DNA from: Phycisphaerales bacterium
GTDB taxonomy: Bacteria > Planctomycetota > Phycisphaerae > Phycisphaerales > SM1A02
Direction: 5' to 3'
DNA: 41,337 nucleotides
Assembly: GCA_009691915.1 (NCBI GenBank)
Contig: SIAD01000016.1
Coordinates: 1 to 41,337 of the forward strand
A model generated the notes under the pieces. The model saw only the letters and a program-made list of their open reading frames with translations. It searched no databases and was not told the origin of the DNA. Positions within the stretch are counted from its first letter, which is position 1; each line of letters starts with the position of its first letter. Made by a program: the position numbers and the translations under genes. Shown here in pieces: positions 1-41,337 of this stretch.

Positions 1-270
1 GCGCCCTCGCGGTTGATCGTAGTTGGGCATGGCGCGGTCGTTGCCGGTAGCCGAGCGAAACGCATTCCTCATGTGCCAGTCGAGTGCTTCGGCGCTTGGT
101 TTTAGGCGCGCGTCCTGCGGCGGTCGAAAGCGATTCAACGGGTCTAGCTTCTGAACATTGCGCAAGCCACGACTGCATCGCCGACGAGACCATCACGGTG
201 CGCTCGGGGGTGATGGTCACATAGCCTCAAGCGCCATCGCGCATGAATGTGATAAACCATTGCTCATGGC
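1..270 (-). other. Possible decayed ORF at left edge
   Basis: No intact gene can be assigned here. On the minus strand one frame reads as plausible protein (EQWFITFMRDGA), meets a TGA near position 226, and continues open with TITPERTVMVSSAMQSWLAQ. A second minus frame is open from about 175 to the window edge and reads DPLNRFRPPQDARLKP followed by ALDWHMRNAFRSATG. One reading is a single gene broken by a stop and a frameshift; another is two chance open frames in GC-rich DNA. I recognise no family. The far end lies outside the window. Confidence 0.25.
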
Positions 271-335
271 CAACTCTCCTCGCTGCTATCTAGTTGACTA
301 ACCCCAAAGCCAGATTCGCCCAAGAGCATAACCCT

Positions 336-710
336 ATGACTGCCATCGACACACTGATCAAACTGACAGACTCCGCAGGAGGCAGGTTTCGCCTCGCTGC
401 CATTGCGGAGGCATGGTCATGGGCAGGCTTGCTCGCGGGCATGTGCTTCAAGTACCTGATAGTCCTCGATCCGATCGGTGTTCAGATCATGGGTCCTATT
501 CACGGCATACTGTTCATCACATACCTCATTGCCACCTTTCAGGCAGCGAAGGAGTACCGCTGGAGTTCACGCGCCCGATTTCTCGCGCTCCTCGCCGCCA
601 TCCCGCCCTTTACAACTTGGCTGTTCGAGCGAGTGGCAATGAAGCGTGGGATGCTTGGAGTCGTATCTAGCGGCGCAGAAAGCGGCGCACTGGCGGGGAG
701 GCGCCGCTAG
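336..710 (+). CDS. DUF3817 family integral membrane protein
   Basis: A 124-aa protein with three hydrophobic stretches, resembling the DUF3817 family of small bacterial inner-membrane proteins of unknown function. The family-like core is RFRLAAIAEAWSWAGLLAG near the N-terminus, then MGPIHGILFITYLIATF and a last membrane stretch around LALLAAIPPFTTWLFER. The ATG at 336 is chosen because the family fold begins soon after it; a TTG at 294 would add 14 unlikely residues. The last dozen residues are low complexity and fall inside a 10-bp inverted repeat (667-676 with 701-710) whose right arm contains the stop codon, so the native C-terminus may have been altered. Membrane location is clear; the role is unknown. 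Confidence 0.75.
   Translation: MTAIDTLIKLTDSAGGRFRLAAIAEAWSWAGLLAGMCFKYLIVLDPIGVQIMGPIHGILFITYLIATFQAAKEYRWSSRARFLALLAAIPPFTTWLFERVAMKRGMLGVVSSGAESGALAGRRR
667..710. repeat. Inverted repeat at the end of the DUF3817 gene
   Basis: CTAGCGGCGC (667-676) is the exact reverse complement of GCGCCGCTAG (701-710), with a 24-nt gap. Inside it AGCGGCGCA is also directly repeated (669-677 and 681-689). No T-run follows, so this is not a typical intrinsic terminator. It could be a small REP-like palindrome or a chance structure. Confidence 0.45.
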
Positions 711-1127
711 CGAGCCGGGCGCGGACAGACGACACGGGGCGGTGGGGGCAGAGGGGTGGATGCGGGGGGGGGCGTCGAGGATCCAACGGAGCAGCTGTCG
801 GTGGCGATTGAGTTTCTTTCGGTGGATCGTCACCGGTGTCACCGGTACCGGAACTTGCGTAGGCGCCTGCACTACTCCAACTCTTGCGCTGCTCAACGAA
901 CCGGAGTGCACTTCAGGAGGCATCCAGAGTCCCACGCGACCTCTTCAAGCGTGGGCGGCAACCGAGTCGAGCGCGACCACGGTGCCGAGGTCAGCCCTGA
1001 AAAGGGCGATGCGGCGAGCGGCGGGCAAACGCCATCCAACTTCGCAACATCGGCGCTCCTCGACATTCGACGGGAACCGTGGAGCAATCTGGGCTGATGC
1101 CCCTCTCGATGTCGTGGAGATCACGAC
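711..1127. other. Gene-poor stretch
   Basis: I see no convincing intact gene. Several frames are open only because the DNA is GC rich. A plus-strand frame ending at 1131 finishes with DAPLDVVEITT and overlaps the next ATG by ATGA, so it may be the end of a decayed upstream gene. There is a run of nine G at 764-772. Confidence 0.4.
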
Positions 1128-1304
1128 ATGACGACGAAACAGAATTGCACCCGGTCGGTAAAGCCAAGCGACGAAGTCGAAGGAGAAGCGCTGCGGCGAG
1201 CAACCTCGTTGGCGGACGGACTCTTCCCGCACCAGGTCGATGGCCTCGCGTTCCTTCTCGGCAGGCGCCGAGCGATCCTCGCCGACAACATTGGCAGAGC
1301 GTGA
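1128..1304 (+). pseudogene. N-terminal stub of a SNF2-type helicase
   Basis: This 58-codon frame contains LFPHQVDGLAFLLGRRRAIL followed by ADNIGRA and a stop. In SNF2/DEAD-like helicases the same segment, the Q-motif region plus the start of motif I, reads like LxxHQxxGvxFL...ILAD.MGLGKT. The resemblance is specific, but the Walker A lysine and everything after it are missing: the TGA falls where GLGKT should be. No helicase motifs were found downstream before the tRNA. The start overlaps the end of an upstream open frame by ATGA. I read it as a remnant of a larger gene; a small functional protein is unlikely. Confidence 0.5.
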
Positions 1305-1440
1305 ACGCCAGTCACCGCCAGGCGGTGTTTGTATGTCCACGGCATTGGTCCGGCCCCTGCGACCCGCGGGTGAAGACTCGGAGACTCGCCGAGCCCGGCC
1401 GCTCTGGCCCACCCCTCGAAATCGCCGCGCAGAAAACGAA

Positions 1441-1467
1441 AGACGCGCCCTCGTGGAGGACGCGTCT
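1441..1467 (-). terminator. Intrinsic terminator downstream of tRNA-fMet
   Basis: AGACGCG and CGCGTCT form the base of a stem that extends to 12 pairs (one T-G wobble) with a 3-nt loop. Read on the minus strand it is followed by TTTCGTTTTC (1431-1440). It lies 45 nt past the 3' end of the minus-strand tRNA. The plus-strand flank is also T-rich, so it might work both ways. Confidence 0.7.
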
Positions 1468-1511
1468 CTCTTGCTTTTGGCGAGGGCTGCTGTTCGCAAC
1501 CACTCCTGAAA

Positions 1512-1585
<74 letters not shown>

Positions 1586-1598
1586 ATCTGGGAGCGGG

Positions 1599-1626
1599 AG
1601 TCTAGCAGGAGCGGCATGCCCGTCAA
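1599..1626 (-). promoter_or_regulatory. Sigma-70-type promoter of tRNA-fMet
   Basis: On the minus strand TTGACG (1626-1621) and TAGACT (1604-1599) are separated by 16 nt. The -10 box ends 13 nt before the tRNA 5' end. Confidence 0.6.
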
Positions 1627-1645
1627 ACTAGTTTAATACCCACCA

Positions 1646-1822
1646 ATGCCGTTGCTCGTGCGGATCATCGTGGTGACTGCGTTCGTTGCGCTCGCTGGAC
1701 TCTTCGCATTAGGGTTCCTCGCCTCATTCGAGCCCGGGGCCACGGTGATCTGGAAACTCGGATACGCGCTTGCCGCCCTTGTGTCGCTCACGCTTGCGGC
1801 GCGCGTCGGATGGAAACGGTAG
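1646..1822 (+). CDS. Small two-helix membrane protein
   Basis: A 58-aa ORF that starts MPLLVRIIVVTAFVALAGLF and ends VGWKR. It has two hydrophobic segments, roughly residues 4-26 and 38-53, joined by a short polar loop (SFEPGA). The codon pattern has the high-GC third positions of neighbouring real genes, and the stop lies 13 nt before the start of the next plus-strand gene, suggesting co-transcription. I recognise no family. A small inner-membrane protein is the most that can be said. Confidence 0.5.
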   Translation: MPLLVRIIVVTAFVALAGLFALGFLASFEPGATVIWKLGYALAALVSLTLAARVGWKR

Positions 1823-1835
1823 CGGCGTCCCCACG

Positions 1836-3842
1836 ATGAACTGTGGGACAATCCATCTTGTGATTGGTTTCTTTACCACGATCGCTCTCGTCTCCGCTGG
1901 TGCCCACGCCACTTCGGATAGTTCCTCCGAATCTTCAGCCTCCCGCGGACCAGTCGCGATGCTCGGCATCGTCGAGCGAGTCTGTCTCAAGTGCCACGGG
2001 GAAGGGGGCAATGTTCCGTACGAGTTTCGTGACGGCGCGATTCTGCGTCGGGTGTCCCAGACCGCAGCCGAGGCCCTCAGGCGTGGCGCGATGCCGCCAT
2101 GGCTACCGTCGCAGAGTCCCGACGGGTTTCTCGATGTGCCGTCGATCACCGCGCAAGAGCGTGAACATCTCATCGAGTGGTTCGCGGGCGGCGCGGAGGG
2201 AACCGAATCATGGAAGGCGCCCGCGAGTGGTGCGGCGAGGGAGCCGGGCTCCGTCACACTGCGCTTCGGCGACGGGTGGCAGACACCGCCCGAACCAGAC
2301 CTTCTATACGCGCGGACATTTCTCCAGAAGATCGGCCCGGACTTTCCCCTTCGCTTCCGTGGATTCGACTACCGACTCGCTGACGCTGGATCCATCGAGA
2401 TGGTCATGCTGAACTCCGACACCACCGGGATGGGGCGCGAACTCGATGAACGCGATGGTGGCATCGGCGCGGCATTTCACGCCGATCTCGGCGCGATCCC
2501 AGCCGGTGCGCTCGGTGCAGCCGGTGTCCGTCCGATGGTTCGCCTTCCCGATGGCTACACCTTCGCGGTCGAGGCCGGCTGCGATCTTCTGGCTGAAGCG
2601 CACGCGCGGGCACTGGGCCGCATCGCGTCGGGCGCATTCGAAGTGACGATCGTTCCTTCACGCGACAGCGACACGAAGATCGTCGAGCCGTTCGTCGTCG
2701 GCGCGGTCTCGACGGGCGGAGCTCCGACTCGCAAGGACTACACCATCGAGTACCTCTGTGACACGCTCGATGCGCCCATGGAGATTCTTTCCATCCTTCC
2801 CAATACGGGGATTCGCTGCGCAACCTACGACCTCAATCTCATTCGCCGAAGTGGCGAGGTCACAGGAGTCCTCAACATCCCGCAGTACCGCGCGTGGGCT
2901 GATCGCTGCTATGTGTTGCGCACAACTCTTCGAGTAGAGCCGGGCGATCGGTTCCAGCTTCGGGTGAGCCACACCGACGGGTTCGCGTTTCTTCACACCC
3001 ACGCCAGCGCGGTCATGTTGATCGCGCCGCCGGCGACGGCCAGTGCCGCGACCGCGACCGCGACCGCCACCGCCGCGACACCAGTCGCGCCAACCCCGGC
3101 GATCGTCGATCCTGTAGCCATGATCAGCGTCAACGGCGCATTCCGCATCGCCCGCAACGAGACGAGCGTCGCCGAGTTCGCCCGCGTGGTGGACCGCGCA
3201 CCGCGTCCGCTGGATGCCCAGGACACACGGGACTCATTCGTCGATCCCGAGTTCGCCCAGCCGCCCGGTCCCGTCGACGCATCGCTGGCACTCGACCTCG
3301 AACTTCCATGCGTCGGGATCTCGTTCTACGACGCGGTCGAGTATTGCAATCGACTCTCCGCGAAGGTCGGGCTGCCGGAGCGATACGAGCTCGCTGAGGT
3401 CACGCGACGCCAGGATGGTTCGATCTCCTCGGCCATCGTCACGGCGCGGCTGGGGCCGGGCTATCGACTCCCCACGGAAGCGGAGTGGGAACTCTCCGCA
3501 GCGTCTTCTGGCGATTCATGGTGTATCGCGGCTGGACAGTCCGCTCCCGAGGGACCGCGTCACGCGGCTTCAGGAACACCCAACGCGCTCGGCCTCGTCA
3601 ACATGAGTGGCAATGTGTGGGAGTGGTGCGAAGATGGCTTCAAGGACCCGCGCCTGGTGCTCGCCGCGACCGCAGTTGCAATGCCGGCGACCGCGGTTGC
3701 GGTCCCCCCGACCAATCGCGGCCGTGTAGTCAAGGGTGGGTCGTTTGCCGATAGTGCCGTGGCGTGTGTTCCATCATTTCGATCCGGAATGCCCCCCAGC
3801 GCGCGCGGAGCGCTGTTTGGGCTCAGAGTCGCCAGAGACTAG
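1836..3842 (+). CDS. Secreted CxxCH haem protein fused to FGE-sulfatase domain
   Basis: A 668-aa protein. The ATG at 1836 gives a clear signal peptide (MNCGTIHLVIGFFTTIALVS...). Residues 50-54 are CLKCH, a c-type haem attachment motif, followed by AMPPWLPS and an ITAQER...WFAGGA segment as in planctomycete cytochrome-c-like modules. The middle part is beta-rich and ends in a DRFQLRVSHTDGF...LHTHAS segment resembling copper type II monooxygenase-like C-domains. An Ala/Thr/Pro linker encoded by GCGACC-type repeats (around residues 398-425) leads to a formylglycine-generating-enzyme-like domain with GYRLPTEAEWE, NMSGNVWEWCEDG, VVKGGSF and a terminal GLRVARD. FGE-like domains are often non-enzymatic or act in other oxidations, so sulfatase activation is not implied. 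The likely location is periplasmic; the substrate is unknown. Confidence 0.75.
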   Translation: MNCGTIHLVIGFFTTIALVSAGAHATSDSSSESSASRGPVAMLGIVERVCLKCHGEGGNVPYEFRDGAILRRVSQTAAEALRRGAMPPWLPSQSPDGFLDVPSITAQEREHLIEWFAGGAEGTESWKAPASGAAREPGSVTLRFGDGWQTPPEPDLLYARTFLQKIGPDFPLRFRGFDYRLADAGSIEMVMLNSDTTGMGRELDERDGGIGAAFHADLGAIPAGALGAAGVRPMVRLPDGYTFAVEAGCDLLAEAHARALGRIASGAFEVTIVPSRDSDTKIVEPFVVGAVSTGGAPTRKDYTIEYLCDTLDAPMEILSILPNTGIRCATYDLNLIRRSGEVTGVLNIPQYRAWADRCYVLRTTLRVEPGDRFQLRVSHTDGFAFLHTHASAVMLIAPPATASAATATATATAATPVAPTPAIVDPVAMISVNGAFRIARNETSVAEFARVVDRAPRPLDAQDTRDSFVDPEFAQPPGPVDASLALDLELPCVGISFYDAVEYCNRLSAKVGLPERYELAEVTRRQDGSISSAIVTARLGPGYRLPTEAEWELSAASSGDSWCIAAGQSAPEGPRHAASGTPNALGLVNMSGNVWEWCEDGFKDPRLVLAATAVAMPATAVAVPPTNRGRVVKGGSFADSAVACVPSFRSGMPPSARGALFGLRVARD

Positions 3843-3929
3843 CCCTGTATTTGATGGCAATTCCCGTCCCCGACGAGAAAGACGCGCCAAACTGGGGGTG
3901 AAGGGCTCGACCCCTTGGAGAAACCATCG

Positions 3930-5084
3930 ATGAGCAGAACCACTTCAACTGTTGCATCCTTCGCCACACTCACCGCATTCGTCTTGTCCTGCGCCAGCGC
4001 CTATGGGCAGGACCTCCAGCCGGTCATCACCGAATGGGTCATCAACACGACCGGCCAGACTGGATGGAACGGCATCACCGCCAATGTCCAGCAGATCAAG
4101 TACGACACGACATTTGTCTATGTGAAGTCGGCTGGAGTGCCGAGTTACACGGTCGGCCCATGGTCGGACGGAAATCCCGGCCAGCCCACCAATCAGAACT
4201 GGGGATTCAAACTTCCGCGCACGGCGACGATGGCCACCACCTACACCACCTCGTCGCTGGGTCAGGTGGGCGTGATGGTCAATGGCGTCGTCTTCTACAA
4301 CCCGACCGACGCAATGAGTTGGCAGAACCTGAACATCTGGCATCAGAATGCGTTCGTGAGTATCGGCATCGGGCTCGATGCGTGTGGTGGACACCCGGGC
4401 CCGTCTGGCGCCTATCACAATCATCCGCGGCCCAAGTGCATCTACACGGAGACAACGACAGCGCACTCGAAGATCATCGGTTACGGATTTGACGGCATCC
4501 CCGTCTACGGACCCTATGGCTACAACGGGACCGACGGAAGCGGGGGGATCGACCGCATCCGCAGTAGCTACCGGAAGCGCACCATGACGCAGCGCACTTC
4601 GCTGCCAAACGGCACGCAGCTCCAGCCAAATCAGTATGGTCCGGCCGTCAGCGCGACCTATCCGCTGGGCTATTTCATCGAGGACTTCGAATATGTCGCA
4701 GGCCTTGGCGACCTTGACCAGTTCAACGGACGCACCGCGGTCACGCCCGACTATCCGAGCGGCATCTACGCCTACTACACAACCATGGACACCGCTGGGG
4801 TCGCCGAGTACCCATACTTCTTCGGGCCGCAGTACCGAGGGGTTGTCACCGCAGGGAACACCCAGATGGGCGGGCACATCACGGCGCCGACGAGCGCGAC
4901 GACTTTCTGCTGCACTCCGTGTGCGCAGGACATCACCGGCGACCGCATCGTCGACGGCACCGACATGTCGGCCTTGCTCGCGGGTTGGGGAACCATCGGC
5001 GGCGGCGCCGACATCAACCGTGACGGTCAGGTCGGCGGTTCGGATCTGACTGAGCTCATCGCGGCGTGGGGCAACTGCAGCTGA
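3930..5084 (+). CDS. Secreted YHYH-domain protein with dockerin-like tail
   Basis: A 384-aa protein. The ATG at 3930 follows a GGAG nine nt upstream and opens a signal peptide ending near ASAYGQ. The central region matches the YHYH family (unknown function): [20 protein letters not shown], then [12 protein letters not shown] and [17 protein letters not shown]. The diagnostic YHYH reads YHNH here. The C-terminus carries two calcium-loop-like repeats, [20 protein letters not shown] and [20 protein letters not shown], the dockerin-type ending common in secreted proteins of Phycisphaerae. Cysteines cluster just before it (CCTPCAQ). Its 3' end overlaps the convergent TatD-like gene by 29 nt. Extracellular or surface location is inferred. 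Confidence 0.8.
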
Positions 5085-5874
5085 CCTCGAATCGGCCCGA
5101 CTGCGAGAGAAACTTCTTCGGGTTGTCGAAGCTCACTCTCTGAATCACCGCCTCGAGGTGTCCGCGCCGACGCATTTCTTCTCGGCACTTGGGAACCGCC
5201 AGCGGATCGCTGACTCCCCAGTCTGCGGCTGAGTTGATCCAGAGTCGGTCAGTGCCATGCATCTCGAAGATGTCTGCGGCGCGCTGCGGAGTGCACTTGG
5301 TGTCGGGATAGAGGGTCATTCCCGCCCAGAATCCGCGGTCGAGCACCAGCCGAACGGTGTGTTCCTCGACATGATCGATGAGCACGCGGCCCGGGTCGAT
5401 CCCCTGCGCCATGATCGCGTCCATGATGAGCCGCGTCCCCTTGAGCTTGTCCTCCAGGTGCGGCGTGTGGACGAGAATCAGGAGACCGCGGCTCTTCGCC
5501 AGCGCGATGTGCTCTTCGAGCACGATTAGTTCGTTGCGCGAGTTCTTGTTGAGCCCGATCTCGCCGATCCCGAGGACATTGGGACGGTCGAGGAACTTCG
5601 GAATCTCCGCCAGCACTTCGCGCGCGAGTCCGAGGTCCTCGCTCTCCTTGGGGTTGATGCAGAGCCAGGTGTGATGGCGGATCCCGAACTGCGCGGCGCG
5701 CCGAGGTTCAGTGTCAGTGAGCAGCCGGAAGTAGTCGACGAATCCTTGCGCGCTTGAGCGGTCGTAGCCGGCCCAGAACGCCGGCTCGGTGATTGCCACA
5801 CACCCAGCGAGCGCCATGCGCTGGTAGTCGTCGGTGGTGCGCGAGACCATGTGGATGTGGGGATCGATGTACAT
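5056..5874 (-). CDS. TatD-like metal-dependent hydrolase (EboB-like)
   Basis: A 272-aa TIM-barrel amidohydrolase of the TatD group. The N-terminal metal motif is DPHIHM (residues 4-9), followed by [20 protein letters not shown], which is closer to the TatD-like protein of ebo clusters than to housekeeping TatD. Further ligands are plausible at [10 protein letters not shown] (Glu), LVHTPH (His), LIDHVEEH (His) and NSAADWG (Asp). It is the last gene of the minus-strand block, 21 nt after a short hypothetical gene and close to a 3-dehydroquinate-synthase-like gene. That TatD-like plus DHQS-like pairing is the core of the ebo cluster, linked to metabolite export in cyanobacteria and other phyla. 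The UbiA-like and EboE partners are not in the window, so the call is partial. Confidence 0.7.
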
Positions 5875-5895
5875 GGTGTCGCCAGTCTCGTCGTG

Positions 5896-6198
5896 TCAGG
5901 GCAGCTCGACGGCCCCGATCGCGCCTTTCATGGGGGCCGCGGGAATCGGAGCAGTCGAGTGGTCGCTCCAGAGTTCGAGAATGCGCCGCGCCCGTTCGGG
6001 GTGGCCGTCTCGAAGAAGATCGAGGGCCCTGAGCAGCGCGCGGACTCGCACATCCTTCGAGGCCTCCGCCGACGCAAGGCCCTCGGCCTTGGCCGCGCGG
6101 TCGTGGCGGTCGAGAAATGCGGCGAGGTCAAGTGTCTTGGCGCGGTGCTCAAGAAAGTACTGATCGATGATCTCGGAAACCCTCATGGGCGTGGCCAT
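5896..6198 (-). CDS. Short helical hypothetical protein
   Basis: A 100-aa protein with no signal peptide or membrane segment. It is predicted helical, rich in Arg, Ala, Leu and Asp, with segments such as AAFLDRHDRAAKAEGLASAE and ALLRALDLLRDGHPERARRI. Its position is fixed: the start is 4 nt after the stop of the DHQS-like gene and its stop is 21 nt before the TatD-like gene, so the three are probably one transcript. A second ATG at residue 5 could also be used. It is too short and unlike EboA for me to assign it to that family. Confidence 0.6.
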   Translation of the reverse strand: MATPMRVSEIIDQYFLEHRAKTLDLAAFLDRHDRAAKAEGLASAEASKDVRVRALLRALDLLRDGHPERARRILELWSDHSTAPIPAAPMKGAIGAVELP

Positions 6199-6202
6199 CA
6201 GG

Positions 6203-7366
6203 TCATCGTACGGAACGCACGGCGAGTGACGAGGCGGCGCGGGCGATCATCGCGTGATCCATGGCGTGGACTTCCGTAGACGCGCCGACTCCCGTGAGCA
6301 GTGTGATGTTGAGTCGGCCTCCGAGGTGCTCGCGAAACTCCTCGAGGCCGCGCACTAGTTGGTCGATGTCTTCGAGACACCGATGCCAGGTCGGCAGGCC
6401 GAGTGCGTGAAGGAGGGACTCGATGCGCGCAGCCAGAGGCGCAGCGAGCACTTTGGCCAGTACCGCGTACTGGCAGTCGAGCGCGATCCCGATGGCGACG
6501 GCTTCGCCATGGGTCACCTCGTAGCCGGTCATCGACTCGATTTTGTGTGCCGCCCAGTGGCCGAAGTCAAGCGGCCGTGCCTCGGAGAGTTCGAATGGAT
6601 CACCGCCATCGGCGATGTGGCTCAGGTGTAGTTCGGCGCTGCGACGGATGACGGGCATCGCCTTCGCAAGGTCGCGCGCGCGAATCGCTTGGGCATCCTG
6701 CTCGATCCGGGCGAACAGCCCCGGATCCTTTAGGCAGGCAATCTTGACCGCCTCGCTGAATCCGGCGAGGTAATGAGGGTCGGCGAGTGTCGTGAGGAAT
6801 TGCTCATCGCACAGAACCGCCCACGGCACCGCGAATGCGCCCACGAAATTCTTCTTGCCGAACCGATTGATGCCGTTCTTGACACCCATTCCCGCGTCGT
6901 CCATCGACAGTGTCGTCGACGGAAGGCGGACGAGCCGAACTCCGCGATGAGCGATGGTTGAGGCGTACCCGACGGCGTCGAGCATCGCGCCTCCGCCGAT
7001 GGCGACAACGAAACTCTTGCGGTCGATTCCCCAGCGGTCGATTGCTCCCAGGACCTGCTCGACGGCATCGTTGGAGTTCTTCGCGCTCTCGCCACCGGGG
7101 ACCGCTTCGACGCTGCGAATCTCGGGCACGGGTAGGCCGAGGCGCGCCTGCGCCCCGAAGTAAGTGGCGATCTTCTCGGGGAAGTCAGGCGTGCAGCGCA
7201 GGATGCCATCATCGATGAAGACGATGGCCCGACGGCGGGGGACGCCATCCTCAACGGTCGGCTCGGCGAACGCCTCGGCAAAGTCCGGGTTGCCCGGGTC
7301 AAGCGCATCGCGCGTGAAGCGGACGCGATGCACGAAGTCGACATGGAACGGACGGTCGAGGCTCAT
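6203..7366 (-). CDS. 3-dehydroquinate-synthase-like enzyme (EboD-like)
   Basis: A 387-aa protein of the dehydroquinate synthase / sedoheptulose-cyclase superfamily, which uses NAD and a metal. NAD-binding glycines are in SFVVAIGGGAMLDAVGYAS, followed by the family core RLPSTTLSMDDAGMGVKNGI. Metal-site candidates are FSEAVKIACLKD (Glu), DFGHWAAHKIE (His) and VTHGEAVAIGI (His). Real AroB usually reads PTTLLAQVDASVGGKTG where this has STTLSMDDAGMGVKNG, so it is a paralogue and probably not the shikimate enzyme. I chose the ATG at 7366 (MSLDRPFHVDF) because family homology begins there; an in-frame ATG at 7381 is also possible. It leads the ebo-like group. A strong hairpin lies 46 nt upstream. 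Confidence 0.75.
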   Translation of the reverse strand: MSLDRPFHVDFVHRVRFTRDALDPGNPDFAEAFAEPTVEDGVPRRRAIVFIDDGILRCTPDFPEKIATYFGAQARLGLPVPEIRSVEAVPGGESAKNSNDAVEQVLGAIDRWGIDRKSFVVAIGGGAMLDAVGYASTIAHRGVRLVRLPSTTLSMDDAGMGVKNGINRFGKKNFVGAFAVPWAVLCDEQFLTTLADPHYLAGFSEAVKIACLKDPGLFARIEQDAQAIRARDLAKAMPVIRRSAELHLSHIADGGDPFELSEARPLDFGHWAAHKIESMTGYEVTHGEAVAIGIALDCQYAVLAKVLAAPLAARIESLLHALGLPTWHRCLEDIDQLVRGLEEFREHLGGRLNITLLTGVGASTEVHAMDHAMIARAASSLAVRSVR

Positions 7367-7750
7367 GGGGATGGCAAGCATAGGGCGTGCACGGCGCAGG
7401 AATGAAAAGGCACCACGGCGGAGGGCGCTCCGCCGTGGGCTGGTACCCGCAATGACATCTTGCAGGCGCCCCGTTTCCGGGGCTATGAGAAGTTCGTTGC
7501 ACTCAATGGTGGTCCGCACTCACGGGCCGCGTGAAAACCTCCGCAGCTTTGCGCGCTCGAGGCGCAGGAGAAAATCGTGCACTACGCGATCGGAGATCGA
7601 CTGGCCGCGCACGCACTGCTGAGCACACGCGACCACCGCGCCGCGGGCGTTGATTCGCGCCGCGCGCAGTCTGAATCGGCCTGTCACCGCTGGATTCCCG
7701 CCCATTCCTGTCCCTCCTCGTGGACACGAACAGTACGACCCAAGTGCGCC
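7367..7750. other. Intergenic stretch between SpoU and DHQS-like genes
   Basis: About 380 nt without a convincing gene. It contains one strong hairpin (7413-7438). Open frames here are Arg/Ala-rich and match nothing I know. Confidence 0.4.
7413..7438 (-). terminator. Perfect 11-bp hairpin upstream of DHQS-like gene
   Basis: CCACGGCGGAG (7413-7423) pairs exactly with CTCCGCCGTGG (7428-7438) around a 4-nt loop. On the minus strand it is followed by TGCCTTTTC, a short T-tract. It may end transcription from the 2-oxoacid dehydrogenase/SpoU genes, or act as an attenuator in the leader of the DHQS-like gene, whose ATG is 46 nt further on. Confidence 0.45.
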
Positions 7751-8584
7751 TCAGGTTCGGGGAATCGAAGAGAGCCGATGCAAAACGATGCTCGCTGCAA
7801 TCGCTGCGTTGAGCGAATCGACGCCCTCGGCGATCGGGATCCGGACGCGGTCGGTGGCGGCTGCCAGGACGCTCTGCGAGATACCCGAGTGCTCATTGCC
7901 GATGATGACAAGTGTTGACGGCGCTGAGCCGACGCCGCCACTCTCGAACTCCGCGATGTCGCGCGCGTGTGGCGAACAGGCGGCGGCGAGAACGCGCAAC
8001 TCCGGTCGCGCCCTTCTGAACGCGTGAATCACAGACGCAAGGTCATCGCTCCATGCGAATGGGACTCGCAGGGCGTGTCCCATCGAGACGCGAATCGCCT
8101 TGCGATAGAGCGGGTCGTGACAATCGCGCGAGAGGAGCACGCCATCTACTCCGAACGCAGCGGCGGAGCGGAAGATCGCCCCGACATTGTCCATGTTGTT
8201 GAGACCGTCGAGCGCCACAAGAAGCCGACCCGAGGTGAATGGCGGGGCATCCGCTCGTCGCGTGTCCAGCGACGCGCGCAGGCCGATCGCCAACACGCCG
8301 CGGTGTACCGAGAACCCAGCGGTTTCTTCAAGGGTGGCGTCGCTGGCAATGAACAGCGGGACATCCTTTGAGGCTGAGTGCTCAATCATCTCCCGGACGC
8401 GCGCGCTCATGCGCTCCGAGGCAAGCACGCTGCGCGTCAGCCCCGGCCGCTCGAGCATCGTCTCTGCGATCTTGATGGTCTCCCCCACAAAGAGCCCCTC
8501 GGCTCGCCGTGCGCCTGACAGGTCTCGGTCTCTGAGGTGTCGGTAGTCGTCGAGCCGCGAGTCGTCGGCCTGGAGAATCGTCAC
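7751..8584 (-). CDS. SpoU/TrmH-family RNA 2'-O-methyltransferase
   Basis: A 277-aa SPOUT enzyme that would transfer a methyl from SAM to a ribose 2'-OH in tRNA or rRNA. The three SpoU motifs are present in order: LDGLNNMDNVGAIFRSAAAF (motif 1, catalytic Arg), LVIIGNEHSGIS (motif 2) and RIPIAEGVDSLNAAIAASIV (motif 3, the knotted SAM site). An N-terminal substrate-binding extension precedes them (LFVGETIKIAETMLER). Its start overlaps the stop of the E2 gene by ATGA, implying coupled translation although the functions are unrelated. The target nucleotide cannot be told from sequence. Confidence 0.88.
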   Translation of the reverse strand: MTILQADDSRLDDYRHLRDRDLSGARRAEGLFVGETIKIAETMLERPGLTRSVLASERMSARVREMIEHSASKDVPLFIASDATLEETAGFSVHRGVLAIGLRASLDTRRADAPPFTSGRLLVALDGLNNMDNVGAIFRSAAAFGVDGVLLSRDCHDPLYRKAIRVSMGHALRVPFAWSDDLASVIHAFRRARPELRVLAAACSPHARDIAEFESGGVGSAPSTLVIIGNEHSGISQSVLAAATDRVRIPIAEGVDSLNAAIAASIVLHRLSSIPRT

Positions 8585-9909
8585 TTCGTGAATTCGGCCG
8601 GGTGCTCGAGGAGGCGGATGACCTCACTGAGGAACCGCACGGCCTCAGCCCCGTCTACTACGCGGTGATCGCAGGAAATCGACAGCGGAAGGACGAGTCC
8701 CGCGTAGAACTTTCCGTCCTTCACGAGGACCCGTTCGCGCGAGCGACCAGCCGCGAGAATGGCGACCTCGGGGTAGTTGATGATCGGTGTCGCGAACATC
8801 CCGCCGTAGGAACCGACATTCGAGATGGTGAAGGTTCCGCCGAGGGACTCCTCACGGGAAATCGTGCGATCCCTGCACTTGGCGGCCAGCGTCCTGATCG
8901 CGGTGCCGAGTTCGACAGGCGAGCGGCGGTCGGCGTCGCGGATGACCGGGACCATCAGCCCATTCGGAGTGTCGACGGCCACCCCGAGATTGATCACGCC
9001 CTTGATGAGTATCTCGCTGTTAGCGTCATCGACATTGGCGTTGAGATTCGGGAAGGTGCGAAGTGCGCGGCACACCGCGACCATCACAAAGGGAAGCATC
9101 GAGAGCTTCTCGCCGATGACGCGCGAGTACTCGCGGCGCTTGGCGTCGAGGGCGGTCACATCCGCCTCGTCGACGGCGGTGAAGTGGACGGCTGTCTGCA
9201 CGCTGCGCGCGAGCGCTTCTGCGATCTTGCGCCGTACGCCGCGGAAGGGAATCCGCTGCGCGACGCCGTCCTTGTCGACCGGTGGCAGAGGCTGCGGAGG
9301 GCTCTTGGCGCGCGCAGCGACGCCGCCCGTCGACGGCGCGGTGGAGAGCGTGTCGCCCTCCGCGAACGACGCCACATCCGAGGCGGTGACGCGTCCGCCG
9401 CGACCCGTGCCATCGACGCGGTTGATATCGATGGCCAGTTCCTTGGCCACTCGTCGCACAGCGGGGGTCGCGAGCGACTTGCCTGGAGTTTTCACCTGGG
9501 TGTCCTCGTCCGGCCGTCGCGCGAAGCGACTGCCGACATTCAGCGTTCCCGACATGCTGCCCACGACCGTCCCCTGATCGGCGTTGGCGTCCGCTACACC
9601 AACGGCGACCTGCCCCGAAACACATCCGAGGCTCGGGATCTCCGCCACCTGTGGCACATATCGCACGAGAACTGATGCAACCTTGATGATGTCCCCGTCC
9701 TTGCCGCAGAGTTCGCTGATCGTTCCCGCCCACGGACTCGGTACCTCGACGAGCGCCTTGTCGGTCTGCATCTCGGCCATCGGCTGCGACTCCTTCACCG
9801 AGTCGCCAGGCTTCACGAGCCATCGGATGAGTTCGGCCTCGACGAGTCCCTCGCCAAGATCGGGAAGAAGGAAGTGGCTTCTGTCCGAGGGTTGCTTGAG
9901 TCCTGCCAT
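8581..9909 (-). CDS. 2-oxoacid dehydrogenase E2 (dihydrolipoyl acyltransferase)
   Basis: A 442-aa E2 core of a pyruvate or branched-chain 2-oxoacid dehydrogenase complex. It has one lipoyl domain (PDLGEGLVEAELIRWLVKPG; lipoyl-lysine K51 in QTDKALVEV), an E3/E1-binding domain around residues 150-190 (ATPAVRRVAKELAIDINRVD), a Pro/Ala linker and the acyltransferase domain with the catalytic motif DHRVVDG (H415, D419). The single lipoyl domain and the company of leucine dehydrogenase and acyl-CoA genes favour a branched-chain role, but sequence alone does not exclude pyruvate. It follows E1beta by 42 nt. No E3 (lipoamide dehydrogenase) is present, so E3 must come from elsewhere. Confidence 0.9.
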   Translation of the reverse strand: MAGLKQPSDRSHFLLPDLGEGLVEAELIRWLVKPGDSVKESQPMAEMQTDKALVEVPSPWAGTISELCGKDGDIIKVASVLVRYVPQVAEIPSLGCVSGQVAVGVADANADQGTVVGSMSGTLNVGSRFARRPDEDTQVKTPGKSLATPAVRRVAKELAIDINRVDGTGRGGRVTASDVASFAEGDTLSTAPSTGGVAARAKSPPQPLPPVDKDGVAQRIPFRGVRRKIAEALARSVQTAVHFTAVDEADVTALDAKRREYSRVIGEKLSMLPFVMVAVCRALRTFPNLNANVDDANSEILIKGVINLGVAVDTPNGLMVPVIRDADRRSPVELGTAIRTLAAKCRDRTISREESLGGTFTISNVGSYGGMFATPIINYPEVAILAAGRSRERVLVKDGKFYAGLVLPLSISCDHRVVDGAEAVRFLSEVIRLLEHPAEFTK

Positions 9910-9951
9910 GGGTGGAGGATAGATGGCGAAGGCGAGGGGAGTCCCGAGGGG

Positions 9952-10920
9952 TCAGTACGCCGCGGCGTCGTCGATGGCGCCTGCAATTCTCGCGGCGTCG
10001 GGCAGGTAGTTGAGCTCGAGCTTGTAGTAGGGCATGATGGTGTCGAAGCCGGTCACGCGCTGGACCGGCGCCTCGAGGTGAAGGAAGCACCGCTCCATGA
10101 CCTGCGCGGCGATTTCGGCGCCGACACCGCAGGTAAATGGCGCCTCGTGAACTACGACGCAACGGCCGGTCTTCTTCACGCTGGCTTCGATCGTGTCGAG
10201 GTCGAGGGGGTAGATCGTACGCAGGTCGATCAGCTCGATGGACTTCGAGGACTTCTCGACGCTCTCCATGCACTGGATGACGCTTGCTCCCCAACTGATG
10301 AGGGTGAGTTCAGTGCCCTCGCACACCACGCGCGCCTTGCCGATCGGAATCGTGTACTCGTCTTCGGGGACCTCCTCGCGGAAGGCGCGGTAGACCCGTT
10401 TGGGCTCGAAGAAGATCACCGGATCGGGATCGCGGATCGCGCTCACCAGCAGTCCCTTCGCGTCGTAGGGAGAGCTGGGCATCACGACTTTGAGTCCTGG
10501 AGTGTGCGAGTAGATCGCCTCGGGAGAGTCGCTGTGCAACTCGGGGGCGTGAATGCCTCCACCGACAGGAACGCGGATCGTCAGCGGCACGGTGTACGCG
10601 CCGCGGGTGCGTGTGCGCATGCGCGCCGCGTGGCTGCAGATCTGGTCGTAGGCAGGTCCGAGGAATCCGTCGAACTGGATTTCAGGAACAGGGCGGAGGC
10701 CAGCCATCGCCAGGCCGATCGAAGTGCCGATTATGCCGCTCTCTGCGAGCGGTGTGTCGACGACTCGCCTTTCACCGAACCGCTTCTGGAGCCCGTCCGT
10801 GACGCGGAACACGCCGCCGTTGAGGCCGATGTCCTCGCCCAGCAGGATCACCCGGTCGTCCTTCTCCATCTCCTGGATGAGCGCGAGATTTATGGCCTGC
10901 ACAAGGTTCAGATTCGCCAT
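9952..10920 (-). CDS. 2-oxoacid dehydrogenase E1 beta subunit
   Basis: A 322-aa transketolase-like E1 beta. The start MANLNLVQAINLAL (10920) lies 1 nt after the stop of the E1 alpha gene; an upstream in-frame extension would lie inside E1 alpha and is rejected. Family landmarks are VILLGEDIGLNGGVFRVTDG, VDTPLAESGIIGTSIGLAMA, RVPVGGGIHAPELHSDSPEA and IFFEPKRVYRAFREEVP. Length is normal for the family (about 325-350). With E1 alpha it forms the thiamine-diphosphate heterotetramer that decarboxylates the 2-oxoacid and acylates the E2 lipoyl group. Confidence 0.92.
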   Translation of the reverse strand: MANLNLVQAINLALIQEMEKDDRVILLGEDIGLNGGVFRVTDGLQKRFGERRVVDTPLAESGIIGTSIGLAMAGLRPVPEIQFDGFLGPAYDQICSHAARMRTRTRGAYTVPLTIRVPVGGGIHAPELHSDSPEAIYSHTPGLKVVMPSSPYDAKGLLVSAIRDPDPVIFFEPKRVYRAFREEVPEDEYTIPIGKARVVCEGTELTLISWGASVIQCMESVEKSSKSIELIDLRTIYPLDLDTIEASVKKTGRCVVVHEAPFTCGVGAEIAAQVMERCFLHLEAPVQRVTGFDTIMPYYKLELNYLPDAARIAGAIDDAAAY

Positions 10921-10921
10921 G

Positions 10922-12028
10922 TCAGTGTCCCTCGGCCTTGGCCGCAGTCTCGGAGGCGAGCGAGTGAGTCTGCATCGTGTCGCGCTGGTACGCCAGTTGC
11001 GCGGGAAGCTCGGCGTACATCGAATTGAACAGATCGGCGACCGGCGGGGCGGGGATCTCTTCGGCACGCTTGACGGCGGCATCGACCTCGGTCTTGACAC
11101 GGACCTGCATCGCCTCTTCCTTCGAGGAGTTCCACAGTTTCTTCTGCTCGAGATGCCTGCGCGTTCTCAGAAGCGGATCGCGCTCCTTCCATACATCGAC
11201 CTCCGCCTGATCGCGGTAACGGCGCGCGTCATCGGCGGTAGTGTGGTCGCCGAGCCGGTAGGTAACCATCTCGATGAACGAAGGCTTCGACTCAGTGCGC
11301 GCGCGCGCGGCGGCCCACTTGACCGCGTAGGCGCAGGCAAAGAGGTCGTTGCCATCGACCTGCAGGCACGGCATCCCGTAGGCGATGCCTCGCTGCGCGA
11401 CAGTCGGCGCACTGCACTGAATGCTCCCCGGAGTACTGATCGCCCAGAAATTATTCTGACAACAGAAGACGACGGGAAGATCGAGGTTGGCGGCAAAGTT
11501 CGCGGCCTCGTGGAAGTCTCCCTCGCTCGTCGCGCCATCACCGAAGAATGTGCAGGCGATTCGCTTCTCGCCGCGGTACTTGGAAGCCCATGCGAGACCC
11601 GCCGCGTGGAGCATCTGCGTGCCGATGGGGACGGCAATTGGGGTTGCAAAGTGTGCGCGGGACATCGCATTGCCGCGCTCGTCGCCCATCCAGTGGAGGA
11701 GGATCGACTCCATCGGGACACCGCGCCAGAAGAGACCGCAGTTCTCGCGGTAGCAGGTGACGAGCCAGTCTTCATTGTCGAGGACATACGCCGCGGCGAG
11801 GCTTCCCGCTTCCTGTCCCATGTTCTGGGGATAGGTTCCCATGCGGCCCGAGCGCTGCAGTTTGAAGGCGACCTCGTCGAGGTAGCGGCACGAGGCCATC
11901 GCCTCATACAGCCTGACGAGATCGGCGTCGGGGATGAGCCCGTCGCCAAGCGCCGCGTCGTAGTTGCCGTGCTCGTCGAGGATCGAGACCCGCTCGATTT
12001 CCACTTTCAGAACCGTCTTCCTGGGCAT
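10922..12028 (-). CDS. 2-oxoacid dehydrogenase E1 alpha subunit
   Basis: A 368-aa E1 alpha. The thiamine diphosphate/magnesium motif is GDGATSEGDFHEAANFAANL, closing with FCCQNN. TYPQNMGQEAGSLAAAYVLD and YRLGDHTTADDARRYRD (phosphorylation-loop region) are also typical. The order alpha, beta, E2 with 1-nt and 42-nt gaps shows one operon. I chose MPRKTVLKVEIERV at 12028 as start; upstream residues are Arg-rich and unlike the family. Pairing with leucine dehydrogenase in the same block suggests a branched-chain 2-oxoacid substrate. Confidence 0.9.
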   Translation of the reverse strand: MPRKTVLKVEIERVSILDEHGNYDAALGDGLIPDADLVRLYEAMASCRYLDEVAFKLQRSGRMGTYPQNMGQEAGSLAAAYVLDNEDWLVTCYRENCGLFWRGVPMESILLHWMGDERGNAMSRAHFATPIAVPIGTQMLHAAGLAWASKYRGEKRIACTFFGDGATSEGDFHEAANFAANLDLPVVFCCQNNFWAISTPGSIQCSAPTVAQRGIAYGMPCLQVDGNDLFACAYAVKWAAARARTESKPSFIEMVTYRLGDHTTADDARRYRDQAEVDVWKERDPLLRTRRHLEQKKLWNSSKEEAMQVRVKTEVDAAVKRAEEIPAPPVADLFNSMYAELPAQLAYQRDTMQTHSLASETAAKAEGH

Positions 12029-12089
12029 TCGAAAAAGTGTAGCGGGCAAAGGGGCGCGCCGAGCCCTCGTGCTGCAGTGATCGTGGGGG

Positions 12090-13715
12090 TTATCGCGCCG
12101 CAACCATGCCGTCGCCGCGCAGATCGCTCGCCCCCATCCAGCCATCGGGCATCTTCACGATCGCCTGGCCGCGGCCGAACGAGACGCTTCTCGAATCCGC
12201 TATCGAGATCGCGTGACCGCGCGCGCGAAGGTCGGCGATGGTGGCGTCGGCAACCCCAGGCTCCAGCTGCACACTGAGATCACGCATCCACTGCCATCGC
12301 GGTGCATCCAGCGCGGCCTGGGGATTCTGGTGCGCGTCGACCATCCGTGTCACGACCTGCACATGCCCCTGTGGCTGCATGAAGCCACCCATGACGCCAA
12401 AGGCCATCGCAGGTTCGTCCCCGCCGGTCGCTCCGATGCGCGTCACCATCCCCGGAATGATCGTGTGGTATGGGCGTTTCGATGGACCGACTTCGTTGGG
12501 GTGACCCGGCGCGAGCGAGAAGCATGCCCCGCGATTCTGGAGCGCGATGCCGGTTCCCGGGACGACAATTCCGCTTCCCCAGCCTGCGTAGTTCGACTGA
12601 ATGAACGAGACCATCATGCCGCGCGAGTCCGCCGCGCAGAGGTAGACGGTGCCGCCTGGTTTGGGGATCCCCGAGGAGAAGTCCTGCGCGCGCGAGAGGT
12701 CAATGCGTGTTGCGAGTGCGGCAAGGCGCGCGGGATCGAGCATTTCGTCGGGAGACCGCGTCATGTGCGCGCGGTCGGCCACATGAGAGTGCGCATCGGC
12801 GAATCCGAGCTTGATCGCTTCGATGCCGAGATGGATCGCATCGGGGCAGTCCGGGGAGAGAGTGGCGAGGTCGCGCCGCTCAAGGATTCCGAGCGCGACG
12901 AGCGCGGCGATGCCCTGGCCATTGGGAGGGATTTCATGAAGGCGATATCCGCGGTAGTCAATGTGAATTGGTTCGACCCACTCGGAGGAGTGACGGGCGA
13001 GGTCGCCGGTGTCGAGCAGGCCGCCAGTCGCGCTCGAGTGGGCGAGGATTCGGGCGGCGATCTCCCCCTCATAGAAGTCCCGCCCATGACTCGCGGCGAT
13101 GCGCTCCAGTGTGCGGGCGTGGTCCGGGAGGAACACGCGCTCTCCCGGCGCGGGAGCGGTCCCGGTCGGGAGAAATGTCGCCGCCCAGTGTTCTGCATGA
13201 TCGTGTCCCCGCGAGAGTGCGGGGGCGGCCTTCGCCCAGAGCGCGGCGGTCAGCGGCGCGACCTGGTAGCCGTCGCGTGCATAGCCGATCGCGCTCTCGA
13301 GGAGTTCCGCGAACTTGAGGCGACCGAACTTCCCATGAAGCTGAGCCCACGCGTCGATCTGCCCCGGTACTGTGACCGGCAGCCAGCCGCGCGTCGGATA
13401 CGAAGTCGCGCGGACTCGTTCACGCGAAAGTGCGGCCGGCGAGCGGCCGGATCCGTTGAGCCCTTGAACTCGCACGCCGTCCCACACGAGCGCGAAAGCA
13501 TCTCCTCCGAGACCGTTGGTCGTCGGCTCCAGGACGGTGAGCGCGGCGGCGGTGGCGATTGCCGCGTCGGCGGCCGAACCTCCGCGGCGGAGCATCTCGA
13601 GTCCGGCCTGCGCAGCAAGCGGCTGGCTGGTGGCGACCATCTCCCGCCCGAACACCAGCGGTCGTGCCGATGAGTAGGGCATCTCCGGGGAGCACGCGAT
13701 GGCCGCCTGAATCAT
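12090..13715 (-). CDS. Gamma-glutamyltransferase-family protein
   Basis: A 541-aa Ntn-hydrolase of the gamma-glutamyltransferase family, which self-cleaves before a catalytic Thr. The probable nucleophile is T356 in KPGGTVYLCAADSRG. N-terminal family blocks are MVATSQPLAAQAGLEMLRRG, GGSAADAAIATAAAL and TNGLGGDAFALVWD; the small-subunit part has NRGACFSLAPGHPN and FGVMGGFMQPQGH. No signal peptide is seen, so it resembles the cytoplasmic YwrD-like branch more than periplasmic glutathione hydrolases. The start may instead be the ATG at residue 12. Its substrate is not predictable, and its role in this operon is unclear. Confidence 0.85.
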   Translation of the reverse strand: MIQAAIACSPEMPYSSARPLVFGREMVATSQPLAAQAGLEMLRRGGSAADAAIATAAALTVLEPTTNGLGGDAFALVWDGVRVQGLNGSGRSPAALSRERVRATSYPTRGWLPVTVPGQIDAWAQLHGKFGRLKFAELLESAIGYARDGYQVAPLTAALWAKAAPALSRGHDHAEHWAATFLPTGTAPAPGERVFLPDHARTLERIAASHGRDFYEGEIAARILAHSSATGGLLDTGDLARHSSEWVEPIHIDYRGYRLHEIPPNGQGIAALVALGILERRDLATLSPDCPDAIHLGIEAIKLGFADAHSHVADRAHMTRSPDEMLDPARLAALATRIDLSRAQDFSSGIPKPGGTVYLCAADSRGMMVSFIQSNYAGWGSGIVVPGTGIALQNRGACFSLAPGHPNEVGPSKRPYHTIIPGMVTRIGATGGDEPAMAFGVMGGFMQPQGHVQVVTRMVDAHQNPQAALDAPRWQWMRDLSVQLEPGVADATIADLRARGHAISIADSRSVSFGRGQAIVKMPDGWMGASDLRGDGMVAAR

Positions 13716-13766
13716 GCTGTCAGCCTAGTCCAACAGCCGAAGCCTTCGGAAGCTGGCCGACTGCGG

Positions 13767-14507
13767 TTACTCGCGAGGATTCGCCTCGTCCGTGAAGAGG
13801 ACGATGACCTTGGGAGAAGCGATCCCAGCGCCTGCGAGCACCCCGCGCACGAATGCCCCGGCCACTTCGCGCGCCTCCATCCGCACCTCCGCTAGCGCGG
13901 GTTTCGACTTTCCCGTCTCGATGACACTCGAGCGCAGAAGCCGCTTCGCTTCATCAACATCGCCGCCGCTTGGAATCAGGTGCTCCGCCCAGTCATTGTC
14001 GATCTCGATGCGAAACTTCGCAGGGTCCGACTGGACCTCGACGACATCTTCATTCACCTCCGGTGGAGGCAATGTGAGAAGGAAGGTCGCGCCATCGACG
14101 GCGTGGATCTGCCACGGCGGATCGACGGGAATCAGATACTGCACGCGGTTGCCCGGCACATCAATCCGGATGTGGACCGCGCCCACCGGGATGGAATAGC
14201 CGAACGCGCCAACAGTCGTCGTGCGGTCGATCTCGAGGTGAGTGTCGATCGTGCGCCATCCGATCTGGAGCCCGCCCTTGGCCCGCAGCTCGCCGAGCGC
14301 GCTCGTCAGCGTCGTGGTCGCGCTTGACTGGACTAACGAGAGGTTGTCGCGCACCCAGGTCTTGAGTGAATTGCAGGCACGCACTCCGCCCCAGATGCAC
14401 AGCGCGATGAGGATGGCGGTGATCAGGAGGCAGCCGCACCCCCGGCCTGAACAACACCCGCCACGGCGCGCGCCGGAGGAGTTTGGGGATGGTCCCGGGA
14501 TCATCAC
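13767..14507 (-). CDS. Membrane-anchored DUF4230-like protein
   Basis: A 246-aa protein with a Cys/Gly-rich N-terminus (GGCCSGRGCGC) followed by one membrane helix (LLITAILIALCIWGG), then an extracytoplasmic domain. TTTVGAFGYSIPVGAVHIRI and FLLTLPPPEVNEDVVEVQSD resemble the DUF4230 pattern, in which a beta domain ends in a conserved LPPPE. The stop of leucine dehydrogenase is 4 nt upstream, so it is co-transcribed. Function is unknown. Confidence 0.6.
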   Translation of the reverse strand: MMIPGPSPNSSGARRGGCCSGRGCGCLLITAILIALCIWGGVRACNSLKTWVRDNLSLVQSSATTTLTSALGELRAKGGLQIGWRTIDTHLEIDRTTTVGAFGYSIPVGAVHIRIDVPGNRVQYLIPVDPPWQIHAVDGATFLLTLPPPEVNEDVVEVQSDPAKFRIEIDNDWAEHLIPSGGDVDEAKRLLRSSVIETGKSKPALAEVRMEAREVAGAFVRGVLAGAGIASPKVIVLFTDEANPRE

Positions 14508-14511
14508 TTGT

Positions 14512-15591
14512 TCAGACCGTCTGCTCGACCTTCGCGCTCTTCGCAGCCCGCGTGGCGTCGATGCGCCGTTTCGCGTAGACGATGGCCGCGTCGGAAGTGC
14601 TTGAGGAATTGCCCGCCTCGCGCAGCACGGCGAGCATCGTCTCTTCGATCGCCGCGACCTTCTTGTCGATCTGCGCCTCGGTCATGCCGAGGTGGAGGCC
14701 ACCGAGGCGGATCAGACCGCCGGCGTTCACGATGAAGTCGGGCGCATAGAGAATGCCACGCTTCTTGAGGTGTGCGCCGTCGCTGTGAGGGTTGAGGAGT
14801 TGGTTGTTGGCCGTTCCGCAAACGATCGCGCAATTGAGCTTCTCGATCGTCGCATGGTCGAGCGCGCCGCCCATCGCGCACGGGGCAAGAATGTCAAGCT
14901 TCTCGGTGAAGAGGTTGCGGTCGTTTCCAAGCGCAACACAGCCGAGTTCTTCAACTGCGCGCTTCATGGTTGGGACATGCACATCGGTGACCATGACGGC
15001 CGCACCGGCGGCGCGCAACAGCTTCGCAAGCTTGTAACCGGTCGCGCCGCATCCCTGAACGCCGACGGAAAGGTTGGTGAAGTCAACCTTGCGGCCGAGA
15101 TTCCGAAGGCACGCTTTCATCGAGTTGAAGCACCCCAGAGCAGTCCATGGACTTGGGTCGCCGCCGTGGCTGATCGCCTCGCCGCCCATGATGTGCTTGC
15201 ACTCCTGGGCCATCCAGTCGCAGAACTGCGGGCTGACCCCGACATCTTCAGCGGCGATGTAGGTGCCGTTCATGCTCTGAACGAAACGCCCCATCGCGCG
15301 CCCCTGCGCCTCCGTGGGCTGTTCGCCAGAGTCTCCAAGGAGGATCACGCTCTTGCCGCCGCCGAGTGCGAGATCCGCTGCCGCCGCCTTGAAGGTCATC
15401 CCCTCGGAGAGGCGCAGCACATCGAAGATGGCGTCTTCCTCACTGGCATAGTGGTATCGACGAGTCCCGCCGAGTGCGTTCCCGAGCACGGTCGAGTGGA
15501 CCGCGATGATTGCGCGGAGTCCGGTCGCGGGGTCGTTGAGAAACGAGACGCGTTCGTGGCCGTGATGAACCATGCTTTCGAGGACGGGCAT
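14512..15591 (-). CDS. Leucine dehydrogenase (Glu/Leu/Phe/Val family)
   Basis: A 359-aa NAD-dependent amino acid dehydrogenase that deaminates leucine, valine or isoleucine to the 2-oxoacid. The catalytic lysines fall at K68 (GMTFKAAAADLALGGGK) and K80 (GGGKSVIL), the same numbers as in the classic Bacillus leucine dehydrogenase. The dinucleotide fold is VGVQGCGATGYKLAKLL; APCAMGGALDHATI and DFIVNAGGLI follow. Length is normal. Its product would be the substrate of the E1/E2 complex encoded 2.5 kb downstream on the same strand. Phenylalanine dehydrogenase is the main alternative. Confidence 0.88.
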   Translation of the reverse strand: MPVLESMVHHGHERVSFLNDPATGLRAIIAVHSTVLGNALGGTRRYHYASEEDAIFDVLRLSEGMTFKAAAADLALGGGKSVILLGDSGEQPTEAQGRAMGRFVQSMNGTYIAAEDVGVSPQFCDWMAQECKHIMGGEAISHGGDPSPWTALGCFNSMKACLRNLGRKVDFTNLSVGVQGCGATGYKLAKLLRAAGAAVMVTDVHVPTMKRAVEELGCVALGNDRNLFTEKLDILAPCAMGGALDHATIEKLNCAIVCGTANNQLLNPHSDGAHLKKRGILYAPDFIVNAGGLIRLGGLHLGMTEAQIDKKVAAIEETMLAVLREAGNSSSTSDAAIVYAKRRIDATRAAKSAKVEQTV

Positions 15592-15688
15592 TGGGACTCC
15601 GAATGATGTGAGGCGGGAGAAAGACGCTATGGAGCAGAACGATTCACGAGCCTATCCGAGGCTCGTAATGGAACCAAGCAGACCTAAA

Positions 15689-17626
15689 TCAATCCAGTTT
15701 GCGGCCTGCAAACGCGCTTCCCGAGCCGAACTGGGGGATGCCGTTGGTCGACGCGGGACGACCGGTGCCACGCGCGGCCATCACTGGTGTCCGTTCGGGG
15801 ATCGAGTAACTCGAGTTGGTGAAACTATCGGCCTGCGCCAGAACGCTGTCGGCGCACGCCCTGGCGGTTGCATCCAAGTTCCACCGGAGACCGCGGGTCG
15901 CCTCGTCAATCGTCGCAAAGGCGATTCCGCAGAGGTGATCTACGACTGCAGTCTCGTGGGAAAGCGCTCCGCCGGTGAGCCCGGCGCGCAGCCGTGCGTC
16001 AGACTTTGAGAGCGAGCAGGCGACCGCGTGGATCCAGATCGCGCATGTGGAGAGGCGAGCCTGGATGAACTGATCACTCACCAGCTTCTCCTCGTGCTCC
16101 TTGAACATCATCTTGACATTGTACGAATGGTCACGGATGCGGAACATGAGTTCCTGCGCGTGTCGTTGGAGCCTCGGGTGAATCCGGTCGAACTTCGGCA
16201 CCGGCCGGCGCATCCCGAGGAAGAGTTCGCCGCCGATACGAGCGGCCGCACCCAGCTGCCGGAACGGCTTCGCGCGCAGTGCCATCATCCACTCGCCCAA
16301 CTGCTTCGAGCCGTAGGCAAAAATGAACGAATGCATCACCTCGTTGGCTCCCTCGACGATCGTATTGATGCGTGAATCGCGCCAGATGCGCTCAATACTG
16401 TTCTCCGTCATGTAGGACTCGCCACCCATCACCTGCATAGCGTCATCCACCGTGCGCCAGCCGTAATCACTGCAGAACACCTTGCACATCGCGGTCTCGA
16501 GCATGATGTCCTCGTCGCCGCGGTCGAGGAATCCAGTCGTCATGTAGAGCATCGCGTCCATGGCGTAGACACAGGCGGCGCTGCGCGCCAACCGCTCCTT
16601 CACGAGATCGAATTCGCCAAGCGGGCGGTCGAACTGGTGGCGGTACTTCGCCCACTTCATCGCCTGTTCGAAGGCAAACTCCGCGCCCCCGAGCATTCCC
16701 GCCGAGAGCGTGCAGCGGCCGTAATTGAGGCAGGTGAGCGCGACACTGAGCCCACGACCTTCCTTCGCCAGGAGGTTGGCCTTGGGAACGCGCACATTGG
16801 TGAAGCGGATGCGCGCCTGCCAGGTTCCACGGATGCCGCACTTCGAGCGGTTGCGGCTGAAAATCTCGATCCCTTCCATGTCCGGAGTGCAGATCAGTGC
16901 GGTGACCCCGTCCTTCGTCGCGCCGGTCCTGGGATCCGTGACCTGCTGTTTCGACATCACCGTGAAGAGTCCACTGAGTGCTGCCGAAGTCGCCCACTTC
17001 TTCTCGCCATTGAGGATGTAGTGCGTGCCGTCCTCGCTGATCACGCAGCGCGTCTCCTGGCCGCCAGCATCGCACCCGACATTCGGCTCGCTGAGGCAGA
17101 AGGCACTCAGAGTGTCCTTGGCCAGCCGCGGGAGGAAGCGGGCCTTCTGGTCGGGAGTCCCGAAGAGCATGATCGCGCGGCAGCCGATCGACTGATGCGC
17201 CGAAACGAGAACCGCGGTCGACCCGCAGGTGCGCCCGATGCGCACAAGCACGCGGTTGTAGCTGGTGATTCCGAATCCTCCACCGCCGAACTCAGCAGCG
17301 ATCGTCATGCCAAGGACACCCAATTCGAAGAGGCGGCGGATCACCCAGTCGGGGATGTGCTGTTCCTGATCGATCAGGTGCGCCGGGTGTTCGCTCTGGA
17401 GATACGCGTCGAGCGCTGTCAGGAGTTCGTCGCAACGGCGCGTCTCCTCGGCGGCGATCGTCGGGTACGGAAAGAGGAGATCCTCACGGAAGTGCCCCCA
17501 GAAGACATTCTTGATGACCCCCATCGTGGCGGGATCGGGCCCGAGCATCTCCTGAGCAGCCTCGATCTGCTTGCGGTCCTTCGCGGAGATGTTTTTGAGT
17601 TTGTCGGCGAGGTTGGTGGTGCTCAT
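15689..17626 (-). CDS. Long acyl-CoA dehydrogenase (about 645 aa)
   Basis: An FAD-dependent acyl-CoA dehydrogenase, longer than the usual 380-400 aa and like the very-long-chain (ACADVL-type) enzymes in having a C-terminal extension. Landmarks: GVLGMTIAAEFGGGGFGITS, AFCLSEPNVGCDAGG and LNGEKKWATSAALSG (FAD and substrate loops), RHQFDRPLGEFDLVKERLAR, and the catalytic glutamate E425 in IVEGANEVMHSF. The last 200 residues are a helical extension ending in a flexible tail (FGSGSAFAGRKLD). I start at MSTTNLADKL (17626). Context fits oxidation of acyl-CoA from branched-chain or fatty acids; chain length cannot be assigned. Confidence 0.87.
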   Translation of the reverse strand: MSTTNLADKLKNISAKDRKQIEAAQEMLGPDPATMGVIKNVFWGHFREDLLFPYPTIAAEETRRCDELLTALDAYLQSEHPAHLIDQEQHIPDWVIRRLFELGVLGMTIAAEFGGGGFGITSYNRVLVRIGRTCGSTAVLVSAHQSIGCRAIMLFGTPDQKARFLPRLAKDTLSAFCLSEPNVGCDAGGQETRCVISEDGTHYILNGEKKWATSAALSGLFTVMSKQQVTDPRTGATKDGVTALICTPDMEGIEIFSRNRSKCGIRGTWQARIRFTNVRVPKANLLAKEGRGLSVALTCLNYGRCTLSAGMLGGAEFAFEQAMKWAKYRHQFDRPLGEFDLVKERLARSAACVYAMDAMLYMTTGFLDRGDEDIMLETAMCKVFCSDYGWRTVDDAMQVMGGESYMTENSIERIWRDSRINTIVEGANEVMHSFIFAYGSKQLGEWMMALRAKPFRQLGAAARIGGELFLGMRRPVPKFDRIHPRLQRHAQELMFRIRDHSYNVKMMFKEHEEKLVSDQFIQARLSTCAIWIHAVACSLSKSDARLRAGLTGGALSHETAVVDHLCGIAFATIDEATRGLRWNLDATARACADSVLAQADSFTNSSYSIPERTPVMAARGTGRPASTNGIPQFGSGSAFAGRKLD

Positions 17627-17701
17627 GGGAGGACTACAACAATAGTCCAAGTGACCACCCGAAGGTAGGGGCTCGAAGGGCGGCCGAGGCGTCGAGGGCG
17701 C

Positions 17702-18574
17702 TCACGCCTTGGGCGCGAGAAACTGCGCCAGTTTGGCGCGCGCCTGCGGTGTGTGGCGAAGGGCGATCAACGAGCGGCGTTCCTCGGCAACGGCGCGGGA
17801 AAACCCCGAGGCGATCCCAGCCTCGACGCAGCGGAAGACCGCGTTCGCGGCGTCCGATGCCGGAACCGCAGCGCGGGCGTTAGCGAGTGCCGCAGTGACC
17901 CTTGGCGCGTCCTGAGGACCAATCGACTTCGGCGTGCGCCGTCCATGGTCGCGCGGATGAGCGACGAGCCATGTGAGCGCGGCGTGGATGGGATCGTTGC
18001 CAGCAGCAACTGTGGCATCGAAGAGCCCCTGAGGAACGGTCGTGACCGGATTCGTCTCACCGGTCGCAGTCTGGACGATCGCCGTCGTCGGATCAACCCG
18101 TGCCGGATACATGACCGTACCTCCCCAGCCTGGGCAGATGCCGAGTCCGCACTCGGGAAGGCCGATGCGCCATGGCTTGTCGGAGGGCGAGGGCACCACA
18201 CCGATGATCGCGTCACAGTGCATCGCGATCTCCAGCCCGCCGCCCAAGGCGGCGCGGTGAACGATCGCCGCGGTGGGGCAGGGGAGCATGTGGAACATCG
18301 CGAACGCGTCCGCCCCGCGGCGAAGGTAGGCATCGAGCGCGCGGTCATCGAGCGCGTCGATCTCCGCGAGGTCCGCTCCCGCGACGAACACCCGTTCGCT
18401 CACTGAACGGAGAATGACACCCTGAGGAGCACTCGCCGCAAGGGCGTCGAGCGTCATGGCGATCTCGTCTATCAGCCATCCATCGAGAACGACAACGCCG
18501 CCGCGAGGTTTGATGGGGTTGGGGGTGAGCGACACGATGGCTGTGCCGCACGGGGCGTGTTCAACGGGAAGCAT
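17702..18574 (-). CDS. Enoyl-CoA hydratase/isomerase family protein (with both Glu)
   Basis: A 290-aa crotonase. The oxyanion-hole motifs are VFVAGADLAEIDAL and HRAALGGGLEIAMHCD; the two catalytic glutamates of true hydratases are retained (the Glu in GGGLEIAM, and GLPECGLGICPGWGGT). It resembles the N-terminal part of FadB-type proteins more than LiuC. The start overlaps the upstream crotonase gene by 14 nt. It is the best candidate in the cluster for an actual enoyl-CoA hydratase. Confidence 0.82.
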   Translation of the reverse strand: MLPVEHAPCGTAIVSLTPNPIKPRGGVVVLDGWLIDEIAMTLDALAASAPQGVILRSVSERVFVAGADLAEIDALDDRALDAYLRRGADAFAMFHMLPCPTAAIVHRAALGGGLEIAMHCDAIIGVVPSPSDKPWRIGLPECGLGICPGWGGTVMYPARVDPTTAIVQTATGETNPVTTVPQGLFDATVAAGNDPIHAALTWLVAHPRDHGRRTPKSIGPQDAPRVTAALANARAAVPASDAANAVFRCVEAGIASGFSRAVAEERRSLIALRHTPQARAKLAQFLAPKA

Positions 18575-19358
18575 GGCGGGGATCCTTGTGGCCTTCGGAA
18601 GCAGCCAGATGCTGGGCGATGCGAGCCTGGGCCTCGCTGCCAGCCATCACGCGCGCGCTCAGTTCGGCGGCCTCGGCGGCGACGCGCTCATCAAGCGATC
18701 CGTCGAGGTCATTCAGGAATCGCTTGGTGCATGCGAACGCGGTCGGGCCACCGCCGATGACCCCCGCAGCGATCTCATCGACTGTGGCATTGAGTCGCTC
18801 GCGCGCAACGCAGCGGGTGGTGAGGCCGCGTGCGAACGCCTCGGCGCCTGACATCGTTCCCCCCATGAGGAGCATGGCCCGGGCAGGCCCGGCGCCGATC
18901 TTTCGGACAAGCCACGGTGCGACGACGGCTGGGCAGATGCCGAGGTCAACTTCCGGATACCCGAGCTTCGCCTCGGGATGGGTGACGGCCAAGTCGCAGA
19001 CGATGACGAGACCACATCCGCCGCCGATGGCTGCTCCCTGGACGCTGGCAATCGTCGGGATGGAAAGCCGCCTCAGTTCCAGCAGCGCGTGCGAGAGTTC
19101 CCGAAGCATCCCTCCCATCGCCACGGGATCATGGGCCACAGCCTTGAGGTCCATTCCCGCACAGAAGCATGCGCCCTCTCCTTCGAGCACGAGGAGCCGC
19201 GCGTCTCCGGGGGACTTCGCGGCGCGCTCGGACACTTCCTCGATGGCCCCGCGCAGCGCCACGATCATTTCGAGACTGATCGCATTGCGCACGGCGGGTC
19301 GCGCCAGCGAGATCGTCGCGCGTCCATCTGCGAAGTAGAGCCGAACCAGGTCCGCCAT
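18561..19358 (-). CDS. Crotonase, methylglutaconyl-CoA hydratase-like
   Basis: A 265-aa crotonase. CFCAGMDLKAVAHD and GAAIGGGCGLVIVCDLAVTH form the oxyanion hole, and LGYPEVDLGICPAVVAPWLV keeps the second glutamate. The first catalytic glutamate is replaced by Gly (GGGCGLV). GGxxGLV together with PAVVAPWLVRKIG resembles LiuC-type 3-methylglutaconyl-CoA hydratases of leucine breakdown, which fits the leucine dehydrogenase nearby. I start at MADLVRLYFADG (19358); an ATG at 19391 overlapping the upstream stop as TGATG is an alternative that would suggest coupled translation. Confidence 0.8.
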   Translation of the reverse strand: MADLVRLYFADGRATISLARPAVRNAISLEMIVALRGAIEEVSERAAKSPGDARLLVLEGEGACFCAGMDLKAVAHDPVAMGGMLRELSHALLELRRLSIPTIASVQGAAIGGGCGLVIVCDLAVTHPEAKLGYPEVDLGICPAVVAPWLVRKIGAGPARAMLLMGGTMSGAEAFARGLTTRCVARERLNATVDEIAAGVIGGGPTAFACTKRFLNDLDGSLDERVAAEAAELSARVMAGSEAQARIAQHLAASEGHKDPRHASR

Positions 19359-19390
19359 CGACGCAAGGTAGTCGCCCTGCAGACTCCCCA

Positions 19391-20182
19391 TCAGTACAGC
19401 GGTTCCCCACACTCCGGACAGCGGGCGCTCCACAGATTCCCGTCGACTTGATGGCCGCACCGTGGGCAGCGTCCTCGTGCGCGAAGGCGACGCCGCCGCA
19501 GGGTGCGCGCGACTTGGGCGAGCGCCGCGCCGACCCAGACGAGCCAGATCCCCGCCGCTCCAGCGCCATAGATGATTGGCCACTCTACGAGCGCATTGAA
19601 GAGCAGTGACCCGAGTCGTAGGGGGCCGCGGGCCCGCCCATCATCGGCGCGATTCATCGCCGAGAGCACCAAGGAACGATCGACCTCTGCGCGCGGCCGC
19701 ATGCATCGCTCCACGATCGAGGCGACGACGGCGCGGTCCCGACCAGAGCCATCCGAGGCCGCTCCATCGAAGCGTGTGATGGAGAGTGTCGCGGAGGCCA
19801 GAAGTTCGTGCGACACGCTCGGCCATCCCCAGGCCATCGACTGCACCGAGAGTGAAAACTCACCGTAGGGGCGCGCCTGCTCCCACCCGACCATACGAAG
19901 AGGCGAGTCGAGAGCGAATCCGTCGAGCTGCCCGCGATCGTCGACAAACAGCCGCCCCGAGATCGTCATGATCGGAGTCGATCGCACCACCAGCCAGTCT
20001 GTGGCGAGTGCGCCGGGAATTCCTGCAACGAGCGAGAGCAACAGGTTCCACGCCATCGCCCTGGTCCACGGATTGCGCTCTGTGCGCGCCGAGTGGTAGT
20101 CGATCCGGCGAAGCGATCTGCTCACCGCACGAAAGGGATTCAATGGCCGTCTCCATTCCTTCGTCGCGCCGTCACCGCGCAT
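19391..20182 (-). CDS. Membrane protein with C-terminal zinc ribbon
   Basis: A 263-aa protein. An N-terminal basic stretch is followed by a membrane helix (NLLLSLVAGIPGALATDWLV), a non-membrane region, a second hydrophobic pair (IIYGAGAAGIWLVWVGAAL), and a C-terminal zinc ribbon RCPRCGHQVDGN...RCPECGEPLY with two CxxC knuckles. Such helix-plus-terminal-ribbon proteins recur in planctomycete genomes without known function. It overlaps the upstream crotonase by 11 nt and may overlap the downstream one by 1 nt, so it sits inside the acyl-CoA operon, but nothing ties it to that pathway. Confidence 0.65.
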   Translation of the reverse strand: MRGDGATKEWRRPLNPFRAVSRSLRRIDYHSARTERNPWTRAMAWNLLLSLVAGIPGALATDWLVVRSTPIMTISGRLFVDDRGQLDGFALDSPLRMVGWEQARPYGEFSLSVQSMAWGWPSVSHELLASATLSITRFDGAASDGSGRDRAVVASIVERCMRPRAEVDRSLVLSAMNRADDGRARGPLRLGSLLFNALVEWPIIYGAGAAGIWLVWVGAALAQVARTLRRRRLRARGRCPRCGHQVDGNLWSARCPECGEPLY

Positions 20183-20969
20183 CCTTCCGGAGTGCCCAGA
20201 AGTCAGCCAGCAGGGCGCGAGACTCTTCAGAGTCACATAGATCCGCACTCGCTTTGGTCGCGGCTTGACTCTGCGTGCTGAGCGCGCCATCACCCCCAGT
20301 GCCATCGACGCGATTGAGCCATCGCTTGGTCTCTCGGAGCGCGCAGGGACCCTTGGAAGCGAGGTCGTCCGTCACCGCGCCGACGAGCCGAACAAGTGCG
20401 TCGCCATCAGGCGCGATCTGGTGGACGAGCCCGAGCGCCAGCGCGCGGCGGGCATCGACGATCTCCCCGGAAATTGCCAGCAGCCGCGCGGCCCCCGCTC
20501 CCGCCGACGCGACGAGGGTCGGCAGGCTCACGGCGGGAGAGATCCCGATGCGATGCGTCGGGTACCCGAACGACGCCTGCTCCGATGCACACACAATGTC
20601 ACAACTGGCGACGAGCGCGCATCCGCCGGCGAGCGCCGCCCCCTGCACGCGCGCGACGACGATCGCGTCGAGGCTGCGCAGCGCGGCGATGAGGCCGCCG
20701 AGCCGAATGACGAATCCACCGAGTGCCCTCGGGCTGGCAACGGCTTCGGAGAGGTCGAACCCCGCGCAGAATGCACTTCCCGCTGCCGCTATCACAACGA
20801 CATGGATCTCCCCCCGTTGAGCAGCCTGCTGCGCTAGAGCGACGGCACCTTCCAGGGCGTCAAACATCTCCGTGGAGAGCGCGTTTCGTGTCTCGGGCCG
20901 CGCGAGTGTGATCGTGAGAATGCTCCCCACGATCTCTCTAGTGATGCATGGCGGACTGGCTTTGTTCAT
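20172..20969 (-). CDS. Crotonase-fold protein lacking both catalytic glutamates
   Basis: A 265-aa crotonase heading the long minus-strand block. AFCAGFDLSEAVASP and GAALAGGCALVASCDIV give the acyl-CoA oxyanion-hole signature. At the two positions where enoyl-CoA hydratases carry glutamate it has Ala (GGCALVAS) and Thr/His (FGYPTHRIGISPAV), so simple hydration is doubtful; isomerase, hydrolase or other crotonase chemistry is possible. It is divergent from the plus-strand mutase-family gene, with 47 nt between the two starts, so that gap should hold both promoters. I found no clear -35/-10 pair in it. Confidence 0.8.
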   Translation of the reverse strand: MNKASPPCITREIVGSILTITLARPETRNALSTEMFDALEGAVALAQQAAQRGEIHVVVIAAAGSAFCAGFDLSEAVASPRALGGFVIRLGGLIAALRSLDAIVVARVQGAALAGGCALVASCDIVCASEQASFGYPTHRIGISPAVSLPTLVASAGAGAARLLAISGEIVDARRALALGLVHQIAPDGDALVRLVGAVTDDLASKGPCALRETKRWLNRVDGTGGDGALSTQSQAATKASADLCDSEESRALLADFWALRKDAR

Positions 20970-21016
20970 CGCCCCATTGTCCCTGCTCAGAGAGAGTCGG
21001 GGAGGGTATTGTCCTC

Positions 21017-21619
21017 GTGAATCCGATGACCCTAGAGAGCAAGCAGATCTGGATTGTCCGACACGCCCAGACCCAGTGGAGCGCCGATGGTCGGCACACT
21101 GGACGGACCGATATCAAACTGACGGCCGAGGGGGAGGCCAAGGCTGAGCAACTCCGACCGCTTCTTGCCCGAGCGGAGTTCAGTCTCGTGCTGTCGAGCC
21201 CGTCATCACGAAGCATCGAGACGGCACGCCGTGCCGGGCTCAGCGCTGCCGTCCAGTGTGACGATGATCTTCTCGAGTGGGACTACGGCTCCTATGAAGG
21301 TCGGCGCAGCGACGAGATCACGCGTGAACGGCCAGGATGGGATCTCTGGCGAGACGGCTGTCCCGGCGGCGAGCCGATCGAGGCGGTGGCGCGTCGAGCC
21401 AGCCGCGTCCTCGGCCGCTGCATGACGACGACGGGACGCGCGCTGCTCTTCTCGCATGGGCACTTCTCGCGCATGCTCGCGGCGTGCTGGCTGCAGCTGC
21501 CCGCGTCGCGCGGCCGCAGCTTCGGACTCAAGGCGGGATCCATCAGCATCCTAGGATTTGAACATGGGAACCCGGTGATCTGGCAGTGGGATCGTGTCGA
21601 TGGGCTGGAGGACCACTGA
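21017..21619 (+). CDS. Phosphoglycerate-mutase-family (histidine phosphatase) protein
   Basis: A 200-aa histidine phosphatase. The phospho-acceptor motif is IWIVRHAQTQW near the N-terminus; LVLSSPSSRSIETAR, LLEWDYGSYEG and ALLFSHGHFSRML (second catalytic His) follow in the usual order. The family covers cofactor-dependent mutases, fructose-bisphosphatase-like and alpha-ribazole phosphatases; the short length favours a phosphatase. The GTG at 21017 is chosen because GGAGGG lies 10 nt upstream; the ATG at 21026 is the alternative. Its stop overlaps the mgtE start as TGATG. Confidence 0.82.
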   Translation: MNPMTLESKQIWIVRHAQTQWSADGRHTGRTDIKLTAEGEAKAEQLRPLLARAEFSLVLSSPSSRSIETARRAGLSAAVQCDDDLLEWDYGSYEGRRSDEITRERPGWDLWRDGCPGGEPIEAVARRASRVLGRCMTTTGRALLFSHGHFSRMLAACWLQLPASRGRSFGLKAGSISILGFEHGNPVIWQWDRVDGLEDH

Positions 21620-23061
21620 TGACGCCACACTCCCACACCTCCGGGCCGAACTCCGATGAGCGACCCCGTATCGAGGATGCGATCGAGGATCCGCGCGTGG
21701 ATTCCGTGCAGGACGCACGGGTGGACGAACTCATCGAGGAGGACGCGGCGGCCCGGGCGATCGCCCAAGCAGTCGAACAGCAGGAGCCTGCAGATGCGGC
21801 CGACACCCTCGAGAGCCTCCCCGGCGAGGAGGCGGCCGAAGTCGTCAGTGAGATGGACATCGATGCGGCCGCCGACGCGTTGAGTCACATGGCCACACCG
21901 CTGGCGGTCAGCGTTATCGAAGACCTCATTGACGACGATCCGGAGTATGCGGGGCGGCTGCTCGACGAGATGCCTCCCGACGACGCGACCGACCTTCTGC
22001 AGATGATGCCGTCGCATGACCGCGACCGGCTGCTCTCGCTGATGGGAGCCGGGTCCGCGCACCGCCTGAGAGAACTCATGGTCTATCCGCGCGAGAGTGC
22101 CGGAGGAATGATGACGACTCAGTACCTTTCGGTGCGGGAGCATGAGACGGTCGCCGAGGCCATCGAGCACATCCGTCGAGGCGAACCGATCGAGAGCGCG
22201 CAGCAGGCGTTTGTCACCGACCGCAAGGGTCGGCTCAAAGGCGCGATCGGACTCCGCAAGCTTCTCGTCTCTCGCGGCGGCGAGCTCATCGGCGATATCT
22301 GCGAGCGACGCGTTGACGCGGTGAGCCCCACGCTTGACCGAGAATTGCTGGCGCGTGAGTTCGAACGCTACGACTACCTGGAGCTCCCCATCGTCGATGC
22401 CGATCAGCGGCTGCTGGGCGTGGTGACCGTCGATGATGTGATCGACATCATTCGCGCCGAGGGGACGGAAGACGCGCAGCGGATGGTGGGAGCGGGAAAG
22501 GAAGAGGGAGTCCTCTCAACGGTGAGACAGAAACTGCGCGGACGGTTCCCGTGGCTGGTGGTCAATCTCTTCACCAGCGCGATCGCGGGATTCGTGGTGA
22601 TGCAGTTCGAGGGGATAATCACCGAGATCGCTCTCCTCGCCGCGCTCATGCCCATCATCGCCAACCAGTCGGGCAATGCGGGTCAGCAGTCGCTTGCGGT
22701 CACGCTGCGCGGGATCGTCCTCGACCAGATCCAGGACAAGCGCGTCTTGATGCATGTCCGTCGGGAGATGGCCGTCGGATTCCTCAACGGCATCATCTGC
22801 GGCCTGCTCGTCGGTCTGGTGGTTGGAATCGCCAAGGCGCTCACCGATGGGCAGTGGCACCTCGGTGTCGTTGTGGGAATCAGCATGGTCGCAACGCTGA
22901 CGATCGGATGCGCCACCGGCTCGGCGATGCCCCTCATCGTGCGGCGACTGGGCCATGATCCCGCGACCGCCTCGACGATCTTCCTGACCATGGTCACCGA
23001 CAGCATGAGCTTTTTCGTGTTCCTCGGGCTCGCAAGTCTGTTCGCACAATGGATCCATTAG
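21619..23061 (+). CDS. mgtE: MgtE-type magnesium transporter
   Basis: A 480-aa magnesium channel/transporter. The acidic N-terminal domain (helical MgtE_N, about residues 30-130: AADTLESLPGEEAAEVVSEM) is followed by paired CBS domains (about 135-260, ending LLGVVTVDDVIDIIRAEG) and five membrane helices. The pore aspartate lies in the last helix, MVTDSMSFFVFLGLASLF (D461). All parts are present and length is near the usual 450. The start overlaps the upstream stop (TGATG) and the 3' end overlaps the phosphatase gene by 13 nt, so three genes form one unit. Magnesium gating by the cytoplasmic domains is known for the family. Confidence 0.92.
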   Translation: MTPHSHTSGPNSDERPRIEDAIEDPRVDSVQDARVDELIEEDAAARAIAQAVEQQEPADAADTLESLPGEEAAEVVSEMDIDAAADALSHMATPLAVSVIEDLIDDDPEYAGRLLDEMPPDDATDLLQMMPSHDRDRLLSLMGAGSAHRLRELMVYPRESAGGMMTTQYLSVREHETVAEAIEHIRRGEPIESAQQAFVTDRKGRLKGAIGLRKLLVSRGGELIGDICERRVDAVSPTLDRELLAREFERYDYLELPIVDADQRLLGVVTVDDVIDIIRAEGTEDAQRMVGAGKEEGVLSTVRQKLRGRFPWLVVNLFTSAIAGFVVMQFEGIITEIALLAALMPIIANQSGNAGQQSLAVTLRGIVLDQIQDKRVLMHVRREMAVGFLNGIICGLLVGLVVGIAKALTDGQWHLGVVVGISMVATLTIGCATGSAMPLIVRRLGHDPATASTIFLTMVTDSMSFFVFLGLASLFAQWIH

Positions 23062-25091
23062 GAGACGAGTTCCGTCCGCGGGAGTCGCTCAGGCGCGCGC
23101 TGGTGCTTGGCATCGGGGTGCCGCTACTGATCGCGTTCGTGGTGATGACAGGTGTCCAGTTCACGGCTGATCGCGAGCTGCTGGTGGGCAAAGTTCGTGG
23201 CGAGATCCTCGCCGACACCCAGATCGCATGCCTGCGCGCAGAGGCGGACCTCCAGGCGATCGAGCACTCGACCGAACTGCAGGCGGAGCTGCTGCGCGCT
23301 GGAGGCGCGACATTCCTCCCACTCGAGTCGCCGATGGTTCGGTCACGGATCAACATTCTGCTCTCGACGGTCCTAACCGCGAACCCGTACGCCTACGGCG
23401 CAGCCTTCGCCTTCGCGCCCGGGCAGCCTGGCGTAGACGCCGACGGATTCGCGCCCTATGTCTGCCGAAGTCCTCAGGGGCCGGCGCTGCGCGAATCGGA
23501 TCTCGCCAAGGTCCCGGGATACGAGTTCGAGCGGCAACCATGGTTTCTCAGTGCGACGCCCTCCCCTAATGGCACCTGGAGCGAGCCGTACTACGACGCG
23601 GGCGGCGGTGGCGTGTTCATGACCACCTACGCGGCTCGATTCCGCGCATCCGGCGATCTTCCCTCAGGGGTGGCGACGGCGGATGTCTCACTCGACTGCA
23701 TCCTCGAGGGCCTCGCCCGCAGCGCGGATGGCAAGATTTGCGATGTCTCGGTCGTTTCACGGGATGGGCGATTCATCGCCAGCTCCATTGACGGTACGCG
23801 GATGAAGCAAGCAGGGGACTTCCCCGCCGGGGACATTCGGCGGGAGATCCTCGACGCCGCGAGGAGGTTCCGCACCTCTGGGAAGGAGTTCGCGCAAGTC
23901 GGGCCTACGAGCTGGTTCGGATACCGCGGCACGCGTGTCGTGTGCGTCGCCTTGCCATCGGCGCAGTGGGTGTTCGCCGGGACATTTGACGAGGCCGATC
24001 TCCTGCCGCCGATCGTGAAGGGGCTGGCGCTCGGGCCGGGTCTTCTCGTGGCCGGGGCTTTCGTCGTGATGGTCATCGTCTGGCGAACGACCGGTCGCGC
24101 GGTCAGACCACTGGCGGGGATCATTTCGGCGATCGCGCGATTCGGCCAGGGCGATCTTGACGCGCGCGCGCCGGTCCCCGCGCGGCGCGACGAGATCGGC
24201 ACGATGGCCCGCGCGTTCAACGCGATGGGCGATGAGCTCAGGGGCGCGATCACACAACGCGAGAAGGCCGTCGCCGAGCGAACCGCCGTCGAGGCGCAGG
24301 TAGAGGCGGCACGCGTGATCCAGCGGGTGCTGCTGCCCGCGGGCGATGGACCCCAAGGCGATGGGGATGTGCGCACGACGGAAGAGTTCGCGGGACTGTC
24401 GATCGCCGCGATGAGCGTTCCCGCGACCGACATCGCGGGGGACTTCTTCGACTGGTTCCAGCGCGACGACGGCACGGTGGTCGTTGTCGTCGCCGATGTC
24501 TGTGGCAAGGGGATGCCGGCGGCGATGCTGATGGCTGTCGGGCGGACCCTCGTGCGCATGGCCGCCGCGGAGATTGCCGAACCCGGCGACGCACTCGCGC
24601 GAGTCAGCAAGGATCTCGTCACGCAGGCGCCGCAATCGTCGTTCACAACGGCAATGCTTCTCTACATCGATCCGTCCTCCGGGCTGGTTCGATACGCCAA
24701 CGCAGGCCACCCGCCTGCCGTGCTCGTGCGCGCGGATGGTGTGACCACTCGCGAACTTGAGTCGACAGGATCGGTGCTCGGACTCGACTTGGGAATTGCC
24801 TGGGAGACGAAGTCGATCGAATTGCACGAAGGGGACGATCTTGTACTGGTGTCCGATGGCGTCACCGAGGCTGGACCGAAGATTCTGGAAGACGCCGCCC
24901 AACTAGATCTGGTGTTGTTTGGGGAGGAGCGCACACGGGAGACCGTCGCGTCGGCATGTCGAGCCGCAGGCCGCAGTCCCATCACAATCATGGAAGCACT
25001 CGTGAGGGCCGTTCGTCGTTGGAGCCATGATTATCAACGCGACGACCTCACTGTCGTCGCGATCCGCCGCAACGCGCGTCGTCCGTGGTAG
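23049..25091 (+). CDS. RsbU-type PP2C phosphatase with sensor and HAMP
   Basis: A 680-aa membrane signal protein. Membrane helix 1 (LVLGIGVPLLIAFVVMTGV) is followed by a periplasmic Cache-like sensor (about residues 45-315, including AYGAAFAFAPGQPG and QPWFLSATPSPNGTWSEPYY), helix 2 (GPGLLVAGAFVVMVIVW), a HAMP linker (RPLAGIISAIARFGQGDLDA), a short coiled coil, and a SpoIIE/PP2C-type serine phosphatase domain. Metal-site motifs are DIAGDFFDWF, VADVCGKGMPAAMLMA and SDGVTEAGP, with RDDLTVVAIRR at the end. Such proteins usually dephosphorylate an anti-sigma-factor antagonist; no such partner is encoded in the window. The ligand is unknown. Confidence 0.85.
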   Translation: MDPLGDEFRPRESLRRALVLGIGVPLLIAFVVMTGVQFTADRELLVGKVRGEILADTQIACLRAEADLQAIEHSTELQAELLRAGGATFLPLESPMVRSRINILLSTVLTANPYAYGAAFAFAPGQPGVDADGFAPYVCRSPQGPALRESDLAKVPGYEFERQPWFLSATPSPNGTWSEPYYDAGGGGVFMTTYAARFRASGDLPSGVATADVSLDCILEGLARSADGKICDVSVVSRDGRFIASSIDGTRMKQAGDFPAGDIRREILDAARRFRTSGKEFAQVGPTSWFGYRGTRVVCVALPSAQWVFAGTFDEADLLPPIVKGLALGPGLLVAGAFVVMVIVWRTTGRAVRPLAGIISAIARFGQGDLDARAPVPARRDEIGTMARAFNAMGDELRGAITQREKAVAERTAVEAQVEAARVIQRVLLPAGDGPQGDGDVRTTEEFAGLSIAAMSVPATDIAGDFFDWFQRDDGTVVVVVADVCGKGMPAAMLMAVGRTLVRMAAAEIAEPGDALARVSKDLVTQAPQSSFTTAMLLYIDPSSGLVRYANAGHPPAVLVRADGVTTRELESTGSVLGLDLGIAWETKSIELHEGDDLVLVSDGVTEAGPKILEDAAQLDLVLFGEERTRETVASACRAAGRSPITIMEALVRAVRRWSHDYQRDDLTVVAIRRNARRPW

Positions 25092-25101
25092 GGTCTGGTT
25101 C

Positions 25102-25386
25102 ATGGACCCCGCTTCGCCACCGCTTGCACCTCCGATACCCGAATCGGCTCTTCAGGCGCCGGCGCGGAAGACGCGCGGATTTCTTAATCCCGGCAAGGTG
25201 AGGTCATTCGCGTTCTGGGTCATCTCGATGTGCATCCTCGTGAGCGTTGCGGCATGCATCATGGCAATCTGGGACTCCTCCAAGAGCGATGTACTGTGGC
25301 GGACGATCGCGACCTGTGTCGTCGTCGCCGGAGGGTGCGGGATCTTTGCGGGCGTCAATGTCAGCTTCGGGTCGCCACGCGAGTGA
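25102..25386 (+). CDS. Small two-helix membrane protein
   Basis: A 94-aa protein starting MDPASPPLAPPIPES, a Pro-rich cytoplasmic-looking tail. Two hydrophobic helices follow (FAFWVISMCILVSVAACIM and TIATCVVVAGGCGIFAGVNV). It begins 10 nt after the phosphatase gene and ends 2 nt before the next ATG, so all are co-transcribed. I recognise no family. Confidence 0.6.
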   Translation: MDPASPPLAPPIPESALQAPARKTRGFLNPGKVRSFAFWVISMCILVSVAACIMAIWDSSKSDVLWRTIATCVVVAGGCGIFAGVNVSFGSPRE

Positions 25387-25388
25387 CC

Positions 25389-25916
25389 ATGAGGGGGCAG
25401 GGATCCATCTTCGCTTCGCTGACACTCGCGGCTCTCGCCGCAGTGGCAGCCGCCGTGACGGGCGACCCGATTGATGACCTCGTGGCTGGGTTCAGACACG
25501 CAACACACATGACTCCCGCCGAAGGAGTCGCCCTGACTTTCGACTCTGTCGTGTCAGGCGCGCACTGGCGAGACGGTGACGAGACGCGTGCGCTCAATTC
25601 CGACTTTGGCGATGCCGACCGGGCGCAGCCGGTCGGACTCCGCAGCGTGCTGGAAGTCGGCGCGTGGGATTTTTCGTTCGCACCGACCTGGTGGGTAGCC
25701 GGTCCGTGGACCGCCGCCGCCGCCACGAATCCGACTGCGGCCGACGATCCCCTGCTGAGTCAGTGGGATGTCGAGCAGTGGCGCGTCAATGCCGGCATCG
25801 GCTGGCATCTCGATGAGCGCGTCGAGGTCAGAACCCAGTACAGCTATACGAAGGATCCAACTTCGGACGCGGTCGGAGAGCACCTCTTCGACCTCCGCGT
25901 GTCGTTCTCGTTCTAG
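25389..25916 (+). CDS. Secreted beta-rich protein, possible outer-membrane
   Basis: A 175-aa protein with a signal peptide (MRGQGSIFASLTLAALAAVA). The remainder is beta-prone with alternating hydrophobics and ends HLFDLRVSFSF; a terminal Phe after alternating residues is typical of outer-membrane barrel strands. With this length it would be a small barrel or a soluble periplasmic protein. No family is recognised. It ends 18 nt before the convergent glycine decarboxylase gene, and I see no clear terminator between them. Confidence 0.55.
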   Translation: MRGQGSIFASLTLAALAAVAAAVTGDPIDDLVAGFRHATHMTPAEGVALTFDSVVSGAHWRDGDETRALNSDFGDADRAQPVGLRSVLEVGAWDFSFAPTWWVAGPWTAAAATNPTAADDPLLSQWDVEQWRVNAGIGWHLDERVEVRTQYSYTKDPTSDAVGEHLFDLRVSFSF

Positions 25917-25933
25917 GGACGCGATGCCGGGGA

Positions 25934-28876
<2,943 letters not shown>

Positions 28877-28925
28877 GAGGAAGGCTGAGTATAGGAACGC
28901 GCCCCATCCATCTATAGTGGGCGGG

Positions 28926-31043
28926 ATGAGCATCTCCACCCTTCGGATCTTCACGCTCGCGTCAACGGTCATTGCCACCTCGGCGTTTGCAATGCAGGAG
29001 GCCGCCGCGCCTAAGGCCGCCGCAGCTCCTCAGAGCACCACCATTCAGGACGCTGTCGCATCGAAGGTGATCGAGGGGCCGGTCAACCCGTATTCGTACA
29101 ACCCGAAGAACACCGAGGGGCACACCGACGCGGATCTGCGCGCCACTCTCGAAGGACTCGGCCCGGTGGCGATCGAGTGGTACCAGCATGTGATGACCCT
29201 TTCGAATCCATTCTTCGAGGGGCGCGTCCCAGCTTCGCGCGGCAGCGTGATCGCCGGCGAGTATGTGGAGTTCTACTTCAAGCAGTACGGGCTTGAGCCG
29301 GCGTTCCCCGTTCCCGCGTTGGATCCTGCGGCACCGGCACCGATGGCACAGGTCGCGGCGTCTGTCGAAGGTGCGGCCGCGCAGCCCGAGTCACCATCGC
29401 CTCATCCGGAGTGGACCCGCTGGCGGCAGTCGTTCGACCTTGCTGGCGCGGGACCGAAACTCGTGCGCTCCGATGTTGCTTGGAGCGATTCGTCGGCCCC
29501 GGCGCCCTCGAGTGCCCTTGCCCGCGGGAAGGATTACTCAGTGCTCGGAAACAGCGCGACCGGCAAGTTTTCCGGACCCGTCGTGTTCGCCGGCTACGCG
29601 ATCGAAGATGGCCGTGATGGGTACACCTCATTCGGCGCGAGCGACGACTTTTCCGGCCGCGCCGTGATGTTCTTGCGCTACGAGCCACTCGACCCCGAGG
29701 GCCGCAGCCGCTGGGCAGACCGGCGATTCAGCCCCTCGGCGGCGGTCTCGCCCAAAATGGATTCAGTCGCGGCGCGCAAAGCGTCGGCGATCATCATGGT
29801 CAACCCGCCGGAGGCGCGCGACGGCAAGCGCAACCTCGAGACGAGCGAGACCAGCCGGTTCGGTGCGAGGCTCGACATCCCAGTGATCCAGATGTCTATG
29901 GAAGAGGCGGATCGATTCGTGAAGTCGGCGGATCCGCAAGGCCGGACGCTGCTTGATTTGCGCAAGCTCGCGGACAATGGGGCGATCCGCCCGACGAACT
30001 TCAAGGAGTCGGTGACGGTGTCGATCGACACAGAACTCACCGACGGCGTCATTCAGACCGACAATATCGGCGCAGTGCTTCGTGGCAAGGGCAAGCTCGC
30101 TGACGAGTGGGTCATCGTGGGCGCGCACTACGACCATGTCGGCTTCGGCTATTACGGCGCGGACCCGTCGAATCGAGGCGTGCTGCACCCTGGTGCCGAT
30201 GACAATGCCTCTGGAACGGGCGCGATGCTCTGCACCGCGAAGGCACTGACGGAGTTCTACCGGTCGAAGGACGCACCCGACGAACTGCGAAGCGTGCTCT
30301 TCATGGCCTTCAGCGCCGAGGAGGTCGGACTCGACGGCAGCGATCACTGGACCAAGCACCCGACCCTCAAGAACGATCAGGTGCAAGCGATGATCAATCT
30401 CGACATGGTCGGGCGCATGCGCAATGACGAGCTCGCCATCGGCGGGACGGGCACGGCGAAAGAGTTTATGAACCATCTGCGGCCCATCTTCGATGCCAGC
30501 GGGCTGACCATTCGCGCCGATCCATCCGGGCGCGGCCCCAGCGATCACGCGAGCTTTTACCGGGCGGGAATCCCGGTGCTCTTTCTCTTCACTGGATCGC
30601 ACGGCGACTATCACAAGCCCACCGACCGCGGCTACACGGTCAATCCTCAGGGGGCGGCCAAGGTGGTGTCGCTCACAGAGACTCTCGCGAAGATGCTCGC
30701 CACCATGCCGACAAAGCTGGAGTTCGCATCGACCGACTCGACGGCGACGGCGGGGCGGCGGTCGGGGTCGAAGGTGCGTCTGGGCGTGAGCCCCGGCTAC
30801 GGCAATGATGGCGTCGAGGGAGTCAAGGTCGATGCCGTCAGCGCGGAGACCGCTGCCTCGGACGCGGGAATCAAGATGGGCGATCTTCTCATTGGCTGGA
30901 ATGGCACGATTCTGACCGGTCCTGGCGACATGATGGAGCGACTACGCGAACACAACCCCGGCGATGTTGTCAAGATCAGACTGAAGCGAGAGGGCGCGGA
31001 GCAGACCGTCGAAGTGAAACTTCGCGCGTCGAAGGCGGAGTGA
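28926..31043 (+). CDS. Secreted M28 zinc peptidase with PA and PDZ domains
   Basis: A 705-aa exported metallopeptidase. A signal peptide ([19 protein letters not shown]) is followed by a protease-associated insertion ([15 protein letters not shown] to VMFLRYEP), the M28 catalytic domain and a C-terminal PDZ. Two-zinc ligands are visible: [10 protein letters not shown] (His), [13 protein letters not shown] (Asp), [14 protein letters not shown] (Glu-Glu), [10 protein letters not shown] (Asp) and GDYHKPTD (His). The PDZ reads [20 protein letters not shown] and GDLLIGWNG. This is a common planctomycete arrangement for aminopeptidase-like proteins. It is divergent from gcvP with 49 nt between starts. 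Confidence 0.9.
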
Positions 31044-31061
31044 TCACGTCATGATCCAGTC

Positions 31062-33656
31062 ATGATCCCGGCGATGCTGGCGACAGCGGTCGTCCTGGCG
31101 GCGGGCGCGAACGCAGTCGCCCCGGCGCAGGACGCGCCAAGGTGCACAGTCGTCTCGAGCGAGGAGAGAGCACCCATCGGCCAGGTGCTCTGGTACCGGA
31201 TGCCCGCGACCACATGGAATCAGGCGCTGCCGGTCGGCAACGGTCGAATCGGCGCGATGGTGTTTGGCGGTCTCCGGACCGAGCGGATCCAGCTCAACGA
31301 GTGCTCGGTCTGGGAGGGCACGAGGAACTCGCGCGGGGTCCCCGACTGCGCCGACGCACTCGCCCGCGTGCGAACACTGCTCTTCCGCGGGAAGTACGCG
31401 CAAGCCGAGGCGCTTGCGCGCGAAGCCATGCTCCTTGATGCGGTGGACGACTCGTACCAGACGCTTGGGGATCTCGTGATCGAGTCGCCCATGCCCCTCG
31501 ACGCGACCGAGTATCGGCGCGGACTCGACCTCTCAACAGGCGTGACGGCGGCGTCCTGGGAGGATCGCGGCTTTCGGGTGATGCGCACGGTGTACGCATC
31601 GCATGCCACCAACGCGCTCGTCGTCCACCAGGAGACCGAGGAGATCGATGGTCTCTTTTTGCGAATCGCCCTGACGCGCCAGGCATCGTGCGACGGATGC
31701 CCACTGGCGATCAGCGCGAGGGTCACCGGTACTGGTGCAGTCATCTCGCTGCGCGGCGCGACCGAGGTCGGCGCGGCGGACGGCGTGCGCTTCGGTGCCG
31801 ACGCCATCGTGACGCACGAAGGCGGCTCGCTTGCCATCGAAGGCGGCGCGGTCGTCGTTCGCGCGGCGGACTCTGTGACAGTGGTCATCGTCGCGGCGAC
31901 AGACTTTCCGTTTGTGGGAGCGGCGCGTGCGGCGGCGGTGACCGCGCTCAATGCGGGGGCGGTGATTGTGCGACCCGATGTGGAACGCGCCCTCGCGGAG
32001 GCCGCGGCGGCAATCCCGAAGAGCACCGATGAGATGCTCTGGGATCACGAGCGCGTGTGGCGCGGGAAGTTTGACCGTTTTGACATGGAACTGGGGCCGC
32101 CGAGTGTCGCGTGCGAGGCGCTGCCGACGGACCAGCGAGTGCAGCGCGTCGCCGCGGGGGAGTCTGACCCCGGGCTCGTGGCGCTCTATGTCCAGTTTGC
32201 GCGCGCGCTCCTTCTGTCATCGAGCGTCGAGGGTGGGCTGCCAGCCAACCTGCAGGGAATCTGGTGCGAGCACATGCACGCGCCGTGGAATGCAGACTTC
32301 CACATCAACATCAATCTTCAGATGAACTACTGGCCTGCAGAAGTGCTCAATGTGGCGCCGACAGTCGCGCCTCTGACCGAGTTCGTCGAGCGCCTCGCCA
32401 TCGAGGGCCGCGAAACAGCGCGGCGCATGTACGGTGCCGGGGGCTGGATGGCACACCATGCCACGGATGCCTGGTGCTGGACAGTTCCCGCAGGACGGGC
32501 CTCCGTGTGGGCGCTCTGGCCGCACGGTGGGGGTTGGATGACGCAGACGGTCCACGATCACTGGGACTTCGGCCGCGACGGGGCGTATCTCAGGGATCGT
32601 GCGTTCCCATTGCTGCGCGGTGCGGCGGAGTTCTATCTCGACTACCTCGTGGCCGACCCCGACTCGACCTCTGGCGCGCTTGTGTGCGGGCCGAGCTCAT
32701 CGCCGGAGAACACCTTCAAACTTCCAGACGGGACGACCGCGGACACCGCGATGGGCAACACGATGGACCAAATGATCGTCCATGATGTTCTCGCAAACCT
32801 GATCGAAGAGGCGGATGCGCTGGGCGAAGCGGCCAGAAATGACGCCGTCGTGGCCCGCGCACGGGCGGCGATCGGGAAGCTCAAGCCGCCGACAATCGGG
32901 GCCGACGGGCGCATCCTGGAGTGGGCCGATCCGTGGGAGGAAGCGGAGCCGGGCCATCGCCACATGAGTCATCTGTTCGGAGTGCATCCCGGAAAGCAGA
33001 TCACGGACGAGGCAACGCCCGAACTCATGGCGGCCGCGCGCAAGTCACTCGATTTCAGGCTTGCGCAGGGAGGAGGTCATACAGGATGGAGCCGCGCGTG
33101 GCTCGTGAGTATGTTCGCGAGGCTGAAGGATGACCTCGCAGCGTGGACGAGTGTGCAGGTTCTCCTGGCCAGGTGCACGCTTCCGAATCTCTTCGACAGC
33201 CATCCGCCATTTCAGATCGATGGAAACTTCGGCGGTGCGGCGGGGGTCGCGGAGATGCTCGTCCAGTCGCACCGGGAAGTTGGCAGAGATGGAGACAGCG
33301 GCGGCGCGGCGAGCGAGTCGCGTGGGCATGTCATTGATCTTCTGCCGGCGCTCCCCTCGGCGTGGTCACGAGGCGCGGTTCGCGGACTTCGCGCACGCGG
33401 CGGTGTCGAGATCGATCTCATGTGGTCGGATGGGAGGCTTCTCGTCGCGACACTGCGGAGTTCCGGTGCAGAGCCGCTGCGTGTTTCATGGCCCGAGGCG
33501 GAGGCCCTGCCGGACGCCCGAATCGCGGCAAATGGCGCAGGTGGCGCAGGCGGGGCAGGTGACGCACTGGTAGCACTCGAACGCCACGGCGGCTGGATTC
33601 TCGTGGCCCCGTCGGGGTCTGCTGGCGTCTATCGACTCTCCCCGCAACCGCGCTGA
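31062..33656 (+). CDS. GH95-family alpha-L-fucosidase
   Basis: An 864-aa glycoside hydrolase of family 95, acting on alpha-1,2-L-fucosides or related galactosides by inversion. A short signal peptide ([19 protein letters not shown]) precedes the N-terminal domain with [16 protein letters not shown] and [12 protein letters not shown]. Residues equivalent to the Bifidobacterium AfcA catalytic set are visible: N416 and N418 in [15 protein letters not shown]549 in SSSPENTF, and D720 in [17 protein letters not shown]. The C-terminal beta domain ends [15 protein letters not shown]. It follows the peptidase by 18 nt and may share its transcript. Extracytoplasmic polysaccharide degradation is inferred. 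Confidence 0.92.
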
Positions 33657-33666
33657 TCCACACTCG

Positions 33667-34047
33667 TCAATCCCAGCGGAAGACACCCTTCTTCCACGCG
33701 TAGATGTAGGCGATCACGCTGGTGCCTACAAAGAAGGCGATGCGTCCGAAGAACAGCACCGCCTCGGGGCTTCTCGGTTCGAGATTGGCGAAGGTGACGG
33801 CCCACGGATAGAGGAAGACGATCTCAACATCGAAGACGAGAAAGGTCATCGCGAGGATGTAGAAGCGGACATTGAATCGTTTGCGAGTAGACCCGATGGC
33901 GTCCATACCTGACTCATAGGCGAGTCCCTTGACCGCGGTCTCGAAGCGCGGGCCGAGGAGGCGGCTGGCGATGATGTTCACGGCGGCAAATCCGACCGCC
34001 ATCGCGATGATCAGAACGACCGGGAGATAGGCGCCGAGGGAACTCAC
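33667..34047 (-). CDS. nuoA: NADH-quinone oxidoreductase subunit A
   Basis: A 126-aa, three-helix membrane subunit of complex I. The diagnostic segment is YESGMDAIGSTRKRFNVRFY followed by ILAMTFLVFDVEIVFLYPWA. Length is normal (about 120-130). No other nuo gene is next to it: downstream is the convergent fucosidase (11 nt away) and upstream the tRNA-Pro on the other strand. nuoA usually leads an operon with nuoB onwards, so this copy is isolated. Confidence 0.92.
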   Translation of the reverse strand: MSSLGAYLPVVLIIAMAVGFAAVNIIASRLLGPRFETAVKGLAYESGMDAIGSTRKRFNVRFYILAMTFLVFDVEIVFLYPWAVTFANLEPRSPEAVLFFGRIAFFVGTSVIAYIYAWKKGVFRWD

Positions 34048-34112
34048 GGGTGACGAAGTCTAGCGAGCGCAGTCGGGCGCGGCTGCGTGCGTGCTACACT
34101 CGCGATCCCCTA

Positions 34113-34187
34113 CGGGGCGTAGCTCAGCTTGGCTAGAGCGCCTGCTTTGGGAGCAGGAAGTCGTCGGTTCAAATCCGGCCGCCCCGA
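34113..34187 (+). tRNA. tRNA-Pro (TGG)
   Basis: A 75-nt cloverleaf. The acceptor stem CGGGGCG/CGCCCCG pairs fully; anticodon stem CCTGC/GCAGG with loop TTTGGGA gives anticodon TGG (34148-34150); T-arm GTCGG-TTCAAAT-CCGGC; discriminator A; CCA not encoded. A TACACT box sits 12 nt upstream (34095-34100) without a good -35. There is no hairpin plus T-run after it, and the cas operon starts 59 nt later. Confidence 0.95.
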
Positions 34188-34246
34188 TTCGATCAGCCGC
34201 AGTTCACTCGGTGTGCTGCAGGCTGGCGTTCCGAGAGGTCTCTTCC

Positions 34247-36028
34247 ATGTGGCCGGCCAGAGGAGTCGCTGAACACGCGTATTGCCCTCGACTGTTCTAC
34301 TACATGACAGTCGAGGGGGTCTTCATACCAAGTGCCGACACCGAGCAGGGTGCTGGCGTTCACCGGCGCGTCGATCGACCAAGCGCAGCGACACCAGAGC
34401 CGGCGACGCACGGTCGACGATCCAGGGCCAAGAAAGCCGAGACACTCGTGGACCCCGAGGCCGATCCCGAGCGGCCCCATTCGATCCGGAGCCTTGCGTT
34501 GACCAGCGAGAAGCTCGGCCTCACCGCCACGCTCGACCTTGCGGAGATCGACGGGTTGAAGGCAGTGCCTGTGGAATATCGAAAGGGCAGGCCCCGGCGG
34601 TCAGGCCAAGTCATCGGAGCGAACGACGAGATGATGGAAGAGCCGCGGCTCATGCCGCCTCCCCAGCCATGGCCCACAGACCGAGTCCAGGTGGGCTTGC
34701 AGGTGTTGCTACTGGAGGAGGCGGGATACACCGTTCCAGAAGCGGTTATCTACTACGCCGCCGAGAAGATCCGCCTGAGAGTGGTGGTCGATGACTCGCT
34801 CCGCCGCGACTCGTTGGCAGAACTGGAAGCGGCAAAGCAGGCGGCCGAAGGGCCGCGACCGCCGCCTCTAATCAATGATCCGAAGTGTCCGCGCTGTTCG
34901 CTTCAGCCGATCTGCCTGCCCGACGAGATCAATCATCAGCGAATGACGGCTCTGACTGTGGGGGGACGGTCGAGCGACGAGCAGCTCACGCCACGAAAGC
35001 TCTGGCCGCCACGGGATGATGGAATTCATGTGGTTCTCCAGCGGGAGGGAATTCGGGTTGGAGTGAGGGGTCAGTCAATCCGCGTCACGGGCAAGGAGGG
35101 AGAGCTGGTCCGCGAACTTCCCCTCGCGAGCGTGGAGTCGCTTGCCGTGCTTGGCGGCGTGCAGGTCTCCACACAGGCTCTCACGGTGCTCGCCGACCAT
35201 GAGGTGCCAGTCGCCTTCATGTCTTCCGCCGGGCGATTGGTCGCGATGATGGACCCGATGGGGCCAACAAGCGCGGCGGTGCGTGCCGCCCAAGTTCGCA
35301 CGCTCGACAGGCCAGAGAAGGCACTCGAATTGGCGCGGGCCGTGACCGTCGCCAAGATCGCCAATCAACGCACACTTCTCATGCGCAATCATGTCTCGCT
35401 TCCCGCACGCGTGGCGGGGGACCTAATGGATAGCGTGAACGCCGCAGAGAAGGCGGGGTCGATGGACGAACTCCGCGGCCACGAGGGAAACGCGGCCAGA
35501 ATCTACTTTGCAAATTTTGCCGGGATGTTCAAGGTGGGAGTCTCCGACATCGCCGCGAAGTTCACGGCTCACGGCCGCCAGCGCCGCCCGCCACCTGACC
35601 CGATCAACAGCGTGCTGTCGTTCGGCTACACCATGTTGGTCAACGATTGCACTTCGGCTTGTCGGCTGGCGAGCCTTGAACCGACCATCGGGGCATTGCA
35701 CGCCACGCGCCCGGGTCGCCCGGCGCTGTCGCTCGACCTCATGGAGCCGTTCCGTCCGCTCATCGCCGACTCAGTGGCGGTGTCGGCCTTCAATCGGGGC
35801 GAGCTCGTGGCGGGCCACTTTCTCGACACGGCAGCCGGCTGCGCGCTCACCGACTGGGGCCGCAGGGGTTTCTTCGACGCCTATGGCCGGCGGATGGATA
35901 CCGAGGTGACGCACCCAACTTTCGACTACCGACTGAGCTATCGACGGATGCTGATGCTCCATGCCCGACTTGTTGCGGCGTGGCTCCTGGGTGAAGTGCC
36001 AACGCTGTCGTTCTTGACGACGAGGTGA
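34247..36028 (+). CDS. cas4-cas1: Cas4-Cas1 fusion protein (type V-B adaptation)
   Basis: A 593-aa fusion. The Cas4 half (about residues 1-235) is a RecB-like nuclease that trims and orients pre-spacers. Its four iron-sulfur cysteines are C13 (HAYCPRLFYYM) and C214, C217, C223 (KCPRCSLQPIC); nuclease residues are D97, E110 and K113 (VEYRKG). The Cas1 half (about 265-593) is the integrase, with LSFGYTMLVND (D467), GALH (H485) and LDLMEPFRP (D497/E500) as metal ligands. Asp at 467 where many Cas1 have Glu recalls I-C-type Cas1. The start at 34247 has GAGAGG eight nt upstream; the frame stays open upstream, but that stretch is the tRNA-Pro and is excluded. The stop is 5 nt before the cas2 ATG. 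Cas4-Cas1 fusion is a known feature of type V-B. Confidence 0.95.
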   Translation: MWPARGVAEHAYCPRLFYYMTVEGVFIPSADTEQGAGVHRRVDRPSAATPEPATHGRRSRAKKAETLVDPEADPERPHSIRSLALTSEKLGLTATLDLAEIDGLKAVPVEYRKGRPRRSGQVIGANDEMMEEPRLMPPPQPWPTDRVQVGLQVLLLEEAGYTVPEAVIYYAAEKIRLRVVVDDSLRRDSLAELEAAKQAAEGPRPPPLINDPKCPRCSLQPICLPDEINHQRMTALTVGGRSSDEQLTPRKLWPPRDDGIHVVLQREGIRVGVRGQSIRVTGKEGELVRELPLASVESLAVLGGVQVSTQALTVLADHEVPVAFMSSAGRLVAMMDPMGPTSAAVRAAQVRTLDRPEKALELARAVTVAKIANQRTLLMRNHVSLPARVAGDLMDSVNAAEKAGSMDELRGHEGNAARIYFANFAGMFKVGVSDIAAKFTAHGRQRRPPPDPINSVLSFGYTMLVNDCTSACRLASLEPTIGALHATRPGRPALSLDLMEPFRPLIADSVAVSAFNRGELVAGHFLDTAAGCALTDWGRRGFFDAYGRRMDTEVTHPTFDYRLSYRRMLMLHARLVAAWLLGEVPTLSFLTTR

Positions 36029-36033
36029 CACGC

Positions 36034-36324
36034 ATGCGTCGCTGCTATCTGGTGTGCTACGACATTCGCAATGACAAGCGCCTCCGTCTCATTCACAGGC
36101 TGCTGAAGGCGTATGGCGAGCCGTGGCAGTACTCAGTTTTCTACTGCACACTCAGGGCTATTGACCGGGTGCGACTCGAGAACGCCGCTCGCGAGCTGCT
36201 GAATCTCAAGGAGGACCAGCTGCTCATTCTGGACCTCGGCAGCAACGAGGATGCCGCTAGGGAGGCGGCAACGGTGCTGGGGCAGAGCTTGCCGGATGCG
36301 GAGAGCGGGATGGTGGTGATATGA
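36034..36324 (+). CDS. cas2: CRISPR-associated protein Cas2
   Basis: A 96-aa ferredoxin-fold Cas2, the dimer that bridges two Cas1 dimers during spacer integration. RRCYLVCYDIRNDKRLRLIH has the conserved first-strand Asp (CYDI) and WQYSVFYCTL is the usual second strand. The ATG at 36034 is preferred because GAGGTG lies six nt upstream; a GTG at 36025 overlapping the cas1 stop is possible. Its stop overlaps the effector start as ATGA, so translation is probably coupled. Confidence 0.95.
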   Translation: MRRCYLVCYDIRNDKRLRLIHRLLKAYGEPWQYSVFYCTLRAIDRVRLENAARELLNLKEDQLLILDLGSNEDAAREAATVLGQSLPDAESGMVVI

Positions 36325-39300
36325 CGATTCAGTATGCTCATGCCATGGGGAAACAATCAACGAACTCGTCGGGGCTGAAAGCAACAAGCGGAGCGCCATC
36401 CATTGAGAAACCTGTTACGACTCAGCGCGCGTACACGCTGCGTCTTCGCGGGATCGAGGGCGACAAGACATGGCGTGATTCGCTTTGGGCGACTCATGAA
36501 GCGATCAATCTCGGGGCGAAGGCCTTCGGAGACTGGTTGCTGACGCTGCGTGGCGGGCTCGAGCACACGCTCGCCGATGCCACGGTGGCCGGAGGCAAGG
36601 GTAAACCTGCGCGACCGCCGAGCGCTGACGAGCGCCGCGACCGACGCGTCCTCCTCGCCCTGTCATGGTTGACCGTCGAAGATGAACGCGGCGCGCCAAA
36701 GGCGCCAGGCCTGATAGTTGCCTACGGCGACGATTGCAAGAGTGCCAAGGACTCGCAAGATGGCCGCGATCGAAAGGTGGAGGATGCGCTCCGGGACATT
36801 CTCATCAAGCGTAGCGTCGCGCCCGGAGCAGTTGAATCGTGGGTGAATGATTGTGTTGTGTCGCTCAAGGCGCGCATCCGAGATGATGCAGTGTGGGTGA
36901 ATCGGAGTGCCGCATTTGATGCGCTCAGGGCAAGTTGGAGGGGCCTCACTTGTCCCAACGCGCGGACCGTGCTCGAGCAATTTTTTGGCCCCGTCGCCGA
37001 CTGGATAACGCTCCCCGCGCGTGCTGCCGATGATGGTGAAGGCGATACTGGCGGCCCCACAGCAGCGGGTAGCAGCAATGACACGGAGTTCAAACTGGTC
37101 GCAAGGAGTTTCCTGAGCGAAAACTTCGGAACAGGCCTCAAGAGCAGCAAGAGCGACATTTCCGATGCCTTGATGCAAGCCACAAGATCACTCGCCGCAC
37201 TCCGCGGCGGGTCCCCAGGCTCCGCCGTGTGGAGTCACCTATGTACCGAGTTTGGGCTACTCGCAGCAGATGACGAGGCGCGCGCCAAGGCACTCCGGGT
37301 TCGGATCGGCTGGACGAGCGGTCGACGATCGAAAGGTCGGCTGGCACTGGCGACTGCAGCGAGCAAGGCTAGTCTCGCTCAGGTGGACATTGAGCTGCTC
37401 ATTAAGAAGTTGTCCGAGGAGGCACAGGAGAAGCTGGCGGGGTCGACGAAGTTGCCCCTCCCTTGGGTCAATGACCTCATGGCTGCCTTGGAGCGCTCCA
37501 TCGGATTTGGTTTCGTGACGGAGCGCAATCTGATTGATGAGTTCGGCGTCATGCTCGACCACGCTGCGCGGCGTGTTTCGATCGCGTGCTCATGGATCAA
37601 ACTCGCCGAACTTGAACGGCGTCAGTTTGAAGAGGATGCGAAGAAGCTGGATCAGGTGCGAACGCAGCACGCCGATGCAGCAGCGTTTCTCGACACACTC
37701 GGGTGTCGGCGTGGCAGCGAATCTGGCTCGGCCGGCGGCGCCTCGGTTGTGATACGAAAGCGAGCGGTGCTTGGGTGGAATGAAGTTGTCGGTGATTGGG
37801 CACGCCAAGGCTGCAAGAGCGTGCAAGAGCGCATCGATGCCGCTAGGCTCCTGCAGGGGGAGTTGGAGAAGTTTGGCGACATTCGACTGTTCGAGGAGTT
37901 GGCGGCGAACGATGCGCAAGTCGTGTGGCAGAACGCCGAAGGGGAAACCGATCCCACAATTCTTGCTCGATATTCCGCCGGCAGCGTCGCAAAGGCGAAT
38001 CAACAGCGCTTCAAGGTTCCCGCCTATCGCCATCCCGATCCGCTGCGTCACCCAGTGTTCGGAGACTTTGGCAAGTCGCGTTGGAAGATCGACTTTGCGG
38101 TCCACGAGTCTGATCGAGCACAATCAGGCGGCAAGCGAGTGCGCTCATTGGATGCCGCCTGGCAATCCGATGTGCGCAACATGCGTATGGCGCTGTGGAC
38201 CGGCAAACGAGTGGAAATGGTTCCATTGCGATGGTCCAGCAAACGACTGTCTAAGGATCTTGGGATCTCCGACCTATCGCTCAAGGATCCAACGGTCGTC
38301 ACCAGGGGCGACCGGCTGGGGCGGGCTGCGGTTGGACCGGGGGATCCCGTTCGTGTGGCGAGTGTTTTCGCGGAAGACAACTGGAACGGCCGCCTTCAGG
38401 CGCCAAGGGTGGAACTGAACAGAGTTGCACGGCTCACGCAGAGTGGCAACTTGGTGCAAGCCCGCAGACTTCGAGACCGACTGTCTTGGCTGGTGTCGTT
38501 CTCGCCCAAACTCGCGCCTTCAGGACCATTCATCGACTACGCCGCAGCGCACGGAATAGAGCCCCACAAGAAGTCAGGCGAATATTGGCCGAATTCAGCG
38601 ATGAACAAGGAGCGCAAGGGGCATCACTCAAAGTTGATCTATTCGCGATTGCCGAGCCTGCGAGTGCTCTCAGTTGATCTTGGCCACAGGTTCGCCGCCG
38701 CTTGCGCGGTCTGGGAGTCAATGTCCGCCGCGCAGATGCGTCTAGCAGCGAGCAAGGGCAAGGTGGTCCGAGGTGGAATTGCCGAGGGCGCCCTCTTCAT
38801 CCACATCGAATCCACTGTTGCCGATGGAACCGTCCGAACCACGGTCTACCGCCGAATTGGCGAGGACGCGCTACCGGATGGTTCGCCTCATCCCGCACCG
38901 TGGGCCAAGTTGGAGAGACAGTTTCTTATCAAACTTCAAGGCGAAGAAACACCTTCGCGCATGGCTGCGCTGGATGAACTGGTGATGATCGCTGACTGGG
39001 AAAGGGCGCTCGGCTATCAACCAGTCACCGCCTCGAGCACCAAGCAGAGCAACGGTGTAGCGGGTTTGATGGGACGCACCGTGCGGTTGTTCATGCATGC
39101 GAGTCGCCGGCACTTCGATCGGGCCCGCATCGCCCATAATCTCACCGCCGAGCATCGCACCAAGCCGGGCGGCGTACCAGAATCGCTCACCGAAGAGACT
39201 AGGATCGAACTACTCATTGACACGCTTGCGCTCTGGCACGGACTGTTCGCGGGGGATAGGTGGCGTGATCCTCGGGCGCAGAAGGAGTGGGAAACGAGCG

Positions 39301-40811
39301 GGCTTCCATCGCTCAAACTTCCCGGTCGCGGCGATGACGATGAAACCGCATTCGGGGGGCCGGGGCGGAAGGCCGCGATGGTGGTGTATCGCAACGAGTT
39401 GAAGCCGCACGCAGAACGGATGGCGCACTCTGACCTCTCGAACCTCTCGAAGTGCTGGACGGACCGGTGGGCGCAAGACGACCGTGAGTGGACCGCCAAG
39501 TCGGGGCGATTGCGTTCACTCCGAAGGTGGATCACGCCGCGCGGACTTCGGCCGGTAAGCGGTGACTCTGCCCAACTGATCGAGCGCAAGGCTGCAGCAG
39601 CGTTGCGAGCTAGGCATGTCGGCGGACTTTCGATGCAGCGGATCAACACACTGACCGACTTGTACCGGCTTCTCAAGTCGTTCAAGAACCGACCCGAGCC
39701 GTCCAATCTTCGCAAGAACATCCCCGAGAAGGGCGATGCCCGGCTAATCGGTTTCAATCAACGCTTGCTCGATGTGCGCGATCGGCTCCGCGAGCAGCGG
39801 GTCAAACAGCTCGCGAGCCGAATTGTTGAAGCCGCGCTCGGCATCGGCAGAATCAAGATTCGACGAGTTGCCGCCGGGTCGCCGCGCCCGACTTTGCGTG
39901 TCGATGCGGCTTGCCATGCTGTGGTGACCGAGAACCTGAGCAACTACCAGCCGGCTGAGCTCCAGACCCGTCGCGAGAATCGACAGCTCATGGCGTGGGC
40001 AAGCTCAAAGGTTCATAAGTACCTTGCCGAGTCTTGCCAGTTGCACGGGCTTCACCTGCGAGAAGTTCAGCCAAATTACACCAGCCGTCAGTGCAGTCGA
40101 ACTGGTGCAGCAGGTCTCCGAGGCGTCGCCGTGTCTGCCACCGATCTGCTCACCAACCCATGGTGGATGCGAGATGTGGCGCAGGCAAAGGCACGGATTG
40201 AGAAGGCTTTGAAGAATGGTCGCAATGGGGCAGTTGCCGATCAACTGTTGGTGAGTGCTGAAGCATGGGCATTACGCATTCCGGAGCGCGACCGGCACGA
40301 TCGAAAGGCTGACGAGTCGGTCAAGGCCTTCCACGCAGAACGGGTTATTCTTCCGCGCAAGGGCGGCGATCTGTTTGTCGCCGAATCGGCACGGTGTAAC
40401 GGCAAGGGTCATGTCCCCGCACTCCAAGCCGATCTGAACGCGGCTGCCAATGTTGGCATCCGTGCCCTGCTCGATCCTGATTGGCCAGGCAAGTGGTGGT
40501 GGGTGCCGTGCGTAGGTGGCACATACTCACCGTCGCCGGAGAAGACCAGCGGAGCCAAGGTCCTTGAGCACATCGATCAACTCCCTCACGAGATGGTTGA
40601 CCCACCCCAAGTGGCACCCAAGTCGAGCGCACCACAACCGAAGAGCTCACGCGCAGCCAAGGTGAAGGCCAAGGAATTCCGTGCGATTGAGAATCGTTGG
40701 CGCACCTGTTCCTCCGAGTTGCTCAGTCAAGGCAAGTGGATTCCTTCAGGTGAATACTGGTCGAAGGTTGAAGCTGCCGTTTGTCTTGTCCTCAATGATC
40801 AGATCACTTGA
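36321..40811 (+). CDS. cas12b: Large Cas12b (C2c1) effector nuclease
   Basis: A 1496-aa RNA-guided DNA nuclease of the Cas12b type. The split RuvC site is clear: RuvC-I RVLSVDLGHRFAAA (D786), RuvC-II VVTENLSNYQP (E1204), RuvC-III ALQADLNAAANVG (D1371). The Alicyclobacillus counterparts are D570, E848 and D977, so this protein has about 215 extra residues before RuvC-I, about 140 more between I and II, and about 40 more between II and III. NYTSRQCSRTGAAG (1252-1265) matches the xYTSRxxxRTGAPG segment of Cas12b. After RuvC-III comes a roughly 125-aa tail with a Lys/Pro/Ser-rich linker. No HNH, HEPN or transposase domain is seen. The ATG overlaps the cas2 stop; a second ATG at 36345 is possible. 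cas4-cas1 and cas2 upstream, plus the tracrRNA and array downstream, support type V-B. By eye the cas genes are less GC-biased at third positions than the chromosomal genes to the left, which may indicate transfer. Confidence 0.93.
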   Translation: MTIQYAHAMGKQSTNSSGLKATSGAPSIEKPVTTQRAYTLRLRGIEGDKTWRDSLWATHEAINLGAKAFGDWLLTLRGGLEHTLADATVAGGKGKPARPPSADERRDRRVLLALSWLTVEDERGAPKAPGLIVAYGDDCKSAKDSQDGRDRKVEDALRDILIKRSVAPGAVESWVNDCVVSLKARIRDDAVWVNRSAAFDALRASWRGLTCPNARTVLEQFFGPVADWITLPARAADDGEGDTGGPTAAGSSNDTEFKLVARSFLSENFGTGLKSSKSDISDALMQATRSLAALRGGSPGSAVWSHLCTEFGLLAADDEARAKALRVRIGWTSGRRSKGRLALATAASKASLAQVDIELLIKKLSEEAQEKLAGSTKLPLPWVNDLMAALERSIGFGFVTERNLIDEFGVMLDHAARRVSIACSWIKLAELERRQFEEDAKKLDQVRTQHADAAAFLDTLGCRRGSESGSAGGASVVIRKRAVLGWNEVVGDWARQGCKSVQERIDAARLLQGELEKFGDIRLFEELAANDAQVVWQNAEGETDPTILARYSAGSVAKANQQRFKVPAYRHPDPLRHPVFGDFGKSRWKIDFAVHESDRAQSGGKRVRSLDAAWQSDVRNMRMALWTGKRVEMVPLRWSSKRLSKDLGISDLSLKDPTVVTRGDRLGRAAVGPGDPVRVASVFAEDNWNGRLQAPRVELNRVARLTQSGNLVQARRLRDRLSWLVSFSPKLAPSGPFIDYAAAHGIEPHKKSGEYWPNSAMNKERKGHHSKLIYSRLPSLRVLSVDLGHRFAAACAVWESMSAAQMRLAASKGKVVRGGIAEGALFIHIESTVADGTVRTTVYRRIGEDALPDGSPHPAPWAKLERQFLIKLQGEETPSRMAALDELVMIADWERALGYQPVTASSTKQSNGVAGLMGRTVRLFMHASRRHFDRARIAHNLTAEHRTKPGGVPESLTEETRIELLIDTLALWHGLFAGDRWRDPRAQKEWETSGLPSLKLPGRGDDDETAFGGPGRKAAMVVYRNELKPHAERMAHSDLSNLSKCWTDRWAQDDREWTAKSGRLRSLRRWITPRGLRPVSGDSAQLIERKAAAALRARHVGGLSMQRINTLTDLYRLLKSFKNRPEPSNLRKNIPEKGDARLIGFNQRLLDVRDRLREQRVKQLASRIVEAALGIGRIKIRRVAAGSPRPTLRVDAACHAVVTENLSNYQPAELQTRRENRQLMAWASSKVHKYLAESCQLHGLHLREVQPNYTSRQCSRTGAAGLRGVAVSATDLLTNPWWMRDVAQAKARIEKALKNGRNGAVADQLLVSAEAWALRIPERDRHDRKADESVKAFHAERVILPRKGGDLFVAESARCNGKGHVPALQADLNAAANVGIRALLDPDWPGKWWWVPCVGGTYSPSPEKTSGAKVLEHIDQLPHEMVDPPQVAPKSSAPQPKSSRAAKVKAKEFRAIENRWRTCSSELLSQGKWIPSGEYWSKVEAAVCLVLNDQIT

Positions 40812-40836
40812 CTGCGGTCGTGTCTGGCAATACGAT
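40808..40836 (+). promoter_or_regulatory. Promoter of the tracrRNA
   Basis: TTGACT (40808-40813) and TACGAT (40831-40836) are separated by exactly 17 nt. The -35 box overlaps the cas12b stop codon (40809-40811). A start 6-7 nt past the -10 box would be at about 40843, the first base of a perfect hairpin. Confidence 0.6.
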
Positions 40837-40842
40837 TGCGTC

Positions 40843-40930
40843 GTGCCTATAGGGCACAGCATCGCCGAGAATGTGTCGTCCTCGTCAAAGAGCTTGGCAC
40901 TCGGCATCCATCAGTTCCGCGTCGGCCCGT
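40843..40930 (+). ncRNA. tracrRNA of the type V-B system
   Basis: An RNA gene of about 85-90 nt between cas12b and the array, on the same strand as both. In order: a 5-bp hairpin GTGCC-TATAG-GGCAC (40843-40857); a 6-bp stem GCCGAG (40864-40869) with CTCGGC (40900-40905); within that loop GTGTC (40873-40877), complementary to the last five repeat bases; then the anti-repeat (40905-40927). The same order, with a long stem whose loop pairs to the repeat 3' end and the anti-repeat last, is known for Alicyclobacillus tracrRNA (about 79 nt). Both ends are inferred: the start from the promoter, the end from the limit of repeat pairing. No clear intrinsic terminator follows. Confidence 0.8.
40905..40927 (+). 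repeat. CRISPR anti-repeat within the tracrRNA
   Basis: CATCCATCA (40905-40913) is the exact complement of repeat bases 23-31, and CCGCGTCGGCC (40917-40927) of repeat bases 9-19. Between them GTT faces CTT as a 3x3 internal loop. In all, 20 of 23 positions pair. Confidence 0.9.
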
Positions 40931-41156
40931 GTGGTGGCGTTGTTCTTTGACATGTCGGCTTCCAGCGACACCGCCGCGAGTGCGATGGTGGTGAAGGGGA
41001 GTCCTAGGCATGCTCGCACTCGCCGGATTTTGGCTGATTATCGCGGGTCTTGGCGCGTTTGGAGTACTGAAAGTGACCGTTCATCCGCTCCAAAATCGTT
41101 CGGGCTCGCCAGAGGGCTCGCAAGTGTCTTGTTTTAGACATCTTGCGAGTGCGGCC
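40931..41156 (+). promoter_or_regulatory. CRISPR leader region
   Basis: The stretch between tracrRNA and first repeat has no convincing gene. It holds an imperfect 10-bp stem (40933-40942 with 40963-40972, one mismatch, 20-nt loop), a 7-bp inverted repeat TTTGGAG/CTCCAAA (41058-41064 with 41088-41094), a direct repeat of GGGCTCGC (41102-41109 and 41114-41121), and a strong stem next to the array (41117-41149). I could not place a confident array promoter. Confidence 0.6.
41117..41149. repeat. 13-bp stem-loop immediately before the array
   Basis: CTCGCAAG-TGTCT (41117-41129) pairs with AGACA-T-CTTGCGAG (41136-41149): 13 pairs with a single bulged T and a TGTTTT loop. It ends 7 nt before the first repeat. 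No T-run follows, so it is not a standard terminator; a leader recognition site for integration or an RNA boundary is possible. Confidence 0.7.
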
Positions 41157-41337
41157 GCCGCGGAGGCCGACGCGGCTTTGATGGATGGACACAAATCCAG
41201 ATGATGGGCATTCACCAAGCGATGGACAGCCGCGGAGGCCGACGCGGCTTTGATGGATGGACACCAGCGTTCCCGTCCTTCCCACGACCCCTGTCGAGGC
41301 CGCGGAGGCCGACGCGGCTTTGATGGATGGACACAAC
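41157..41337 (+). CRISPR. Type V-B CRISPR array (3 repeats, cut by window edge)
   Basis: Three identical 36-nt repeats at 41157-41192, 41229-41264 and 41299-41334. Each begins GCCGCGGAGGCC and ends GATGGATGGACAC. Spacers are 36 nt (41193-41228) and 34 nt (41265-41298); a third begins at 41335. The 3' end GGACAC is close to the GTGGCAC end of known Cas12b repeats, and the crRNA direction (plus) is set by the tracrRNA pairing. The repeat has an internal palindrome, GCCGCG (bases 1-6) with CGCGGC (15-20). The array continues beyond the window. Confidence 0.97.

Follow-up and report, generated by a model that had tools for sequence, protein, structure and literature searches.

The guide RNAs of Cas12b (C2c1) from Alicyclobacillus and Bacillus form a long duplex between the repeat and the anti-repeat and a short duplex of 5-7 bp that makes a pseudoknot (PMC11246509). 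In the available text of that study (Nat Commun 2024), this architecture is described and experimentally mutated for Cas12b, and both the short and the long stems were reprogrammable in BhCas12b and BthCas12b and gave working guides. Further, Cas12b is reported to require both RNAs (accessible portions of PMC8291651 and PMC6342934). Excerpts of a study of eight Cas12b systems describe guide structures that are conserved and partly exchangeable, with 22 of 37 artificial scaffolds working (PMC6476878). A short repeat/anti-repeat pseudoknot is also mentioned in the available text of PMC11246509 for the guide RNAs of Cas12f1, Cas12g and Cas12l, other effector families that are likened here by description. 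The two-site guide architecture itself is already known and is not new. In a literature search that left most subscription papers outside its scope, we found no report of natural covariation of the Cas12b tracrRNA short stem, which may be undescribed in that literature.

The DNA analysed here (the window, 41,337 nucleotides from a Phycisphaerales bacterium) carries at its right end cas4-cas1, cas2, cas12b and a CRISPR array, inside which the contig terminates (Table 1). The locus fits type V-B because of its effector, which scores well above the Cas12b family cut-off, the Cas4-Cas1 fusion and Cas2 genes that adjoin it, the array and the order of the tracrRNA among them. Residues D786, E1204 and D1371, which we take to be the RuvC residues of the effector, occupied invariant columns in a 17-sequence alignment, as expected of the acidic residues of that domain. 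The top solved-structure match was PDB 9kln (also 9klo, 9klp and 9klq), a C2c1 relative of 1,496 aa that is a protein distinct from the window effector and aligned with it in two stretches (residues 32-899 and 906-1495); in contrast, the lower-scoring Cas12b chains among the PDB matches are 1,108-1,137 aa long. The locus is a new member of the known Cas12b dual-guide type whose large effector has a structurally solved relative, and it ties a large Planctomycetota Cas12b to that architecture and provides pairing rules for the design of its guide RNA. A tRNA gene (34113-34187) lies immediately upstream of the cas genes and runs into the 5' end of the cas4-cas1 ORF. Since the first ~100 bases of this frame overlap the tRNA gene, the true start of cas4-cas1 is probably further downstream. 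A search of 33000-41337 against Rfam returned nothing at E <= 1 except a tRNA.

Table 1. Features of the type V-B locus, in window coordinates.
Feature	Position	Strand	Basis or remark
cas4-cas1 fusion ORF	34091..36028	+	NCBIfam cas4g_cas1g, 610 bits (cut-off 560)
cas2	36034..36324	+	NCBIfam TIGR01573 and Pfam CRISPR_Cas2
cas12b effector, 1,496 aa	36321..40811	+	NCBIfam NF033949 Cas12b, 989 bits (cut-off 150); PDB 9kln_A, 886 bits
Promoter-like TTGACT-17-TACGAT	40808..40836	+	Consensus scan (1 site; 0.2 in shuffles); overlaps the cas12b stop codon
tracrRNA 5' hairpin GTGCCT-ATA-GGGCAC	40843..40857	+	Fold
Stem 5' strand GCCGAG	40864..40869	+	Sequence and relatives
Short anti-repeat GTGTC, complement of repeat bases 32-36 (GACAC)	40873..40877	+	Sequence; covariation over 61 loci
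Inner hairpin of loop, CTC/GAG	40881..40892	+	Fold; relatives (often CCC/GGG)
Internal TGGCAC, predicted partner of GTGTCG in free tracrRNA (hypothetical masking element)	40895..40900	+	Fold; GGCAC here in 27/32 GACAC-class hairpins examined
Stem 3' strand CTCGGC	40900..40905	+	Sequence and relatives
Long anti-repeat block 1, CATCCATCA, pairs with repeat 23-31	40905..40913	+	Sequence
Long anti-repeat block 2, CCGCGTCGGCC, pairs with repeat 9-19	40917..40927	+	Sequence
Leader inverted repeat GCGAG...CTCGC, start-to-start 37	40976..41017	+	Sequence and relatives
CTCGC half-site, 52 bases before first repeat	41105..41109	+	Sequence and relatives
CRISPR repeat 1, GCCGCGGAGGCCGACGCGGCTTTGATGGATGGACAC	41157..41192	+	Last five bases GACAC
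CRISPR repeat 2, GCCGCGGAGGCCGACGCGGCTTTGATGGATGGACAC	41229..41264	+	
CRISPR repeat 3, GCCGCGGAGGCCGACGCGGCTTTGATGGATGGACAC	41299..41334	+	Contig ends 3 bases further (41337)

As in dual-guide systems, the tracrRNA sits between cas12b and the array, and its long anti-repeat is predicted to form 9 + 11 pairs with the repeat. The locus resembles Alicyclobacillus and Bacillus Cas12b in combining one long duplex with a short one; here the two blocks of the long duplex total 20 Watson-Crick pairs and the short duplex has 5. The duplex with repeat bases 1-31 had a predicted energy of -49.8 kcal/mol, the top of the searched region (runner-up, -31.3). The first-pass annotation had placed GTGTC within the loop closed by GCCGAG/CTCGGC as the exact complement of repeat bases 32-36, directly beside an anti-repeat target at bases 23-31; both the position and the adjacency were confirmed, and the second block of the long anti-repeat was found in addition. 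GTGTC starts three bases past the 5' strand of the stem, and C40905 has two possible partners, G40864 or repeat base 31. The short duplex has 5 pairs here compared with 6 in Alicyclobacillus dauci (L032), the sixth being missing (G40878 stands opposite repeat G31); of 40 hairpins checked, 19 lacked a sixth pair, 19 had a G-U pair there and 2 a Watson-Crick pair. The repeat end GACAC differs from the GGCAC of Alicyclobacillus and Bacillus Cas12b, and the inner hairpin is also different. In 20,000 shuffles of the 30-nt loop, GTGTC arose anywhere in 3.3% and within the first 9 nt in 0.6%, so that the match at this single locus is only suggestive.

Taken with its relatives, the RNA is very probably the tracrRNA of a type V-B (Cas12b) system that binds the crRNA repeat at two places, the second pairing making a pseudoknot. 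The long anti-repeat (40905-40927) would pair with repeat bases 9-31 and hold the crRNA to the tracrRNA, and GTGTC in the preceding hairpin loop would pair with the last five bases of the repeat, directly 5' of the spacer. By crossing the hairpin, this second pairing would create a pseudoknot that fixes the junction of repeat and guide within the Cas12b-bound scaffold. Our analysis shows that the sequence elements are present and conserved and that loop and repeat end change in step. By analogy with characterised Cas12b, the two RNAs would mature, form a complex with the effector and direct DNA cleavage. The promoter-like site that overlaps the end of cas12b is a putative tracrRNA promoter, from which the guide RNA may be expressed.

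Relatives were gathered by profile searches at the level of the window's family, class and phylum, in which 3 of 181, 22 of 397 and 7 of 392 genomes matched; these genome sets overlap and include the window's own genome. Further sources were extended stretches (25 records), one A. dauci plasmid and at least 79 named genome-contig loci. Arrays were detected by script. Two of the 25 extended records, L044 and L056, showed no array and were dropped before the count. From the 79 genome-contig loci, counted among the matches listed, 26 were omitted: 24 without a detected array, and L105 and L108, which were judged ill-fitting. The remaining 53, added to 25 other rows, gave 78 rows, reduced to 61 once rows with an identical repeat and upstream 60 nt were removed. 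Near-copies were retained among the 61, and the near-identical pairs L041/L050 and L129/L134 are each counted twice. The effector of L050 is partial, and that of L032 is split, only its second part being used in the tree. Searches of viral contigs and phages yielded no relative and those of plasmids yielded one, in A. dauci; three further genome searches (20, 28 and 114 genomes) gave no matches beyond those already collected.

Several loci showed peculiarities of their own. L057, L058 and L098, which are outside the counts, have a matching loop and single repeat-like copies, seen by eye. In L105 (Saccharopolyspora rosea), a weak Cas12b-like match lies between two arrays with oppositely directed repeats, which lack the V-B repeat ends found in the other loci. 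On the A. dauci plasmid (L032), the tracrRNA and the array are present, and cas12b may be broken, because it is annotated as two overlapping frames.

Two procedures were used to locate the hairpin. In the first, the tracrRNA was placed by the energy of its duplex with a repeat cut back to bases 1-31, after which the 60-nt stretch upstream was scanned. In 47 of 61 loci this stretch held a 5-mer complementary to the final five bases of the repeat; the expectation from random windows drawn within these loci was 3.9. When repeat ends were permuted among loci, the mean was 24.0 and the maximum 36, and none of 20,000 permutations reached 47; GACAC, being common to 37 of the 61 loci, raises the permuted mean. 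The 5-mers of the other three classes occurred 7 times in total in these stretches. In the second procedure, the hairpin was placed by its stem and the adjacent anti-repeat, the repeat end being unused. The top pick then had the complementary 5-mer 1-4 nt past the stem in 40 of 61 loci (21.1 on average and at most 31 in permutations). Of the 61 loci, 14 escaped the first locator and 21 the second, and together the two covered 53. In the eight loci reached by neither (L034, L051, L054, L099, L117, L125, L129 and L135), a matching 5-mer was seen by eye in the expected place; these are weaker evidence, since the 5-mer itself was sought there. L034 and L051 carry a long loop insert and the other six were mis-anchored; in L129, the long anti-repeat appeared weak and shifted by eye.

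Across the 61 loci, four repeat ends were found, each with an exactly complementary loop: GACAC/GTGTC (37), GGCGG/CCGCC (18), GGCAC/GTGCC (5) and GACGC/GCGTC (1). No locus needed a G-U pair or a mismatch. Pairs 33, 35 and 36 were altered on both sides, and pairs 32 and 34 were invariant. The compensatory change proposed in the first-pass annotation from a comparison with Alicyclobacillus was thus borne out; A. dauci indeed has the loop GTGCCA and the repeat end TGGCAC. A closer locus unable to pair was not encountered, as L057 (by eye), L096, L037, L033, L043, L008 and L035 all pair. The matched change in 61 loci likewise upholds its proposal of a conserved pseudoknot-like architecture, one already described in the available text of PMC11246509.

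When the repeat ends were placed on an effector tree of the 61 rows (a quick IQ-TREE run with several long branches, one long-branch join being flagged), five state changes were needed, two of them nested within the GACAC clade. One of these, L054 (GGCAC/GTGCC), is sister to L073 (GACAC/GTGTC) with support 99, and the other, L071 (GACGC/GCGTC), is sister to L066 (GACAC/GTGTC) with support 90 (not starred). The GGCGG end occupied one side of a branch (18 rows). Among near relatives the pair was invariant, and therefore the evidence comes from the deeper branches and the two nested cases. Only four phylogenetically independent pairs of loci differed in repeat end, so that a sign test could not reach significance (p 0.125); in that test the loop state had been set to the repeat state, which makes it a count of events and no test. 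Judged from the sequences, the main weight of the covariation is that every event altered exactly the needed partner bases. The four matched states, spread over several phyla, provide evidence from nature for a pairing that the literature surveyed supports through structures and engineered stems; they also help to predict orthogonal Cas12b guides.

The 18 GGCGG-end loci belong to Verrucomicrobiota (9), Lentisphaerota (3) and other groups (6). Loci of this kind (e.g. L055 and L132) have a compact V-B tracrRNA: in the five that were folded, the hairpin loop that bears CCGCC is 9 nt long and contains no inner hairpin.

The conservation of GTGTC could have another cause, namely internal pairing with the GGCAC before the 3' strand of the stem, which would lengthen the hairpin and make the match to the repeat end a by-product. 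The free hairpin indeed folds with GTGTC paired to the internal GGCAC. In the plain fold of the 95-nt core of the free tracrRNA, GTGTC was paired internally and not open, with a stability no better than that of shuffles (z -0.85; for the fold of a 141-nt stretch, z 0.20). When two stem bases were included, GGCAC occupied that place in 27 of the 32 hairpins examined in the GACAC class (with one stem base, in 20 of the 40 hairpins from all classes), and the mean openness of the 5-mer in the GACAC class was 0.20 versus 0.43 for shuffled loops. However, it is the repeat, rather than the internal partner, that the loop tracks. L071 combines the loop GCGTC with the repeat end GACGC, whereas its internal AGCAC offers only 3 of 5 pairs; in L054, the match to the repeat is kept and no internal partner was seen by eye. 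Further, 5 of the 32 GACAC-class hairpins carry AGCAC, GCCAC or GGCTT as the internal stretch with the loop unchanged, and in the five GGCGG-class hairpins folded the loop was open, with at best 2-3 of 5 internal pairs. We therefore rejected the internal helix as the sole cause of conservation and regard this explanation as very improbable. Least credible of all, and rejected, is that the match reflects chance and shared ancestry, loop and repeat end being fixed motifs read by protein: chance would give the match in about 3% of cases at the window alone, and both motifs are uniform across nearly the whole GACAC clade, but four matched states with five changes on the tree, permuted repeat ends that never attained the observed counts, and the reprogrammable stems reported in the available text of PMC11246509 argue against it.

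With pairing between the loop and the repeat end as the preferred reading, the internal GGCAC may have a role of its own. There is moderate evidence, from folds of 40 of the 61 hairpins (the second-locator set) and from the conservation of GGCAC, that this stretch may mask GTGTC in the free tracrRNA. Opening the 5-mer was predicted to cost 4.5 kcal/mol on average versus 3.1 in shuffled loops (Wilcoxon p 6e-6, the loci being not independent). Per locus, the excess reached p <= 0.1 in 7 of 32 GACAC-class hairpins, and the value for the window locus was 0.145. In the five GGCGG-class hairpins folded, masking was absent, with an openness of 0.99 with and without shuffling. A strand-displacement switch in the clade of large V-B effectors, in which GACAC would displace GGCAC on assembly, is conceivable from these models, but we consider it rather unlikely. 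GGCAC would pair with GTGTC via one G-U, whereas the true repeat end GACAC would pair by Watson-Crick pairs throughout, and such a switch, if true, would favour the loading of cognate crRNA. Since the predicted opening cost at the window (5.9 kcal/mol) exceeds the energy of an isolated 5-bp duplex (class mean about 4.8), the long duplex or the protein would have to assist displacement.

The effectors of L034 and L051 are ~20% identical to that of the window and lie on a separate long branch, and the loop of both tracrRNAs is enlarged by a long insert. The repeat of L034 is letter-identical to those of L008 and L043. From these sequences, it looks as if the effector was exchanged and the array kept in L034 and L051.

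The leader between the tracrRNA and the array contained a further shared element, which is strongly conserved. A GCGAG/CTCGC pair was present in 43 of 61 leaders, with a start-to-start spacing of exactly 37 in 38 of those 43, and CTCGC was found at -51 to -53 from the first repeat in 44 of 61 loci. In some of the loci, A. dauci (L032) and L048 for example, no such element was found, and nothing like it is named in the accessible parts of two papers on adaptation. We also considered RNA covariation in the inverted repeat: two of the six inner pairs gave 0.012 and 0 of 2,000 shuffles, the other four were not significant, and relatedness was uncontrolled. This reading was rejected, and we lean towards a DNA element. 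In total, 192 GCGAG or CTCGC 5-mers occurred in 61 stretches of 190 nt compared with 46 expected. Its occurrence in both effector clades (GACAC and GGCGG), which are distant from each other within V-B, suggests that it acts as DNA, in spacer integration or in regulation.
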